Assembly (NCBI RefSeq): GCF_009740285.1
Contig: NZ_CP046566.1
Location: 2,104,501-2,168,500, forward strand
Direction of reading: 5' to 3'
Source of the DNA: Phnomibacter ginsenosidimutans
Lineage (GTDB): Bacteria > Bacteroidota > Bacteroidia > Chitinophagales > Chitinophagaceae
DNA: 64,000 nucleotides
A program made the position numbers and the translations under genes. Each line of letters opens with the position of its first letter. Position 1 is the first letter of the stretch. Of the stretch, positions 1 to 64,000 are shown in pieces. The notes beneath the pieces were generated by a model. It was not told where the DNA came from, made no database searches, and was given only the letters and a program-made list of their open reading frames with translations.

Positions 1-564
1 GGCACATTACTTAGCAACAAGCATGTGCGGGTGGACTGTTTTCCGGTAAAGCACCGCATTCCTTGTTTTGGGTTCCGCTTTACGGAGCAAAAAGCACCCC
101 GGACTTTACTTAAGGAAAAAGCTGTGGCCGCAGGCATACCGCAATACTTCTACAACCGCCTGAAGCTGGGTGAAGATTACATCAACAAAAATGGCGAAGT
201 AATACTGAACGAAACAGTAACTACTGCAGCGCCAGCACCATTGAGCTATGCTTATTGCGCCGATACGGTGTACCTGCCAGAAATATGCGTTCATCTGCAA
301 CAGGTTACATTGATGTACCACGAAGCCACCTTTCTGCAAGATTTGGAAGAAAGAGCCGCAGTCCGTTTTCACAGCACCAGCAAGCAAGCCGCTATGATGG
401 CTCAGCACTGCCAGCCACAACGATTACTCATCGGTCATTTCAGTAGTAAGTACGAAGACTTGCAGGAATTTGAAAAAGAAGCAAGGGCGGTATTTCCAAA
501 AACAGATTTGGCCATAGAAGGCGTTACTTATTTGCTGCGCCGCCCAACAGAAGCAGGTAGCTAA
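1..564 (+). CDS. rnz: Ribonuclease Z, C-terminal part (5' end outside window)
   Basis: This is the last 187 residues of a tRNA 3'-end processing metallo-beta-lactamase endonuclease, which removes the 3' trailer from pre-tRNA in the cytoplasm. The reading frame is open from base 1, so the true start lies upstream of the window and the internal GTG at 25 is not a start. Visible family marks are the HR-P-C-FGFRF stretch near residues 19-27, the YHEATF metal-site motif near residues 105-110, and GHFSSKY near residues 146-152, which resembles the terminal GHFS-RY motif of RNase Z. The N-terminal HxHxDH zinc motif would be off-window. Its 3' end overlaps the convergent esterase gene by 41 bases. 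Confidence is high from these motifs. Confidence 0.93.
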   Translation, partial: GTLLSNKHVRVDCFPVKHRIPCFGFRFTEQKAPRTLLKEKAVAAGIPQYFYNRLKLGEDYINKNGEVILNETVTTAAPAPLSYAYCADTVYLPEICVHLQQVTLMYHEATFLQDLEERAAVRFHSTSKQAAMMAQHCQPQRLLIGHFSSKYEDLQEFEKEARAVFPKTDLAIEGVTYLLRRPTEAGS

Positions 565-1666
565 AAAATGCAGGCAATTGTTTGCGCCAGGCGGCTTCGT
601 TGTGCTGCGCCTCTGGCGAAATAATTTCGACGAATGATCTTGGTTTTCCTTTTTTAGCCAATGTAGCCATGCGTTGCATGTCGGGTACCATGGATTCTCC
701 TTCCATGCCGCCGGCATAGAGGAACAACCGCTTTTTCCGAAAGGCTGATGGTTGCGCATTAGCTGCATTGAACATTTCAGGTGCCGTCCAATATGCAGGA
801 GAAAATATACCTGCACCAGCAAATTGTTGCGGTGCTTGCAGCAAAGCTTGGGTGCTGATGAGCCCGCCCATGCTGCTGCCTGCTATCCAAGTGTTGGATG
901 CTTTTGTACTGGTGCGATAATGTGCATCAATCCAAGGCTTCAATGTATCCGTAATCCATTGCACAAATGCACGTCCGTCTGCCTTGCCAAAACGGGGATG
1001 GTCATATGGATTGTATTCATTCAGCCGTAGCGGGCCTGCATGATCAATACCAACTACAATCATTGACTTACCTGTGGCTAGAAAAATGGAATCGAGTACT
1101 TCATCCACCTGCCATTCGCCAAAGCTGCCCGTGGTTACATCAAACAGGTTTTGCCCGTCCATCATGTACAGCACCGGATACTTGTTGTTGCCCTGCGTAT
1201 AATCGGGTGGCAAATACAAACGAATGGTTTTGTTTTCTCCCTTTCGTTGTACAGCAGCAGGCAACACATGCACATTGGCAGAAGCTGTTGAAACAACTGG
1301 TTTGCCTGCATGCAAATGCTGAAAGCTTTCAATGCGAATTGTAACGCTTGTGTCTTTCAGTAGTTTTATTACCCGATTGCTGATGCTACTACCATTGCTG
1401 TTGCATTCAACTTTTTCCCAGCTACCGAGAGTGCATTTAAACTCTAGCAATGCAGCAGCAGTAGCTTGTATGCGCAGCTTTCCCTGATTATTAAAACGAT
1501 AGTTACTGTCTTTCGGATTCCAACCATTGAAATTGCCGGCAACAAATATTTGTTCTGCTGAAATGCCCTGCGGCAAATCTTTCAGCGAAAGCAAAAGGGT
1601 TTGTGCCCACCCGTTGGTTTGCACAAACCCCATCCAGACCAGTAAGGTCAGTATTGTTTTATTCAC
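524..1666 (-). CDS. Exported esterase with N-terminal CBM48-like domain
   Basis: A 380-residue secreted alpha/beta-hydrolase of the putative esterase (esterase D / Fes-like) family. Residues 1-21 are a signal peptide ending in WAQ. Residues about 22-115 look like an immunoglobulin-like glycogen-binding module (GNFNGWNP at 44-51). The hydrolase domain follows, with YMMDGQNLFD at 167-176, the nucleophile elbow GSSMGG at 263-268 (Ser265) and a likely catalytic His355 in AQHNE. Such enzymes hydrolyse ester bonds of carbohydrate or siderophore-type substrates; the substrate here is unknown. The start is GTG, placed directly after the dapA stop (TAAGTG), so it is translated as the last gene of the accA-dapA unit. 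It overlaps the convergent rnz by 41 bases. The family is fairly certain, the substrate is not. Confidence 0.85.
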   Translation of the reverse strand: MNKTILTLLVWMGFVQTNGWAQTLLLSLKDLPQGISAEQIFVAGNFNGWNPKDSNYRFNNQGKLRIQATAAALLEFKCTLGSWEKVECNSNGSSISNRVIKLLKDTSVTIRIESFQHLHAGKPVVSTASANVHVLPAAVQRKGENKTIRLYLPPDYTQGNNKYPVLYMMDGQNLFDVTTGSFGEWQVDEVLDSIFLATGKSMIVVGIDHAGPLRLNEYNPYDHPRFGKADGRAFVQWITDTLKPWIDAHYRTSTKASNTWIAGSSMGGLISTQALLQAPQQFAGAGIFSPAYWTAPEMFNAANAQPSAFRKKRLFLYAGGMEGESMVPDMQRMATLAKKGKPRSFVEIISPEAQHNEAAWRKQLPAFFSYLLLLGGAANK

Positions 1667-2536
1667 TTACAATAAGCTTTTCAGTTTTGCCATGTGTACT
1701 GCACTCAGTGGCACCAACGGCAAACGTAGGTTGTTGCTGATGATACCCATTTCACTCAAAAATGCTTTTACACCTGCAGGATTGTTTTCTACAAAACACA
1801 TATCCATTTTTTCGAGGAGGCTGTTTTGCAAAGGACGTGCTTCTGCAAACTGACCATTGAGGCACATGTGCACCAATTGGCTGAACTGCGCAGGATGACT
1901 GTTGGCTATCACACTAATCACACCATCAAAACCACAGGCAATGAGCGGCATGGTTACATGGTCGTCGCCACTAATGAGCAGGAACCCTTCCGGACGATTT
2001 TTGATGAGGTGCATGGCTTGCACCATATTGCCACTGGCTTCTTTGGTACCAATTACTTTGCCCGGAAAATCGTTGGCCAACCGGATGGTGGTTTCTGCAC
2101 TTATGTTGGATGAAGTTCGGCCCGGTACATTGTACAAAATCACCGGCTTAGGCGATGCGTTGGCAATAGCTGCATAATGCTGGTAAATACCTTCCTGAGA
2201 AGGCTTGCTGTAATAAGGGCTCACACTCAGTACTGCCGTTACAGCGTCCAATGGCCAGGTGGCCAATTTACGTAACACTTCTTGAGTATTGTTGCCACCA
2301 ATACCAACCACTACCGGCACACGGCCCGCCACGGTTTTCAAAGTAAAATCGAGTACAGCGAGTTGCTCTTCTTCAGAAAGTGTGGCTACTTCTCCTGTAG
2401 TACCAAGTGTTACCAGATAATCGGCTTTGCCACGGAGTGTATATTCAATGAGTCTTTCGAGGGCTGCATAATCTACAGCCATATCTTGCTGGAAAGGTGT
2501 AACTAGGGCTACACCCACACCTTTTAATTGTTGCAT
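1667..2536 (-). CDS. dapA: 4-hydroxy-tetrahydrodipicolinate synthase
   Basis: A 289-residue class I aldolase that condenses pyruvate with aspartate semialdehyde, the first committed step of lysine and diaminopimelate synthesis. It shows GTTGE at 45-49 (pyruvate carboxylate binding), Tyr135 in LYNVPGRT and the Schiff-base Lys165 in GTKEASGN, all in the expected order and spacing. I chose the ATG at 2536 because it gives the normal family length and begins MQQLKGVGVALVTPF; the longer frame up to 2659 runs into accA coding sequence. It lies 28 bases after the accA stop and is followed without gap by the esterase, so the three are probably cotranscribed. Confidence 0.96.
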   Translation of the reverse strand: MQQLKGVGVALVTPFQQDMAVDYAALERLIEYTLRGKADYLVTLGTTGEVATLSEEEQLAVLDFTLKTVAGRVPVVVGIGGNNTQEVLRKLATWPLDAVTAVLSVSPYYSKPSQEGIYQHYAAIANASPKPVILYNVPGRTSSNISAETTIRLANDFPGKVIGTKEASGNMVQAMHLIKNRPEGFLLISGDDHVTMPLIACGFDGVISVIANSHPAQFSQLVHMCLNGQFAEARPLQNSLLEKMDMCFVENNPAGVKAFLSEMGIISNNLRLPLVPLSAVHMAKLKSLL

Positions 2537-2564
2537 TTTACTTGTGATTTTTGCTTGTGCTTGA

Positions 2565-3547
2565 CTAAGCAACAGGGTGCACTTCGTAGAAGCCCATGTT
2601 GCCGAATTTTTTGATTCGCTGGCTGACCCGCTCTTCTGCGGGCACCTGTTTAAGCTCACGAATCATCGGAAGCAAAGTGTCTTTCAAATATTGGGCAGCC
2701 AAATCATAATCCCAGTGAGCACCTCCCACTGGTTCTTTTACTACGCCATCTACCAAGCCAAATTCGAGCATGTGGTCGCTGGTGAGTTTCAATTGTTCGG
2801 CAGCAGTTTCCTTTTTCTCCCAGCTGCGCCACAAAATGGAGCTGCAACTTTCGGGACTGATAACAGTGTACCAGGTATTTTCCAACATCAATACTTTGTC
2901 ACCTACACCAATGCCCATGGCGCCACCACTGGCACCCTCGCCTATCACCACGCAAATAACAGGCACTTTCAGGCGCAGCATTTCATAAATATTGCGGGCA
3001 ATGGCTTCACCCTGGCCCCGTTCTTCGGCTTCAATGCCTGGAAAAGCTCCAGGTGTGTCGACCAACGTAATGATGGGCTTGTCGAATTTTTCAGCCAGCT
3101 TCATCAGGCGCAGCGCTTTGCGATAACCTTCAGGGTTGGCCATACCAAAGTTGCGTTCCTGCCGCATTTTGGTATTGATCCCTTTTGCTGACCAATAATC
3201 ATCACCGTTTCGCCTTCGAGCTTGGCAAAACCACCAACGATGGCTTTGTCGTCTTTTACATTGCGATCGCCATGCAGCTCCACAAAGTCGGTGGTCATTT
3301 TCTGAATATACTTCAGGGTGTATGGCCTGTCCGGATGACGACTCAACTGTACTTTTTGCCAGCTGGTGAGGTTCTCGGTTATTTCTCTTCGCTTATCTAC
3401 AATGGATTGTTCCAGCTGTGCAATCACAGCGGTATAATCAACGCTCTTATTTTTTTCAGCGTTCTTCTTATTGACTTCGATTTGCTCATACAATTCTTTG
3501 ATGGGCGTTTCAAAATCGAGGAACTGCCTGTTTGGATACTGGGGCAT
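2565..3547 (-). CDS. accA: Acetyl-CoA carboxylase carboxyltransferase alpha subunit, frameshifted
   Basis: AccA transfers the carboxyl group from carboxy-biotin to acetyl-CoA to make malonyl-CoA, working with AccD in the cytoplasm. The protein is read in two frames: 3547 to about 3182 gives the N-terminal part (start [13 protein letters not shown], conserved VELHGDRN), and about 3180 to 2565 gives the rest ([34 protein letters not shown]). One missing base near 3178-3183, beside a short C run, separates them. Restoring it gives [22 protein letters not shown] without loss and a 327-residue protein, close to the 319 of E. coli. Because the gene is essential and otherwise intact, a sequence error is more likely than a pseudogene. 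First gene of the accA-dapA-esterase unit. Confidence 0.93.
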
Positions 3548-3611
3548 ACTTTGTTTAGTTTACCTACGTATTAGTTTGGGGCGGTAAAATTAAGGGTTGA
3601 CGTATACAATC

Positions 3612-3642
3612 AAACAGGCGGATTGAGTAAATCCGCCTGTTT
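3612..3642 (-). terminator. Hairpin terminator after envC
   Basis: A perfect 13-bp inverted repeat (AAACAGGCGGATT at 3612-3624, complement at 3630-3642) with a 5-base loop lies between the envC stop at 3676 and the accA start at 3547. On the minus strand the right arm ends in a run from the AAA of the repeat. It fits an intrinsic terminator separating the porV-envC run from accA. Confidence 0.75.
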
Positions 3643-3675
3643 AGGGTAAATGTGTAAAACGATATTGGGAATGAG

Positions 3676-5017
3676 TTATCTACGACGCAACCAGGATTCG
3701 GGGTTTTGAGTGCCCTTGTCCGTGTCAATCTGGAAGCTTACTTCGCCAACGCCTTCATCATTCAGACCGGCACGGCCCAATACTTGCCCCGGACTTACCT
3801 TTTGGCCTTTGCTCACCGATACACCCTGCAGGTTGCTGTATGTGGTAAAATATTTACCGTGTTTTACCATCACCACCTGACGATCGCCAACGTTGAAAAC
3901 AGAATTTACTTCTCCTTCAAACACTGCTTTTACTGGTGAGCCTACGTTTACTTCCATCGTAATACCATCGCTGGGCACTTCAATGGGGCGAGAACCAAAA
4001 CCGGGAATCATATTGGTGCCATATTTGAGCGTCACCACGCATTTTTCTACCGGCCAAGGCAGGCTTGCCACGGTTTTCTTCAAATTGCTGGGAACGAATC
4101 AGTCCTTCGGGGGTGTTTTCCAATACGGATGCATCCCGCTTTTTGATAGGCGTGGTTGCTGTGGGCGTATTGGGTTTAGTACCATTGGCAGGCTTCGATG
4201 CAGTTGCATTGGTGTTGCCAGTACCAGCATTGGTATTGTTCTTCGCTGCTTCTGCTTTTTTGCGGGCCGCTTCTTCCCTTTCTTTTCTTAAGGCTTCGTC
4301 TTTTTCCCGCTTAATCACAGCTGCAATGGCATTCTGCAGTTGCTTTCTTTCTTTTTCACGGTTGGCCAGCATATTGCGCAGTTGCTTTTCCTGACTGGAA
4401 TACTGTGCTACCACTTTGTCCTTTTCTTTTTTCTCAATTTCCAGTTCTGCTTTTTGTTTGCCTTCCAAATCGAGGGCTTTGGTTTTTTCGAGACGTTTGC
4501 CGGTAAGGCTGGCTATTTTTTCTTCGAGTAATTTTTGTGTTCGTACAATATCACCCGCTTTTTGAGCCCGGTAACTGCGGTATGTTTTTAAATAGGAAAC
4601 ACGTTTCAAAGCATCAGCAAAGCTGCCGGCAGAAAAAAGAAAGTTGAGAAAATCGTAATTACTTCTGTTTTTATAAGCATACACCACACTTTGCGCATAC
4701 TGGTCTTTCAACGTGGCCAACTCTTGCTTCAGGGTGTCAATTTCACGGTAAGTTTTAATGATATCCTTTTCTACGTAATACACTTCACCCTTGATGTTTT
4801 GTATTACCTGATTGCGGATGTTGATCTTTTTTTCAATACCCCGCAACACACCCAGCGACTGCTTCTTGTTTTTTTGCGCTTCAGCCAGGTCTTGTTTTAC
4901 ATCTTCAATTTCTTTCAGCAACTGCTGCGTTTTGCGTTGCAGTTCTTCTTTCGATTGCTGCTGTGCAACCGCCGAAAAACTAACTAACAACAAACAAAAT
5001 GTGATCATACGTAGCAT
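3676..5017 (-). CDS. EnvC-like murein hydrolase activator (M23 peptidase family), frameshifted
   Basis: An exported protein with a signal peptide (residues 1-19, ending AVAQ), a long alanine/lysine/glutamate-rich coiled coil (about 20-260), a T/N/P-rich linker, and a C-terminal LytM/M23 domain. The C-terminal domain holds LPWPVEK, GI-ME-VGSPV-AVFEG, VMVKHG-YFTTYSNL and GQVLG. The HxxxD and HxH zinc ligands of active M23 enzymes are not visible, so it looks like a degenerate activator that binds and switches on amidases, as EnvC does. The ATG at 5017 is preferred over TTG at 5044. The frame breaks near 4062-4065: dropping one base from a GG pair joins the coiled coil to the LytM domain (NRGKLPWPVEK). 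Follows DUF4292 by 72 bases, a common Bacteroidota pairing. Confidence 0.88.
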
Positions 5018-5089
5018 AGGCTTCAATTTGAAAGGTGTAAGCAAAAAAGTGAAGGATGATGCATTTGAAACGACAGGATGTCGCCAGTA

Positions 5090-5909
5090 TTATTTAGGCG
5101 TATAATTTTTAGGAATCGTAAATGGGAATGTTTGTACTTCATCAAAAGTGACTTGCTTGAATTCTAACAGCACGTCCAGCTTCGATTTTTCCGTCACCGT
5201 AATTTCCCGCATGTTGCTAAACAAACGGTTTTGTACTTGTGCATAGCCACTGAGTGAAATACCGCATGTACGGTTACGCAGTTGGTCTACATCATCCAGC
5301 TTGCTGTGCAAAATGGAGTTGTTGCTGGTATCCACAGTGATGAGATGCTTGAAATATTCGCCAGTACTTAATGCCATCAATGTATTGCCTGTTGTTTTAA
5401 ATGAATTCACGTTTTGCGGAAAGAAAACCGGATTGCCGATGATAAGATCCTGCAACACGGTAAAATCCACAGGCAGTTTCACTATTTCTTTCAGATATTC
5501 TACACTTCTGGCGGCAATGGTTTTTTCCAGCTTGTCCATAACCCATACAGAGTCGGGCCGAACCAAAATGCGGAAACCTTCAATACCCAAAGCACCGGTG
5601 ATGGAAATCCACATCAGGCTATCTTTTTTGATGCGGATGAAAGCTGTGGCATTGGTATTCTTGCCCTTGCTGTCGTTGAAATCAATCTTGATTTTGCCAA
5701 GGAAATAATTGAAATCGATTTTGTTGCTGTGCACTCTGTCGTAAATGGCTTTTTTGATAGCCGCTGAATCTACTTCAGGAGCTTGTTACGGGTATAACGG
5801 CTGCAGAGTCTACCTTTTGAATAGCTGTTTGAATTTGCTTGGGTGCCTTGCAAGATGCTATGGCAAACAAACAAGCTACGCAGCCGATGAATATATTGCG
5901 AAATGACAT
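5090..5909 (-). CDS. DUF4292 family lipoprotein, frameshifted near its N-terminus
   Basis: A roughly 272-residue lipoprotein of the DUF4292 family, found in Bacteroidota next to EnvC-like peptidases; function unknown. From the ATG at 5909 the first frame gives a short signal peptide with a lipobox-like IASC and then a K/Q-rich linker, and stops near 5777. The next frame carries the whole domain: FNYFLGKIKIDF, RIKKDSLMWISI, GIEGFRI-VRPDSV and a C-terminal FPFTIPKNY. Deleting one base near 5777-5780 fuses the two (PVTSSEVDSAAIKKAIYD). The signal sequence and domain fit together well, so I treat this as one gene with a likely sequencing error. An outer-membrane or periplasmic role beside EnvC is an inference. 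Confidence 0.82.
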
Positions 5910-6011
5910 ATGGTTCAATGGGAGGTTCGTTCGCAAATATGCGGCAATGTGGCAGCACCTTGTGTTAAAAGGTTATTCAGCCTGCGTGGAAAGCCATACT
6001 GCCAGCACCCG

Positions 6012-6456
6012 CTATTGCTTACCGGTATGGCCAAAACCACCTGCGCCGCGGTCAGTTTCGGTCAAGGTTTCTACCGGTTGCCACTGCACCTGAGCTACCG
6101 ATTGAAATACCAACTGAGCTATGCGGTCGCCGGAATGTATGGTCTGTGGCTCTTGGCTCAGATTGATGAGAATCACCTTTACTTCTCCCCCTATAATCAC
6201 TGTCGATGGTGCCCGGGGTATTGAGGCAGGTAATGCCCTGCTTGATGGCCAAGCCGCTTCGTGGCCTAACCTGAGCTTCATATCCATCAGGAATTTCGAG
6301 ATACAAACCTGTGGAAACCAATGCTCTATGGAGAGGTTGTAAAAGTATTGGCTCAGGTATCCAGGCCCGGATATCTAACCCCGCAGCTCCCGGTGTGGCA
6401 TACGCCGGCAATTCATTGCCCGATTGATTGACGATGCGAACAGCTAACCCGGCCAT
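6012..6456 (-). CDS. dut: dUTP diphosphatase, frameshifted
   Basis: Trimeric dUTPase that hydrolyses dUTP to dUMP and pyrophosphate, keeping uracil out of DNA and supplying dTMP synthesis. Family motifs appear in order across two frames: motif 1 AGLDIRA, motif 2 RPRSGLAIK, motif 3 GTIDSDYRG, then GDRIAQLVF and the C-terminal arm [11 protein letters not shown], which closes the active site. The frame changes inside DYRG-EVKV at a run of five C's (6187-6191); four would restore the protein to 147 residues, normal for the family. It overlaps ispF by one base (TAATG), so translation is probably coupled. An essential-type gene with all motifs intact outside the shift suggests a sequence error. Confidence 0.94.
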
Positions 6457-6941
6457 TAACCCTCCATGTTTCTTTGCAGCAACACAATGGCACTGGCACT
6501 CAAGCCTTCACCCCTGCCTATGGCATCCATTGTTTCGGTGGTGGTAGCCTTAATGCTCACATCATCCAAACCAATTTTCAAAATGGAGGCAATCACCAAC
6601 TGCATGTGGTTGATGTAAGGCTTTACTTTAGGTGCTTCCAGACAGATTGTACTGTCAATGTTCACTACATGATAGCCTTTCTCCCAAATCTTGTCAACGG
6701 TTTCCTGCAGCAGCACTTTGCTGTCGATGCCTTTGTACTCAGGAGCGTTGTTGGGAAAGTGTAAACCGATATCACCCAAAGCAAGTGCTCCCAGCATAGC
6801 ATCACAAATGGCATGCAGCAATACATCTGCATCACTATGTCCCAGAGAGCCTTTTTCGTACGGAATTTTAACACCACCCAGCCACAAATCTCTTCCTTCT
6901 ACGAGAAGATGAAAATCAACGCCTTGTCCTATTCTTAACAT
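6456..6941 (-). CDS. ispF: 2-C-methyl-D-erythritol 2,4-cyclodiphosphate synthase
   Basis: A 161-residue MEP-pathway enzyme that cyclises CDP-methylerythritol 2-phosphate to the 2,4-cyclodiphosphate with loss of CMP, on the way to isoprenoids. The start gives RIGQGVDFH, with the zinc-binding Asp and His, followed by [15 protein letters not shown] (substrate and metal residues) and the C-terminal [14 protein letters not shown] motif. Length is typical. It sits between porV and dut on the minus strand and overlaps dut by one base. A hairpin at 6962-6990 just upstream separates it from porV. Confidence 0.96.
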
Positions 6942-6961
6942 GATCGATTGGTTTAAAAAAT

Positions 6962-6990
6962 GATAGGCGAAAGTACACCCTTCGCCTATC
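6962..6990 (-). terminator. Hairpin terminator after porV
   Basis: Perfect 10-bp inverted repeat (GATAGGCGAA at 6962-6971 with its complement at 6981-6990) and a 9-base loop, between the porV stop (7018) and the ispF start (6941). On the minus strand it is followed by CA and then a run with six T's around 6955-6960, as expected for an intrinsic terminator. Confidence 0.75.
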
Positions 6991-7017
6991 TAAAATGCTG
7001 ATTCTTTTCAGTTTATG

Positions 7018-8184
7018 CTATTCTCCAGCCCCGCCAAAATCGAAGGCAAGACTAAAGCGGAGTGTATTGCTCAGCGGATTGCGGTTGGTGCCGCTGCCCG
7101 ATGGTACGAGGTAAGAAAAATTCAATCCCATAGAGTTGAACTTCAAACCAACGCCTACACTAAAATATTTGCGGTTGCCCTTGTTTTTGTCTTCGTAGAA
7201 ATAACCACCACGGAAGAAAAACTGATCGGCGTAGCTATATTCTGCCCCCACACTCCAGTTGATTTCTTTGAACTCTTCGCCCATACCATCTGGCGCATCG
7301 CTAAAAGATTTAAACCAACTTGAGACTACACTTTGGTTTCTATAATCAATAAGTGCATTTGCCGCTCCGGCACTATCGAGATTGCTTATATCAGGTACAG
7401 TAGGCACCAACAGCTTGTTCATGTCCACGCCGAACATGATTTTATTCATTTCGTCGAAAGCTTTGGTATAGGTAAAACCAATACCAAGGTTGGCGGGGAT
7501 ATAGTCTTTTTCGGCAGCATTGTTGGTGTAGCCAATTTTGCCACCCAGGTTGGTAAGTGCTACACCAAATCTAACACCGCTACCAATTTCGTCGGTGCCA
7601 TCGTAGAAGGCGGTGATATCGCCTGCTACTGTACTACCAGCCTGGTATACAACACCACTGCTCGAAGCATAACCACGTGCAAGGTTACTGTTGATGTAAC
7701 GCAGCGCTGCACCAGCACTCCAGCGTTCGGTAAGTTTGCGGCTATAGCCGAGGTCCACGGCCAGCTCTGTAGGTTTACCGGTGCTCAGCGGGTTTCCACT
7801 GAAATCGGTAAACTGAATATTACCAAGGTTAAAATAGCGAAGTGAACCAGACACCGCCGATTCTTCATCCAGTTTATAATAACCATTCAAAGCCGCCAGA
7901 AATACATCGCTAACGCCAATGTCTTTGAGCCAAGGTGTGTAGGTTACAGAAAGGCCGGCCTGGTTTTGTTGAAAAGGCATTTTGGCAATGTTCCAAAAAG
8001 TAGAACCGGCATCGGGGGCAGTAGCTACACCCAAATCGCCCATACCGCCGGCACGTGCATCGGGACTGATGCGTAAAAACGGAACAGCAGTAGTAGGAAC
8101 ATTATTTACTTGCAATTGTGCCTGTGCAAACAGGCCGGTAAACAAACCGATGCCCAACAGGGAATGTCGCAGGGATACTCTCAT
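7018..8184 (-). CDS. porV: Type IX secretion outer-membrane protein PorV (LptO)
   Basis: A 388-residue FadL-like outer-membrane beta-barrel. PorV takes cargo from the SprA translocon and shuttles it to the PorU sortase, and it is needed for secretion of most proteins with C-terminal sorting domains. Residues 1-22 are a signal peptide ending AQAQ. The mature N-terminus has the family signature FLRISPDARAGGMGDLG-A and a Phe/Trp-Asn motif (STFWNIAKM), followed by many alternating strands and a C-terminal LRFSLAFDFGG. In many relatives porV lies next to porU; here porU is not in the window. Together with GldJ at 39.4 kb it shows that the organism has T9SS. Confidence 0.92.
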   Translation of the reverse strand: MRVSLRHSLLGIGLFTGLFAQAQLQVNNVPTTAVPFLRISPDARAGGMGDLGVATAPDAGSTFWNIAKMPFQQNQAGLSVTYTPWLKDIGVSDVFLAALNGYYKLDEESAVSGSLRYFNLGNIQFTDFSGNPLSTGKPTELAVDLGYSRKLTERWSAGAALRYINSNLARGYASSSGVVYQAGSTVAGDITAFYDGTDEIGSGVRFGVALTNLGGKIGYTNNAAEKDYIPANLGIGFTYTKAFDEMNKIMFGVDMNKLLVPTVPDISNLDSAGAANALIDYRNQSVVSSWFKSFSDAPDGMGEEFKEINWSVGAEYSYADQFFFRGGYFYEDKNKGNRKYFSVGVGLKFNSMGLNFSYLVPSGSGTNRNPLSNTLRFSLAFDFGGAGE

Positions 8185-8499
8185 GAAAATGTGTTATTTA
8201 ATTCAATACTGGCCATTTCAAACCGCCAACAAAGCGGTTCAGTCAAAAAAATCAAAGTGTTGAAATGCGTAAAAGTCAGCCAATAGGCAAGTATGATTTG
8301 AGATATTCGAAGGTAAGTAAAAATCTTTCAAAGCTGCACCCAACACAAACGAACAACCACGTTGGATATTCTCTTTACAAACGAAATGATTTGGCAGCAC
8401 AACATTCGGCCCGATTTATGCAGACCTGTGCATTACCCCAAAAAGTTCAAAAAGTGAAGCCTGTGTGTGAAAGGCTTAACTTTCGGGGATTGTTTTGCT
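8185..8499. other. Divergent intergenic region
   Basis: These 315 bases lie between the starts of porV (-) and the membrane protein (+), so they should hold both promoters. A small hairpin (AACCGC at 8221-8226, GCGGTT at 8234-8239) lies in the porV leader. I found no clear TAnnTTTG box on either strand. The open frame at 8265-8507 has no recognisable protein character and I do not call it. Confidence 0.5.
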
Positions 8500-9189
8500 A
8501 TGCCTGATAAGAAAATAACCTTACAACAAGTGCTTCGGCGCCAATGGACCATTAGTGATATAGCCTGGCTTATCATCAACCTGATGCCGTTGCTTTTCTA
8601 TATCGCCGGTGCCATTTCGGCTATTCAGGCATTCCTGTTGTATATGGCCGAAACCCTCATGATTGGCATGTACAATACCATCAGGCTGCTGGTTTCATCA
8701 GCTCTTCGGGCTGGTGATGGCAGTTCTTTTAAAAAAGGCGATTTAATTGCAGGCATTTTTTTTGCGGCCTTTTTTGTGGTACATTTTGGACTGTTTGCCT
8801 ACGTTCAGTTTATGATTTTCATGGGTGTTTCAGGCACGTCGGTAGGCATGAGCATGTTCAGTAATTTTACAGCAGCCTGGCAGCTGCTGGGCACCAATGG
8901 CCATTTGTTTTTCTACATCAATCTGGGCTTGATATTTCTGCAGGGTGGTATTCAATTTTTGCAAGAGGTAGAATGGAAAACCAAATCGATGTTGCAGATG
9001 ATGTTTGAGCCCTACCTGCGCATTTTTGTACAGCAATTCACGGTGCTTGCAGGCGCCATGTTTCTGAACTTTGGCCTAAGTGGTGGTTTCCTCGTGATAT
9101 TTATGCTGGTGAAAATCTTTTTCACCTGCTTTCTTGATTTCAACAAGTTGTTTGCTGAAATGAAACGCACCAGTGGCGACCGCTTTTAA
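8500..9189 (+). CDS. Polytopic membrane protein, DUF6498-like
   Basis: A 229-residue integral membrane protein with about five or six hydrophobic segments (about 18-45, 75-100, 120-140, 180-215). The WLIINLMPLLFYIAG and YMAETLMIGMYN stretches resemble the DUF6498 family, whose function is unknown. I start it at ATG 8500 (MPDKKITLQQVL) because the upstream GTG at 8467 adds a segment without the same character. It overlaps the convergent heptose kinase by four bases and has its own upstream region. The family name is from memory of the pattern; membrane location is clear. Confidence 0.65.
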   Translation: MPDKKITLQQVLRRQWTISDIAWLIINLMPLLFYIAGAISAIQAFLLYMAETLMIGMYNTIRLLVSSALRAGDGSSFKKGDLIAGIFFAAFFVVHFGLFAYVQFMIFMGVSGTSVGMSMFSNFTAAWQLLGTNGHLFFYINLGLIFLQGGIQFLQEVEWKTKSMLQMMFEPYLRIFVQQFTVLAGAMFLNFGLSGGFLVIFMLVKIFFTCFLDFNKLFAEMKRTSGDRF

Positions 9190-10202
9190 CCGTCAATCAA
9201 CTGGCTTCCCTCCTGCTCATTGGCCAACAGGCGTTTGCATTCGTCGAGCAGTTGTTGCTTATCAATAGCCACCGTACCAACCGATTCACACACCAAACCG
9301 CCAGCCAGATTGGCCACAGCTGCCATGAGCGGCGCATTGCCCGTGCAGGCATATACTGCAGATGCCACCGCAATCACCGTATCGCCAGCGCCACTAACAT
9401 CCGCAATGTTTCGAATGTGTGCCGGCGTAATGCTGGCCTCGTTACCATCCTGCACAAATACACCACGTTCGCTGAGGGTGATGAGTGACACCTGGTGCTG
9501 TAATTCGGCTTTCAGTAATGCATGAACTTGCTGCATGCCTTCCAATGTAGGTGTTACATCCAGCAGGTTCAACGCTTCTTTGGCTTCTTTCAAATTGGGC
9601 TTGAAAATGCTGACGCCTTTGTAAGCAAAGAAGTTTTTCCGTTTGGGGTCAACGGTAGTGATGATGTTGTTTTGCTGGCAGTATTGCAGCAACGCAGCAA
9701 TCACTTCCTTCGTCAATACGCCTTTGTTGTAATCTTCAAAAATGACAACCTGCGGTTTGTCTTGCTCAAACTGCTCAATAGTTTTATCAATAAAACGCTG
9801 GGCTTTATCAGCAGGCAAATCATCGCTGACCTCGTAATCGAGGCGCAGCAAATGCTGGCTGCGGCTGATGATGCGGATTTTGTTGGTGGTAATACGGTCA
9901 TCACTTTTCCAAACACCTTCGGTATTGATGCCGCGGTCTTTCATCATGATTTCCAGCAGCAGCCCGTCTTCATCGGTACCGGTCACCGTATGCATCGACA
10001 CTTTTGCACCGAGACTTATCAGATTCAGTGCCACGTTGCCTGCACCGCCAATCCGGTATTCCTTGCCTTTTACCGCCACCACCGGCACCGGTGCTTCCGG
10101 CGAAATGCGGTCAGTGTGGCCAAACCAGTATGTATCAAGCATTACATCGCCCACCACTGCCACATGCAATTTTTCTATCGCTTCAAATACCTGATCGAAC
10201 AT
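9186..10202 (-). CDS. rfaE1: D-glycero-beta-D-manno-heptose-7-phosphate kinase (HldE kinase domain)
   Basis: A 338-residue PfkB-family sugar kinase matching the N-terminal domain of HldE; it phosphorylates heptose-7-phosphate at C1 on the path to ADP-heptose for the LPS inner core. Visible marks are GDVMLDTYW near residue 18, RISPEAPVPVV near 33, GGAGNVALNLISLGA near 53, KPNLKEA near 210 and the catalytic DVSGAGDTV near 270. The cytidylyltransferase half is absent, so in this organism the two activities are on separate proteins. It has its own promoter box at 10220-10227 and follows the terminator of the APC permease gene. Confidence 0.93.
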   Translation of the reverse strand: MFDQVFEAIEKLHVAVVGDVMLDTYWFGHTDRISPEAPVPVVAVKGKEYRIGGAGNVALNLISLGAKVSMHTVTGTDEDGLLLEIMMKDRGINTEGVWKSDDRITTNKIRIISRSQHLLRLDYEVSDDLPADKAQRFIDKTIEQFEQDKPQVVIFEDYNKGVLTKEVIAALLQYCQQNNIITTVDPKRKNFFAYKGVSIFKPNLKEAKEALNLLDVTPTLEGMQQVHALLKAELQHQVSLITLSERGVFVQDGNEASITPAHIRNIADVSGAGDTVIAVASAVYACTGNAPLMAAVANLAGGLVCESVGTVAIDKQQLLDECKRLLANEQEGSQLIDG

Positions 10203-10219
10203 ATACCTGATTTGTAGCG

Positions 10220-10227
10220 CAAAAGTA
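10220..10227 (-). promoter_or_regulatory. Bacteroidota -7 promoter box for rfaE1
   Basis: On the minus strand this reads TACTTTTG, an exact TAnnTTTG match, 17 bases upstream of the rfaE1 start at 10202. The same octamer precedes ychF, DUF983 and sucD. No clean TTG -33 element at 19-21 bases spacing is visible. Confidence 0.55.
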
Positions 10228-10240
10228 GGGAACCCAACAA

Positions 10241-10273
10241 CAAGGCCTGTTACAGCATTTGCAACAGGCCTTG
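10241..10273 (-). terminator. Hairpin terminator after APC permease gene
   Basis: Perfect 11-bp inverted repeat (CAAGGCCTGTT at 10241-10251, complement 10263-10273) with an 11-base loop, beginning four bases after the permease stop on the minus strand. It is followed there by a T/G-rich tract. Confidence 0.75.
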
Positions 10274-10276
10274 AAT

Positions 10277-11728
10277 TTATGCTTCTTCAGCAGTGTCAAT
10301 AGGTTTGAAACTCTTTCGGGCCCAGTAATACAAAGGAATGCCGATGGCCACAATCACAAATCCTGGACGGGTGTAGCCGGGCTTATAGATGAGCAGCAGG
10401 GCACAAAAAGCCAGTCCCATGATGATGTAAATGGCGGGCAACAAAGGGTAGCCGAACGCTTTGTAAGGCCGTGGTGTATCGGGTTGCTTTTTACGCAAAA
10501 TGAAAATGCCAACAATGGTGAGCACATAAAACAGCACCACTACAAAAGAAATCATATCCAGCAAATCGCCGTAACGGCCGCTGAGGCAAAGCACCGAAGC
10601 CAGAGCACATTGTGCCCACAGTGCCCATTGTGGTACTGCATTTTTATTGAGCTGTCCGGCTTGCTTGAAAAACAAACCGTCTTTGGCCATGGTATAATAC
10701 ACCCTAGCCCCTGCCATAATCAATCCGTTGTTGCAGCCAAAAGTGCTGATCATAATAAGGATGGCGACGAGGTAAGTGCCAAATGAAGGAAAGATGCGAT
10801 TGGCGGCAGCTACGGCTACCCGGTCATCGGCTGCAAAAGCCAGCTCATTCAAAGGCAGCACATACAAATACATCAGGTTGGCACTTACGTATATCACGGT
10901 TACGATTAGGGTGCCCAAAAACAAACTCAACCCGATATTGCGTTTCGGGTTTTTCATTTCCCCTGCAATAAACGTGACGTTGTTCCAGCTATCACTACTA
11001 AAGATGGAACCCACCATGGCTGTAGCAATGGCGCCCATCAACGCACCACCAGAAATGCCTACCCAGGAAGTCGGCATCAACTTGCCAAGCTCATCTTTCT
11101 GACCCAAATCTTGCATGGGGGTAAAACCTGTTTCCCAGTTGGCGGCCCAAAAGTTTTCTTTGGCCAGCACAAAGCCCAACACTACCAACCCAAACAAAGC
11201 CAACAGTTTGGCGGTGGTAAAAATGGTTTGTATAAACTTCCCCTCTTTTACACCACGGGAGTTGACATAAGTAAGCAATACAATAATGGCAATGGCCACC
11301 AGCTGACCGCTGTACACTTTTACAATTCCGGCGTCAAACAAAAAATAGTTGTTGCCCAACTCCGGAACGAGATAGGCCAAAAACTTAGAAAAAGCCACGC
11401 CCACTGCTGCGATGGTGGCCGTTTGTATGACGGCAAAAAAGCTCCAGCCATACAAGAAACCCATGAGTGGATTGTAGGCTTCTTTCAGATATACATACTG
11501 CCCGCCAGCCTTGGGAAACATGCCGCTCAATTCGCCATAACTCAATGCGGCGGTTAAGGTCATAAAACCCGTAATGAGCCATACGGCAATGAGCCAACCG
11601 GCGCTGCCCACGTTGCGGGTAATGTCGGCACTTACTATAAATATACCGGAGCCGATCATGGAGCCCACCACTATCAGGGTGCCGTCCATCAGGCCCAGCG
11701 ATTGTTTCAAATGTGTTTGTTCTGCCAT
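10277..11728 (-). CDS. APC-family amino acid permease
   Basis: A 483-residue cytoplasmic-membrane transporter of the amino acid-polyamine-organocation superfamily with about 12 predicted helices. TM1 holds the substrate-binding GSMIGSGIF motif near residue 24, and SYGELSGMFPKAGGQYVYL near 68 is typical of L-type / serine-threonine exchanger relatives. The ATG at 11728 (MAEQTHLKQSLGL) is chosen over the longer start at 11752. It is a single-gene unit: terminator at 10241-10273, and a divergent 188-base region shared with the S9 peptidase gene. A near-match promoter box (TATATTGG on the minus strand) lies just upstream. The exact substrate cannot be read from sequence. Confidence 0.9.
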   Translation of the reverse strand: MAEQTHLKQSLGLMDGTLIVVGSMIGSGIFIVSADITRNVGSAGWLIAVWLITGFMTLTAALSYGELSGMFPKAGGQYVYLKEAYNPLMGFLYGWSFFAVIQTATIAAVGVAFSKFLAYLVPELGNNYFLFDAGIVKVYSGQLVAIAIIVLLTYVNSRGVKEGKFIQTIFTTAKLLALFGLVVLGFVLAKENFWAANWETGFTPMQDLGQKDELGKLMPTSWVGISGGALMGAIATAMVGSIFSSDSWNNVTFIAGEMKNPKRNIGLSLFLGTLIVTVIYVSANLMYLYVLPLNELAFAADDRVAVAAANRIFPSFGTYLVAILIMISTFGCNNGLIMAGARVYYTMAKDGLFFKQAGQLNKNAVPQWALWAQCALASVLCLSGRYGDLLDMISFVVVLFYVLTIVGIFILRKKQPDTPRPYKAFGYPLLPAIYIIMGLAFCALLLIYKPGYTRPGFVIVAIGIPLYYWARKSFKPIDTAEEA

Positions 11729-11916
11729 GTGTAGTTTGGATAAAGGAGCCAATATAGGTAAAATGCGTGTTGCGTAATCTTCGGTTTACACATTGTTTGT
11801 TCTTCCTGATATTCCACTTAAAATTGTAAAAAACCTGTGTACAACATTGTGGCAAGGCATCAATGGCCACTGTGCAGTACAACGTCTAACAAGGTTCAAT
11901 TACCAATCATAACTCA

Positions 11917-14397
11917 ATGCGTATGCGGAAATCGTTTGTGTGGCTGTGTTGTTTCATAGCCCTTTCAGTTTCGGTGCAGGCCCAGCAAAAAGGCAACTAT
12001 GCACTGGCCGCCCGTTTCTCTCCCAAAAAAATGGAGAAAATGTTGTTCTCTACTTCGGTAGATCCTCACTGGCTCAAGTCGGGTGACAAGTTTTGGTACA
12101 TGTACCAAACCACTGCCGGCAAAGTGTGGTACCTGGTAGATGCAGCAAAGGGTACCAAAACCAAACTGTTCGACAATGATAAGATGGCGGCAGATATCAC
12201 CCGCATTGTGAAAGATCCTTTTGATGGCCAGCACCTGCCCATCGACCGTATCAAATTTGTAAAAAATGAAACGGCTTTTCAGTTTGAAGTAAAGAGTACT
12301 GAAGAAGTAGAAAAGAAAGACACGGCAGCCAAAAAAGGGGCCGAGCCAACAAAAGAAAAAAAGACCTACTACTTCGAATACACATTGGCTACAGGTCAGC
12401 TCACAGAGTTGAAAGATTTTGAAAAACCAAAAGACCGTGCTCAGTGGGCTTCTATCAGTCCCGATAAAAGCATCGTGTTGTTTTCAAAACTCAACAACCT
12501 GTACTGGATGGACAGTGTGAACTACAATAAAGCGCTGAAAAATGAAGACGACAGCACGATTGTAGAATACCAACTGACAAAAGATGGCGAAGAGAATTTT
12601 TCATACGGTGGTGGCCGCAATGAAACCAATGTTGAAAAAGAAAAGAACGCCAAAAAACGCAAAAGTGTATTTGTGTATTGGTCGCCCGACTCGAAACGCT
12701 TTGCCCTTATGCGTAGCGACGAACGCAAAGTGAAAGACCTGTGGGTCATCAACAGTGTAGCAGAACCACGCCCAACGTTGGAAACCTACAAATACCAAAT
12801 GCCGGGTGAAAAAGAAGCCCCTGAACGTTACCTCTACATTTTTGATGCCAGCAGCAAAACCAGCAAAATAGTAAACACGGCTGCATTCAAAAATCAGGAG
12901 ATTGGCATGTGGAGTGCACCCATGGCAGAAAGCAGCCGCGACGATGATTTTCGCAGTAATATCTGGCATGGTACCAATACGCATTTTTACATGAGCCGCA
13001 CCAGCCGCGACCTGCACAAGATTGACATTTGCAAAGTGGATGCAACCACCGGCGCCGTAACCACATTGATTGAGGAACGCCTGAATACGTATGTAGAAAT
13101 TCGCCGTCCTGCCCTCATCAACGGAGGTAAAGAGATTGTACACTGGAGCGAAAGAGACGGCTGGGGTCATTTCTATTTGTATGATGACAAAGGCACCATG
13201 ATACGCCAAATCACCAGCGGTCCCTGGCATACAGAAGACATTGAAGGCATTGACGAAGTGGGTCGTGTGATGTATTTCACAGCCAATGCCCGTGAAGCCA
13301 ATGAAGATCCTTACTACAACCACTTGTATCGCATCAACCTCGATGGCAGCAATCTGAAATTGCTGAACCCCGGCGACTTCGACCATCAGGTAAGTGGCAA
13401 CGACAACAAGCGTTTCTTTGTCAACAACTTTTCCCGTGTCAATACCATTCCCGTTTCTACCCTGCTCGACAATACCGGCCGTGTGGTGATGCAACTGGAA
13501 CAGGCCGACTTCAGTTCTTTGTTTGCTGCAGGTTACAAATTTCCTGAGCCTTTCAAAGTAAAAGCCGATGATGGCATCACCGATTTGTATGGCGTGATGT
13601 ACAAGCCTTTCGATTTTGATTCCACCAAGAGATATCCGCTGATTGAATACGTGTATCCAGGTCCGCAAACTGAAGCTGTGAACAAAGCATTTGGCCGTGG
13701 CCTCGACCGTACCGACCGTTTGGCACAATTTGGTTTTGTAGTGGTAACCATTGGCAACCGTGGCGGCCATCCCAACCGCAGCAAGTGGTACCACAACTTT
13801 GGCTATGGTAATCTTCGCGACTATGGTTTGGCCGACAAAAAAGCGGCAGCAGAGCAACTCGCAGACCGTTATTCATTCATCGACATCAATCGTGTAGGCA
13901 TTCACGGCCACAGCGGTGGTGGTTTTATGAGTACCGCTGCCATGCTGGTGTACCCTGATTTCTTTAAGGTAGCAGTAAGCAGTGCCGGCAACCACGAAAA
14001 CAATATCTACAACCGCTGGTGGAGTGAAAAACACCATGGGGTGAAAGAAGTGATTTCTGCCAAAGGCGATACCAGCTTTGTGTACAGCATTGAAAAGAAT
14101 CCGGAGCTGGCCAAAAACCTGAAAGGTCATTTGATGCTGAGCCATGGCGATATTGACAACAACGTGCATCCGGGCAACTCTATCCGCATGGCCAATGCAC
14201 TCATCAAAGCCAACAAGCGTTTTGAATTTGTGTTGCTGCCTGGCCAACGCCACGGTTATGGAGATATGACTGAATATTTCTTCTGGAAAATGGGCGACTA
14301 TTTCTGTGCTCATTTACTGGGTGATACCAACCCACCAGTTGATATCATTGAAATGACAAAAGAGCAAGAACAAAGCGGCAATAAGCGTCGCAACTAA
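11917..14397 (+). CDS. Secreted S9 prolyl oligopeptidase / dipeptidyl peptidase IV-like
   Basis: An 826-residue serine peptidase with a signal peptide (1-22, ending VQAQ), an N-terminal beta-propeller of the DPP IV type (about 40-530) and a C-terminal alpha/beta-hydrolase domain. The catalytic triad is visible: Ser666 in GHSGGGF, Asp747 in SHGDIDNNVHPG and His779 in GQRHGYG. Such periplasmic or surface enzymes trim dipeptides or tripeptides, often after proline, from peptides taken up as food. A lysine/glutamate-rich insertion lies at about 125-150 and another at about 225-245. The gene is alone between the permease and the peroxiredoxin-like gene; a link to amino acid import by the divergent permease is plausible but inferred. 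Confidence 0.93.
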   Translation: MRMRKSFVWLCCFIALSVSVQAQQKGNYALAARFSPKKMEKMLFSTSVDPHWLKSGDKFWYMYQTTAGKVWYLVDAAKGTKTKLFDNDKMAADITRIVKDPFDGQHLPIDRIKFVKNETAFQFEVKSTEEVEKKDTAAKKGAEPTKEKKTYYFEYTLATGQLTELKDFEKPKDRAQWASISPDKSIVLFSKLNNLYWMDSVNYNKALKNEDDSTIVEYQLTKDGEENFSYGGGRNETNVEKEKNAKKRKSVFVYWSPDSKRFALMRSDERKVKDLWVINSVAEPRPTLETYKYQMPGEKEAPERYLYIFDASSKTSKIVNTAAFKNQEIGMWSAPMAESSRDDDFRSNIWHGTNTHFYMSRTSRDLHKIDICKVDATTGAVTTLIEERLNTYVEIRRPALINGGKEIVHWSERDGWGHFYLYDDKGTMIRQITSGPWHTEDIEGIDEVGRVMYFTANAREANEDPYYNHLYRINLDGSNLKLLNPGDFDHQVSGNDNKRFFVNNFSRVNTIPVSTLLDNTGRVVMQLEQADFSSLFAAGYKFPEPFKVKADDGITDLYGVMYKPFDFDSTKRYPLIEYVYPGPQTEAVNKAFGRGLDRTDRLAQFGFVVVTIGNRGGHPNRSKWYHNFGYGNLRDYGLADKKAAAEQLADRYSFIDINRVGIHGHSGGGFMSTAAMLVYPDFFKVAVSSAGNHENNIYNRWWSEKHHGVKEVISAKGDTSFVYSIEKNPELAKNLKGHLMLSHGDIDNNVHPGNSIRMANALIKANKRFEFVLLPGQRHGYGDMTEYFFWKMGDYFCAHLLGDTNPPVDIIEMTKEQEQSGNKRRN

Positions 14398-14482
14398 ACA
14401 AGAAAGGTAAAACAGGCCTGCCTCCAAATTCCCATTACCCGAAGTAGTAAATGGTTTAACTTTAAATCACGAACCTTAGGAT

Positions 14483-15070
14483 ATGAAAAGCGGAATCGTT
14501 TGGGTGGTAGGCCTGTTGTTTTGGGCAAATGCAGTGTTGGCACAAGCCGATCCTGCAGCATTAGCAGTAGGCAGCAAGGCACCGTCCTTTTCTGCAAAAG
14601 ACCAACATGGTCGCACCGTATCGCTGGAGCAATTGCAAGCAAAAGGCCCTGTGATTGTTATCTTTTACCGAGGCTATTGGTGCCCGTTTTGCAACCGGCA
14701 GCTCAAACAACTACAAGACTCATTGCCACTGCTGAAAAAACGCAATGCGCAGGTAGTGGCCATCAGTCCGGAGTCGGCTATTTATGTCAACAATACCATT
14801 GACAAAACCGAAGCCAGTTTTCCCATTTTGTCGGATGTAGATAACAGTATTATGCAGCGGTACAAAGTGCTGTATGATGTAGATGCCAACACCGTCAGCC
14901 GGTTGAAGGCCATTGGCGTAGACCTGAATGCTGTGAATGCTTCCAATGATGCGGTACTGCCCGTGCCTGCCGTGTATATCATCAACCAAAAAGGCATTAT
15001 TACCTACGCTTTTTTTGACAGCAACTACCGCAACAGGCCCAGTGTAAAAACACTCTTGGAAAAACTGTAA
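14483..15070 (+). CDS. Exported peroxiredoxin-like (AhpC/TSA) protein
   Basis: A 195-residue thioredoxin-fold protein with a signal peptide (1-20, ending VLAQ). It carries VGSKAPSFSAKDQHGRTVSL near residue 27 and the redox motif FYRGYWCPFCNRQL near residue 60. A CPFC pair after YRG-W is typical of the peroxiredoxin-like AhpC/TSA subfamily rather than of TlpA thiol reductases. It probably reduces peroxides or thiols in the periplasm. The radical SAM gene begins about 100 bases downstream on the same strand, so an operon is possible. Whether a peptidylarginine or other partner regenerates it is not visible. Confidence 0.85.
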   Translation: MKSGIVWVVGLLFWANAVLAQADPAALAVGSKAPSFSAKDQHGRTVSLEQLQAKGPVIVIFYRGYWCPFCNRQLKQLQDSLPLLKKRNAQVVAISPESAIYVNNTIDKTEASFPILSDVDNSIMQRYKVLYDVDANTVSRLKAIGVDLNAVNASNDAVLPVPAVYIINQKGIITYAFFDSNYRNRPSVKTLLEKL

Positions 15071-15170
15071 ACAGCATTTCCTTTTTTCGGCAGCACAAAA
15101 TACAATTGGGTTGCGCATTCCTACCGATATTTGGCCGGGTCTGTCATTGGCCGACCGTCACGCACCAATT

Positions 15171-16379
15171 ATGTATCAACTAGGCGATTATCTGCGCAGA
15201 GGCAGCAAGTTTGTCAACAATCAGTTTTTTCCATCCCACAAAAAACTGAGCACACTCATGATATATGCTACCGATGTGTGCGACAGCGCCTGCAAGCATT
15301 GCCTTATCTGGGCCAAGCGTCCGGTAAACTACCTGAGTAAAGAAAAAATATTTGAAGTGATGCAGAGCAAATGCATCACCAAACATACCTCCGTTGGTTT
15401 GGAAGGCGGCGAGTTTATGCTGCATCCCGATGCCATGGAGATTATGCAATGGTTTCATCAGCATCATCCCAATTTCGATTTGCTGAGCAACTGCCTCAAA
15501 CCCGATGGTGTGATTGAAGCCGTGAAAAAACATCCACCACGCAGATTGTTTATTTCGTTGGATGGCAATGAAGAAACCTACCTGCACATGCGGGGCAAAC
15601 CCGGCTACCAGAGTGTATTGAAAGTAATTGAAGCCGTACACAAGCAACTGCCCGTGTCGGTAATGTTTACACTCAGTCCGTACAACAACTTCGACGACAT
15701 GCAACACGTAGCCGAAGTGTGTAAGCATTATGGCATCGACATGCGGGTGGGTATTTACAACGACATCGCCTTTTTTGACACCGTAGACAAAGCCCATGAT
15801 TTAGAGCCCGGACAAGTAAAGAACCAACAGCCGTTGGATTTTAGAACGGTGCAACAACTAAAGAGTGAAGGCAAGGTTGAAACCATTAAAAAAGTAAAAG
15901 CGGCCGAACGCAGTGGTGATATTCAAACACCCAAGCATGATACCAGCCGCAGCTTTCAAAACTTTGTGCCCAACATTCCTGAAATCATCAAAGAGTTTTC
16001 GGAGAATTATGATTTCATGGTGCTGTACAATGAATGGCGCCAAAACAATGTGAAGCTGAAATGCTACAGCATATTAGACAGCCTCGTGATTTTGCCGAAT
16101 GGCGAAGTGCCCATTTGCCAGAACCTCGACCTGATGTTAGGTAATGTGCATGAACAAAGTCTGGATGCCATTTTCAACGGCCCTACAGCTATTGCGCAGC
16201 AAAAGCATTTTGTACACAACTGCAATCAGTGCTGGCTCAATTTTCATCGGAAATACGATGTGATTTTGTACCGCTCATTCGAAAAATACTTTGGTCGAAA
16301 CATTACCCAAAAACTATTTGGCTACTACCAGTGGTGTGCTGAAGCCGAAAAAAGCTACGCCGATCTGATAAAGCCTTAG
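15171..16379 (+). CDS. Radical SAM / SPASM-like protein
   Basis: A 402-residue radical S-adenosylmethionine enzyme. The CDSACKHC motif at 37-44 is the CxxxCxxC ligand set of the 4Fe-4S cluster, and GLEGGEFMLHP near residue 78 matches the GGE SAM-contact motif. A C-terminal group of cysteines (CYSILDSLVILPNGEVPIC, then CNQC) resembles a SPASM/Twitch-type auxiliary cluster region. ATG 15171 (MYQLGDYLRRG) is preferred to TTG 15111. The reaction is unknown. Its neighbours are an exported peroxiredoxin-like protein upstream and a GT-C membrane glycosyltransferase 26 bases downstream, so a role in modifying a surface glycan or lipid is an inference from context only. Confidence 0.85.
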   Translation: MYQLGDYLRRGSKFVNNQFFPSHKKLSTLMIYATDVCDSACKHCLIWAKRPVNYLSKEKIFEVMQSKCITKHTSVGLEGGEFMLHPDAMEIMQWFHQHHPNFDLLSNCLKPDGVIEAVKKHPPRRLFISLDGNEETYLHMRGKPGYQSVLKVIEAVHKQLPVSVMFTLSPYNNFDDMQHVAEVCKHYGIDMRVGIYNDIAFFDTVDKAHDLEPGQVKNQQPLDFRTVQQLKSEGKVETIKKVKAAERSGDIQTPKHDTSRSFQNFVPNIPEIIKEFSENYDFMVLYNEWRQNNVKLKCYSILDSLVILPNGEVPICQNLDLMLGNVHEQSLDAIFNGPTAIAQQKHFVHNCNQCWLNFHRKYDVILYRSFEKYFGRNITQKLFGYYQWCAEAEKSYADLIKP

Positions 16380-16405
16380 TAGCATTGCAACACTAAGTTT
16401 TTGCC

Positions 16406-17869
16406 ATGCAACGCTGGGATCAATTACCTGCCAAAAAAACATTGCTGTTGCTCTGGGCCCTTGTGGGACTGGTAGTAGTGGCATTGTACGCCCCTTTTGG
16501 TTTGTATTATCTCAACGATGATTTCATACACATACCATTGAGTGAGCAGGCCGTGTTTGGTCAGCGGCATTCTATAAGGGTCATGAACGATTTTAGTTTG
16601 TACCTCGATAGTTTACTCTATGGCAAAAATGCTGTCGGTTACCACTTTACCAATTTGCTGTTGCATCTCGCCAATACTGTTTTGCTGTTTTTTACCAGCA
16701 AAAAAATACTGGGGCTGATGAAGCTACCCAACAGCTCTTTAGTAGCACATGCCACCTGTTTCTTTTTTATCCTCTACCCTTTTCACAGCGAGTCTGTTTT
16801 TTGGTTAATCGGTCGTACCGGCGCCTTATCTACTTTATGGATGCAACTGGCGTTGCTGGCACAAATGCGAAGATCGTTTTGGTGGCAAATGCTGGGCTGC
16901 TTGTTGTACTTAGCCGGATTATTTACCTACGAGTCGGTTTTAGTATATTCTGTGTTGCTGGGCGCAATTTGGTTGTATAGAAAACAACAGAAAGCAAATG
17001 ATGCCAGCCATTGGCTCCAGCAAATGCTGATGGCTGCTGCTGCCACCATAGCCTACATACTTATTCGTGTAGTAATGCTTGGTGGCGTTACTGACCATTA
17101 CGAATCGGGCAGCTTGCTTACTGGCCAACTCAGTACCCTGTTCAGTAATTACGCGGCGTTGCTGTTACGCCTCTTTGTTCCTCCATTTGTGAGCAATACC
17201 TGGCTGCTGATTACTGCCGTCATCATACTCTTGCCGATATTGATACTCGTAGTTTATCATCGGAAACAATGGGCCGGAAACCTTTGGAAATTTTTCTTGC
17301 TGAAACTGGTGCTGCTGGCCAGCTTGCTGCCTTACATTTCGTTGGGTATTGACACACATGGTGTAGAATCTGAGCGATACCTGTATTTGCCGTCATTGTT
17401 GTTGGCTTTACTGGCAGCACAAGTTTTGCGCTGGTGCAACATGCAGCAGCGTTGGTTACTCAGTGGCATTTATGCAGTATTTGCTTTTGCATTCCTGCTG
17501 CAGAGTTCATTGAGTTTCCGCAGGGCAAGTGCAGTAGCCGAAACTGTAGTCGCCACTACCAATACATTTGTGCAACCACAACACCGGTTCATTTATTACT
17601 TCAATATGCCGGGCGAACACAAGGGTGTTGTTTTGTTGAGAACAGGTTTGCCCGAAGCCGTAGCATGGCTGGTGCCCGCAGCTGCTGGCAAAACCGTCTA
17701 TTCCATTGCACCGGATATGAAACCGTTTTTACAAATACCCAAATTGGAAAAAACTACGCTGGTTTCTAAGGCGCAGTTTGTACAATTGCTGCAAGTGCCC
17801 GATAGTGTTCAGCTTAAGCAAAGTCTGCTCATCGCTTATCAAAACGGCCGCTTGCTGGTGGCTCAGTGA
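16406..17869 (+). CDS. GT-C fold membrane glycosyltransferase (TMTC/PMT-like)
   Basis: A 487-residue polytopic membrane protein with roughly 11 hydrophobic segments. After TM1 comes YYLNDDF, matching the acidic D-D/E loop of GT-C enzymes that bind the polyprenyl-phosphate sugar. YHFTNLLLHLANTVL and HSESVFWLIGRTGALSTLW resemble the conserved TM loops of TMTC-type O-mannosyltransferases. The C-terminal about 100 residues are soluble and probably periplasmic. It likely moves a sugar from a lipid carrier to a protein or glycan outside the cytoplasmic membrane; donor and acceptor are unknown. It is the last gene of the 14.5-17.9 kb plus-strand run and overlaps the convergent SDR gene by seven bases. 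Confidence 0.78.
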   Translation: MQRWDQLPAKKTLLLLWALVGLVVVALYAPFGLYYLNDDFIHIPLSEQAVFGQRHSIRVMNDFSLYLDSLLYGKNAVGYHFTNLLLHLANTVLLFFTSKKILGLMKLPNSSLVAHATCFFFILYPFHSESVFWLIGRTGALSTLWMQLALLAQMRRSFWWQMLGCLLYLAGLFTYESVLVYSVLLGAIWLYRKQQKANDASHWLQQMLMAAAATIAYILIRVVMLGGVTDHYESGSLLTGQLSTLFSNYAALLLRLFVPPFVSNTWLLITAVIILLPILILVVYHRKQWAGNLWKFFLLKLVLLASLLPYISLGIDTHGVESERYLYLPSLLLALLAAQVLRWCNMQQRWLLSGIYAVFAFAFLLQSSLSFRRASAVAETVVATTNTFVQPQHRFIYYFNMPGEHKGVVLLRTGLPEAVAWLVPAAAGKTVYSIAPDMKPFLQIPKLEKTTLVSKAQFVQLLQVPDSVQLKQSLLIAYQNGRLLVAQ

Positions 17870-18822
17870 TGCTTCATTTGACGAAGTCCTTCTTCAAAAG
17901 AAATAATGTCGGCATAGCCCAACTCACAGGCAATCTTTTGCGTATTCAATGTGCAACTCCGTGAAAAACTCACCGCAGCCATGCGGGTTATTGGTGGTGC
18001 CTTTTTTATGCCGAAGCATTTCCAAACTGGTTCAATGCAATCAGCCATCAGGCGGGCCATCCATCCGGGAATGGATGTATCGGGTAAACGCAATTGCTGT
18101 GTGGCCAGTTGTTGCTGCCAAAAATCGTAAAGAGTGTGAGGTTGTTTGTCAGCTACATGATACACTTGTCCGGCAGCGGCTGGATGCTGTGCGGCCAATT
18201 CGATGGCGGCAGCCAAATTCAATACATGCGTTACACTGGTTTGAACCCGGCCCTTGTTCAACCATAAAAACCGACCAGTCTCGGCAGCTTGCTGCATGCT
18301 TTTATACAATGGGTTTTGCGTATTACCCCAAATCATACGTGGCCGTAAAATGACGATTTCTATTTGGCTATGATACGATTGAAGCAAGACCTCGGCTTCT
18401 CGTTTACTTTTTGCATAGGCGTAAGATGCGTTACCCAAAGGCGTTTCCTCAGTGGCATTACAAATATCAGCATCATTCAGCAGCACCATATCGGTACTGA
18501 TGTGTAGGAAACGCTGGGCCCCAATAGCCATGGCTTTTTCTATGGCGGCTTTCGTTCCCTGTACATTTACTTTTTCATATTCGGCGTAAGGCGCCCATTT
18601 GCCCAAGAGTGCCGCACAATGCAGCACAACGTCTACATGTGGAATCGTTGTTTCAGCCAAGGTTTCCAAAGTGCCCAACACGGGCTGAATACCTGTAGCC
18701 TGTAAACGTTTCGCCTGAGTATCGTTACGGCAAAGTCCTATCACAGTATGGCCTTGCTGCAGCAAATATTGAGCTGTAGCAAAACCTGTAAAACCGGCAG
18801 CACCTGTAATGAAAAACTGCAT
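17863..18822 (-). CDS. NAD(P)-dependent epimerase/dehydratase (extended SDR)
   Basis: A 319-residue Rossmann-fold protein. It starts with the dinucleotide motif TGAAGFTG at 6-13; LHCAALLGKW near residue 67 and YAYAKSKREAE near residue 147 supply the YxxxK catalytic pair, with STDMV in front as the Ser position. The pattern is closest to 3-beta-hydroxysteroid dehydrogenase / nucleoside-diphosphate-sugar epimerase relatives. Substrate unknown. It follows rfbD by 15 bases on the minus strand, so the pair is probably cotranscribed from the promoter at 19705-19712 and belongs to nucleotide-sugar metabolism by context. Confidence 0.83.
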   Translation of the reverse strand: MQFFITGAAGFTGFATAQYLLQQGHTVIGLCRNDTQAKRLQATGIQPVLGTLETLAETTIPHVDVVLHCAALLGKWAPYAEYEKVNVQGTKAAIEKAMAIGAQRFLHISTDMVLLNDADICNATEETPLGNASYAYAKSKREAEVLLQSYHSQIEIVILRPRMIWGNTQNPLYKSMQQAAETGRFLWLNKGRVQTSVTHVLNLAAAIELAAQHPAAAGQVYHVADKQPHTLYDFWQQQLATQQLRLPDTSIPGWMARLMADCIEPVWKCFGIKKAPPITRMAAVSFSRSCTLNTQKIACELGYADIISFEEGLRQMKHH

Positions 18823-18837
18823 GCGATGAAAATACGA

Positions 18838-19689
18838 TTAAAGCAATGTCATGCATTGTTGCAAAGACGCTTTCCACTCCGGTATGGCACAGCCGTAAGT
18901 TGTTTGAATTTTATTACAGTTGAGTACACTCCATTCAGGCCGCTTGGCTGGTGTTGGAAATTCTGCAGTGGTAATGGCATTTACCTTGCAGTTCAATCCC
19001 GATATCTCTCGAATGGCCACAGCAAAATCGTACCAACTGATAATACCGCTGTTGCTGTAATGAAAAATGCCGGGAACAAATTTTGGATGCTGACAAATAC
19101 TGAGCAGTGCATTTGCTAAATCAATGGCATAAGTAGGCGAACCCAACTGATCATTGACAACACCAATTGATTCTTTTTCTTTCATCAATCGCAACATGGT
19201 TTTTACAAAATTGGCACCATGCCTGCTGTACACCCACGATGTTCTTACAATGACAGCACCATCAGCATAAAGTTGTTGTATCAACTGCTCTCCTATCAAT
19301 TTGCTTTTGCCATACGCCCCAACCGGATGCACAGCATCTGTTTCTACATAAGGTTGTGTGGCAGTGCCATCAAACACATAATCAGTGGATACATGAATCA
19401 GTTTGGCAGCAATATCTTTACACACTTTTGCCAAATGGCCTACAGCTTCGCCATTGATTAAATCAGCAGCCTGCGTTTCTTGTTCGGCCTTGTCTACTGC
19501 TGTGTAGGCAGCTGCATTAATAACCCAATCAGGTTTTAGTGCCTGCAACACCTGCGATACCATGCCAAACTGCTGCAGGTCGCAATGTTCTCTGCCTAAA
19601 AAAATGCACTGCAATGCAGGAAAATTCGATGCTACATCTTGCATGCATTTACCCAACTGTCCATTGGCACCGGTTACAACAATCTTCAT
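18838..19689 (-). CDS. rfbD: dTDP-4-dehydrorhamnose reductase
   Basis: A 283-residue SDR that reduces dTDP-4-dehydro-L-rhamnose to dTDP-L-rhamnose, the last step in making this surface-sugar donor. Marks are GANGQLG at 8-14, NAAAYTAVDKAE near 62, STDYVFDG near 102 and the YGKSK catalytic pair near 128. Start at ATG 19689; the upstream in-frame residues to 19707 are not needed. No rfbA, rfbB or rfbC is in the window. A promoter box lies at 19705-19712, directly after the terminator of the ugd-UXS unit, so this gene and the following SDR form their own transcription unit. Confidence 0.9.
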   Translation of the reverse strand: MKIVVTGANGQLGKCMQDVASNFPALQCIFLGREHCDLQQFGMVSQVLQALKPDWVINAAAYTAVDKAEQETQAADLINGEAVGHLAKVCKDIAAKLIHVSTDYVFDGTATQPYVETDAVHPVGAYGKSKLIGEQLIQQLYADGAVIVRTSWVYSRHGANFVKTMLRLMKEKESIGVVNDQLGSPTYAIDLANALLSICQHPKFVPGIFHYSNSGIISWYDFAVAIREISGLNCKVNAITTAEFPTPAKRPEWSVLNCNKIQTTYGCAIPEWKASLQQCMTLL

Positions 19690-19704
19690 GTTTGCTGATT
19701 TGCT

Positions 19705-19712
19705 CAAAAGTA
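19705..19712 (-). promoter_or_regulatory. Bacteroidota -7 promoter box for rfbD
   Basis: Minus strand reads TACTTTTG, an exact TAnnTTTG match, 15 bases upstream of the rfbD start at 19689. It touches the terminator hairpin of the preceding unit (19713-19751), so termination and restart are packed into under 50 bases. Confidence 0.6.
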
Positions 19713-19751
19713 AATGGGTTTTTCAAACCACTGCAGTTTGAAAAACCCATT
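19713..19751 (-). terminator. Long hairpin terminator after UDP-xylose synthase gene
   Basis: A perfect 16-bp inverted repeat (19713-19728 with 19736-19751) and a 7-base loop. Each arm contains five T or A bases in a row, so the stem itself supplies part of the T tract. It lies 20 bases past the stop of the UDP-xylose synthase gene on the minus strand. Confidence 0.8.
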
Positions 19752-19771
19752 GTATTGTTTTGCGAAAAAAA

Positions 19772-20776
19772 TTACTTGCTGGTAAATTCTTTCGGCTGCT
19801 TGTGCCATTCCGATTCGGGCAGAGCTTTGAAGTAGTCGTAAGTCTTTTTCAACCCTTCGGCACGGTCTACTTTTGGTTCCCAACCCAAAATGGTTTTGGC
19901 CTTGGTAATGTCCGGCTTACGTTGCTTCGGATCATCAGCCGGCAATGGCTTGTATACAATTTTTTGATTGCTGCCAGTCAACTTGATAACTTCTTCTGCA
20001 AAATCTTTCAACGAAATTTCACTGGGGTTACCAATATTGACGGGGTAGGCATAATCGCTGAGCAACAAGCGGTAAATACCATCCACCAAATCACTCACGT
20101 AGCAGAAACTGCGTGTTTGGCTACCATCACCAAAAACGGTCAAATCTTCACCACGCAATGCCTGACCAATGAAGGCGGGCAATGCACGACCATCATTGAG
20201 TCGCATTCTCGGACCATAAGTGTTGAAGATGCGAATGATGCGGGTTTCAACGCCATGGTATGTATGATAGGCCATGGTGATGCTTTCGAGATAACGCTTG
20301 GCTTCGTCGTACACACCACGAGGACCTACGGGATTTACATTGCCCCAGTATTCTTCGGTTTGTGGATGCACCAATGGATCGCCATATACTTCGCTGGTAG
20401 ACGCCACCAAAATGCGGGCCTTTTTTGCCTTCGCCAATCCAAGACAGTTATGCGTTCCCATGGCACCCACTTTCAGGGTTTGGATGGGAATTTTCAAATA
20501 GTCGATGGGGCTGGCGGGAGAAGCAAAATGAAGGATATAATCCAGCTCACCCGGAATGTGGATGAACTTGGTAACATCGTGATGATAGAATTCAAATTCT
20601 GGCTTTGGAAAAAGGTGCTCAATGTTGCGCAAATCACCTGTAATCAGGTTGTCCATGGCGATCACATGATAGCCTTCAGCTATAAAACGATCGCAGAGGT
20701 GTGAGCCCAAAAAGCCAGCAGCACCGGTGATGAGGATTCTTTTCTTTCGGGTAGTTGATTCCATGGTGGCGTTCAT
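19772..20776 (-). CDS. UDP-glucuronate decarboxylase (UDP-xylose synthase)
   Basis: A 334-residue extended SDR that oxidises and decarboxylates UDP-glucuronate to UDP-xylose. It has [14 protein letters not shown] near residue 15, [13 protein letters not shown] near 82, STSEVYGDP near 124 and YDEAKR near 155 (YxxxK), followed by [17 protein letters not shown] and EVYGDP are characteristic of UXS rather than of UDP-glucose 4-epimerase. It overlaps the upstream UDP-glucose dehydrogenase gene by one base (TAATG), which makes exactly its substrate, so the pair forms a two-step path from UDP-glucose to UDP-xylose. Followed by a strong terminator. Confidence 0.93.
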
Positions 20777-22119
20777 TAATTGTTGGGCTGTACAGTTTTG
20801 CGACCAATGCTGAAATAATAATAACCGAGTTTGTTCATCAAATCTGTATCAAACAAATTGCGGCCATCAAAAATGGTTCTGCGCTTCAGCGAAGCAGAAA
20901 TTTTAGTAAAGTCTGGCGTACGGAATTCGTTCCATTCTGTAGCAATAATCAATGCATCGGCATCAGCCAGCGTTTCGTATTGCGATTCTGCAAACTTGAT
21001 GCTATCACCAAGCAATGCTTTCACATTGGGCATGGCTTCGGGGTCAAATGCAGTAACGGTTGCGCCTGCGGCCAACAATTCTTTGATAATGTACAAAGCC
21101 GGTGCTTCACGAATGTCATCGGTGTTTGGTTTAAAGGCCAAACCCCAGATGGCAAAGTGTTTACCAGTCAGGTCATTATTGAAATAGTCTTTGATTTTTG
21201 GAATGATGTACGTTTTCTGCGCTTCATTCACTTCCATTACACTTTTCAATATGCGGAAGTCATAGTTTACTTCAGCTGCAGATTTGGCCAATGCCTGTAC
21301 ATCTTTGGGGAAACAGCTGCCGCCGTAACCGATGCCCGGAAACAGGAATCGCTTACCAATGCGTTCGTCACTACCTACACCTTTGCGAACCATGTCTACA
21401 TCGGCACCGAGCAGTTCGCACATGCGGGCTATCTCGTTCATGAAAGTGATTTTGGTAGCCAGGAATGCGTTGGCAGCATACTTGGTGAGCTCAGCACTTT
21501 TTTCATCCATGTAAATAACGGGGTTGCCACTGCGTACAAAAGGTGCATACAACTCTCCCATTACCGAACGGGCTTTGGCACTATCGGTACCAATCACTAC
21601 ACGGTCGGGTTTCATGAAGTCTTCAACGGCTACACCTTCCCGCAAAAATTCGGGGTTGCTCACTACGTCGAAATCTTCACCGGGTACCAGTGCATTGTTG
21701 CTGCCTTTCAGTATGCCTGCTATTACTTTATCAGCAGTACCTACAGGTACAGTGCTTTTGTCTACAATTACTTTGTAGTCGCCTTTTTTCATAATGGTGC
21801 CGAGCTTGTGGGCTACACCCAACACATAGCTCAGGTCGGCGCTGCCGTCTTCGCCGGGAGGCGTTGGCAAAGCCAGGAAAATGATTTCGGCATCTGCTAT
21901 GCCTTCTTCCAATTGTGTGGTAAACAGGAGTCGGCCTTCTTTTACGTTGCGTTCAAAAAGTTTTTCCAAACCGGGTTCGTAAATGGTTACGGTGCCGCCT
22001 TTGAGCTTGGCAATTTTGCGTTCGTCAATATCAACGCAAGTGACACGGTTTCCGGTTTCTGCAAAACATGTTCCTGTTACAAGGCCTACGTAGCCTGTTC
22101 CAATAACTGCGATCTTCAT
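20776..22119 (-). CDS. ugd: UDP-glucose 6-dehydrogenase
   Basis: A 447-residue cytoplasmic enzyme that oxidises UDP-glucose twice with NAD+ to UDP-glucuronate. Marks are the N-terminal [15 protein letters not shown] at 7-21, STVPVGTAD near 128, the conserved NPEFLREG near 162, the catalytic Cys in [10 protein letters not shown] near 264, and the C-terminal [12 protein letters not shown] near 330. It lies 47 bases after the aminotransferase gene and overlaps the UDP-xylose synthase gene by one base. Product supply to both UDP-xylose and a possible amino-uronic acid branch is inferred from the neighbours. Confidence 0.96.
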
Positions 22120-22166
22120 GTAGTGGAATGTTTGGTGTTGGTTAAGATGGGTTTATTAGGGATTCA

Positions 22167-23297
22167 TTATTGTTGGGCAAATTCAATAACGGCGTTTGCA
22201 ATATACTGCTGGGTTTCCAATGTCAGTTCGGAGTGCATGGGCAAAGAGATAACCCGGTTGGTGAGCCAGTCGGTTACAGGCAATTCATAGCCGCTGCCAC
22301 CAAATGCATCAAACATTTTTTGGCGGTGCGCCGGCACCGGATAATAAATCATGGAAGGAATGCCTTTGCTGGCGAGGTGATTGACCATACCATCACGGTC
22401 TACACCTTCTAACTGCAAAGTGTATTGGTGAAATACATGGCGGGTATATTCAGCCCGGTAAGGAGTTTGAATATTGCCTTGTGCTGCAAACAATTTGTCG
22501 TAAGTATCAGCAGCAGCAATACGTGCTGCGTTATAGGTTTCCAAATTGCGCAACTTGATGTTGAGGATGGCAGCCTGAATGGTATCGAGACGGCTGTTGC
22601 AACCCACCAGGTCGTGATAGTAACGCACTTTTTGGCCATGGTTAGCAATCATGCGCAACTTATCAGCCAGGGCGTCATCGTTGGTAAACATGGCACCGCC
22701 ATCGCCGTAGCAACCCAGGTTTTTGCTGGGGAAAAAGCTGGTGCAGCCAATGGTGCCCATGGTGCCAGCTTTGGCTTTGGTACCATCGGGGAAAATATAA
22801 TCAGCACCCATTGCTTGGGCAGTGTCTTCGATTACAGGTAGGTTGTGCTTAGCAGCAATCTCCAGAATTTCTTTCATGGGCGCTGCATGACCATACAAAT
22901 GCACCGGCACAATGGCTTTGGTGCGAGGAGTAATTGCGGCTTCTAACCTTTCGGGATCCATACAAAAGGTGCGGGGATCCACTTCTACAAACACGGGCTT
23001 CAAACGCAGCAACGCTACTACTTCGGTAGTAGCCACGTAAGTGAAAGACGGCGTGATGACTTCATCGCCGGGTTGCAGGTCCAGCGACATCAATGCAATT
23101 TGCAAAGCATCGGTGCCATTGGCACAAGGAATGACATGTTTTACACCTAAATATTGAGCCAGAGACTGCGCAAACTCCGCAACTGGTTTGCCATTTATAA
23201 ATGCAGAAGATTCCAACACATCAATCACTGCCCTGTCTACTTCATCCTTAATTTTCTTGTACTGCGTATGCAAATCCACCATTTGGATGGTACTCAT
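22167..23297 (-). CDS. DegT/DnrJ/EryC1/StrS sugar aminotransferase
   Basis: A 376-residue PLP-dependent aminotransferase for nucleotide sugars. It shows NGTDALQIAL near residue 60, TPSFTYVATTEVV near 84, the cofactor Asp in IEDTAQAMGA near 160, the PLP Lys in FFPSKNLGCYGDGG near 190, and NSRLDTIQAAIL near 225. Close in style to the WbpE/WlbC group that aminates 3-keto UDP-uronic acids, which would fit the ugd gene next to it, but the sequence alone does not fix the substrate. First gene of the aminotransferase-ugd-UXS unit, with a promoter box at 23317-23324. Confidence 0.9.
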   Translation of the reverse strand: MSTIQMVDLHTQYKKIKDEVDRAVIDVLESSAFINGKPVAEFAQSLAQYLGVKHVIPCANGTDALQIALMSLDLQPGDEVITPSFTYVATTEVVALLRLKPVFVEVDPRTFCMDPERLEAAITPRTKAIVPVHLYGHAAPMKEILEIAAKHNLPVIEDTAQAMGADYIFPDGTKAKAGTMGTIGCTSFFPSKNLGCYGDGGAMFTNDDALADKLRMIANHGQKVRYYHDLVGCNSRLDTIQAAILNIKLRNLETYNAARIAAADTYDKLFAAQGNIQTPYRAEYTRHVFHQYTLQLEGVDRDGMVNHLASKGIPSMIYYPVPAHRQKMFDAFGGSGYELPVTDWLTNRVISLPMHSELTLETQQYIANAVIEFAQQ

Positions 23298-23316
23298 AGG
23301 GGTAATTTTAGCGTTG

Positions 23317-23324
23317 CAAACCTA
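23317..23324 (-). promoter_or_regulatory. Bacteroidota -7 promoter box for the aminotransferase-ugd-UXS unit
   Basis: The minus strand reads TAGGTTTG, an exact TAnnTTTG match, 19 bases upstream of the aminotransferase start at 23297. Confidence 0.55.
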
Positions 23325-23386
23325 CATGAAAAACATTGACAATGAATACCAAGCGCAGGGTATTCTGAGTAAATAGCCTACTGCTT

Positions 23387-24721
23387 TTGAGCAATGCCAT
23401 TGTTGAAAGCATAGTTTTGCAACAAATCGATGTTTTGCTAAGCATTCCTCTGTACCAGTTTTTTTTGTGGTTGTACCGCTTGATGGCGCTTTGCCTCATG
23501 CCTTTTAGTCCAAAAATTAAGTTGTGGGTAAAAGGCCGGCGCAATGGCATGCAGCACTGGCAGCAAATGCTACAGCAAGCCCGCCAGCGGCAAAAAGGCC
23601 CATTGGTGTGGTTGCATGCCTCCTCGCTGGGTGAGTTTGAGCAAGGCAGCCCGCTGCTCACTGCCATTCGCCAGCAATACCCCGATGCGCTGCTGGTGGT
23701 AACATTCTTTTCCCCATCGGGCTATGAAGTAAAAAAACATTACAGCGGGGCGCATTGCATTGGTTACCTCCCTTTCGACGGACCATTGTCTGCCAAACAA
23801 TTTGTAGAACTCCTCCAACCCGATCTGGTGTTGTGGGTGAAATATGATTATTGGTTTTTTACACTACGGGCCATTTACCAACGCCGCATTCCACTGTTGC
23901 TGGTGAGTGCCATTTACCGCAGCAATCAGCCATTTTTTAAATGGTATGGGGGCATGCACCGGAAAATGCTCGGCTACTTCTCTCACTTTTTTGTGCAAAC
24001 CAAAGAAGCAGCTGAACTGCTGAACACTGTGGTTGCTCAAGGAAAAATAACCATCAGCGGCGATACCCGTTTTGATGCGGTGGCGGCGGTTGTAGAACAT
24101 TGGCATGGGCATCCGCTCATTGAGCAATGGATGGGCAATACTGAATGGGTAGTGGTGGCTGGCAGCACCTGGCCTTCCGATGAAGAAAAAATGGTGCACT
24201 ACAGCAAATCTTATCCGCAGGTAAAATGGATCATCGCTCCACACAATATTGATGCTTCGGATATGGCTGATACAGTGGCGCTGTTTCCCAATGCCATTCG
24301 TTTTAGTGCATTGAATGAAACCACCGCAACAGCCGCACAAAATGTGCTCATTATTGATAATGTAGGCATGCTCAAATACCTCTACAAATATGGACGCATA
24401 TGCTACATTGGTGGTGGCTTTACAGGAGATGGTGTACACAATGTACTGGAAGCTGCCGTGTACAGCAAGCCTGTAATTCACGGGCCTGAATACAGCAAGT
24501 ATGCAGAAGCCATTGCCTTGTTGGAAAACGGTGGCAGCGCCATTATTGAATCGGCACTGGAGTTGGAAAAACTATTGCAAGAATGGATGATCCATCCGCA
24601 AATTGTAAGCAACATGGGTAAGGCTGCCGGCAACTATGTGCAGCAATACAGTGGCGCTACGCAAAAAGTGATGGATTACATTCAGGCAAACCGCCTTTGT
24701 ACCAGCGATACAAACTGCTGA
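23387..24721 (+). CDS. kdtA: 3-deoxy-D-manno-octulosonic acid (Kdo) transferase
   Basis: A GT30 enzyme of about 420-444 residues that adds Kdo to lipid IVA, at the inner face of the cytoplasmic membrane. It has an N-terminal membrane anchor (SIPLYQFFLWLYRLMAL), then KLWVKGR, WLHASSLGEFEQ (catalytic Glu in the GE-E motif), DLVLWVKYDYW, GDTRFDAV, GSTWPSDEE, and the C-terminal IGGGFTGDGVHNVLEAAVY-KPVI. No in-frame ATG exists near the start; TTG at 23387, 23417 or 23435 are the choices, and the last two fit the family's usual N-terminus better. It overlaps the convergent hypothetical gene by 40 bases. Confidence 0.93.
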   Translation: MSNAIVESIVLQQIDVLLSIPLYQFFLWLYRLMALCLMPFSPKIKLWVKGRRNGMQHWQQMLQQARQRQKGPLVWLHASSLGEFEQGSPLLTAIRQQYPDALLVVTFFSPSGYEVKKHYSGAHCIGYLPFDGPLSAKQFVELLQPDLVLWVKYDYWFFTLRAIYQRRIPLLLVSAIYRSNQPFFKWYGGMHRKMLGYFSHFFVQTKEAAELLNTVVAQGKITISGDTRFDAVAAVVEHWHGHPLIEQWMGNTEWVVVAGSTWPSDEEKMVHYSKSYPQVKWIIAPHNIDASDMADTVALFPNAIRFSALNETTATAAQNVLIIDNVGMLKYLYKYGRICYIGGGFTGDGVHNVLEAAVYSKPVIHGPEYSKYAEAIALLENGGSAIIESALELEKLLQEWMIHPQIVSNMGKAAGNYVQQYSGATQKVMDYIQANRLCTSDTNC

Positions 24722-25686
24722 ACCAGCGCATCATCTTCGCTCCAGCCCAATTTCAAGAGCAATTCCCGTTGCATCCAGTATTGTGCTTCCTGATAAATAG
24801 CAAAGCCGTTGAGTGTTTTTACACTCCGCTCAAACATTTGCTCATCGCCCCGAAAGAGGGATGCTATAAACTGATATTTCTCGCTGATGGTAATGGCTTT
24901 GCGCAAATCTGCAATCTTGCCGGGAACTATTTTTTCGGCCAGCACCGGCTCAGGTTGAGCAAACAACTCATTGAGGACTTTGGTGCGTTGTGCCAGTTTA
25001 TCATTCAAATCTTTGGGTTCATTTCTTTCATCTTGCTCGGCCACTTCTTTGGGCGTTGGCATTTGCTCAAATGATTCCGGCAATGGTTGCAGCTTGGCCA
25101 ATTCAATAGCTTCTGCTTCTTCAATCATTTCATCGGTAAGTGGCAGTTCATGCACCTCTTCTGCCGGAGGCAAAAAAGCTGCATGCAACTCATCCATGTG
25201 ACGCAGTGCTGCTTTTACCATCGGGTCTGGAATGCTGTCGTAAGCAGGATGAACAATCGCTTCAACAGGGATGGTAGGTGACTGAACGACAACGGGTGTT
25301 TCTTCCATTGGCGCAGGTGCTACCACTGCTATGTGTTCTATTACTGGTTCTGCTGCGGGTTGAGGTTGTGCAATGGCTTCCACAACTACCGTCTCCTCAT
25401 GCACAGGCATTGCCATGGGCTGCGGCTCCTCTTCCACTACTATTACCGAAGGTGGTTTGGGTGGAGCATATTGCACAGATGGCCTTGGCAATGTAGCAGC
25501 AGGCTTATTGATATTGTTCGTCACAAAATCGGTGCCGGCAGTAACGGCCACCGTTTCTTCCACAATGGATTGAACCGCCAGCAGTTTTGTTCTTAATTCT
25601 TCCACTCTGGCAAGCAAGGCACTATTATCTTCGCCACGGTTGGCAGCAGCGGCCAATTGTTGTATCAGTGTATGGATAGATTGCAT
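24682..25686 (-). CDS. Conserved Bacteroidota hypothetical protein with P/V/E-rich linker
   Basis: A 334-residue protein that I cannot assign to a function. The first 45 residues (MQSIHTLIQQLAAAANRGED...) look like an alpha-helical or coiled-coil segment. Residues about 60-165 are low-complexity, rich in Pro, Val, Glu and Ala, and probably disordered. The last about 75 residues form a compact helical domain (KAITISEKYQFIASLFRGDEQMFE, then a YWMQRELLLKLGW motif) that I recall as shared by many Bacteroidota hypothetical proteins. No signal peptide or membrane segment. ATG 25686 is preferred to the start at 25725. It is divergent from tdk and overlaps kdtA at its 3' end. Confidence 0.75.
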   Translation of the reverse strand: MQSIHTLIQQLAAAANRGEDNSALLARVEELRTKLLAVQSIVEETVAVTAGTDFVTNNINKPAATLPRPSVQYAPPKPPSVIVVEEEPQPMAMPVHEETVVVEAIAQPQPAAEPVIEHIAVVAPAPMEETPVVVQSPTIPVEAIVHPAYDSIPDPMVKAALRHMDELHAAFLPPAEEVHELPLTDEMIEEAEAIELAKLQPLPESFEQMPTPKEVAEQDERNEPKDLNDKLAQRTKVLNELFAQPEPVLAEKIVPGKIADLRKAITISEKYQFIASLFRGDEQMFERSVKTLNGFAIYQEAQYWMQRELLLKLGWSEDDALVQQFVSLVQRRFA

Positions 25687-25753
25687 AGAATAAGGTGATC
25701 GGTTTAAAGTTACACGCATCAACAATCGTAAAACGTAGCAGATTTATTCACAG

Positions 25754-26329
25754 ATGTTTATTGAACCAAATTTAACAGGCGAAAGAAGGGGCTGGATCGA
25801 AGTGATCTGCGGCAGTATGTTTAGTGGTAAAACCGAAGAACTCATTCGTCGGTTGAAACGTGCCCGCATTGCCAACCTCAAAGTAGAAATTTTTAAACCG
25901 GGCATTGATATTCGCTACGATGAGGTAAACATTGTGAGTCATGATTCGAATGCGATTCATTCTACACCCATCGACAACTCACAAAAAATACTGCTGCTGG
26001 CGCAGGATGTGGATGTAATCGGTATTGACGAAGCCCAGTTTTTCGATGATGAAATAACACACGTGTGCCAGCAACTAGCCAATCGAGGTTGCCGGGTTAT
26101 AGTAGCCGGTTTGGATATGGATTATCTCGGTAAGCCCTTCGGGCAAATGCCTTACCTCTTGTCTGTGGCTGATTATATCACCAAGCTACACGCCATTTGT
26201 GTGGAGTGTGGCAATATTGCCAGCTTCAGCTATCGCACTGGTGCCGGCGATCAGCAGGTGTTGCTGGGCGAAAAAGATGTATACCAACCCCTGTGCCGCA
26301 AGCATTATTTCGACAAAACACATTCCTGA
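25754..26329 (+). CDS. tdk: Thymidine kinase
   Basis: A 191-residue type II thymidine kinase that salvages thymidine to dTMP with ATP. Visible are the P-loop [11 protein letters not shown] near residue 20, the catalytic region IDEAQFFDD near 94, [11 protein letters not shown] near 120, and the zinc-binding lasso with CVECG near 152 and CRKHYF at the end. Length is typical. It starts at ATG 25754, divergent from the hypothetical gene. ccmB starts 25 bases after it in the same direction, so they may be cotranscribed, though the functions are unrelated. Confidence 0.95.
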
Positions 26330-26354
26330 TTGTTCACCTGCCATTCTCCAATTT

Positions 26355-27014
26355 GTGAAAGCATCGGCCTTAGCAGCACTCATCAAAAAAGACGTTCAAC
26401 TGGAACTGCGCCAACAGCAAAACCTGTATGGCATTTTGGTGTATGCACTCAGTACCATTTTCATTTTGTATCTGGCGGCCGGCAAACCCGATGCGGTGCA
26501 ATGGAATGCTTTGTTTTGGGTAACACAGCTGTTCATAGTGGTGAATGCCGTTATTAAATCTTTTGTAGGCGAACCCAAGGGCCGCAGTTTATACTACCAC
26601 AGCATTGTGCATCCGTTGGAATACCTGTTTTCTAAAATGGTGCTCAATGTGATCTACATGTTTATCCTTGGCGTTGTTTCCATCCTTTGCTTCACGGTGT
26701 TGTTGGGCAATCCCGTGCAAAACATGCTGGCATTTTTCGGCATTGTTTTATTGGGTGGCACAGGGCTTTCATTGGTATTTACCATGCTCAGCGCCATTGC
26801 TTCCAAAGCCCGGCAGCAGGCCAGTTTAGTAGCCATTCTTGGCTTTCCGGTAATTGTGCCGCAAGTGGTGTTGCTCATTCGCCTGAGTAAGTATGCCTAC
26901 GGCGAAGTATTTAAAGCAGGCGTACCCTTGCAAATGACCGGCCTGCTCATCGGTTTGGATGCATTAGTAATTATCATGGCATCCGTGTTGTTCCCGTATT
27001 TGTGGAAGGACTAA
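26355..27014 (+). CDS. ccmB: Haem exporter / cytochrome c maturation permease CcmB
   Basis: A 219-residue membrane protein of the CcmB family, the permease of the CcmAB ABC transporter used in system I cytochrome c maturation. It begins with an amphipathic helix (KASALAALIKKDVQLELRQQQN) and has six hydrophobic segments; the FVGEPKGRSLYYHSIVHPLEYLFSK loop near residue 68 and GVPLQMTGLLIGLDAL near the end match the family. GTG 26355 gives the right length; the longer frame from 26199 lies inside tdk. No other ccm gene is in the window. A dihaem cytochrome c is encoded at 58.5 kb. Confidence 0.88.
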   Translation: MKASALAALIKKDVQLELRQQQNLYGILVYALSTIFILYLAAGKPDAVQWNALFWVTQLFIVVNAVIKSFVGEPKGRSLYYHSIVHPLEYLFSKMVLNVIYMFILGVVSILCFTVLLGNPVQNMLAFFGIVLLGGTGLSLVFTMLSAIASKARQQASLVAILGFPVIVPQVVLLIRLSKYAYGEVFKAGVPLQMTGLLIGLDALVIIMASVLFPYLWKD

Positions 27015-27053
27015 ATTCATGCTTTCAACGGCTGCGCCAAAAAACACACAACT

Positions 27054-28247
27054 ATGGTACCTGCTATTCGTAAAGCTTTCAATGCGGCATTTACGCCAGA
27101 AAAATATGCGGCGTTTTTAGATGACATGCACCGCATTCATCCCGGAGATATTGAGTTTCGGATTGCAGAAACACCGGTGTTTGTGCCACAATCATTTACA
27201 CAACAAGTACTGCAAGCCTGCGAAGACATTGTGGATGTAATTGTGCGGGATGACTTTAAAACGTTGACAGAATCCGCCATTCCGGCTGCTTATAAAATGG
27301 CTGGCGAAAATGCTCATACCGATTTCATAGCTTTCGATTTTGGAATTTGTAAAAACGAAGCTGGCGAATTCATTCCGCAGCTGATTGAAATGCAAGGCTT
27401 CCCTACCCTGTTTGGGTATCAGGTGTTTCACGATGCCATTACCAAAAAGCATTTTCCCATACCCGAAGGTTTTGATAGTTACCTCAACGGCCATAACCGC
27501 GACAGTTATGTGGCTTTATTGAAAGAAGTGATTATTGGCCGGCATAAACCCGAGGAAGTGATATTGCTGGAAATTTATCCTGAGCAACAAAAAACAAGAA
27601 TTGATTTCAGTTGTACCAAAGACCTGATTGGCATTGAAACCGTTTGCCTCAGCAAACTGCGCAACGAGGGCCGTCGTTTGTATTACGTGAAGGCCGATGG
27701 CAGCAAACAATGCATCAGCCGCATATACAACCGGGTAATTTTTGATGATCTGGAAAAGCAACAATTGCCGGCAGAGAGCATCAATATCCTTTCCGATTGG
27801 GATGTTGAATGGTGTCCGCATCCGCACTGGTTTTACCGCATCAGCAAATACACTTTGCCTTTTATCAATAGCCCGTATGTGCCCGAAACAAGGTTTCTGC
27901 ATCAGGTACATCCCTTGCCAGAAAACCTACAGGATTATGTGTTGAAACCACTCTTTTCTTTTGCCGGGCAAGGCGTCATCATCGATGTAACAAAAGCAGA
28001 TATTGATGCGGTAAAAGATCCTGAAAACTGGATTCTGCAAAAGAAAGTGCAATACGCCGATGCCATAGAAACGCCAGACATTCCGGCCAAAGCCGAAATC
28101 CGCATTTTCTATTTTTGGCCCAAAGGAGCTGCACGACCTTTTGCAGCTCAAAACCTGGCCCGCCTGAGCAAGGGTAAAATGATTGGTGTACGCTACAATG
28201 CCGATAAAGAATGGGTAGGCGGTTCGCTGGTGTACTTTGAACAGTAA
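27054..28247 (+). CDS. Conserved hypothetical protein, possibly ATP-grasp-like
   Basis: A 397-residue cytoplasmic protein without signal or membrane segments. I do not recognise a named family. The C-terminal half has LKPLFSFAGQGVIIDVTKAD near residue 305, WILQKKVQYADAI near 340 and KAEIRIFYFWP near 360; a Lys-containing strand, a glycine-rich loop, a hydrophobic strand with QKKV and a later ER/EI-R-type strand is the order seen in the nucleotide-binding part of ATP-grasp enzymes. The middle has IPQLIEMQGFPTLFGYQ, also seen in glutathione-synthase-like ligases. A ligase role is therefore only a suggestion. It stands alone, 39 bases after ccmB, and ends at a shared terminator. Confidence 0.7.
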   Translation: MVPAIRKAFNAAFTPEKYAAFLDDMHRIHPGDIEFRIAETPVFVPQSFTQQVLQACEDIVDVIVRDDFKTLTESAIPAAYKMAGENAHTDFIAFDFGICKNEAGEFIPQLIEMQGFPTLFGYQVFHDAITKKHFPIPEGFDSYLNGHNRDSYVALLKEVIIGRHKPEEVILLEIYPEQQKTRIDFSCTKDLIGIETVCLSKLRNEGRRLYYVKADGSKQCISRIYNRVIFDDLEKQQLPAESINILSDWDVEWCPHPHWFYRISKYTLPFINSPYVPETRFLHQVHPLPENLQDYVLKPLFSFAGQGVIIDVTKADIDAVKDPENWILQKKVQYADAIETPDIPAKAEIRIFYFWPKGAARPFAAQNLARLSKGKMIGVRYNADKEWVGGSLVYFEQ

Positions 28248-28263
28248 CTTTTTATGTAAAATG

Positions 28264-28294
28264 AAACGGGGCAGTGATCATCACCGCCCCGTTT
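28264..28294. terminator. Bidirectional terminator
   Basis: A near-perfect palindrome with 13-bp arms (28266-28278 and 28280-28292, one A-C mismatch), extended by AA at the left and TT at the right, with T5 to the right and A-rich sequence to the left. It lies between the convergent genes ending at 28247 (+) and 28298 (-) and can serve both. Confidence 0.85.
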
Positions 28295-28297
28295 TTA

Positions 28298-29557
28298 TTA
28301 TTTACCAAAGAAGAAATATGCTATGACGACCGCTGCTATTACGCCTATGAAATCAGCAATCATGCCGGCCCAAATGGCATAACGCACTTTCTTGATGCCT
28401 ACACTGCCAAAGTACAAGGCAAGAATGTAGAAAGTAGTATCGGCGCTACCCTGGAATGTACTGGCCATTTTGCCCACAAAGCTGTCGGGGCCGTGGGTTT
28501 TAAACACATCCAACATAAGGCCACGGGCACCGCTGCCACTGAATGGTTTCATAATGGCCACGGGCAAAGCCGGCACAAACTCATTGCCAAACCCCATGGC
28601 AGAAAAAGCATACGCAAAACCATTGATGATGAAGTCCAAGGCACCGCTTTCGCGGAACACCCTTATGCCCACCAGCATACCAACGAGGTAAGGAATAATT
28701 TTTACAATCACATCCCAACCGCCTTTGGCACCTTCTATAAAAGCATCAAACACATTCACTTTTTTCCAAAGTCCACCAATGATGAATGAGGCAACGATTA
28801 AAAACAAAATGAGGTTGCCAAAAACCTTGCTGAAGGTTTCACGGGTAAGAAAAACAGGTTCAGAAAAACTAGCCTGAGAAGGAAGTACGCTAATAAAGAG
28901 CATGAAACCCACCACCGCTGCCAGCATGCCAAACAACCACAACGCCAGCACCCGATCGAATTTCAGGCGTTGCCAAAAAGCGGTGACTACAATACTGGCC
29001 AAGGTGGTGATAACTGTACCAAGTACACAAGGAATGAAAACGCTGGTAGGATCGGTAGAACCAGAACTGGCACGGTAAGCAAAAATGCTGAGCGGCAATA
29101 AGGTAAGCCCACTGGTATGCAGCACCAGAAACATGATTTGCGCATTGGTCGCCGTGTCTTTATTGGGGTTCAGCGTTTGCAAACTATCCATGGCTTTGAG
29201 GCCAAATGGCGTGGCGGCATTATCGAGGCCAAGCATGTTGGCACTAAAGTTCATCACCATTTGGCCCATGGCCGGGTGCTTTTCGGGCACTTCCGGAAAC
29301 AACCTTTTGAGAAATGGATTGAGAATGCGGGCCAGAAAATTGATGGCACCAGCCTTTTCGCCAATGTTCATGAGGCCAAGGAAAAAGACCATGACACCGG
29401 TGAGCGGCAATGCTACATCCATTACAGCACCTTTGCCCGATTCAAACATGCCATCAACCAGCCGTTTGAAAATTTCATAGTCTTGAAAAACGATGAGTTT
29501 AACCAAGGCCACCAACAGGCCTACAATGAAAAATGCAATCCAAACGTAATTAAGTGC
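28298..29557 (-). CDS. Nucleoside-recognition membrane protein (SpmA-SpmB fusion type)
   Basis: A 419-residue polytopic membrane protein with about ten hydrophobic segments and two related halves. The first half (FESGKGAVMDVALPLTGVMVFFLGLMNIGEKAG; NFSANMLGLDNAATPFGLKAM near residue 108) matches spore maturation protein A / nucleoside recognition domain; the second half (VNVFDAFIEGAKGGWDVIVKIIPYLVGMLVGI; PFSGSGARGLMLDVF near 330) matches spore maturation protein B. Bacteria that do not sporulate, like this group, carry the fused form; its substrate is unknown. ATG 29557 (MALNYVW) is chosen over the start at 29569. Confidence 0.88.
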   Translation of the reverse strand, partial: ALNYVWIAFFIVGLLVALVKLIVFQDYEIFKRLVDGMFESGKGAVMDVALPLTGVMVFFLGLMNIGEKAGAINFLARILNPFLKRLFPEVPEKHPAMGQMVMNFSANMLGLDNAATPFGLKAMDSLQTLNPNKDTATNAQIMFLVLHTSGLTLLPLSIFAYRASSGSTDPTSVFIPCVLGTVITTLASIVVTAFWQRLKFDRVLALWLFGMLAAVVGFMLFISVLPSQASFSEPVFLTRETFSKVFGNLILFLIVASFIIGGLWKKVNVFDAFIEGAKGGWDVIVKIIPYLVGMLVGIRVFRESGALDFIINGFAYAFSAMGFGNEFVPALPVAIMKPFSGSGARGLMLDVFKTHGPDSFVGKMASTFQGSADTTFYILALYFGSVGIKKVRYAIWAGMIADFIGVIAAVVIAYFFFGK

Positions 29558-29892
29558 CATGCAAACCAAATGAGGTTGCCAATATCCTTAATCCCGTTGA
29601 TATTGCATCAATTCGAGCACAAACTTTCTGGGCTTCTTCTTCTTTCTACAGCAGGTGATGAATGCGACGCATCATCAGTGCAAATAAATAATTGAGCATT
29701 GCGTGTGATTTTATAATTGGTTGACAAATTTGATTCCAAAACCGCTGCACGTTTCGTTAAATACGTAAGCTGCCAATCTTCGGGATGAGCCACGCTTTTT
29801 TACGGATAAACGCAGCTACACCACTTCAATAAAGACAGTTTAACAGCCAAATAGTTTATTGCCCCTACTTTTGCAGCCTCAAAAAATATACT
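29558..29892. other. Divergent intergenic region upstream of ychF
   Basis: About 335 bases between the SpmAB-like gene (-) and ychF (+). The ychF promoter box is at 29866-29873. A small inverted repeat (TGATGAATGCG / CGCATCATCA, about 29656-29677) is present. On the minus strand an open frame of 61 codons (29608-29793) could encode a short protein beginning MAHPEDWQLTYLTKR; it has no recognisable motif, so I do not call it as a gene. Confidence 0.45.
29866..29873 (+). promoter_or_regulatory. Bacteroidota -7 promoter box for ychF
   Basis: TACTTTTG, an exact TAnnTTTG match, with CAG following as at sucD and DUF983; 19 bases before the ychF ATG at 29893. No convincing TTG -33 element. Confidence 0.6.
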
Positions 29893-30994
29893 ATGGCATT
29901 GCAGGCAGGCATCGTAGGGTTGCCAAACGTGGGTAAATCAACCTTGTTCAACGCGGTTAGTAATAGTGCCAAGGCGCAGGCCAGCAACTATCGCTTTTGT
30001 ACCATCGACCCCAACGTGGGTTTGGTGGATGTACCCGATCCGCGGCTGGATAAACTCCGGGATTTGGTCATACCTGAACGTGTGGTGCCTACCCAAATCG
30101 AAATTGTGGACATTGCCGGACTGGTGCGTGGCGCCAGCAAGGGCGAAGGTTTGGGCAACAAGTTTTTGGCCAATATTCGTGAGGTTGATGCCATCATTCA
30201 TGTGGTACGCTGCTTTGAAGATGAGAATGTACTGCGGGAAGAAGGCGCCATCAACCCTGTAAGTGATAAAGAAATCATTGATACCGAGCTGCAGTTGAAA
30301 GACCTCGACAGCGTGGAGAAGAAAATAGCCCGCATTGAAAAGCAAGCCAAAAACGGCGATGCCAAAATGAAGGCAGAACTGGATGTATTGCAGCGCTGCA
30401 AAGCACATCTGGAACAGGGCAAAAGCATTCGTTCACTCGACTTAGGCAACGAAGAAAAACCTGCAATTGCTGATTTGTTTTTGCTGTCTGCAAAGCCAGT
30501 GTTGTATGTAGCCAACGTGGACGAAGCCTCCATGCAAACGGGTAACAAATACAGCGAAGCATTACAAGCCATGGCTGATGCAGAAGGTGCCGGCATCATC
30601 ATCATGAACAACTCTATTGAAGCGCAGATTACCGAAATGGAAGACCCTGCAGATAAAGAACTGTTTATGTCGGAATACCATATGGAAGAGCCAGCCTTGC
30701 ACCGCCTGATTCGTTCGGTGTATAAGCTTGCTGAAACTGCAAACCTATTTTACCGCAGGGGTAAAAGAAGTACGTGCATGGACCATTCAGGAAGGTTGGA
30801 AAGCGCCACAGGCCGCCAGCGTTATCCATACCGATTTTGAAAAAGGATTCATCAAGGCAGAAGTGATAGCTTACAACGACTTTGTACAATATGGTTCGGA
30901 AGCCGCCTGCCGCGACAACGGTAAACTTCGGATTGAAGGAAAAGAATACATTGTAAAAGACGGCGACATCATGCACTTCCGTTTCAACGTATAA
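29893..30994 (+). CDS. ychF: Redox/ribosome-associated GTPase (ATPase) YchF, frameshifted
   Basis: An Obg-family P-loop protein that prefers ATP and binds ribosomes. The first frame shows the Walker [13 protein letters not shown] near residue 8, FCTIDPNVG (G2), [20 protein letters not shown] (G3), and the coiled-coil insert. The TGS-like C-terminal domain ([43 protein letters not shown]) is in the next frame. One extra base near 30727 breaks it: removing it gives [22 protein letters not shown], aligning residue by residue with the family, and a 366-residue protein (363 in E. coli). This shift is not in a homopolymer longer than two. A strong terminator follows at 31020-31048. Confidence 0.95.
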
Positions 30995-31019
30995 CGTAGT
31001 TGAAGCTTTGTATAAAAGA

Positions 31020-31048
31020 AAAACCGCAGCCTTACAGACTGCGGTTTT
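31020..31048. terminator. Bidirectional terminator overlapping the 3' end of the PHP phosphatase gene
   Basis: Perfect 10-bp inverted repeat (AAAACCGCAG at 31020-31029, complement at 31039-31048), loop of 9, with T6 on the plus side and A-rich sequence on the left. It terminates ychF on the plus strand. On the minus strand the right arm is formed by the last codons of the phosphatase gene, so the terminator reaches into coding sequence. Confidence 0.85.
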
Positions 31049-31772
31049 TTAATAGCTTGATGCGTTCCAAACGCTTGATGATATTTTTATCGGCTGCCAA
31101 TTTTTGCAACGCTGCCAGATGCCTGTCGTGGTGCAAATCGGTACCTACCCAGGTTACTAACTGCTCATCCAAAAGCTTTTCGGCAACCTTCTGCGAAGGC
31201 TTTCCATAATAGCCAGTCAATGACAAAATGTTGATTTGTAAATCGGCGCCAGCATCCACGAAAGATTCGTATTTATCGAAGCGATCGAAGTAAAACGGAT
31301 AGCGTTCCGGGTGTGCCAGAATGGGCTCATACCCTTTGGTTTGCAATTGAAAAATCATCTCCCGGATATTGGGCGATTCGAAAGCAAAACTCATTTCGAT
31401 GAGTATGCGTTTGCCGGGTAATTCTACCAAATCATTTTTTTCAAGAATAGCCTCAAAATCATAATCGGTCATGTACTCCGCAGAAAAACCTTTGAGACTT
31501 GTCCACCCTTTTTCATCCGTTGCTGTCTTCAATTTCCGATAGGCATCTTCAATGCTTGTTGGTGTATTGGGATGCACTTCTCCCAACACATGCGGTGTAC
31601 AATACACTGTATGATAACCCAACTGCATCAAAGATTCCAGCAAAAACAAAGAGGTATCTACATCGGGGCTCCCATCGTCGATACCTGGTAACAAATGATT
31701 GTGCATGTCTGCACCAATGCATGACAGTGTATCTGATATAGCTGGTTCTTTTTTCTTAAAAAATGAAAACAT
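31032..31772 (-). CDS. CpsB/YwqE-type PHP-domain protein tyrosine phosphatase
   Basis: A 246-residue metal-dependent phosphatase of the PHP fold. In Gram-positive relatives CpsB/YwqE removes phosphate from the tyrosine kinase that controls capsule or exopolysaccharide length. It shows ADMHNHLLPGIDDG near residue 20 (metal-binding HxH and D), YCTPHVLGEVHPNTP near 57, and HPERYPFYF near 156. It follows the CapD/WbpM-like gene by 62 bases on the minus strand, which supports a role in surface polysaccharide synthesis. No BY-kinase or Wza/Wzc gene is in the window. The stop codon lies within the bidirectional terminator. Confidence 0.87.
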   Translation of the reverse strand: MFSFFKKKEPAISDTLSCIGADMHNHLLPGIDDGSPDVDTSLFLLESLMQLGYHTVYCTPHVLGEVHPNTPTSIEDAYRKLKTATDEKGWTSLKGFSAEYMTDYDFEAILEKNDLVELPGKRILIEMSFAFESPNIREMIFQLQTKGYEPILAHPERYPFYFDRFDKYESFVDAGADLQINILSLTGYYGKPSQKVAEKLLDEQLVTWVGTDLHHDRHLAALQKLAADKNIIKRLERIKLLKNRSL

Positions 31773-31834
31773 GCGAATGATTCAGCTACCCTATTTTCTG
31801 GCAGTGAGCTACGAAAATACGTAATGGAAAATGG

Positions 31835-33814
31835 TTAATTGGATGCAGTTACCTGCGTTTTGTTCATTTCGTCAAACGACTGATAAATAGAGTTGTTGCT
31901 GATATACTCAGGCACCATGCGTTTCATTTGACGCACCACATTTTCGTCGTTGTTTTGAAAGGCTTCCTGCAGCAAGGCATCGATGGCTTTGTTAATGGCA
32001 TAGAAGTCATATTCGGCCACCCTGGCTATCAATATTTTCTTGTGGTGTGTTGGAACAACCTCTTCCTTTTTATTGAGCAGTTCTTCGTACAATTTTTCGC
32101 CAGGACGCAAACCAGTGAATTTAATTTCAATGTCTTTACCCGGCACATAACCCGCCAGTTTAATCATCTTTCTTGCCAGATCCTGAATGCGAACAGGTTC
32201 GCCCATATCAAACAACAATACCTCGCCCCCATTTCCCATGGTTACTGCTTCCAGCAACAAAGAGCATGCTTCGGGAATGGTCATGAAGAAACGAATGATA
32301 TCGGGGTGCGTCACCGTTAGCGGTCCGCCAGCAGCTATTTGTTCTTTAAACCTTGGAATAACCGAGCCATTGGAACCAAGTACATTTCCGAAACGAGTAG
32401 TAATAAACTTAGTATGTGTTTTGTGTACCGGAAGACCGTTTTCAGATACGGCATTTGAAGCCAAATGAACGACCTTCTTATCACGGTTACCCAATGATTG
32501 GCAATAGATTTCTGCAATACGTTTGCTCGCCCCCATGACATTTGTCGGATTGATGGCTTTGTCGGTAGACACCAGCAAGAAACGTTCTACTTCATATTCA
32601 ATGGAGAGGTCTGCTAAAATTTTAGTGCCCATCACATTGTTGCGAATAGCCTCAGAAGGATGGTACTCCATCATAGGCACATGCTTGTAAGCAGCAGCAT
32701 GAAATACAATCTGCGGGTGGAAACGTTTGAACAAACTTTCCATCGAGCTTTCTTCACGAACATCACCAATAAATAAGGCAATGCTACAATCGGGGAAATG
32801 ATTTCTCAGTTCGTATTCCAGTTCGTAGAGGCCGGTTTCATTTTGGTCGCAAAGAACCAATACCGAAGGTTTGATGCTTGCTACTTGCCGGGCCAATTCG
32901 CTACCGATAGAGCCCGCTGCACCCGAAATCAGAATACGCTTACGGGAAATAAGATCTGTAACCTGCTGGTTTTGCAGTTTGATTTGCGGCCTACCCAACA
33001 ACTCTTCAATTCGGATTTCCTTGAGTTGGGTAATGTTCAGCTGGCCACGAATCCATTGATCAATGGGAGGAATATTCCTCACCTGAATATCGTTTGCCAA
33101 GCAAAAATCAACAACCTGATTTTTGACATCCGCTTCCATTTCGGGTTTGGCAAACAATATCATACCTACCTCACCCCATTCTTCTATTACGTTTTGAAGT
33201 TGGTCGAGGCTGTAAATTTTGATGTTGTCGATGGTTTTACCAACGTAAGAAGGATCGTCATCTACAAATCCAACGACTTTATATTGCTGATTGCTTGCCT
33301 GCTCAATGGTCGTTTTCAATTGCGAACCGTTTATTTCGCCACCATAGATAAGTACATTGGTTTGCTGCCCCAAACTGAGGCTGGCACGGTACCAGGTTTT
33401 TACAATCAACCGATAGGCCACCATCATGAAGGAGCCCGACAGCAACGTAATAATTAAAATTGAAGTTGGAATCAGTACATGCGTCTGCCCAAAAGCGATC
33501 ATACCAATGTTGATGGTACAAAGCATCAAAAACGAGGCAAACAAGGCAGTGGTGGTGCGGATAGCTTCGGCAAAACCAGAAAAACGGATAATGCCCTGGT
33601 ATGTTTTAAAAACAAAAAAGAACAACGAATTAGTAATGATAACCAGAATGAGGTGTGTAAACAATGTTCCGGCGAGTACTACCTTAAAATCGAAATTGAA
33701 GCGCAGCAGGTTGGCGATAATGACCGACAAAGCGCCTATGAATGTGTCGAAAAGAAAGACCATCCATTTCGGTGCCACTTGATGGCTCAGCAGATACTTT
33801 CGAACCTTGTACAC
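31835..33814 (-). CDS. CapD/WbpM-like nucleoside-diphosphate-sugar 4,6-dehydratase
   Basis: A 659-residue membrane-bound polysaccharide biosynthesis protein. Four or five hydrophobic segments fill the first about 140 residues, followed by a small Rossmann-like domain (VLIYGGEINGSQL near 153) and then the catalytic SDR domain starting at ISGAAGSIGSELARQV near 295. The SDR part has FHAAAYKHVPMMEYHP near 370 and STDKAINPTNVMGASKR near 410, with Met in place of the usual Tyr, typical of the long CapD/WbpM group. It is expected to convert UDP-GlcNAc to the 4-keto-6-deoxy sugar used for QuiNAc or FucNAc units. Neighbouring PHP phosphatase and flippase fit a surface-glycan block. Confidence 0.92.
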   Translation of the reverse strand: MYKVRKYLLSHQVAPKWMVFLFDTFIGALSVIIANLLRFNFDFKVVLAGTLFTHLILVIITNSLFFFVFKTYQGIIRFSGFAEAIRTTTALFASFLMLCTINIGMIAFGQTHVLIPTSILIITLLSGSFMMVAYRLIVKTWYRASLSLGQQTNVLIYGGEINGSQLKTTIEQASNQQYKVVGFVDDDPSYVGKTIDNIKIYSLDQLQNVIEEWGEVGMILFAKPEMEADVKNQVVDFCLANDIQVRNIPPIDQWIRGQLNITQLKEIRIEELLGRPQIKLQNQQVTDLISRKRILISGAAGSIGSELARQVASIKPSVLVLCDQNETGLYELEYELRNHFPDCSIALFIGDVREESSMESLFKRFHPQIVFHAAAYKHVPMMEYHPSEAIRNNVMGTKILADLSIEYEVERFLLVSTDKAINPTNVMGASKRIAEIYCQSLGNRDKKVVHLASNAVSENGLPVHKTHTKFITTRFGNVLGSNGSVIPRFKEQIAAGGPLTVTHPDIIRFFMTIPEACSLLLEAVTMGNGGEVLLFDMGEPVRIQDLARKMIKLAGYVPGKDIEIKFTGLRPGEKLYEELLNKKEEVVPTHHKKILIARVAEYDFYAINKAIDALLQEAFQNNDENVVRQMKRMVPEYISNNSIYQSFDEMNKTQVTASN

Positions 33815-33861
33815 GGAATAGGATTTTTGTTTGGGTGAGTAAGAGGTTTGCAGTCAGTACC

Positions 33862-33931
33862 TATTCCCGTCAAATGTATGCCTATCCGTTATATTCACCA
33901 ACGGACAGGCATACATTTTATTAGCGGGAAT
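33862..33931 (-). terminator. Long hairpin downstream of the FKBP lipoprotein gene
   Basis: A 19-bp stem (33872-33890 with 33900-33918) with one A-C mismatch and a 9-base loop, embedded in a further inverted repeat (TATTCCCG at 33862-33869, CGGGAATA at 33924-33931). It lies about 50 bases past the FKBP stop on the minus strand. A terminator is the simplest reading, but the length of stem and the nested outer repeat are unusual. Confidence 0.6.
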
Positions 33932-33978
33932 AAATATTTAAGCTGCTGTAATGCAATACTTTAGACATAGAAAACGGA

Positions 33979-34909
33979 TTAATGCCCATGTGGGTCTTGT
34001 GTTGGAGCCTGTGCCGGCGCCACGTTTGGCTTTACATCCATAACTTCCAAATCGAAGATCAAATCGCTGAATGCTGGCAGTTTTTCGCCTTGTGCGTTGG
34101 AACCGTAAGCCAACATAGCAGGTACAAATAATTTCGCCTTAGTACCCTTGTTCAACAATACGATTGCATCATCCCAGCCGGGAACAACCGCACCTGTCTG
34201 TGCTACAAATTCAAATGGCCCAACGTGGCCGAAGGCTGGATCAACATTGGAATCGAACTTGGTACCGTTTTTAAGAGTGCCTGTATAGTTTACACTGATG
34301 AGCAAACCACTATCGGCTTTTGGACCATTGCCCTGACGTTCAATTTTAATGAATACGCCTTTGGGTGTTTTGGTGTAACCCGAAATTTTCTGCTCTTTCA
34401 GATACTCTTCCATAGCAGCAATTTCACGTTGTGTTTCTTTCTGGGCTTCCTGTTCCTGATCCTTATAGATTTCTTCTTGCCTGTTGAAAGTACCTAATAC
34501 AGTAATGTAACCACGAATGGTACCCCCCCTGCTTAAACACATCGTTGTACATGAGGTAGCCACGCTTTTGCATGGTGTCTACATTGCGAATAAAAACAAC
34601 AGAATCACCAATATTCATTTCGCCGAGGAAGTCGGTAAAATCATGCACATTTTTAGCTGAGGTATCAAACTGTCCGTAGGCAGGAATGTGCTTGTAAGTA
34701 TCAACCAACACGCTATCGCCAATGGTAGCCCGGTAGTGCAGCTTTACAAACTGACCCGGCTTTACGGGTTGCTTTTTACCATTGTGAAAAATCTTGTACA
34801 AGATGCCGCTTTGTGTTTTTTGATAATCGGCATTGCCGCAGCCCATCAACAAGGCAGCCATGGCCACCGTCAAAAAAAGAAGACTATTTACTTTGCTGTT
34901 CAGTTTCAT
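33979..34909 (-). CDS. FKBP-type peptidyl-prolyl isomerase lipoprotein, frameshifted
   Basis: A lipoprotein of about 309 residues with lipobox LLMGC near residues 18-22. The first FKBP-like domain (about 35-125: SGILYKIFHNGK, VKLHYRATIGDSVLVDT, FLGEMNIGDSVVFI) and a second full FKBP domain (SVNYTGTLKNGTKFDSN, VVPGWDDAIVLLNKGTKAKLFVPAMLAYGS) are in different frames. The switch is at a run of seven C's (34523-34529); with six the two halves join as FKQGGTIRGYITVLGTFNRQEE. The second domain keeps the conserved Tyr, Asp and Trp of the active pocket, so it should isomerise prolyl bonds or chaperone proteins in the periplasm. The His/Gln/Pro-rich tail is short. The GldI protein of Bacteroidota gliding is a similar lipoprotein, but I cannot say this is it. 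Confidence 0.88.
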
Positions 34910-34959
34910 ACAATGATTTATTGGTTTGACTTTCAGTATTTTACAATGCATTTCAAAAA

Positions 34960-35994
34960 TTACTCAACAGTTTGTTGAACCTCGGTTCCCAATGATGCGG
35001 CGAGGTTAGGCAGCACTTCGTAAAAACGTTTTACCGTTTCTTCGAGACTGGCAGAAGACCGGCCACCGGCAGCATTTTTGTGTCCGCCACCTTCAAAATA
35101 AGCCCGGGCAAATTGATTAACATCTACATCTCCTTTACTTCTGAATGACCATTTCCGTTCTTCATCTCGGTCAATAACGATGGCGGCCATTTTTATGCCT
35201 TGAATGCTCAGCGGATAATTGACCAAGCCCTCTGTATCGCCGGTGGTAATATCAAATTTGTACAAATCAGCTTTGCTGATAACCATCAGCGCCGTATTCA
35301 TTTCGTATATCACTTCCATCCTGTTGAGCAGCACATGACCAATGAAGCGCAGCCTGTTTTCCAGAAAGCTGTCGTAAATATGATCGTGTACCAGCGAATG
35401 TGCAAATCCTGTTTGCTTTAAATGAGCAATCATACTGTGCACGGAGGCTGTGGTAGAAGGAAAACGGAATGAACCCGTATCTGTCATTACCCCTGTATAC
35501 AAACAGCGGGCCATATCTTGGTTGAGTAAGTGGCCACCACCCGATTCAACAATAAAATCATACACCATTTCACAGGTACTGCTTTTGCCTGTATCACTTA
35601 TGCCGTAGGCAAACATGTGCGTTTGCGGCTCCTGATGATGATCAATGAGAATACGTAAACCACCCGCAGCTGCCAATGATGGCTCCATGCGTTTGGTACG
35701 AATGAGTGTATTAAAATCCAGACAAAACAACCAGTCGGCTTCTGCTATGAGTTGATCGGCATGCTTGGTTTTGGCTTCGTAATCAACTACGCTGTCTACG
35801 CCAGGCATCCAGTTGAGAAAAGCGGCCCAATTGGTAGGCGAAATAACTACAGCCTGGTGCCCCAAAGCTGTGAGGTAATGATACAGCCCCAATGTTGAGC
35901 CCATGGCATCCCCATCAGGTTTTTGGTGGCAGGTAATCACCACTTTCTTGGGCGTTTCCTTCAGCAGCGGGTAAAATGTATCGATTGTATTCAT
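34960..35994 (-). CDS. DHH-family phosphoesterase (NrnA-like nanoRNase)
   Basis: A 344-residue cytoplasmic protein with the DHH and DHHA1 domains. The N-terminal part shows ITCHQKPDGDAMGSTLGLYHYL near residue 18 (motif I), FCLDFN near 88, ILIDHHQEP near 112 (DHH motif) and TGVMTDTGSFRF near 165. The C-terminal DHHA1 part ends with YFEGGGHKNAAGG. NrnA degrades short oligonucleotides and pAp. ATG 35994 is chosen because the upstream in-frame extension to 36411 lies inside the flippase gene. It is 50 bases upstream of the FKBP gene on the same strand, which is a known pairing in Bacteroidota. Confidence 0.93.
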   Translation of the reverse strand: MNTIDTFYPLLKETPKKVVITCHQKPDGDAMGSTLGLYHYLTALGHQAVVISPTNWAAFLNWMPGVDSVVDYEAKTKHADQLIAEADWLFCLDFNTLIRTKRMEPSLAAAGGLRILIDHHQEPQTHMFAYGISDTGKSSTCEMVYDFIVESGGGHLLNQDMARCLYTGVMTDTGSFRFPSTTASVHSMIAHLKQTGFAHSLVHDHIYDSFLENRLRFIGHVLLNRMEVIYEMNTALMVISKADLYKFDITTGDTEGLVNYPLSIQGIKMAAIVIDRDEERKWSFRSKGDVDVNQFARAYFEGGGHKNAAGGRSSASLEETVKRFYEVLPNLAASLGTEVQQTVE

Positions 35995-36092
35995 GATGAA
36001 TTGGCCGCAAAATTCTGCCCACAGGGCCTTACAGGCAAATAAATGTTTGCAAGAATTGTCTCTCAGCTGTGTATAAATGCCTTTTGCGGCAG

Positions 36093-37307
36093 TTAGTGAC
36101 CATTCGTAGCTGGGGTGCTTTTCCAAGCTATACCAAAAAGCAGTACAGCAAAAAGTCCGGCACTTGCTAATCCCGCAGCCATACAAATGGCCATTTGTAT
36201 TTGGGAAATGTTGTTGTAGAAATACCAATAATAACCTGCTCCGCAAATGGTGACTATCAGTGCCAACAATATGCACCATAAGTTTTTGTAGAATTTCCCA
36301 TTGCTTGATTGCCAATAACTTAGTGATACATATATACTGTAAGAAATCATACCAATACTTAACGGTACCAGCAACTGACCTACTGAATTGAAGGACGCTC
36401 CAAATAGCCAACCGTACACACTTGCCGGTAGGAAGGAAATGACGACCGCTGCCCCACTCATCGCCAGCAGCAATAACAGCAGCAAACGGAAAAATTTCCG
36501 GTACAGGCTTTTGTCAGGAATTTGCCCTGCATGCTGGCTGTAGAAAATCTGGCCTACGCTTCCGGGCAATAACAGGAGCGCTTCTGCCAGCGCCATGCTA
36601 TTGGAAAACGAACCCAGCAGCGTAGCCGGCAATACAAAAAAGGGCAACCTGTTATTGATTAATCCTACCAACTGAACCGACTGATTGACAGCGCCTGCTT
36701 TCAGCATGGTTTGCAAAAGTGTTGCTTTGCTTGTGGTTTGAATACTGTCTCCTTCAATCGCAGCATCTTTTATCACCAAAAAATATTGAGCTGCCAACGC
36801 AATTGTCCAAACTAGCAACATGGCCAACAGAAAGCCGAGTTTGCCTAAACCTATCGCAATAAATAAGTAAGAAAACAATGCAATACCGGCTGCAGCACCC
36901 GTTCCACTCATATTGAACGCTCCAAACTTTTGCATACCCAACAATACATGCCCCTGAAAAGAAAATACAGCATTACAATAACCAGCAGCCATCAGCAAAA
37001 TGGTTTCTGTAACAGTTAACTGAGCCAAGCAACCAGCCGCTCCACCGGCCAGCAATGCTACAGCTGCGGCCCATTGCAGATAAATATTGCGCAATGCTTT
37101 TCTCGAAAATTGCTGCATCAGATACACCACCGTTGCACCTCCAGCCATATCTGCCAGCAATAATATCAGCGCAATAATCAATGCATAAAGAGCACACACG
37201 CCACGGTCTGCCTCGCCCAATAATTGCGAAAGCAAAACAATGCTGGCAAAGTTGAACAATGCCGTGAGCAACTTAGCCCCCCACGAAAATGCAGCCAGTC
37301 TGTACAT
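36093..37307 (-). CDS. Oligosaccharide flippase-like membrane protein (MOP superfamily)
   Basis: A 404-residue protein with about 12 hydrophobic segments spread over the whole length. It starts with GAKLLTALFNFASIVLLSQLLG and has short polar loops, the pattern of Wzx/MurJ-like MOP exporters that flip lipid-linked sugars across the cytoplasmic membrane. No conserved motif is strong enough to give the substrate. It is placed 98 bases before the DHH gene, divergent from glmS (112 bases), with CapD and the PHP phosphatase further downstream, which suggests a part in surface polysaccharide export. ATG 37307 chosen over 37322. Confidence 0.75.
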   Translation of the reverse strand: MYRLAAFSWGAKLLTALFNFASIVLLSQLLGEADRGVCALYALIIALILLLADMAGGATVVYLMQQFSRKALRNIYLQWAAAVALLAGGAAGCLAQLTVTETILLMAAGYCNAVFSFQGHVLLGMQKFGAFNMSGTGAAAGIALFSYLFIAIGLGKLGFLLAMLLVWTIALAAQYFLVIKDAAIEGDSIQTTSKATLLQTMLKAGAVNQSVQLVGLINNRLPFFVLPATLLGSFSNSMALAEALLLLPGSVGQIFYSQHAGQIPDKSLYRKFFRLLLLLLLAMSGAAVVISFLPASVYGWLFGASFNSVGQLLVPLSIGMISYSIYVSLSYWQSSNGKFYKNLWCILLALIVTICGAGYYWYFYNNISQIQMAICMAAGLASAGLFAVLLFGIAWKSTPATNGH

Positions 37308-37418
37308 TGTTGCGAATATCAATTTTATTTGATTTGCCCACGAACGGGCAGATTGCCTTTATTTTGAATTTAATTTATTAATAGACCTCGTTGGTCAGTA
37401 CAACCCATTGTAAAGAAT

Positions 37419-39257
37419 ATGTGCGGAATCGTTGGCTACATAGGTGAACGTCAGGCCTATCCGGTAGTAGTAAAAGGTTTGAAAAGATTAGAATACAGAG
37501 GTTATGATAGTGCAGGTGTAGCACTCATAGACCAGCAACAACTGAGCATTCATAAGAAAAAAGGTAAAGTAGCAGACATGGAAGAATCCATTGTTGGCGC
37601 TACGTTGGGCGGCCATATTGGTATCGGCCATACCCGTTGGGCCACACATGGCGAACCCAGCGACCGCAATGCCCATCCCCACCGTTCGGCTTCAGGAAAA
37701 CTGGCCATGATACACAACGGTATCATTGAAAACTATGTTGCAATTAAAGAAGAACTGATGCACAAGGGGTATCAGTTCCTCAGCGATACCGATACAGAAG
37801 TGCTGCTCAATTTCATTGAAGACATTCGCATCAATAATGATTGTCCGCTTGAAGAAGCCTTACGCATTGCCCTGAAACGCATTGTGGGTGCCTACTGTAT
37901 TTTATTGATTGACGAAGATGACCCCGATACCATTTTGGCTGCCCGCAAAGGTTCTCCGCTGGTTATTGGGATTGGTAAAAATGAACACTTCCTTGCCAGC
38001 GATGCATCACCCATTATTGAATACACCAAAGAAGTGGTGTATGTAAATGACTACCAGGTAGCCATTGTAAAAAAAGATGAGTTGGTGCTGAAAAACCTCG
38101 GCAATGAAAAAGTAACACCCTTTATTACCAAGCTCGATATGGAACTGGCAGCCATTGAAAAAGGCGGCTACGACCATTTCATGCTCAAAGAAATTCATGA
38201 GCAACCCACCACTATTTTCGATTGCCTGCGTGGCCGACTATTGCCCGAAACAGGCATGATAAAAATGGGAGGCATCGAAGCCAATATCGAAGCCCTCATC
38301 AATGCACCTCGCATCATTATTGTAGCCTGTGGTACCAGCTGGCATGCAGGTTTGGTAGCCGAATACCTGATTGAAGAAACCTGTCGCATACCCGTAGAAG
38401 TAGAATATGCTTCAGAATTCAGATACCGCAATCCCATCATTCAAAAAGGCGATGTGATAATCGCCATCAGCCAGAGTGGCGAAACAGCCGATACCCTGGT
38501 GGCATTGGAAAATGCCAAAGAGCAAGGTGCTTTCATTTTCGGTATTGTCAATAGTGTGGGTAGTAGCATTGCCCGCCTGAGCCATGCCGGAGCTTACACG
38601 CACAGCGGCCCAGAAATTGGCGTTGCCAGCACTAAAGCATTTACCGGACAGTTGGCCGTTATCACCATGATGGCTTTGAAAATGGCCAAAGCCAAAGGCA
38701 GCATCAGCGATGAGAAATACATGAACCTGCTGCACGAACTGCAGGCCATTCCTGAAAAAGTAGCTGCTATACTGAAAAATACTACTGGTATTGAAGCCAT
38801 TGCAGACAAATACAAAGACGCTACTGATTTTCTGTTCCTTGGCCGAGGCTACAATTTCCCGGTGGCGCTGGAAGGTGCATTGAAGCTGAAGGAAATCAGC
38901 TACATACACGCCGAAGGCTACCCGGCTGCAGAAATGAAACATGGCCCGATTGCACTGGTAGATGAAAACCTGCCGGTGGTGTTTGTGACTACCCGGGATC
39001 GTTTCTATGAGAAAATTGTGTCCAACGTACAGGAAATCAAAGCCCGCAAAGGCAAGGTGATTTGCATCGCTTCCGAAGGCGACACAGTAATTCCGGAGAT
39101 GGCCGACGACACCATTTTTGTACCCGATGCCGACGAATTGGTGGGCCCGTTGCTGAGTGTGGTGCCGCTACAACTGCTTAGTTATTATGTGGGACTGAAA
39201 AAAGGATATGATGTAGATAAACCCCGAAATCTGGCCAAAAGCGTAACGGTCGAGTAA
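37419..39257 (+). CDS. glmS: Glutamine-fructose-6-phosphate aminotransferase (isomerizing)
   Basis: A 612-residue enzyme that makes glucosamine-6-phosphate from fructose-6-phosphate and glutamine, feeding peptidoglycan and LPS. The N-terminal glutaminase starts with Cys2 (MCGIVGYIG) and has RLEYRGYDSAG near 24 and GIGHTRWATHG near 72. Two SIS domains follow, with ACGTSWHAG near 305, ISQSGETADTL near 352, and AEGYPAAEMKHGPIAL near 490. The C-terminus ends in DKPRNLAKSVTVE, the conserved tail. Single-gene unit; the divergent flippase gene begins 112 bases away. No glmS ribozyme is visible upstream. Confidence 0.98.
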   Translation: MCGIVGYIGERQAYPVVVKGLKRLEYRGYDSAGVALIDQQQLSIHKKKGKVADMEESIVGATLGGHIGIGHTRWATHGEPSDRNAHPHRSASGKLAMIHNGIIENYVAIKEELMHKGYQFLSDTDTEVLLNFIEDIRINNDCPLEEALRIALKRIVGAYCILLIDEDDPDTILAARKGSPLVIGIGKNEHFLASDASPIIEYTKEVVYVNDYQVAIVKKDELVLKNLGNEKVTPFITKLDMELAAIEKGGYDHFMLKEIHEQPTTIFDCLRGRLLPETGMIKMGGIEANIEALINAPRIIIVACGTSWHAGLVAEYLIEETCRIPVEVEYASEFRYRNPIIQKGDVIIAISQSGETADTLVALENAKEQGAFIFGIVNSVGSSIARLSHAGAYTHSGPEIGVASTKAFTGQLAVITMMALKMAKAKGSISDEKYMNLLHELQAIPEKVAAILKNTTGIEAIADKYKDATDFLFLGRGYNFPVALEGALKLKEISYIHAEGYPAAEMKHGPIALVDENLPVVFVTTRDRFYEKIVSNVQEIKARKGKVICIASEGDTVIPEMADDTIFVPDADELVGPLLSVVPLQLLSYYVGLKKGYDVDKPRNLAKSVTVE

Positions 39258-39429
39258 TTTCCGTAGGCTTTTCCACGCTTTTATGCCCCCTGTGGGAAAC
39301 ATTTGACAATGCCATCCTTACAGGTATGATGTGCGTTTTGGTACATTCGCAGGGCTATATTTTATGTGTAGCACAATATTTGAAGTAGAACACCGTTCGT
39401 TATTTAGCTAAAATGTATCCCAGATACTT

Positions 39430-41007
39430 ATGAAACTTACCCAATTATTCTTCATCGCGGCTGTAATAGCAATTGCTCCGGCTTGTAAAAACGGCGGACC
39501 ATTCAAAAAGAAGTTCGATAAATCGAACGCTACCGGCTGGAATTACAATGACAAAAACAGTGGCGGCTTCAACGTAGCCAAAGCCAAAGACATTAAGGCT
39601 GGACCTGGTTTGGTGTTTGTTCAGGGCGGTACTTTTGTAATGGGTGCTGCTGAGGAAGACGTAATGGCCGACTGGAACAACGTGCCGAAACGTGTCACCG
39701 TGAATTCGTTCTTCATCGACAAAACTGAAGTAGCCAACATTCACTACCGTGAATACCTGTTTTGGTTGAACCGCATTTTCGATCCGGCCGGCGACCCCGC
39801 CAATCAGCCGATTGTTGATGCTGCTTACCCCGATACCTTGGTTTGGCGTAGCGAACTGGCTTATAACGAACCGTATGTAGAATATTATTTCCGTCACCCA
39901 AGCTTCAACTACTACCCTGTGGTGGGTGTAAGTTGGAAGCAGGCTCACGACTATTGCTTGTGGCGTACCGACCGGGTGAATGAGCTGGCGTTGATTAACG
40001 GTGGCTACATCAACAAAAACGAAATGAAGAACATGCAGGGTAAAGGTGCTGATGCCTTTAACACCAAAGCATATTTGCTTGGCCTAACAACCCCTCCTCC
40101 GGGTACTGCTGCCAAAAGCAAAAAGAATCCGCTGACAGACCCCAATGGTCGTCCTCGTACACAGGTTACATTCGAAGATGGTATCATGAGCCCAGACTAC
40201 CGCCTGCCTACAGAAGCAGAATGGGAATATGCAGCTCTCGCCTACATTGCTCAAAACCCACAGCCCCGTCGTAAAGAAAAAGGCCAGCGTGGTGAAGAAC
40301 TGGTAGCCAATAAACAAGTATACTCTTGGTCTAATAATTACAATGGTCTTCGTGACAACCGTCGTGGTAGCTGGCAGGGCGAAATGCTTGCCAACTTCAA
40401 GCGTGGTTCTGGTGACCTGATGGGTGTGGCCGGTGGTTTGAACGACCGTTCTGCTTTGCCAGCACCTGTTGAAAGCTACTACCCCAATGGTTTCGGCATC
40501 TTCAACATGAGCGGTAACGTAAGTGAGTGGGTAGCCGATGTGTATCGTCCGATGACCTACGAAGTGGGCGACGACTTCAACTACTATCGTGGTAACGTGT
40601 TCAAGAAGCTGAAAGTGATTGACCCAACTTCAAACGATCCTTCTACCCGCTATGAAAAAGACTCTACGGGTAAAGTGAAATATGTAAACGAAGAAGATGC
40701 CGATTTGGCCAAGCGTCGCAACTACCAGAAAAACTATGCTATCAACTACCTCGATGGTGATAGCCTGAGCGGCGCCAGCTACGGTTATGGCATCACTACT
40801 TTGGTGAGCGACAAGAGCCGTGTAATTAAAGGTGGCAGCTGGTTGGATATGCCTTACTGGCTTGGTCCCGGCACCCGCCGCTTCCTGGAAGAAGATCAGT
40901 CTACCAGTACCATCGGTTTCCGTTGCGCCATGACTTACTTTGGTGCGCCAGAAGGCAACAGAACACGAGCCGGTAACTACTGGCAAACAAAACGTCAGCG
41001 TCGATAA
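39430..41007 (+). CDS. gldJ: Gliding motility / type IX secretion lipoprotein GldJ
   Basis: A 525-residue lipoprotein with a signal ending APAC and a mature Cys near residue 19. The rest is a formylglycine-generating-enzyme-like (SUMF1) fold: GPGLVFVQGGTFVMG near 58, FFIDKTEVANIHYREYLFWL near 95, VVGVSWKQAHDYCLWR near 160, YRLPTEAEWEYAA near 257, and the C-terminal WLDMPYWLGPGTRRFL, IGFRCAM. The sequence pattern is that of GldJ, which with GldK/GldN forms the outer ring under the T9SS. Followed by a terminator and then murF, the arrangement seen in other Bacteroidota. Together with PorV this indicates a T9SS. Confidence 0.9.
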   Translation: MKLTQLFFIAAVIAIAPACKNGGPFKKKFDKSNATGWNYNDKNSGGFNVAKAKDIKAGPGLVFVQGGTFVMGAAEEDVMADWNNVPKRVTVNSFFIDKTEVANIHYREYLFWLNRIFDPAGDPANQPIVDAAYPDTLVWRSELAYNEPYVEYYFRHPSFNYYPVVGVSWKQAHDYCLWRTDRVNELALINGGYINKNEMKNMQGKGADAFNTKAYLLGLTTPPPGTAAKSKKNPLTDPNGRPRTQVTFEDGIMSPDYRLPTEAEWEYAALAYIAQNPQPRRKEKGQRGEELVANKQVYSWSNNYNGLRDNRRGSWQGEMLANFKRGSGDLMGVAGGLNDRSALPAPVESYYPNGFGIFNMSGNVSEWVADVYRPMTYEVGDDFNYYRGNVFKKLKVIDPTSNDPSTRYEKDSTGKVKYVNEEDADLAKRRNYQKNYAINYLDGDSLSGASYGYGITTLVSDKSRVIKGGSWLDMPYWLGPGTRRFLEEDQSTSTIGFRCAMTYFGAPEGNRTRAGNYWQTKRQRR

Positions 41008-41030
41008 GTACTCCCAACATATGAACAGAG

Positions 41031-41057
41031 CCCGCCAATTGGCGGGTTTTGTTTTTT
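41031..41057 (+). terminator. Intrinsic terminator after gldJ
   Basis: A perfect 8-bp self-complementary arm pair CCCGCCAA / TTGGCGGG (41031-41046; loop forms from the central AATT) followed by TTTTGTTTTTTT. It lies 24 bases after the gldJ stop and 48 bases before murF. Confidence 0.85.
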
Positions 41058-41104
41058 TACAAGGTTTTCTTCGGCCATTTTTGCAACTCAATTGTTTTAC
41101 ATAC

Positions 41105-42385
41105 ATGACTAGCATCCCACAACTATACGAAGCGTATTTACAATGCAATGGCGTTACAACTGATACTCGAAATATCCTACCTGGTCAATTGTTTGTGGCC
41201 CTAAAGGGGCCCAACTTTAATGGCAATGCTTTTGCAGAAAAAGCATTGGCAGCCGGCGCAAAATATGCGCTAATTGATGAACCGGAATTTGCCGTAAATG
41301 CACAAACCCTTCTGGTGCCGAATGCCTTGGAAGCCTTGCAACAACTGGGATTGCACCATCGCCGGCAATTGAACATTCCGGTGCTGGCCATAACTGGTAG
41401 CAATGGTAAAACCACTACCAAAGAATTGGTACATGCAGTGCTGGCCACGCAGTACAAAACCTACACCACCAAAGGAAACCTGAACAATCATATTGGTGTG
41501 CCGCTTACCCTGCTCAGCATACTGCCAGATGCAGAGATGGCCGTCATTGAAATGGGCGCCAATCACCAAAAAGAAATTGCAGCTTATTGCAGTTATACCG
41601 AACCCACACATGGACTCATTACCAATTGTGGCAAGGCTCATCTCGAAGGATTTGGCGGCGTAGAAGGTGTACGCAAAGGCAAGGGCGAATTGTTTGATTG
41701 GTTACGCAGCAGCAATGGTGTCGCATTCATTTGCGATGACTTTGACTATTTCCATGGCATGAGCCAAGGGCTCCATGAAATTCACTGGTATGGAACGAAC
41801 AATGGCGAAGTGATAGGTAAGGTTTTAGCCAGTGAACCGTTCCTGCAAGTGTCTGTTGAAAGAGGGATGAACACTTCCATCATCAATTCACAACTGGTAG
41901 GTGCCTACAATGTGTACAACGTATTGGTGGCTGCTACAGTAGGTAAATATTTCGGCATCAGCGATGCAAACATTGTACATGCCATTGAAGGGTACACGCC
42001 TACCAACAGCCGTAGCCAGCTCATGCAAAAAAATGGCAACCACATTATTCTGGATGCCTACAATGCCAACCCCACCAGCATGGCAGCTGCCATTGATAAC
42101 TTTGCCAAACTGCAAGCCCCAAATAAAATATTGTTTTTGGGAGGTATGATGGAGTTGGGCGAAGAAAGCACGCAGGAACATGCACAACTGATTGCTTTGA
42201 TACAGCAGCATCAATGGAAGGACGTGATACTGGTGGGTGGCGACTTTGCCAATCTGCCTCACCCCTTTCGGTATTTCAATAACTCAGAAGAGGCGGCTAG
42301 TTGGTGGAATGCTCAGCAAAGTGCCGGCAATTATTTGTTGGTAAAAGGTAGCCGCAGCATGCAAATGGAAAAGATTGTAGCATAG
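41105..42385 (+). CDS. murF: UDP-N-acetylmuramoyl-tripeptide--D-alanyl-D-alanine ligase
   Basis: A 426-residue Mur ligase that adds D-Ala-D-Ala to UDP-MurNAc-tripeptide, the last cytoplasmic step of peptidoglycan precursor synthesis. Marks are GVTTDTRNILPGQLFVALKG near residue 14, the P-loop ITGSNGKTTTKEL near 96, NLNNHIGVPLTLL near 122, EMGANHQKEI near 147, and the C-terminal DAYNANPTSM and ILFLGGMMELG. ATG 41105 starts with MTSIPQLYEAYLQ; the in-frame extension to 40940 overlaps gldJ and the terminator. gldJ-murF adjacency is typical for the phylum. Confidence 0.96.
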   Translation: MTSIPQLYEAYLQCNGVTTDTRNILPGQLFVALKGPNFNGNAFAEKALAAGAKYALIDEPEFAVNAQTLLVPNALEALQQLGLHHRRQLNIPVLAITGSNGKTTTKELVHAVLATQYKTYTTKGNLNNHIGVPLTLLSILPDAEMAVIEMGANHQKEIAAYCSYTEPTHGLITNCGKAHLEGFGGVEGVRKGKGELFDWLRSSNGVAFICDDFDYFHGMSQGLHEIHWYGTNNGEVIGKVLASEPFLQVSVERGMNTSIINSQLVGAYNVYNVLVAATVGKYFGISDANIVHAIEGYTPTNSRSQLMQKNGNHIILDAYNANPTSMAAAIDNFAKLQAPNKILFLGGMMELGEESTQEHAQLIALIQQHQWKDVILVGGDFANLPHPFRYFNNSEEAASWWNAQQSAGNYLLVKGSRSMQMEKIVA

Positions 42386-42433
42386 TGTGCCCTGTCGGGT
42401 GATGATTATCACGCCTATCCCACCTCAGTTTGG

Positions 42434-42441
42434 TACTTTTG
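42434..42441 (+). promoter_or_regulatory. Bacteroidota -7 promoter box upstream of DUF983 gene
   Basis: TACTTTTG, exact TAnnTTTG match, 19 bases before the start codon at 42461 and followed by CCAG. No clear -33 TTG. Confidence 0.55.
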
Positions 42442-42460
42442 CCAGCATCTTATCAGGAGT

Positions 42461-42928
42461 ATGAGTAGCATTATGGAAAAACAACGCAAGCCCGGGTATT
42501 TAGGAAGTGTACTGCAATGCAAATGTGCCCGCTGCAGAGAAGGCAATATGTTTCAGCATGGTCTTCAGCCATTGCCTTCCGCTAAAAACATGGAAATGCC
42601 TACACAATGCGAAGTATGTGGCCAACCCATGGAAATTGAAGTAGGCTTTTACTATGGAACAGGTTATGTAAGCTATGCACTTACAGTGGCCATTAGTGTG
42701 GCTGTATTTGTAGCATATTGGGTACTCGTTGGTATCTCTATCAATGACAATAGTTTGTTTTATTACCTCGGTGTAAATGCATTGGTTCTAGTGTTATCTA
42801 TGCCGTATATCATGCGGTTAAGCCGATCCATCTGGCTATCGTTTTTTGTAAAATTTGACCCTGATTGGCGCAGTAAAGCACCCGACAAAGTAGAACGAAT
42901 TGTAGAAGGACAAATGGGCAACTGGTAA
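42461..42928 (+). CDS. DUF983 membrane protein with zinc-ribbon-like N-terminus
   Basis: A 155-residue protein. Residues about 19-58 hold four cysteines in two CxxC pairs (CKCARC-EGNMF and CEVCGQ), a likely zinc site; two hydrophobic segments follow (about 72-95 and 102-120). The [15 protein letters not shown] stretch is characteristic of DUF983. The function of the family is not known. Start could equally be ATG 42473 ([13 protein letters not shown]). It stands between murF and the malic enzyme with its own promoter box. Confidence 0.85.
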
Positions 42929-42984
42929 CAGTTGCTTTTTATTTTTTCAGATGTAGCATTGTTCACAATATTGGACAACAGGTG

Positions 42985-43014
42985 TTGGCACCTATACCAA
43001 GCTCCTTACATTTG
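42985..43014 (+). promoter_or_regulatory. Promoter for malic enzyme (TTG -33, TAnnTTTG -7)
   Basis: TTG at 42985-42987 and TACATTTG at 43007-43014, with a 19-base spacer, match the Bacteroidota housekeeping promoter well. The -7 box ends only six bases before the ATG at 43021, so the expected transcript start is at or very near the start codon. Confidence 0.6.
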
Positions 43015-43020
43015 CCTCCT

Positions 43021-45357
43021 ATGCTAAACGATTTGCGCAAAGAACAGGCCCTTGAATACCATGCCAAAGGAAGGCCTGGTAAAATTGAAGTTGTTCCCAC
43101 CAAAGAAGCCAAAACGCAACGCGACCTCAGCCTTGCTTACAGCCCTGGTGTGGCCGAGCCATGTAAAGAAATCAAGTCTGATGTCAGCAATGTGTACAAG
43201 TACACCGCCAAAGGAAATTTGGTCGGCGTTATCAGCAATGGTACGGCCGTGCTGGGCTTGGGCGATATTGGCCCCGAAGCCAGCAAACCCGTGATGGAAG
43301 GGAAAGGCGTACTCTTCAAAATCTTCGCTGATATCGATGTATTCGACATTGAGGTAAATGAAAAAGACCCCGATAAATTCTGCGACATCGTTAAATCATT
43401 GGAACCAACATTTGGTGGCATCAATCTCGAAGACATCAAAGCTCCCGAATGTTTTTACATAGAAAAAAGACTGCGGGAAGAAATGAAAATTCCGGTGATG
43501 CATGATGATCAGCATGGCACGGCCATCATCAGCAGTGCCGCCTTGCTGAACGCACTGGAAATACAACGCAAAAAAATTGAGAAGGTAAAGTTTGTGGTGA
43601 ATGGTGCGGGTGCCGCTGCCATTGCTTGTATCAAACTATACATTGCATTGGGTGCCCGTTTCGAAAATTTTGTGGTGTTCGACATCAATGGTGTACTGCA
43701 CAAAGGCCGTACCGATTTGGATACATTCAAACAACAGCTGGCAGTAGATGCATCCAAAGCACATTGGACCTTGAAAGATGCCATGAAAGATGCTGATATG
43801 TTTTTGGGATTGAGTGTGGGCAACGTGCTCAATGCCGACATGATAAAAAGCATGGCCAAAAATCCGGTGGTGTTTGCCTGTGCCAATCCCGATCCGGAAA
43901 TTATGTACGATGCAGCACACGATGCCCGAAAAGACATCATCGTAGCAACAGGCAGAAGTGATACCCCTAATCAGGTAAATAACGTGCTTGGATTTCCCTA
44001 CATCTTCCGTGGTGCATTGGATGTAAGGGCTACCACCATCAACGAAGAAATGAAACTGGCGGCCGTTCGTGCCCTGGCAGAGCTGGCCAAAACACCAGTA
44101 CCTGATATTGTGAACCTTGCCTACAATGAAAAATCCATTTCATTCGGGCCCAACTACATCATTCCAAAACCGTTAGACCCACGTTTGCTGGCGGCAGTAG
44201 CGCCTGCTGTAGCCAAAGCAGCCATGGACAGCGGTGTAGCACAGCAGCCCATTGCCAACTGGGACAACTACGAAATTGAACTCAACCGCAGGCTTGGTTT
44301 GGATAACCAACTCTTCCGGGTAATTAGTTCGAAAGCTCGTCGCGACCCACGCAATGTCATTTTTGCAGAAGCCGACAACATCAAAGTATTGAAGGCCGCA
44401 GAAATTTGTCTGGAAGAAGGCATTTGCTTCCCCATACTTATGGGTGAAGAAAAAAAGATCCGCAGGCTGGCAGAAGAAAACGGACTCACCCTCGATGGCA
44501 TGACCATCATCGACCCCAAAGAAGAACAATGCGAAGACAAACGTCAAGAATATGGCGAGCAGTTTTTTGGCATGCGTGGCCGCAAAGGTTTCAACCGCTA
44601 CGAAGCCATCAAAGCCATGAAAGACCGCATGCACTTTGGTTGCATGATGCTGCGCAATGGTGAAGCCGACGCATTGATCGCCGGCCCCAGCCGCGACTAT
44701 TCAGGTTTGATTCGTCCGGCACTGCAAATTATTGGTACAGAACCCGGCGTTAAAAAGATTGCCGGTATGTACATTTTGCTCACCAAAAAAGGACCGCTCT
44801 TTTTGGCCGATGCCACGGTGAATTTTCACCCGACTGCCGAAGAAATTGCCGACATCACTCAGATGGTGAGCAAAGAAGTCCGCAGCTTCAACATTCAGCC
44901 ACGCATTGCATTGCTCTCCTACTCCAACTTTGGCAGCAGCAATACACCCGAAGCCAAAATGATGGCCGAAGCCAGAAACATTTTGAAGGAACGGGATCCT
45001 AAAATGATTGTGGATGGTGAAATGCAAGGCATCCTCGCATTCAACAATGATATCTTGAAAGAAAACTATCCATTCAGCGAGTTGGTAGGTCAGGATGTAA
45101 ACACATTGATTTTCCCCAATTTGTCTGCGGGCAATATTGCCTACAACCTGCTCCGCGAAGCTGGCAATGCCGATGCCATTGGCCCCGTATTGCTGGGCAT
45201 GAAAAAACCAGTGCATGTATTGCAACTCGGCAGTACAGTACGCAGCATCGTAAACATGACGCTGATTGCAGTGATAGATGCCCAGATGAAATGCTATGCA
45301 CACGACACCGGCAAAGAACCTGCCAAAAAGAAATGGTGGCAACGTGGCAAGCAGTAA
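43021..45357 (+). CDS. maeB: NADP-dependent malic enzyme with C-terminal phosphotransacetylase-like domain
   Basis: A 778-residue enzyme that decarboxylates malate to pyruvate with NADP+. The malic-enzyme part (about 1-420) shows [18 protein letters not shown] near 33, [24 protein letters not shown] near 60, [16 protein letters not shown] near 160 and the nucleotide-binding [16 protein letters not shown] near 195. The C-terminal about 330 residues are a phosphotransacetylase-like domain ([56 protein letters not shown]), which in MaeB-type enzymes is regulatory and senses acetyl-CoA. ATG 43021 chosen over 42982. The gene ends 53 bases before mlaE. Confidence 0.95.
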
Positions 45358-45410
45358 CATCATTCCTTTTTACGCAACACACACTCATTGCAACGCATTA
45401 ATTTCAACTC

Positions 45411-46154
45411 ATGCCGTTATTCGAACATTTAGGAAGCTACATCATCACCATGAAGGGCATGTTTGCCCGGCCGGAAAATGAAAAAATGTACTGGAAAGAA
45501 TTCATGCACCAGTGCGTGGAGATTGGCATTGGCTCATTGCCCATTGTCCTCATCATTTCGATGTTTTTGGGCATGGTAATGACCGTGCAAACAGCCTACC
45601 AACTGGTAGCCAACTTTATACCGCTCAGTACCATTGCGGTAGTAGTGCGGGATAGCATGTTGCTCGAATTGTCACCCACGGTTATTTGTGTAGTATTGGC
45701 TGGCGTAGTTGGCAGTAAAATTGCCTCCGAACTGGGCAACATGCGCATCAGCGAACAAATAGATGCACTGGAAATCATGGGCATCAACACTAAAACCTAT
45801 TTGATTTTACCCAAGGTGCTGGCATCACTCATTGTGGTACCCATGCTCATCACTTTATCCATTGTTATTTCGTTGTGGGGTGGCCGCTTTGTGGGCGAAG
45901 CAGCAGGCATTATCAACTCCACCATTTTTGATGAAGGCCTGCTCCGCGACTTCAATCCGTTCAACGTTACAGTGGCCATGGTAAAAGCGGTTACGTTTGC
46001 CTTGCTCATCAGCAGCATTTCGGCCTACTTTGGGTACAATGTAAAAGGCGGTGCTTTGGAAATTGGCCGCAGCTCTACCCTTGCCGTGGTGGTAAGCTGC
46101 ATCCTCATTTTGCTGGCCGATTATGTCATCACACTTATTCTGCTCAATCCATGA
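45411..46154 (+). CDS. mlaE: MlaE-family ABC transporter permease
   Basis: A 247-residue membrane protein of the MlaE family, permease for phospholipid trafficking between inner and outer membranes. It has five or six hydrophobic segments. Family signs are GIGSLPIVLIISMFLGMVMTVQTAYQL near 36, ELSPTVICVVLAGVVGSKIASELGNMRISEQIDALEIMGI near 84 and the final FGYNVKGGALEIGRSSTLAVV. Its start at 45411 is 53 bases after malic enzyme. It overlaps mlaF by four bases (ATGA), as usual for this pair. An MlaD substrate-binding partner is not adjacent. Confidence 0.93.
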   Translation: MPLFEHLGSYIITMKGMFARPENEKMYWKEFMHQCVEIGIGSLPIVLIISMFLGMVMTVQTAYQLVANFIPLSTIAVVVRDSMLLELSPTVICVVLAGVVGSKIASELGNMRISEQIDALEIMGINTKTYLILPKVLASLIVVPMLITLSIVISLWGGRFVGEAAGIINSTIFDEGLLRDFNPFNVTVAMVKAVTFALLISSISAYFGYNVKGGALEIGRSSTLAVVVSCILILLADYVITLILLNP

Positions 46155-46954
46155 TCAAGCTTCAAAATATCAAAAAATCTTTCGGCGACAGAACAGTGTT
46201 GTACGACATCAGTGCTGAGTTTTTGCCCGGCAAATGCAACCTCATTATTGGTAGCAGTGGCAGCGGTAAAACGGTGCTGATGAAATTGCTGGTGGGTTTG
46301 TTTACTCCCGACAGCGGACAGATTTTATACCACGGCGACGACATGGTGCAAATGAGCCGGGAAGAACGCAAAGAACTGCGCCAGCAAATTGGCATGCTGT
46401 TTCAGGGGTCAGCGTTGTTCGACAGCATGACCGTGGAGCAAAACGTGATGTTTCCCCTCGACATGTTTACCAAAGACAGCTATGCTACCAAACTGAAGCG
46501 GGTAAATGAAGTGCTCGACCGGGTAAACCTGAAAGACACCAACAAAAAATATCCGGCAGAAATAAGCGGCGGTATGAAAAAGCGGGTAGGCATTGCCCGT
46601 GCCATTGTGCTCAATCCACAATACCTGTTTTGCGATGAGCCCAACAGCGGCCTCGATCCGCAAACGAGCATGGTGATAGATAAACTCATCAAAGACCTGA
46701 CGGTTGAATTTAATACCACCACCATCATCAACACGCATGACATGAACAGTGTGATGGAAATTGGTGACAATATTTTGTACATGTACCAAGGCTACAAGCA
46801 ATGGACGGGCACCAAAGAAGACATCATTTTCAGCACCGATGAAAAACTCAACAGCTTCATTTTTGCCAGCGAGTTTTTACAGGATGCCAAAAACATGCGG
46901 ATGCTCGAAATGACGGGCAAATATCCAGGGCAAACACCACCCACAAATGCATGA
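46151..46954 (+). CDS. mlaF: MlaF-family ABC transporter ATP-binding protein
   Basis: A 267-residue ABC ATPase that powers MlaE. Walker A is GSSGSGKTVLMKLL near residue 35, the Q-loop is GMLFQGSALFDSMTV near 83, the signature is YPAEISGGMKKRVGIARAI near 138, Walker B is FCDEPNSGLDPQT near 163, and the H-loop is NTHDMNSV near 197. LFQGSALFDSMTV is distinctive of the MlaF group. It is translationally coupled to mlaE upstream and to the DUF4198 gene downstream (ATGA overlap at 46951). Confidence 0.95.
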   Translation: MIKLQNIKKSFGDRTVLYDISAEFLPGKCNLIIGSSGSGKTVLMKLLVGLFTPDSGQILYHGDDMVQMSREERKELRQQIGMLFQGSALFDSMTVEQNVMFPLDMFTKDSYATKLKRVNEVLDRVNLKDTNKKYPAEISGGMKKRVGIARAIVLNPQYLFCDEPNSGLDPQTSMVIDKLIKDLTVEFNTTTIINTHDMNSVMEIGDNILYMYQGYKQWTGTKEDIIFSTDEKLNSFIFASEFLQDAKNMRMLEMTGKYPGQTPPTNA

Positions 46955-47751
46955 GAAGTATGAAAAAAATCCTGCTATCGGTATTTGCATTTGTGTTGTT
47001 CAGTTCAGTCGGCTTTGCCCATGAGTTTTGGCTCGATCCCGTTTCATTCTTTTCCAAAAATGCCTGCGTTCGCTTTCGGGTGGGCGAACATTTCAGCGGC
47101 AACAACTGGAGCGGCAACTTTGAAAAAGTACGGCTGCTGGAAGTGCTCAACCATACCGACCGCAGCACCAGCAATGCACAGCAAATGCTGCCCAACCCGG
47201 GCGATTCATTGCAATTCAGCCTGCCATTTACCGGCACACAACTACTGGTGTACAACGGCAGCAACAGCTACATAGAACTGCCCGCCAGTGAGTTCAATGC
47301 CTATTTGCAGGATGATGGCTTGACCGACATTGCGGCCTGGCGCAAAGCAAACGGACAAGACACAGCCCGCAGCCGCGAATACTACCAACGCAGTGTAAAA
47401 ACCTTGTTGCAAAATGGCACACAGCTAACGCCCTGCAACTATCCTACCGAATTGCCGTTGGACATTGTACCGCTGCAACATCCGTACAGCCTCACCAAAG
47501 CAGGCAGCATCAGCTTTCAGGTATATTTTCAACAGCGGCTGCTCAAGCAGGCCCTCATTCGCACCTGGCACATCAGCAGCAGCGGTAAGCTCACGGCTGG
47601 CAGTATTGCCATGACCGACGGCAGCTTTACACTGCCGGTAACGCCCGATGGAAAATGGATGGTGAGCCTCGTAAAAATGGTACCCAACAACGCCGATGAC
47701 AAAGCCGACTGGCAAAGCTATTGGGGTTCATTCACCTGGGGCTATTATTAA
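46951..47751 (+). CDS. Exported DUF4198 protein
   Basis: A 266-residue protein with a signal peptide (about 1-23, ending GFA) followed by HEFWLDP, the N-terminal signature of DUF4198, a family found near metal uptake systems and proposed for nickel or cobalt. The mature part has a beta-rich character with VRFRVGEHFSG near 42 and the family C-terminus DWQSYWGSFTWGYY. It overlaps mlaF by four bases, so it is translated in the same operon although its family is not known to act with Mla. The metal link is family-based guesswork. Start could also be ATG 46960. Confidence 0.8.
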   Translation: MRSMKKILLSVFAFVLFSSVGFAHEFWLDPVSFFSKNACVRFRVGEHFSGNNWSGNFEKVRLLEVLNHTDRSTSNAQQMLPNPGDSLQFSLPFTGTQLLVYNGSNSYIELPASEFNAYLQDDGLTDIAAWRKANGQDTARSREYYQRSVKTLLQNGTQLTPCNYPTELPLDIVPLQHPYSLTKAGSISFQVYFQQRLLKQALIRTWHISSSGKLTAGSIAMTDGSFTLPVTPDGKWMVSLVKMVPNNADDKADWQSYWGSFTWGYY

Positions 47752-47798
47752 TACCGACGCCACAGCCGGAATGTCCAATCGATACAATCAAATCCTAT

Positions 47799-47865
47799 GG
47801 GGGTCGGCATTATACCAGTTAGTTATTCCTTCCAGTAATTCACTGATTGGTATAACCCCTTTTTT
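47799..47865 (+). terminator. Probable terminator after mlaE-mlaF-DUF4198
   Basis: GGGG followed by TTATACC (47799-47816) can pair with GGTATAACCCC (47849-47859), leaving a six-base bulge on the left and a 32-base loop; T6 follows at 47860-47865. It lies about 50 bases past the DUF4198 stop. The bulge and big loop make it less certain than the others. Confidence 0.45.
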
Positions 47866-47901
47866 GGGGATAATGCCTCGCCAAGTGTGGCGGTCAACCC
47901 C

Positions 47902-47909
47902 TACTTTTG
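47902..47909 (+). promoter_or_regulatory. Bacteroidota -7 promoter box for sucD
   Basis: TACTTTTG, exact TAnnTTTG match, 36 bases before the sucD ATG at 47946. The same octamer followed by GC or CAG appears at ychF and DUF983. Confidence 0.55.
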
Positions 47910-47945
47910 CGTCACTTTTTTACGTCCACAGTATAAACTTTTGCC

Positions 47946-48818
47946 ATGAGTGTTTTAGTAAACAAAGACTCCAAAATAATTGTACAGGGTTTCACCGGTA
48001 CAGAAGGAACGTTTCATGCTACGCAGATGATTGAGTACGGCACCAACGTGGTTGGTGGTGTTACGCCAGGCAAAGGTGGCAGCACCCACCTCGACCGTCC
48101 TGTGTTCAACACCGTGGCCGATGCCGTGAAATCTACCGGTGCCAATGTGAGCATCATTTTTGTACCACCCGCATTTGCTGCCGACGCAGTAATGGAAGCT
48201 GCCGACGCCGGTATTGCTTTGGTGGTATGTATTACCGAAGGCATTCCTGTGCAAGACATGGTAAAAGTGAAGAACTACCTGCAGGGCAAAAACACCCGTT
48301 TGGTAGGTCCTAACTGCCCCGGTGTAATTACCGCTGGCGAGTGTAAAGTAGGCATCATGCCGGGCTTCATTTTCAAAACTGGCAACATTGGTATTGTGAG
48401 CAAAAGCGGTACCCTCACTTACGAAGCAGCGGATCAGGTAGCTAAAGCGGGTCTGGGTATTACCACGGCCATTGGTATTGGCGGCGACCCCATTATTGGC
48501 ACAACCACCAAAGAAGCCGTTGAACTGCTGATGAACGACCCTGCTACCGAAGGCATTGTAATGATTGGTGAAATTGGTGGTGGCATGGAAGCTGAAGCCG
48601 CCCGTTGGATTAAAGAATTTGGTACCAAACCTGTGGTAGGTTTTATTGCCGGCCAAACTGCACCTCCCGGCCGCCGTATGGGCCACGCCGGTGCTATTGT
48701 AGGTGGTGCCGACGATACTGCTGCTGCCAAAATGAAAATCATGGCAGAATGCGGTATCCACGTAGTAGCCAGCCCCGCCGACATTGGCAAAACCATGGCT
48801 GCTGCGTTGAAAAAATAA
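47946..48818 (+). CDS. sucD: Succinate-CoA ligase (ADP/GDP-forming) subunit alpha
   Basis: A 290-residue TCA-cycle subunit that carries the phospho-histidine and the CoA site. Marks are [14 protein letters not shown] near 13, [18 protein letters not shown] near 36, [17 protein letters not shown] near 72, [19 protein letters not shown] near 119, and the active-site His in [11 protein letters not shown] near 246. Length matches E. coli SucD. sucC is not in the window, so the two subunits are encoded apart. A promoter box lies at 47902-47909 and a clear terminator at 48848-48873. Confidence 0.97.
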
Positions 48819-48847
48819 GCCCGTTGAACAACGCTAAATATTTTGTT

Positions 48848-48873
48848 AAGCCGACCTTGTGTCGGCTTTTTTT
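48848..48873 (+). terminator. Intrinsic terminator after sucD
   Basis: Perfect 8-bp stem AAGCCGAC / GTCGGCTT (48848-48855 and 48861-48868) with a 5-base loop and a T tract to 48873, 29 bases after the sucD stop. Confidence 0.88.
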
Positions 48874-48955
48874 ATGTGCATGGTTATGCAAAAATGCCGT
48901 TCCTTACATCCCGTTTACCGATAGCGAAAAGAGACCTTTACATAAACACCGATAC

Positions 48956-51900
48956 ATGATGCCGAACAGATGGACGCTGCTCCTCCTCAGCCTTTGCTGC
49001 ACACTCAGTTTGCTGGCGCAAAAGCCATTCAACTACGACAAAGCCTGGCAAAAAATTGATTCCCTCATGTACAAGGAGCTGCCCAAATCGGCCTTGGCAG
49101 AGGTAAACAAACTATATGCGCAATCAGTAAAAGACCAGCAGGAAGCGCAGCGGTTAAAAGCTATTATTTGCAAAGGACACCTCGCTTTAGTAGTAGAAGA
49201 AGAAAACTACAAGCCAGTGATGGCGCAGCTGGAGAAAGAATTGAAAACAGCCAAACAACCCAGCCAGCAAATACTACACAGCCTGCTGGCAGATGTGTAT
49301 CTCCGCTATTTCGAAAGGCAACGCTGGAAGATTTATGACCGCAAAAAAACGAACAGCATCAGCAGCAATCCTGATACCTGGAGTGCGGAAGATTTTCACC
49401 ACCGCATTACACAACTATACAGCGCCAGTCTGAAAAATCCGGCGTTGTTGCAGCAAACCAATATCGACAACTATCAGCCCATCCTCATCAAAGGAGAAAA
49501 GAAACTCCGCCCTACGCTGTACGATGTATTGGCCCACAAGTTTCTCGATTATTTGCAAAGCGATGAAATGGACATCAGCGAACCCATTGATGCATTTACA
49601 CTCAACGATGCGGCCTCGCTGAGCATGCCAAAACTTTTTATCCGCCAGCACTACAGCAGCAACGATAGCAGCAGCCGGGTGTGGCGGGCTATTCAGTTGT
49701 ACCAACAGTTGCTGAGCTTTCACCTCAACGATGCCGACCCTTCTGCATTGATTGATGCCGACCTATCCCGCTATGCATTTGTGCAGCGGGAAAGCAGTAA
49801 TCCTTACAAAAAAAGATTGGGGAAAGAATGGCTGGAAAACATAGTGGCGCAATATCCCGACAATGAAATGGCTGCCATGGCTGCACTTGAATTAATTGAG
49901 TACTGGCGGGATTTGGGTGAAGCATGGGAACCACAACAAAGCAAGAATACAGAAGGCAAAATGGCACTGGCCATTGCCGCTAACATGGCGAAGGACATCA
50001 GCGGAAAATTTCCGAAAGCCATTGCCGGAGAAAGAGCCGCTTACCTCTATAAAACCCTTACCAAACCACAGTTGAAAGTAGAGGTAGAACAGGTAAATGT
50101 GCTGAAAGAACCCTTCAGGGCGAAGCTCACTTTTACCAATACCACGAAAGCGTATTTACGCATCATCAAAGCAAAGAATGGCGAAGAAGTGGACGAGTAT
50201 TTTTACCCCAGTGAAGATTGGTGGAGTATAATAGTGAAACAAACAGCCATCCGTCAATGGACACAAGACTTACCTGCTTATACCGACCTGCGGGAGCACA
50301 GTGCCGAAATTGCCATTGATGAATTGCCCGTGGGCGAATACTGGCTGCTGGCCAGTGCCGATGAATCGTTTAGCACGGCGCAAAATGCACTCACTACAGT
50401 GCACTTGTACGTGAGCAACATCAGCTATGTGTACAACAGCAGCCAGCATTTGTTTGTACTCGACCGGGTAACCGGCAAACCACTCGCAAATGCACAAGTA
50501 AAATTTTGGAAAAAGAACTATGACTATAGCTCACGAAAAGAACAACGAACATTTTGGCAAATGCTTCGGACGGATAAGAACGGATTAGTGATGATTCCAA
50601 AAGAAAAATCAACCAACAACCGAAACCTGCTCATTGAAATTACGCATGGCAACGACCATTTATTTGTGCAGCACCAAGTATACAATAGCGGGTACGTGTA
50701 CGATGAAAATCAGTTTACAACAAATAAAGAAGAACATGCCCGCTACTATATTTTCACCGACCGAGGTTTGTACCGGCCCGGTCAAACGGTTTACTTTAAA
50801 GCCATTGGCGTAACCAACAACAAACAAACCGGAAATGCAGCATTGTATTTGCCCAACAAAAATGTTGAGGTACAATTGTTTGATGCCAATCAACAGCTCA
50901 TCAAATCTGTGCAACTCATGCACAATGAGTTTGGTAGCATTCAAGGCAGTTTTACATTACCAGCCAACGGCCTAACTGGCAGCTTTCGCATAGAAGTACA
51001 AGAGGGTAATGAACGACGCCCCGCCTACTTTAAAGTGGAAGAATACAAGCGGCCAAAATTCAGCGCCAGCTTTGCCCCTATACAAGGTAGTTACCGGCTA
51101 AAAGACAGTGTAACGGTGAAAGGGAATGCCACTGCTTATGCCGGCAATGCTGTTACTGGCGCCACTGTGAAATACACGGTGCGAAGATCACATCGCTTTC
51201 CCATTTGGGATGCGCCATTCAAAAATAGCTGGACTGCCTACCCGCCGCTTTCCCGCTATCGTGGCGAAACAGCCGAGATAGCCAACGGTACTGTAACCAC
51301 GCAGGCCGATGGCAGTTTCAGCATCTCCTTTCCTGCCCTGCCCGATGAAAAAATTGATGCAGCAGCACAGCCCATTTTCACTTACAGCATTGAAGCTAGT
51401 GTAACAGATATCAACGGTGAAACACATGAAGCCAACACTTCTGTGAGTGTGGGTTACACCTCGCTGCAACTCAGCCTTGATAATGTAGGTAAAGATTTTA
51501 TGCGGGTTGATAGCACGGTGAAGTTTGTGCTCAGCAGCAGCAACCTCAACAATGAACCGGTACCCACCAACGTGCAATGGAAAATTGTGGCGCTGCAAAC
51601 ACCCAACCGTTTGTTGCGCAACCGATACTGGTCAGCGCCAGACACGGCCACCATGGACAGGACCAGCTTTGTGCAACGCTTTCCCCACGACCCCTATTTG
51701 AATGAAGATGATATGCGAAGCTGGCTTTTGGGCAAACAGCTTTTAGGTGATACAGTAAATACCGGCAGCAACAACCGCATTCAAATATCCTCCGGCAGTT
51801 TGCCTGCTGGTATGTATGCCCTGCAGTTTAGTGCTAGGGACAAAGATGGACAACCTGTCAGCGGACAACACATTTTTGGCATGTACGATGTGCAACAGCA

Positions 51901-54900
51901 ACGGCTGCCCATGCCCATGTATCAATTGTTGCCGCAAACCAACCCAACCCTTGAGCCGGGTGAAAAAGCAAACATCTTACAGGGCAGCACTGCCAACCCT
52001 GCTTATGTAATTGAGCTGATCAGTAAGTTTCGAAACCAACAACAAACAGACAGCCTGACTTACCACAACATGCAGCAACCGCTACTGCAACAAACGGTAA
52101 CAGCAACAGAAGCCGACCGCGGTGGCTATCATATCAGTCAGGTATTTGTGCAACACAACCGGGTGTACAGCAACAGCTGGCAGGTAAACGTACCTTGGAG
52201 CAATAAGGAACTACAAATTTCCTTAGCCAGCTTCCGCAACAAGCTCTTGCCTGGCCAGCAGGAAACTTGGACACTCAACATAAAAGGCAAGGGTAAAGAA
52301 AAGGCAGCGGCTGAATTGCTGGCCAGTATGTACGATGCATCTTTAGACGACATACAGCCATTTGCATGGAGCGATATGTATCTGTGGCCCAATCATTATT
52401 TCACAGCCAATGGCTGGCGAACTGATGCACAGTTCAAAAGCCAGACGGGTAGTGAAAAATACAATGAAGTGGTGGATACTAGTGGCGCCTATTTCTACAC
52501 CCAAATGATGTCGATTGCTGATTATTGGCAGGTATTTAGCGAAAAGGCAATGTTGCCGAATGGCTCAGACTCAGGAGTAATAATTGGCTACAGCAAACAG
52601 GAAGGAGTCAATGATTTAGCTGTTGTCAGATCAGCTGCGCCACCTCCAATGGAAGCAGCAAAATTCACACCATCCAACATCGTCAAAGACGAAGAAGTTC
52701 AGCAAAAAGAACAAGCTGCGGGTCAAAATGGCAAGCCGCTTCAAATCCGTAAAAACTTCAACGAAACCGCATTCTGGCTACCGCAGTTGCGTACAGATAC
52801 GGCGGGCAATGTGAACCTGAGTTTTACCATGCCCGAAGCACTCACCCAATGGAAACTGCAGCTGCTGGTACACAACCAACAATTGCAAACGGGCTTGCAG
52901 CAAGCCATGGTCATTACACAAAAAGAGTTGATGCTGCAGCCCAATGCGCCCCGCTTTTTCCGTCAGGGCGATCAGCTGGAACTGGTGAGCAAAGTGGTGA
53001 ACCTCTCCAACAAAGAACTCACCGGTGTAGCACGGCTCGAACTCTTCAATGCCAGCACCAATCAACCGGTAGATGGTTGGTTGCAGAATGTTTTTCCGCA
53101 GCAATATTTCACTGTAGCCGCCGGCCAATCGGTGGCGGTGAAATTTCCATTGCAAATACCGGTGCAATACACCGATGCCCTCACCTATCGCATTACGGCC
53201 ACGGCCGATCATTACAGCGATGGCGAAGAAATGACCTTGCCCGTACTCAGCAACCGCGTATTGGTAACAGAAACGCTGCCACTCACCATTCGCAATACCA
53301 ACCAACGCAGCTGGCAATGGCAAAAGTTATTGCAAAGCGATAGCAGCAGCACGTTGCAGCATCAATCATTCAGCATTGAGTTTACCAGCAATCCTGTGTG
53401 GTTGGCGGTGCAGTCTTTGCCCTACCTCACCGAGTATCCGTACGAGTGTGCAGAGCAAACCTGGAACCGTTTTTATGCCAATGCATTGGCGGCACACATC
53501 AGTAAGCAAATACCCAATATGGCCAAACTGTTGCAGCAATGGCAGCAACAAGACACAGCGGCTTTGCTCTCGAACCTGCAAAAAAATGAAGCGTTGAAAA
53601 CAGTGCTGCTGGAAGAAACGCCATGGGTACTGGCCGCTAAAACAGAAGCAGAACAAAAGAAACAACTGGCGGTGCTGTTTGATGTAGTACGCATGGCCAA
53701 CGAATGGAACAAAGCGCTGCAACAACTGGAAGAACTGCAAAGCAGCAACGGTGGATTTGTTTGGTTCAAAGGCGGCGCCGACGACCGTTACATCACCCAA
53801 TACATTGTCAGCAGCATTGGGCATTTACTCAAACTGAATGCAGCACCCACTGGCTTGCAAAGCCGTTTGCAAACCATGGCCACCAAAGCCATTGCCTACC
53901 TCGATGCACGGATGCAGGATGACTACCAATATTTGCTGCGGACAAAATTGCTGGCGAATACTACCACCGCCAACGACTTGCAGGTGCAATACTTTTATGC
54001 CCGCAGTTTCTTCCCCAATGCTGTGCTGAAACCAGCCTACAAAACAGCCTACGATTTTTACTTTGGCAAACTCAAAAACAGCAGTACCAAACGCAGCAAG
54101 CAAACACAAGCCATGCTGGCCATGGTGCTGCAACGCAACAAGCAAACGGCAGCGGCTGCAGCCATTTTGAAATCGCTGACGGAAAACAGCATCAACCATC
54201 CGGAGATGGGCATGTACTGGAAGGAGTTCAACAACCCGGCGTACTATTGGTGGCAAGCGCCTATTGAAAGCCATGCCCTGTTGATAGCAGCCTACGCGGA
54301 AATTGAGAATAACGCCACACGCATTGCTGATTTGAAAACATGGCTGCTGCGCCTAAAGCAAACCAACAACTGGAAAACCACAAAAGCCACCGCAGATGCC
54401 TGCTATGCCTTGCTGCTCAAAGGCAATAATTGGGCTGCTGCTCAAAGTACGGTGCAAATAGAAGCCGGCAACTGGACGCCGACCATTCAACAAGAAGCAG
54501 GCACGGGTTATGTGCAGGTGCAGGCAGTGGGTGAAAAAGTGAAAGCTGAGATGGGCAATATCCGCATTCAGCTGAAGCAGCAAGACAAAACCGCTGCCAA
54601 AGGTTTGACGGCTTGGGGTGCCGCCTACTGGCAATACTTCGACAACCTCGACCAGATAACGGAAGCAGCTACGGGCTTGCAACTCCAGAAAAAATTGTAC
54701 AAAAAAGTGCTGAGCAACAAAGGCGTTGAACTGGTAGAAGTGTTGCAAGACACGCCGTTGAAACCCGGTGACAAACTAGTCGTTCGGCTTACAATCACTT
54801 CCGACAGAAGCCTGGAATATGTGCACCTGAAAGACATGCGGGCTGCCTGCCTCGAACCGGTATCGCAACTGAGCCAATACCAATGGCAGGGTGCTTTGGG

Positions 54901-55099
54901 TTACTATCAGGCTCCCAAAGATGCCAGCATGAATTTCTTCATTCACTATTTACCCAAAGGCACCTATACGTTGGATTACAGCGTGTGGGTAACCCATGAA
55001 GGCACGTTCAACAACGGAATCAGCACCATTCAGTGCATGTATGCGCCGGAGTTTAGCAGCCACACAAGCGGACAAATATTGACGGTAAAGGCAGAGTAA
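48956..55099 (+). CDS. Bacterial alpha-2-macroglobulin (MG2/thioester) protein
   Basis: A 2047-residue exported protein. Residues 1-22 form a hydrophobic signal ending LLAQ. About 30-400 is an N-terminal helical region with TPR-like helices; macroglobulin domains follow, with the MG2-type hallmark YYIFTDRGLYRPGQTVYFKAIG near 600. The A2M central region (NFNETAFWLPQLRTDTAGNVNLSFTMPEALTQWK) starts near 1265. YECAEQTW holds the thioester Cys-x-Glu-Gln with Cys1498, in the usual place ahead of the alpha-helical thioester domain and the receptor-binding-like C-terminal domain. Bacterial A2M proteins are thought to trap proteases near the outer membrane. The start ATG 48956 gives the signal peptide; the frame upstream to 48749 overlaps sucD. 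No penicillin-binding protein 1C gene, the frequent partner, is adjacent. Confidence 0.92.
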   Translation: MMPNRWTLLLLSLCCTLSLLAQKPFNYDKAWQKIDSLMYKELPKSALAEVNKLYAQSVKDQQEAQRLKAIICKGHLALVVEEENYKPVMAQLEKELKTAKQPSQQILHSLLADVYLRYFERQRWKIYDRKKTNSISSNPDTWSAEDFHHRITQLYSASLKNPALLQQTNIDNYQPILIKGEKKLRPTLYDVLAHKFLDYLQSDEMDISEPIDAFTLNDAASLSMPKLFIRQHYSSNDSSSRVWRAIQLYQQLLSFHLNDADPSALIDADLSRYAFVQRESSNPYKKRLGKEWLENIVAQYPDNEMAAMAALELIEYWRDLGEAWEPQQSKNTEGKMALAIAANMAKDISGKFPKAIAGERAAYLYKTLTKPQLKVEVEQVNVLKEPFRAKLTFTNTTKAYLRIIKAKNGEEVDEYFYPSEDWWSIIVKQTAIRQWTQDLPAYTDLREHSAEIAIDELPVGEYWLLASADESFSTAQNALTTVHLYVSNISYVYNSSQHLFVLDRVTGKPLANAQVKFWKKNYDYSSRKEQRTFWQMLRTDKNGLVMIPKEKSTNNRNLLIEITHGNDHLFVQHQVYNSGYVYDENQFTTNKEEHARYYIFTDRGLYRPGQTVYFKAIGVTNNKQTGNAALYLPNKNVEVQLFDANQQLIKSVQLMHNEFGSIQGSFTLPANGLTGSFRIEVQEGNERRPAYFKVEEYKRPKFSASFAPIQGSYRLKDSVTVKGNATAYAGNAVTGATVKYTVRRSHRFPIWDAPFKNSWTAYPPLSRYRGETAEIANGTVTTQADGSFSISFPALPDEKIDAAAQPIFTYSIEASVTDINGETHEANTSVSVGYTSLQLSLDNVGKDFMRVDSTVKFVLSSSNLNNEPVPTNVQWKIVALQTPNRLLRNRYWSAPDTATMDRTSFVQRFPHDPYLNEDDMRSWLLGKQLLGDTVNTGSNNRIQISSGSLPAGMYALQFSARDKDGQPVSGQHIFGMYDVQQQRLPMPMYQLLPQTNPTLEPGEKANILQGSTANPAYVIELISKFRNQQQTDSLTYHNMQQPLLQQTVTATEADRGGYHISQVFVQHNRVYSNSWQVNVPWSNKELQISLASFRNKLLPGQQETWTLNIKGKGKEKAAAELLASMYDASLDDIQPFAWSDMYLWPNHYFTANGWRTDAQFKSQTGSEKYNEVVDTSGAYFYTQMMSIADYWQVFSEKAMLPNGSDSGVIIGYSKQEGVNDLAVVRSAAPPPMEAAKFTPSNIVKDEEVQQKEQAAGQNGKPLQIRKNFNETAFWLPQLRTDTAGNVNLSFTMPEALTQWKLQLLVHNQQLQTGLQQAMVITQKELMLQPNAPRFFRQGDQLELVSKVVNLSNKELTGVARLELFNASTNQPVDGWLQNVFPQQYFTVAAGQSVAVKFPLQIPVQYTDALTYRITATADHYSDGEEMTLPVLSNRVLVTETLPLTIRNTNQRSWQWQKLLQSDSSSTLQHQSFSIEFTSNPVWLAVQSLPYLTEYPYECAEQTWNRFYANALAAHISKQIPNMAKLLQQWQQQDTAALLSNLQKNEALKTVLLEETPWVLAAKTEAEQKKQLAVLFDVVRMANEWNKALQQLEELQSSNGGFVWFKGGADDRYITQYIVSSIGHLLKLNAAPTGLQSRLQTMATKAIAYLDARMQDDYQYLLRTKLLANTTTANDLQVQYFYARSFFPNAVLKPAYKTAYDFYFGKLKNSSTKRSKQTQAMLAMVLQRNKQTAAAAAILKSLTENSINHPEMGMYWKEFNNPAYYWWQAPIESHALLIAAYAEIENNATRIADLKTWLLRLKQTNNWKTTKATADACYALLLKGNNWAAAQSTVQIEAGNWTPTIQQEAGTGYVQVQAVGEKVKAEMGNIRIQLKQQDKTAAKGLTAWGAAYWQYFDNLDQITEAATGLQLQKKLYKKVLSNKGVELVEVLQDTPLKPGDKLVVRLTITSDRSLEYVHLKDMRAACLEPVSQLSQYQWQGALGYYQAPKDASMNFFIHYLPKGTYTLDYSVWVTHEGTFNNGISTIQCMYAPEFSSHTSGQILTVKAE

Positions 55100-55163
55100 G
55101 AAAATACCCACAATTGGGGATGCAGCAATTTCATTGCAGGTGTACATTCGCTATGAAACCTCC

Positions 55164-56237
55164 ATGAACAGAAAGCATTTTCTCAAAAACTTATTGGGTA
55201 CGGCCGCCGCAGTTACTGCCGGCACCAGCGCCATGGCCATGCCCGACCCACCAGTGGTGCGTAGTTTGGTGCAGCCGCCGTTTTTACAACCTGGCGATAT
55301 CATCGGCATTACCTGCCCGGCCAGCCCACTGGAAATGAAGGAAATGCTCAACTGCAGCAATGCGCTGAAAACATGGGGCTATGAAGTGTGTGTAGGCAAT
55401 ACCGTAGGGCAAGTGTGGGAACGCTTTGGCGGCAGCGATGCCGAACGGGCAGCCGATGTGCAACTCATGCTAGACGATCCTTCCATTAAAGCCATTTTAT
55501 TTGCCCGTGGCGGCTATGGTGCCATGCGTATGATGGACAGGGTAGATTGGACATCGCTACGTAAAAACCCGAAATGGTTGGTGGGCTACAGCGACATTAC
55601 CGCCATTCATTGCCATGTAAATGCACAGTTTGGTTTGCCCACCATTCACGGTGATATGGTCAATGGTTTCAAAGCCATTGAAGACATCAGCACGTTTTCT
55701 TTAAAGCAAGTGATTTCAGGCAAACGTTTTGAATACCGCAGCCCTGCCTTTGGCCTCAACCGCATGGGGCAGGCAACTGCCATGTTGGTAGGTGGCAACC
55801 TGAGTTTGGTAGCCGCCATGCTGGGCAGTAAAAGTGAATTAGATACCGACGGAAAAATCTTATTTCTGGAAGAAGTGAGTGAATACAAATACACGCTTGA
55901 CCGGATGCTGATGTCGCTGAAACGAAGTGGCAAACTGGATAAGTTGGCAGGCCTCATTATGGGTGGCATCACCGCTACCAAAGCCGATGCAGAAACACCT
56001 TTTGCCATGAGTGTAGAAGAAATCATTTTTGAAAAGGTAGCCGACAAAAACTTTCCCGTTTGTTTCAATTTTCCTGCCGGCCATATTCGCAACAACATGG
56101 CGTTGAAGCTGGGCATTTACTACACGTTTCGGGTTACAGAAACCGGCGGCTCCCTCACCGAAATGTCTACCACATTACCCCTCGTTCCATTACCAGATAT
56201 TGACAGTTTGCTGACGCCACCGGAGATTTTACCATAG
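55164..56237 (+). CDS. LD-carboxypeptidase, S66 family, with export signal
   Basis: A 357-residue S66 serine peptidase that cleaves the L-Lys/DAP-D-Ala bond of tetrapeptides during peptidoglycan recycling. Residues 1-26 look like a signal peptide (NRKHFLKNLLGTAAAVTAG), so it is probably exported, unlike the classic cytosolic LdcA. The triad is visible: Ser143 in GYSDIT, Glu236 in FLEE and His307 in PAGHIRNN, with ARGGYG near 114. ATG 55164 chosen over 55134. It starts 65 bases after the alpha-2-macroglobulin gene and 36 bases before a paralogue. Confidence 0.88.
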   Translation: MNRKHFLKNLLGTAAAVTAGTSAMAMPDPPVVRSLVQPPFLQPGDIIGITCPASPLEMKEMLNCSNALKTWGYEVCVGNTVGQVWERFGGSDAERAADVQLMLDDPSIKAILFARGGYGAMRMMDRVDWTSLRKNPKWLVGYSDITAIHCHVNAQFGLPTIHGDMVNGFKAIEDISTFSLKQVISGKRFEYRSPAFGLNRMGQATAMLVGGNLSLVAAMLGSKSELDTDGKILFLEEVSEYKYTLDRMLMSLKRSGKLDKLAGLIMGGITATKADAETPFAMSVEEIIFEKVADKNFPVCFNFPAGHIRNNMALKLGIYYTFRVTETGGSLTEMSTTLPLVPLPDIDSLLTPPEILP

Positions 56238-56273
56238 TCATTCTCCTTATCTTTCGCCATCAATGTTGTATCG

Positions 56274-57191
56274 ATGGCAAAAGCAATCATCACTCCCCCG
56301 TATTTACGTAAAGGCGCCACTGTTGGCATTGTTTGTCCTGCCGGCTACATGCCTGCTGCAAAAACACTGACCTGCCAGCAAACCCTGCAATCATGGGGCT
56401 TTCAGGTAAAGCTGGGTAAGACAGTGGGCCATCAGCATTTCTATTTTTCGGGCACCGATGAAGAACGTTTGCAAGACCTGCAGGCAATGATGGACGATCC
56501 AACAGTAGATGCCATTTTGTGTGGCCGCGGTGGCTACGGCACCAGTCGCATCATCGATCAGCTCAACTGGAAAAAATTTCGCCAGCACCCCAAGTGGATC
56601 ATTGGTTTTAGCGATATCACGGTATTACACAGTTTCCTGTTTACCAAACTCCGCACCGCCAGTTTGCATGCACCCATGGCCAATGCTTTTAACGACGGCG
56701 GCGCCCATGATGAATATGTACAAAGCCTGCGCAAAGCCCTTACGGGAAAGAAAGCCAACTATACCTGTGCCGTACATGCTTGCAATAAACCAGGCAAAGC
56801 CACAGGACAATTGGTGGGTGGCAATTTGAGTTTAATTGCCCATCAAATTGGTACGCCAAGCGATGTGGATACCAAAGGAAAAATCCTGTTTCTGGAAGAT
56901 GTGGGCGAATACCTCTACAATGTAGACCGCATGCTGCTGCAATTAGACAGAGCCGGTAAACTCAAAGGTTTGGCAGGTTTAATCATTGGTGGCTTTACCG
57001 ACAACAAAGACACCACTACGCCCTTTGGCAATACCATTGATGAAATCATTGCGCATCGCATTGCTGCTTATAACTTCCCTGTTTGCTTTGGCTTCCCCGT
57101 AAGCCACGAAAAAGAAAATGTTGCCCTGAAAGTAGGTGCAACATTTTCATTACAAGTAGGTAAACAAAAAGTAATGTTGAAGGAGTTGTGA
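56274..57191 (+). CDS. LD-carboxypeptidase, S66 family, cytoplasmic paralogue
   Basis: A 305-residue S66 peptidase with the same triad: Ser113 in GFSDIT, Glu208 in FLEDVGEYLYNVDRM, His278 in PVSHEK, and GRGGYGTSR near 84. There is no signal peptide, so it should act in the cytoplasm as LdcA does in murein recycling. It shares with its neighbour the order PP-L--G---GI-CPA and NLSL near 184, and both are of similar length from the first conserved motif, pointing to tandem duplication followed by divergence in location. It ends before a repeat-rich convergent gap. Confidence 0.9.
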   Translation: MAKAIITPPYLRKGATVGIVCPAGYMPAAKTLTCQQTLQSWGFQVKLGKTVGHQHFYFSGTDEERLQDLQAMMDDPTVDAILCGRGGYGTSRIIDQLNWKKFRQHPKWIIGFSDITVLHSFLFTKLRTASLHAPMANAFNDGGAHDEYVQSLRKALTGKKANYTCAVHACNKPGKATGQLVGGNLSLIAHQIGTPSDVDTKGKILFLEDVGEYLYNVDRMLLQLDRAGKLKGLAGLIIGGFTDNKDTTTPFGNTIDEIIAHRIAAYNFPVCFGFPVSHEKENVALKVGATFSLQVGKQKVMLKEL

Positions 57192-57206
57192 AGAGGTTGA
57201 TTGGTA

Positions 57207-57305
57207 GATTGGTTAATTAGTGGATTGGTTAATTGATGGATTAGGATAGTTGTCAAATATGTATAAGCATCTACCAACCACCAACCACCAACTATCAACT
57301 ACCAT
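57207..57305. repeat. Low-complexity TGG- and CCAAC-rich tandem repeats between convergent genes
   Basis: On the plus strand two 16-bp units (GATTGGTTAATTAGTG at 57207-57222 and GATTGGTTAATTGATG at 57223-57238) are followed by an A/C-rich block (57271-57305: CTACCAACCACCAACC, then ACTATCAACTACCATC). The two blocks are roughly complementary and could fold together. The same A/C-rich motif is present at 60.3 kb and 61.9 kb. Confidence 0.7.
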
Positions 57306-58386
57306 CAAAACCGATAGCTTACAGCATTAATATTCATGCCGGCGCCTACGCTGGCAAACATCACCACATCGCCGCTGTGCAGGCTGTGGCCTTCTTGTGC
57401 CCCACTCACTACGGAGTGATACAAAGTAGGCACTGTGGCCACAGAGCTGTTGCCGAGTAAGTGAATGTTCATAGGCATGATGCTCGCAGGTACTTCTTTC
57501 TTGTCGTACAAGCGGAACATGCGTTTGATGATGCCTTCATCCATTTTTTCATTGGCCTGATGAATGAAGACTTTCTTCAACGCATCAATGCCCACACCAC
57601 TTTTATCCAAACAATCCTTCATGGCCTGCGGCACATGCTGCATGGCATACTCATACACTTTTCGGCCCTTCATTTTGATGTAGCGAACACGAGGATCGCT
57701 GCCGGGAAAATTAGATTTGCCGAGGTATAAATAATAGGCTTCGTCGGTGCAATGGGAGGCCACGCTGGCACTCAGTATACCAGGGCCGGTGGCTTCATCT
57801 ACTTCTTGGTATTCCAGCACACAAGCACCCGCACCATCGCTGAATATCATGCTGTCGCGGTCGTACACATCCACCACCCTGCTAAGGGTTTCGGTACCAA
57901 TAATCAATGCTTTTTAGCCATGCCTGCTTTGAAAAAAGCATCGGCCTGAATAACTCCCTGAATCCAGCCGGGGCAACCAAACAATAAGTCGTATGCCACA
58001 CAGGCAGAATTCTGAATGCCGAGGCTGTGCTTTACCCTGCTGGCAATAGCAGGCAACACATCTGTTTGAATAGTATGCTTGAGTACGTTGCCAAAATTGT
58101 GGGCAACAATAATCTGATCTAACGTTTCCGGATTGATGCCACTGTTTTCAATGGCCTGCCTGGCCGCCAGCACCGCCATGTCGGCGCAGTTCATGTCTTC
58201 ATTTACATACCGGCGTTCTGCAATGCCCGTTATCTCCTGAAACTTCTGCACAATTTCTGTGGGCGAAGTGGTAATGCGCTGGTGATGCTCGTCGTAAAAA
58301 TTGTGGACTGTGAAATCAATATTCTTTTTAACAACAGGAGGAATAAATGCTCCTGTACCTGTAATAACCGAGCGGAATGTGTTCAT
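57305..58386 (-). CDS. KAS III-family 3-oxoacyl-ACP synthase-like protein, frameshifted
   Basis: A thiolase-fold enzyme of about 360 residues that resembles FabH and OleA-like condensing enzymes. The N-terminal frame has VITGTGAFIPP near residue 7, ITGIAERRYV near 50 and the catalytic Cys in FGCPGWIQG near 137. The C-terminal frame has IFSDGAGACVLE, FIHQANEKMDEG (catalytic His) and NIHLLGNSSVATVP (catalytic Asn). They are split at a T5 run (57910-57914): one more base restores KAGMAKKALIIGTETLSRVVD. The specific reaction (start of fatty acids, or another condensation) cannot be told. Convergent with the S66 gene across a repeat-rich gap. Confidence 0.87.
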
Positions 58387-58516
58387 ATAGCGTATGCAGC
58401 ATTATTGCTGTTGCGCTAAAGCTAAATGAAAATGATTACTCAGACATATTCTGTTTGGATTGCATTTTATCAGCCATCAACATTGCGTCAAAAATCACAG
58501 CAGCAGCATCGTCATC

Positions 58517-59497
58517 CTACCGTTTTCTGGCTGCAGCAATGGGTGCGTATGGTCCGTATTTATGTGCCTTTTCATCAAAGCCATCGGCATACGGACCAAA
58601 GGCAAAATCAATTGGCTTTTTATCGATATGCGGCCAATCGTGGGTTTGGTCTTTGTGCGGTCTTGGCTGGCTGTTCACAAAGGCAGCTACATCCCAGGCT
58701 TCTTCATTGCTTAGCGTAGGTTTGCTATGACTGGCCATATTAAAAGGCATATTGGCTTTTACATAGCCTGCAAAATTGGACAAGCGAAACAAGCCGGCCC
58801 CATCGTTGTAACTATGCGGTCCCCAGAGTGGTGGATACACTAACTTATCGCCATCCATCATGCCTTCGCCATTGGCGCCATGGCAGCTTTTGCATTGATT
58901 GATGTAAACCGTTTCTCCTTTCACCGGATCGGCAGCACGGTTGAGATACGGCAACTTTTCAATACCGCTTCCCTTGGGCTGCTCTCCTTTCGCTACATCT
59001 TTTCCCAACCATTTGATGTAAGCAAAAATGGCTGCATACTCACGGCTGTTGCTATCAGGTGCGGTGCCGTTTAAACTGCGTTCAAAACAATCACTCACTC
59101 TTTTGTAAATGCTTTCGTACATGCCGCTTCGCTCCCTGAATTTGGGATACATGCTGTACACGGCGGAATAATTATTACCCCATGCCTTTCTGCCGCCATC
59201 AAGATGACAGTTCTGGCAATTCATGCCATTGCTGATTTGTGCCACCGTGCCTTTAGGGCCTAAATATTGGGCGGTATTTTTAATCAGCTCTGCTCCATAT
59301 ACAATTAGTTCCCGCTCGGGTCCTGTCGTTGTTCTATCAATATACAAACTGGGTGCCTGCCATACACTGTCTGTTGTAGCTACTGTCATCGGGGTAGCTT
59401 CCTCATAGGGTTGAAGTGACTTGACAGCCACTACAATGAGCAACAGCAAAAAAATACCGAACACCGGCCAGTCTGACTTGAATTTTGAAAACAACAT
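58517..59497 (-). CDS. Dihaem cytochrome c, TsdA-like (thiosulfate dehydrogenase / tetrathionate reductase family)
   Basis: A 326-residue protein with an N-terminal membrane anchor (VFGIFLLLLIVVAVKSL at 12-27) and two haem c sites, CQNCH at 94-98 and CKSCH at 202-206. Between them is YKRVSDCFERSLNG with Cys137; in TsdA an unusual Cys in a C-F-RS-NG motif is the distal ligand of haem 1. Met250 in ANMPFN is a candidate haem 2 ligand. TsdA interconverts thiosulfate and tetrathionate in the periplasm. The catalytic assignment rests on that motif, so sulfur-compound oxidation is likely but not shown. ATG 59497 chosen over 59539. It should need cytochrome c maturation (CcmB at 26.4 kb). Confidence 0.8.
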   Translation of the reverse strand: MLFSKFKSDWPVFGIFLLLLIVVAVKSLQPYEEATPMTVATTDSVWQAPSLYIDRTTTGPERELIVYGAELIKNTAQYLGPKGTVAQISNGMNCQNCHLDGGRKAWGNNYSAVYSMYPKFRERSGMYESIYKRVSDCFERSLNGTAPDSNSREYAAIFAYIKWLGKDVAKGEQPKGSGIEKLPYLNRAADPVKGETVYINQCKSCHGANGEGMMDGDKLVYPPLWGPHSYNDGAGLFRLSNFAGYVKANMPFNMASHSKPTLSNEEAWDVAAFVNSQPRPHKDQTHDWPHIDKKPIDFAFGPYADGFDEKAHKYGPYAPIAAARKR

Positions 59498-59707
59498 GCG
59501 GGCAACGCTTGAATACTGTAATGGAAATGTACGACGCAAAATGGCGTAAACAGCCGAAGCGGGCTGTGATAATGGTCACCTGCTATCACATGGTTACATT
59601 CAAGAAACGTGATATTAGTACAATCGTTAAGTTGATTGTTATTTTAAAATGTCCCTAAATTGACCATTCAATCAAAAATGGTATTGGTCAACTACAATCC
59701 TTTGTCA

Positions 59708-60151
59708 ATGAAAATCAAACACACAACACTACCTCTTGCTTACCTGCTTATTTTATCAGTATTTTCCTGTACTAGTATTTCAAAAGTCAGGTCTGGAAAA
59801 CAGCAATACAAAGACATTTACGTCAACCAGTTTAAACTGGTATACATCAAACAGCTTCTGAAAAAAAGCTATAATCATTCGTTTGAGATTAATGCCATCA
59901 TCAATGCTGATCATAGTGGTTTTACAGAATCCATTTTGCATGATGGCGACTTTGAATTCATAGATAGCTTGACCAATTTGGACAACACTTATATGATTGC
60001 AGATTCGATAGAAGGAAGAAACCGTGCAGAAGGTGCTCAAGGTAAAAGACCATTGCAATTCTTCATTGACATTCTTTCCTCTAAAACACTGGATCAGCTA
60101 GCAAAGCGGCGAATGAAATTGAATCCTGTTCCCGAAGCATGGAAATTGTAA
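59708..60151 (+). CDS. Short lipoprotein of unknown function
   Basis: A 147-residue protein starting at ATG 59708 with a lipoprotein signal (MKIKHTTLPLAYLLILSVFSC; lipobox SVFSC). The mature part is mixed polar with QYKDIYVNQFKLVYIKQLLKKSYNHSFEINAIINADHSG, IADSIEGRNRAEGAQGKRPLQ and a basic C-terminus. I do not recognise a family. It is flanked by the cytochrome gene (divergent, about 210 bases) and an empty region. Codon use is A/T-rich, unlike the cassette that follows. Confidence 0.65.
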   Translation: MKIKHTTLPLAYLLILSVFSCTSISKVRSGKQQYKDIYVNQFKLVYIKQLLKKSYNHSFEINAIINADHSGFTESILHDGDFEFIDSLTNLDNTYMIADSIEGRNRAEGAQGKRPLQFFIDILSSKTLDQLAKRRMKLNPVPEAWKL

Positions 60152-60586
60152 ATTTTAATTTCCAAAATTCAATCTACAGTTTAAAAGAAAATCTGTCGTT
60201 CATCAATCAAACCTATTGAAACACATCAAACTACCATGCCGACACTTAGGCTCTAAAATTTTCGCTAATTACCGTAACTGCAGCTGAAACCGATACAGCA
60301 AAGCCGGCAATTGAAAACCCTTTTTACCAAAAGCTTCTGTAGCCAGCCAACCACAAACTACCAACCCCTACCTGCCAACAACTATCCAATCCTGCCACTT
60401 CGGCCACTTCCGGCCAGCACCTTTGCAAATAATTTTTCCCTGCACTAACCTTGTGTTGTCAACAGCACTACAACAGCTGCCGACAACACAACACCGGATG
60501 ATCATCAGCTCCATAGGAGTCACACTCCACACACACTTTTTATCACCCGTTGCAGCACATACACTGCAACACAAACTCACACAACC
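60152..60586. other. 435-base intergenic region before the cassette
   Basis: No gene is visible. It holds an A/C-rich stretch (about 60350-60387: CCAACCACAAACTACCAACC and following) related to the repeats at 57.3 and 61.9 kb, then a near-duplicated CACTTCGGC / CACTTCCGGC (60396-60415), the promoter-like CACCTTTGCAAA (60418-60429) and, just before the cassette start, a 7-bp hairpin GTTGCAG / CTGCAAC (60549-60555, 60564-60570). The leader is unusually rich in CAC. Confidence 0.45.
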
Positions 60587-61342
60587 ATGGCCAAACAAAA
60601 AGGCATCATCCCCATCGAAGGTACCCTCGGCAACATTACCTTCTACCGTAGCAAAGAAGGCTACCTCATCCGCGAAAAAGGCGGCGTCTCCAAATCCCGC
60701 ATCAGCACAGACCCCGCCTTTCAGCGCACCCGTGAAAACGGCGCCGAATTCGGCCGGGCAGGCACCAGCGGCAAACTCATCCGCACCGCCTTCCGCGAAA
60801 TGCTCCTTAACGTGTCCGACAGCAAAATGGTCAGCCGCCTCACCCAGGTGCTCATGCAGGTCATCAAAGCCGACACCGTCAGCGAACGGGGGCTACGCAA
60901 AGTCAACGGCCCCAACCTCATCTTCCTCAAGGGCTTCGACTTCAACGTAAACGGCAAACTCGCCACCACCCTTTTCGCTCCCTACTCAGCCGACATCAAC
61001 CGCAGCAGTGGCCAACTCGAAATCACCATTCCGCCATTCTCCGCAGCCAACATGATTGCGGCACCGGCGGGTGCCACCCACTTCCGGCTCATCGCCGGTG
61101 GCGCCGCCATCGATTTCGAAGGCAACACCTACGACGCCGCCAACACAGGTACCACCCACCTGCCCCTGAGCGGTACCGATACGGCCGAAATCACCCTCAA
61201 CTGTACCATCACCGCAGCCAGCACCAAACCACTGCTGCTGCTCTTCGGGCTGGAGTTCTACCAAATGGTCAACGACGCTCATTACAGCCTCAAAAACGGG
61301 GCCTTCAACTGCCTCAGCGTTATTGACATCAGCGGCGAATAA
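60587..61342 (+). CDS. Cassette protein A: conserved Bacteroidota protein of unknown function
   Basis: A 251-residue cytosolic-looking protein without signal or membrane segments. The first about 70 residues are basic and strongly patterned: MAKQKGIIPIEGTLGNITFY, KEGYLIREKGGVSK, then DPAFQRTRENGAEFGRAG. I recall this N-terminal pattern from many Bacteroidota hypothetical proteins, but know of no function. Residues about 95-251 look beta-rich (alternating hydrophobic residues, many Thr/Ser/Gly). Third positions are dominated by C (ACC, GCC, CTC, ATC, AAC), unlike most of the window. First of three plus-strand genes that end at a common terminator (61892-61915). Phage or structural origin would fit, but is not shown. 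Confidence 0.8.
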   Translation: MAKQKGIIPIEGTLGNITFYRSKEGYLIREKGGVSKSRISTDPAFQRTRENGAEFGRAGTSGKLIRTAFREMLLNVSDSKMVSRLTQVLMQVIKADTVSERGLRKVNGPNLIFLKGFDFNVNGKLATTLFAPYSADINRSSGQLEITIPPFSAANMIAAPAGATHFRLIAGGAAIDFEGNTYDAANTGTTHLPLSGTDTAEITLNCTITAASTKPLLLLFGLEFYQMVNDAHYSLKNGAFNCLSVIDISGE

Positions 61343-61403
61343 TCCGCCGTCAACCCCACTTGTTCATCACACCCTTTCTCACACACACCAAAAACCACAC
61401 ACC

Positions 61404-61652
61404 ATGAAACAAGTCATGCGCAGAATGCGCAAACCCACCCCGCCTTTCTTCAAAAAGCTCCGCAACATCGGGCTCGTAGTAGCAGGCATCGCCGGTGCCA
61501 TCGCCACCGCTCCCATTGCACTGCCCGCTGCAGTCACCAGCATCGCCGGCTACTTCACCGTCGCCGGCAGCATTGCCTCAGCCGTCAGCCAGCTCACTAC
61601 CCGCGAAGAAAGCCACCCACAACCTTCAAATACCATTGAAGATGTGGAATGA
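61404..61652 (+). CDS. Cassette protein B: small two-helix membrane protein
   Basis: An 82-residue protein: a basic N-terminus (KQVMRRMRKPTPPFFKKLR), two hydrophobic segments at about 21-37 and 41-64 separated by Pro, and a polar acidic tail (REESHPQPSNTIEDVE). Size and plan resemble small holin-like or hydrophobic phage-type proteins, but no motif proves it. I recall the KPTPPFFKKLR N-terminus from other Bacteroidota hypothetical proteins that occur with protein A. It starts 61 bases after A and overlaps C by 11 bases. Same C-rich codon use as A. Confidence 0.72.
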   Translation: MKQVMRRMRKPTPPFFKKLRNIGLVVAGIAGAIATAPIALPAAVTSIAGYFTVAGSIASAVSQLTTREESHPQPSNTIEDVE

Positions 61653-61869
61653 TGCCAAACCGCATGTGCACGATGCACAAAACCTGTCGGGCACCATCGT
61701 CGGTACCCTCGTCGCCATCCTCATCAACATTCCCGCCAAAGACCTCGCCTATACTGCCGCCATGGCCGCAGTAGGCGCCTGCACCAGCTTCCTGGCCTCC
61801 TGTTTGTTGAAATGGCTCACCCGGCGCATCGAACAATGGATCCGGCAAAACAAAACACCCCCTGCATAA
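61642..61869 (+). CDS. Cassette protein C: small two-helix membrane protein
   Basis: A 75-residue protein starting at ATG 61642 (MWNDAKPHVHDAQN), inside the end of gene B (11-base overlap, +1 frame relative to B), so translation is probably coupled. Two hydrophobic segments (about 15-31 and 36-57) are followed by a basic C-terminus (KWLTRRIEQWIRQN), a plan seen in phage holins. No family recognised. The overlap with B and the shared terminator make A, B and C one unit. The longer in-frame ORF from 61495 is antifunctional low-complexity Pro/Ser and is rejected. Confidence 0.65.
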   Translation: MWNDAKPHVHDAQNLSGTIVGTLVAILINIPAKDLAYTAAMAAVGACTSFLASCLLKWLTRRIEQWIRQNKTPPA

Positions 61870-61891
61870 ACCACATGCCCGCATCAACCCC

Positions 61892-61916
61892 AAAACCCGG
61901 CTCCGGCCGGGTTTTT
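61892..61916 (+). terminator. Intrinsic terminator after cassette A-B-C
   Basis: Perfect 10-bp stem AAAACCCGGC / GCCGGGTTTT (61892-61901 and 61906-61915) with a 4-base loop and T's following, 22 bases after gene C's stop. Confidence 0.88.
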
Positions 61917-61949
61917 ATTTGCCCTACCTTGTTTCTTATCCCACGAAAC

Positions 61950-61998
61950 AACTACCAACCATCAACTACCAACCATCAACTACCAACCACCAACCACC
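61950..61998. repeat. 14-bp A/C-rich tandem repeat
   Basis: AACTACCAACCATC at 61950-61963 and 61964-61977, a third copy ending CACC at 61978-61991, and a partial AACCACC at 61992-61998. A/C-rich low-complexity sequence continues to about 62065. It fills the gap between the cassette terminator and the facing helix-turn-helix gene, and matches the repeats at 57.3 and 60.3 kb. Confidence 0.85.
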
Positions 61999-62070
61999 TC
62001 CCATCCAACCCCAAACTAAAAACCAAAAACTAAAAACCTACCAACCTGCCAACCTCCCAACAACAACCCT

Positions 62071-62286
62071 TTACCCCACCAACACGCCCCTCACATCCTC
62101 CTCCGCCAATCCCGTATACATACAAAACTCCCGCACCGTCACCAACGCATTCCGCCGCTTCCCATAATGCCGCCGCACTGCCTCCAGCAGCCGCCGGGCA
62201 CTCCGCTCCTTCTTCCCCGTTATCAACTGAATGTCCTTGGCATAAATCACCACCCGTAAGGGCATACGATGTCCTTGCTTTTGCAT
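62071..62286 (-). CDS. Small helix-turn-helix-like protein facing the cassette
   Basis: A 71-residue basic protein (ATG 62286; the Met at 62265 would give 64 residues). IYAKDIQLITGKKERSARRLLEAVRRHYGK and VTVREFCMYTGLAEEDVRGVLV look like two helix-turn-helix-like units: a short strand, helix, and a GKKERSARRLL helix that could contact DNA. I recall this plan from a frequent small Bacteroidota protein of unknown role. It converges on the cassette across the A/C-rich repeats, and the LytTR gene follows after 200 bases. C-rich codon use resembles the cassette. Confidence 0.7.
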   Translation of the reverse strand: MQKQGHRMPLRVVIYAKDIQLITGKKERSARRLLEAVRRHYGKRRNALVTVREFCMYTGLAEEDVRGVLVG

Positions 62287-62488
62287 AGCATTTGTTTTGG
62301 TGAAACAATACTGCACACACCACCACAACTACTGCACACACCGGCATACACCAGCCGCAGCAGCCCCGGCAGCAGCACCAACCAGCCATAAAAGGTTATA
62401 GGGATTTGTTCTTTCGCCAACAGCAAACCAGCCAGATCGCTTTGGCATAATGTCACGCCTGCAACACGCAAATGCGTATATACTGTTG

Positions 62489-63235
62489 CTACATCTGCAA
62501 CCGCATTCTTACCCAGGCAAGATTCGCCCTTGCCACCGGCACCTTACTGCCATCTGTCAACACCAGCAGCAACTGCCCGTCTTCTTTCTGTATGCTGCTC
62601 ACATGCGCTTCATTCACCAGATAGGATTGATGACAACGCATAAAACCAGATGTTTCCAACTGCTGCTGAAGCTCCCGCAGCTCCTTGTTCACCATCAACC
62701 GGTCGCCGTTTTGTAAATACACCTGCGCACCGGCATGGCGGGTACAACAATACGTAATCTGTGCTATCGGCACCCTTCGATAACTCGTCCGCTCAGGCAA
62801 AGTGATGGTTTTAGACGCCCTTTGCAACTCTTGTACAATGGTCGACAAATCCCGCCACACAGGCTGCGCAGCATACAACGCATGCAACTCCCTGGCCCGC
62901 TGCAAGGCCACCGCCAGTGCCTGACACTGCAATGGCTTCAACAGGTAATCCACAGCCGCAATCCTGAACGCCCGGATAGCATATGCATCATGTGCCGTAA
63001 TGAAAATAACCTGGCACCTGAAATCACCAAGTGCCTCCAGCAAATCGAATGCGGTATCCTGCCCCAGTTTAATGTCCAGCAACAATAAATCAGGACGGTA
63101 AGCGGATATCAGCTCCAAAGCAGTAGATACCGAATCCGCTTCGCCCAACAATTGCAACCAGCCAAAATGCTGCTCCAGCAACTGCCGCAAATAAGCACGG
63201 GCATGCGGTTCATCATCTACAAGAATGACTCGCAT
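62489..63235 (-). CDS. LytTR-family response regulator
   Basis: A 248-residue regulator with an N-terminal receiver domain (about 1-120) and a C-terminal LytTR DNA-binding domain (about 145-248). The receiver shows VILVDDEPHAR (acidic pocket), LLLLDIKLG (phospho-acceptor Asp near 54), and the conserved Lys in DYLLKPL near 105. The LytTR part contains ITLPERTSYRRVPIAQITYC, MRCHQSYLVNEAHV and PVARANLAWVR. ATG 63235 (MRVILVDDEPH) is chosen over 63268. The LytS-type kinase gene ends 30 bases upstream, so the two form the usual pair. Targets are unknown; the nearest operon is the A-B-C cassette. Confidence 0.93.
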   Translation of the reverse strand: MRVILVDDEPHARAYLRQLLEQHFGWLQLLGEADSVSTALELISAYRPDLLLLDIKLGQDTAFDLLEALGDFRCQVIFITAHDAYAIRAFRIAAVDYLLKPLQCQALAVALQRARELHALYAAQPVWRDLSTIVQELQRASKTITLPERTSYRRVPIAQITYCCTRHAGAQVYLQNGDRLMVNKELRELQQQLETSGFMRCHQSYLVNEAHVSSIQKEDGQLLLVLTDGSKVPVARANLAWVRMRLQM

Positions 63236-63264
63236 AAGCAATGGGTTAATACGTGAGTAAATAA

Positions 63265-64000
63265 TCAATCTTCCAGCCAGTCAGCCAGGCGAATCCTCGC
63301 CACCGTTTCATTCCCCTCTCTTAATAAATCAAATCGGATGATGGTTCCCGGGCCTATCAGGCGCCGCAGCTGCTCCAGTCGCTCCCGGGTCAGTCTCAAC
63401 CCCATACCCGTTCCGGCATACACCGGCTGCTTGCTGCAATCCAAATCCGTTATCCCGCACCTCAATCACCAGGTCCTCCCCCCTCCCGCAGGTAAGCAAT
63501 CTTCACCCATCCTTTTTCCCGCATGCCCGACAAACCATGCCTGATAGCATTCTCCACCAGCGGTTGCACCAGCATGGCAGGCAATTGCACAACCTCAGCA
63601 TCCAGCCCCTCATCCTTTTCAATGGTATACATAAAGCCAAACCGCAATTGCTCCAGCTGGCAATACCGGTCCAGCATGCACAACTCCTGCGACAATGTAA
63701 ACGGTTTGTCGCCTTTACTGTGTTCTATCGTTTGTCGCAACAGCTCCCCAAATTGCGCCAGATAAATATTGGCTTCCCGATATTGCTGAGCCCCCACCAA
63801 TCCGGCAATAGAACTAAGGGCATTGTATAAAAAATGAGGATTCAGCTGCAGCTGTAATCGATGCAACTGTTCCTGCATCACCGCTTTTGCAGTCGCCTCT
63901 TTGCGCATCTTTTTCCGGTGTGGCAGGTACAACATTAGTCCGGCACCCACACACAGACCCAAAACCAACAAGGCCACCCAAACAGGCTCCTGATACCAAT
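63265..64000 (-). CDS. LytS-type sensor histidine kinase, 5' end outside window, two frameshifts
   Basis: The C-terminal part of a kinase that phosphorylates the adjacent LytTR regulator. Seen from the window edge: a transmembrane helix (VWVALLVLGLCVGAGLMLYL), a short coiled linker, the His-kinase motif QLQLNPHFLYNALSSI near 63830, and a HATPase_c region (LPAMLVQPLVENAIRHGL). The frame breaks twice: at a run of six C's (63478-63483), where five give LREGEDLVIEVRDNGFGLQQ, and at about 63418-63422, where one extra base precedes AGTGMGLRLTRERLEQL. Without those shifts the ATPase domain is intact. Upstream, a periplasmic sensor probably lies off-window. Confidence 0.85.

Follow-up and report, generated by a model that had tools for sequence, protein, structure and literature searches.

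In type 10 secretion, as portrayed in PMC13284979 and PMC9527704, a phage-derived holin and muralytic enzymes act together to release proteins, either with lysis or without it. Here we describe a locus in Phnomibacter ginsenosidimutans that invites comparison with this mode of release. It lies in the window (the whole stretch of 64,000 nucleotides that was analyzed), and it is probably a reduced copy of a cassette in which a phage-derived lysis module stands under a head gene related to DUF6266. A search of the literature, with subscription journals mostly outside its reach, found no description of this cassette. The features of the window copy are as follows.

60400-62430: segment transferred in one piece (limits approximate), from its identity to the congener locus L006
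60451-60491: inverted repeat upstream of A, with perfect 10-nt arms
60587-61342, plus strand: gene A (from the ORF list), 251 aa, the head gene
61404-61652, plus strand: gene B, 82 aa, a small membrane protein related to phage lysis region proteins
61642-61869, plus strand: gene C, 75 aa, a small membrane protein with a basic tail, overlapping B by 11 nt
61892-61915, plus strand: intrinsic terminator after A-B-C, with a 10-bp stem (-18.0 kcal/mol, z -3.74)
61949-62014: A/C-rich tandem repeats
62071-62286, minus strand: gene H, 71 aa, a putative DNA-binding regulator (helix-turn-helix by eye only)

The three plus-strand genes with their overlap, the single terminator and the repeats beyond it had all been named in the original prediction, and all were found where it had placed them. 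The facing 71-residue gene is equally real; its “HTH-like” character was judged by eye only, and an alternative version of 85 aa would start from a TTG at 62328. Arrays similar to the A/C-rich repeats are also present at 57195-57304. The strongly C-ending codons that had been remarked upon are genuine, third-position C reaching 65% in A, 54% in B and 51% in C. The bias is a strand composition effect: H, on the opposite strand, ends 65% of its codons in G and the next gene (LytTR) is G-ending as well (46%). The inverted repeat upstream of A suggested a conserved operator for H. This candidate was rejected, since upstream inverted repeats across 76 loci measured 6.9 nt vs. 6.5 nt in shuffled sequence (one shuffle each); being hardly above the shuffled value, they mark the palindrome as local to the window and as no general feature of the relatives.

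No model in Pfam, NCBIfam or PADLOC matched A, B, C or H significantly, the best row (H against a ribosomal model, E 0.017) being at the level of chance; in PHROGs, the best row for the four proteins was that of H against a family with no assigned function (E 0.0075). The best 19-residue hydropathy is 2.17 for B and 1.72 for C, which makes both hydrophobic; A, at 1.28, and H, at 0.49, fall short of that. The earlier view of B and C as holin-like in shape is borne out. No virion genes were recognized by eye among the ORFs at 55-64 kb of the window and in the next 9.5 kb. At 55134-57191, the window also carries two adjoining paralogous genes that resemble LD-carboxypeptidases (by eye); self-comparison gives a match of 68% there, 202 nt long.

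The distribution of the genes was assessed in two samples. One pattern-based scan of species genomes gave 125 candidate stretches, from which 75 relatives of A were obtained; judging by the record names, we take their hosts to be Bacteroidota. With a Marivirga plasmid, 76 loci were labeled, and an A ORF was found in 75 of them, the one dropped being a close relative. According to their place in the hit list, the A loci were split into 55 close ones (best-segment identity 37-99%) and 20 distant ones (28-40%). Of the close loci, 49 harbored H within 3 kb of A, 34 harbored C, 33 B and 22 D, a gene that the window copy lacks; no H, B, C or D was found within that distance of A in the 20 distant relatives. 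C, for which a want of homologues would have counted against the proposal, has them in 34 of the 55 close loci, and alignments of 33 rows could be assembled for the C family and for the H family alike. Full flanks were available for 43 of the close loci, and their gene sets were BCDH in 18, BCH in nine, H alone in eight, none of the four in three, CH in two, and BD, BC and BH in one each. The fullest form, H|A-D-B-C, is thus present in 18/43, and D in 19/43. In the usual layout, H (minus) is divergent and upstream of A (plus), followed by D, B and C; in the window, H faces the others from downstream.

The second sample comprised 395 genomes drawn from the class, in which A occurred in 49, B in 30 and H in 43. 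A and B were found together in 25 genomes vs. 3.7 expected (p 3e-21), and A and H in 32 vs. 5.3 expected, kinship being ignored in both calculations. B lay within 4 kb of A at 34 of 40 places, and H did so at 37 of 57. These figures uphold the proposal of an undescribed Bacteroidota cassette whose members co-occur: A, B, C and the facing H form a real unit. The spacing is also telling. With a script choosing the start codons, B and C overlap by 1–29 nt in 19 of the 24 loci measured, D and B overlap or are separated by at most 10 nt in 15/20, and the A-D gap is at most 1 nt in 6/23 and up to 176 nt in the rest. The gene order and the short gaps point to A-D-B-C being one operon, with translation probably coupled at its end.

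Variant arrangements were also encountered. In a second form, the lysis genes are replaced by a DUF6876 gene that faces H-A; this form accounts for 10 of the 55 close loci (L011, L012, L015-L017, L022-L025, L101). The genome studied here has a second H-A copy, with a DUF6876 gene after it, near a contig start (G000:C1:3354-5500, L004); this copy is broken by stops and has the pieces of A in different frames, and an intact relative of it is accompanied by an integrase in the congener that also has L006 (L129). In L139 (L298), two cassettes stand head to head in near mirror image, E-C-B-A-H and H-A-B-C-E, E being DUF6943.

What sort of genes does A head? The answer for B appears to come from its gene context, which ties it to phage lysis regions, although B itself matched no PHROG family. 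The B family could be aligned over 31 rows. A pattern scan of IMG/VR placed B at 38 loci on 37 contigs. A holin-type gene stood directly upstream of B at 35 of these 38 loci, the contigs representing many close relatives and few independent events; the two seed genes of this upstream type matched PHROG holin families (E 1.8e-13 and 1.4e-5). At the other three viral loci, D was directly upstream in two (on one contig) and B abutted a lysozyme-type endolysin in one. An endolysin-type gene followed within 2.5 kb downstream at 25/38, some of the contigs being truncated. The D-B pairs just mentioned (L178, L179) differ slightly in sequence and lie toward the two ends of a single viral contig of 45.5 kb. 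Six places among the 395 genomes have B without A, two of them in prophage lysis regions: in L133, an M15 endolysin, a holin, B and tail-like genes follow one another, with a match to a major head protein nearby, and in L135, B precedes a phage lysozyme. The remaining places are L134, which by eye resembles a small provirus and contains B, a gene for a peptidase and an H-like gene that the H profile matches at E 4.5e-7; L136, a fragment inside an A element; L132; and G197, in which the B match has an E of 9.5e-5. In L134, L246, L248 and L249, small H-like genes are found close to small membrane-type proteins and to a protein that recurs at a size of 525-628 aa; by eye, these loci are possibly small integrated viruses. 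For C and H, no relative was found in the viral contigs scanned. C is holin-like by shape only.

D of the relatives belongs to DUF5675 and is found in 133 phage records. Its model adopts an L,D-transpeptidase (YkuD-type) fold with conserved Cys and His, albeit with a best E from Foldseek itself of only 0.048, and D is accordingly described here as a predicted endolysin-like enzyme. One gut phage endolysin bearing YkuD is mentioned in PMC13284279. The window unit and its whole genome are devoid of D, and no wall enzyme is encoded with this copy. The downstream half of the cassette thus appears to be derived from phage lysis genes, D by its fold and its phage records, B by its context and C by shape only, and the phage-module origin put forward in the original prediction is supported for B, as well as for the relatives' D.

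Protein A is of another kind. Modeled with a pLDDT of 88.6, it is predicted to be helical in its N-terminal part, which has a basic composition, and to end in a beta-sandwich. It has no confident structural neighbor, it matched no domain of assigned function, and structure comparison lent no support to the capsid or tape-measure fold that had been considered for it. A was found in none of the phage and viral contigs searched. Against Pfam, A retrieved no family at E up to 1, so the DUF6266 model (PF19781) was not reached in that way. When the 75 N-terminal columns of A were compared with a 26-row DUF6266 alignment, hhalign returned a probability of 92% (P 6e-7) and a score of 37.9; in 100 column shuffles, the score was at most 16.2. 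Full-length A against the profile of the same 26 rows gave 73%. Smaller comparisons were weak: 1.5% with nine rows, and then 4% for the full length and 37% for the N-terminus with one faulty row included. From these profile comparisons, the N-terminal domain of A is remotely related to DUF6266; the C-terminal part of A did not align.

The genomic placement of DUF6266 was compared with that of A. DUF6266 occurs in 18/395 genomes, eight of which also have A (2.2 expected, p 5e-4). It is within 4 kb of A at 8/35 places, four of these eight standing in tandem in one genome, and DUF6943 adjoins both families. In L253, DUF6266 occupies the position of A, followed by C and a facing H, which is the layout of the window. 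In L299, a viral contig of 4.3 kb, DUF6266 precedes a gene just above the Pfam holin cut-off, then a gene whose best PHROG is labeled endolysin (in the category head and packaging), then a lipoprotein with a membrane helix (by eye). The order after DUF6266 in L286 is a membrane protein as judged by eye, then a CHAP protein that matches a PHROG endolysin at E 1e-20 and stays below the Pfam cut-off, then a lipoprotein (again by eye). Taken together, these three contexts indicate that head genes of the A/DUF6266 kind precede three different sorts of lysis-type genes. Among 21 distinct DUF6266 places, judged for the most part by eye and in some cases with little flanking sequence, a lysis-type gene was downstream in only two, one of which is a weak B match. 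With respect to genomic sites, A or a distant A-like gene lies a few kb from an mnmE-like gene (by eye) in L053, L064, L066, L068 and L069; mnmE is known as a site of integration.

Comparison with L006, from a congener, demonstrated that the unit is mobile. Over 60401-62400, identity is 91-100% per 100-nt bin, non-coding sequence included; the rightward bins fall to 59-88%, the adjoining LytTR proteins are 55% identical, and no similarity was found left of 60351. Because the unit is so much less diverged than its flanks, it moved as one, and the whole of it, H included, was exchanged as one piece. In A, the same comparison gives 16 synonymous and three other changes (dN/dS 0.055), and computation thereby shows that selection acts on this gene. 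The corresponding changes are 4 and 2 in B, 3 and 0 in C, and 2 and 2 in H, too few to judge selection.

These numbers bear on the notion that the locus is a decayed prophage lysis region of no present function. The missing D, the broken second copy of A in this genome and the phage relatives of B and D would all fit such decay; the selection on A and the failure to find A in phages argue against it. So does retention: in L013, L021, L042 and L103, the unit is beside the same run of neighbors, with A, C and H in 4/4, B in 3/4 and D in 2/4. We therefore regard decay as very improbable. The LytTR/histidine kinase neighbor that the window shares with these four loci was weighed as evidence that the window copy had descended vertically. 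This reading was rejected, since gene order and strand differ from theirs and only those four agree.

The cassette sometimes resides on integrative elements. In L131, the order is an ATPase-like gene, a replication-like gene, HTH_17, RteC, a tyrosine integrase and H|A-B-C, and a circular Marivirga plasmid (L081) has a similar order of the genes other than RteC; an integrase adjoins H also in L137, L138, L057 and L101. D is present (L081, L137) or missing (L131, L138) at integrase-bearing loci and varies where there is no integrase too, and the idea that mobile copies keep D and resident copies lose it was discarded on the strength of those four loci. In L138 (6948-8540), the integrase gene starts about 270 nt past a tRNA-Tyr gene. 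Defense genes follow the lysis genes in two loci, DarTG, AbiD and Drt2 in L136 and a TIR protein in L137; other loci have no defense genes after the lysis part, or unassigned genes. In L136 (1-8314), the lysis genes flank DarTG, AbiD and the Drt2-type reverse transcriptase on one side, and an apparent end of the element's ATPase gene (by eye) flanks them on the other.

Such an assembly of integrase, regulators, replication-like gene, lysis genes and defense cargo could form the core of a phage satellite, or of some small virus not described so far. A and DUF6266 would then be its particle proteins or proteins that hijack a helper, and the window would hold a remnant. We think this unlikely. 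A was found in no phage or viral contig searched, an integrase was detected within 3 kb in just 3/55 close loci (with a one-sequence profile), those element loci that were read by eye showed no terminase or capsid gene, no attachment repeat of at least 12 nt was found in the stretch tried at the tRNA-Tyr of L138 (the only tRNA tried), and copies are retained beside the same neighbors in four genomes. Charybdis elements were set apart on the description in PMC12324425, which gives an archaeal marine host.

The defense genes adjoining some copies, the patchy occurrence of A (49/395 genomes), the mobility and the lysis-type effectors are also what one would expect of abortive infection, in which a phage would be sensed by A or H and the cell killed by B-C together with D. 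Yet PADLOC at E up to 0.01 had no match for A, B, C, H or a relative's D, and the defense unit once envisaged finds no support there as a known defense family. Moreover, A and H often occur without B, C or D, and several genomes contain 8-11 A-like matches, many of them partial. We consider abortive infection a distinctly poor candidate. Overall, the original prediction is partly supported; it missed D, the kinship of A with DUF6266 and the membership of H in the unit.

We thus return to the lysis module under a DUF6266-related head gene, for which we infer the roles of A as cargo, C as holin and H as regulator. When H permits, A, B and C would be made from one transcript; B and C would open the inner membrane; and D would open the wall, a step that some other cell-wall enzyme would perform for the window copy. 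A would then exit, either because some cells lyse or by non-lytic, holin-dependent export such as that of type 10 secretion. No signal peptide was seen by eye in A or D, as expected of proteins that pass through a holin, and the lysis-type genes stand behind A without recognized virion genes. The missing D of the window copy, the scarcity of lysis-type genes at DUF6266 places, the failure to find viral relatives of C or H and the lack of a PHROG family for B speak against this scheme. So do the loci in which A does without the module: of the 43 close relatives with full flanks, eight have H and lack B, C and D, three lack all four, and these, together with all 20 distant relatives, imply that A is independent of the lysis module. 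Tentatively, and with less confidence than we place in the cassette itself, we suggest a holin-dependent release system peculiar to Bacteroidota, with A and the DUF6266 proteins as its cargo. It would have arisen more than once, drawing on different lysis modules of phages; a small integrative element able to carry phage defenses would have spread it, and some Chitinophagaceae would have kept it as a resident locus. This suggestion offers a testable role for two hypothetical families, A and DUF6266, and DUF5675 gains a fold-based one. Bacteroidota are known for type 9 secretion and may, in addition, have acquired the lysis modules of phages for protein release.

How does the cassette compare with known systems? 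The lysis regions of Bacteroidota-type phages and prophages (L142-L179, L133, L135) have a homologous B, with D upstream of it in L178/L179, and D is also found in the phage-like locus L180. Those regions lie among head or tail genes, whereas the cassette has A and H instead. With phage satellites such as PICI and PLE, the cassette shares an integrase, a regulator, a replication-like gene, lysis genes and, in some loci, defense cargo; it differs in having no packaging or capsid-related gene by eye and no known helper. From type 10 secretion, it differs in its phylum, in the L,D-transpeptidase-like fold of its muralytic protein, in its occasional place beside an integrase and in that cargo and export are putative here; on reading by eye, the D-B-C loci showed no spanin-like gene, and only L299 has a gene for a lipoprotein with a helix. 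What the two would have in common is a set of putative holin-like and muralytic genes of phage origin, placed outside a prophage and beside a protein with no visible signal peptide. Of the known modes of release, type 10 secretion is the nearest.
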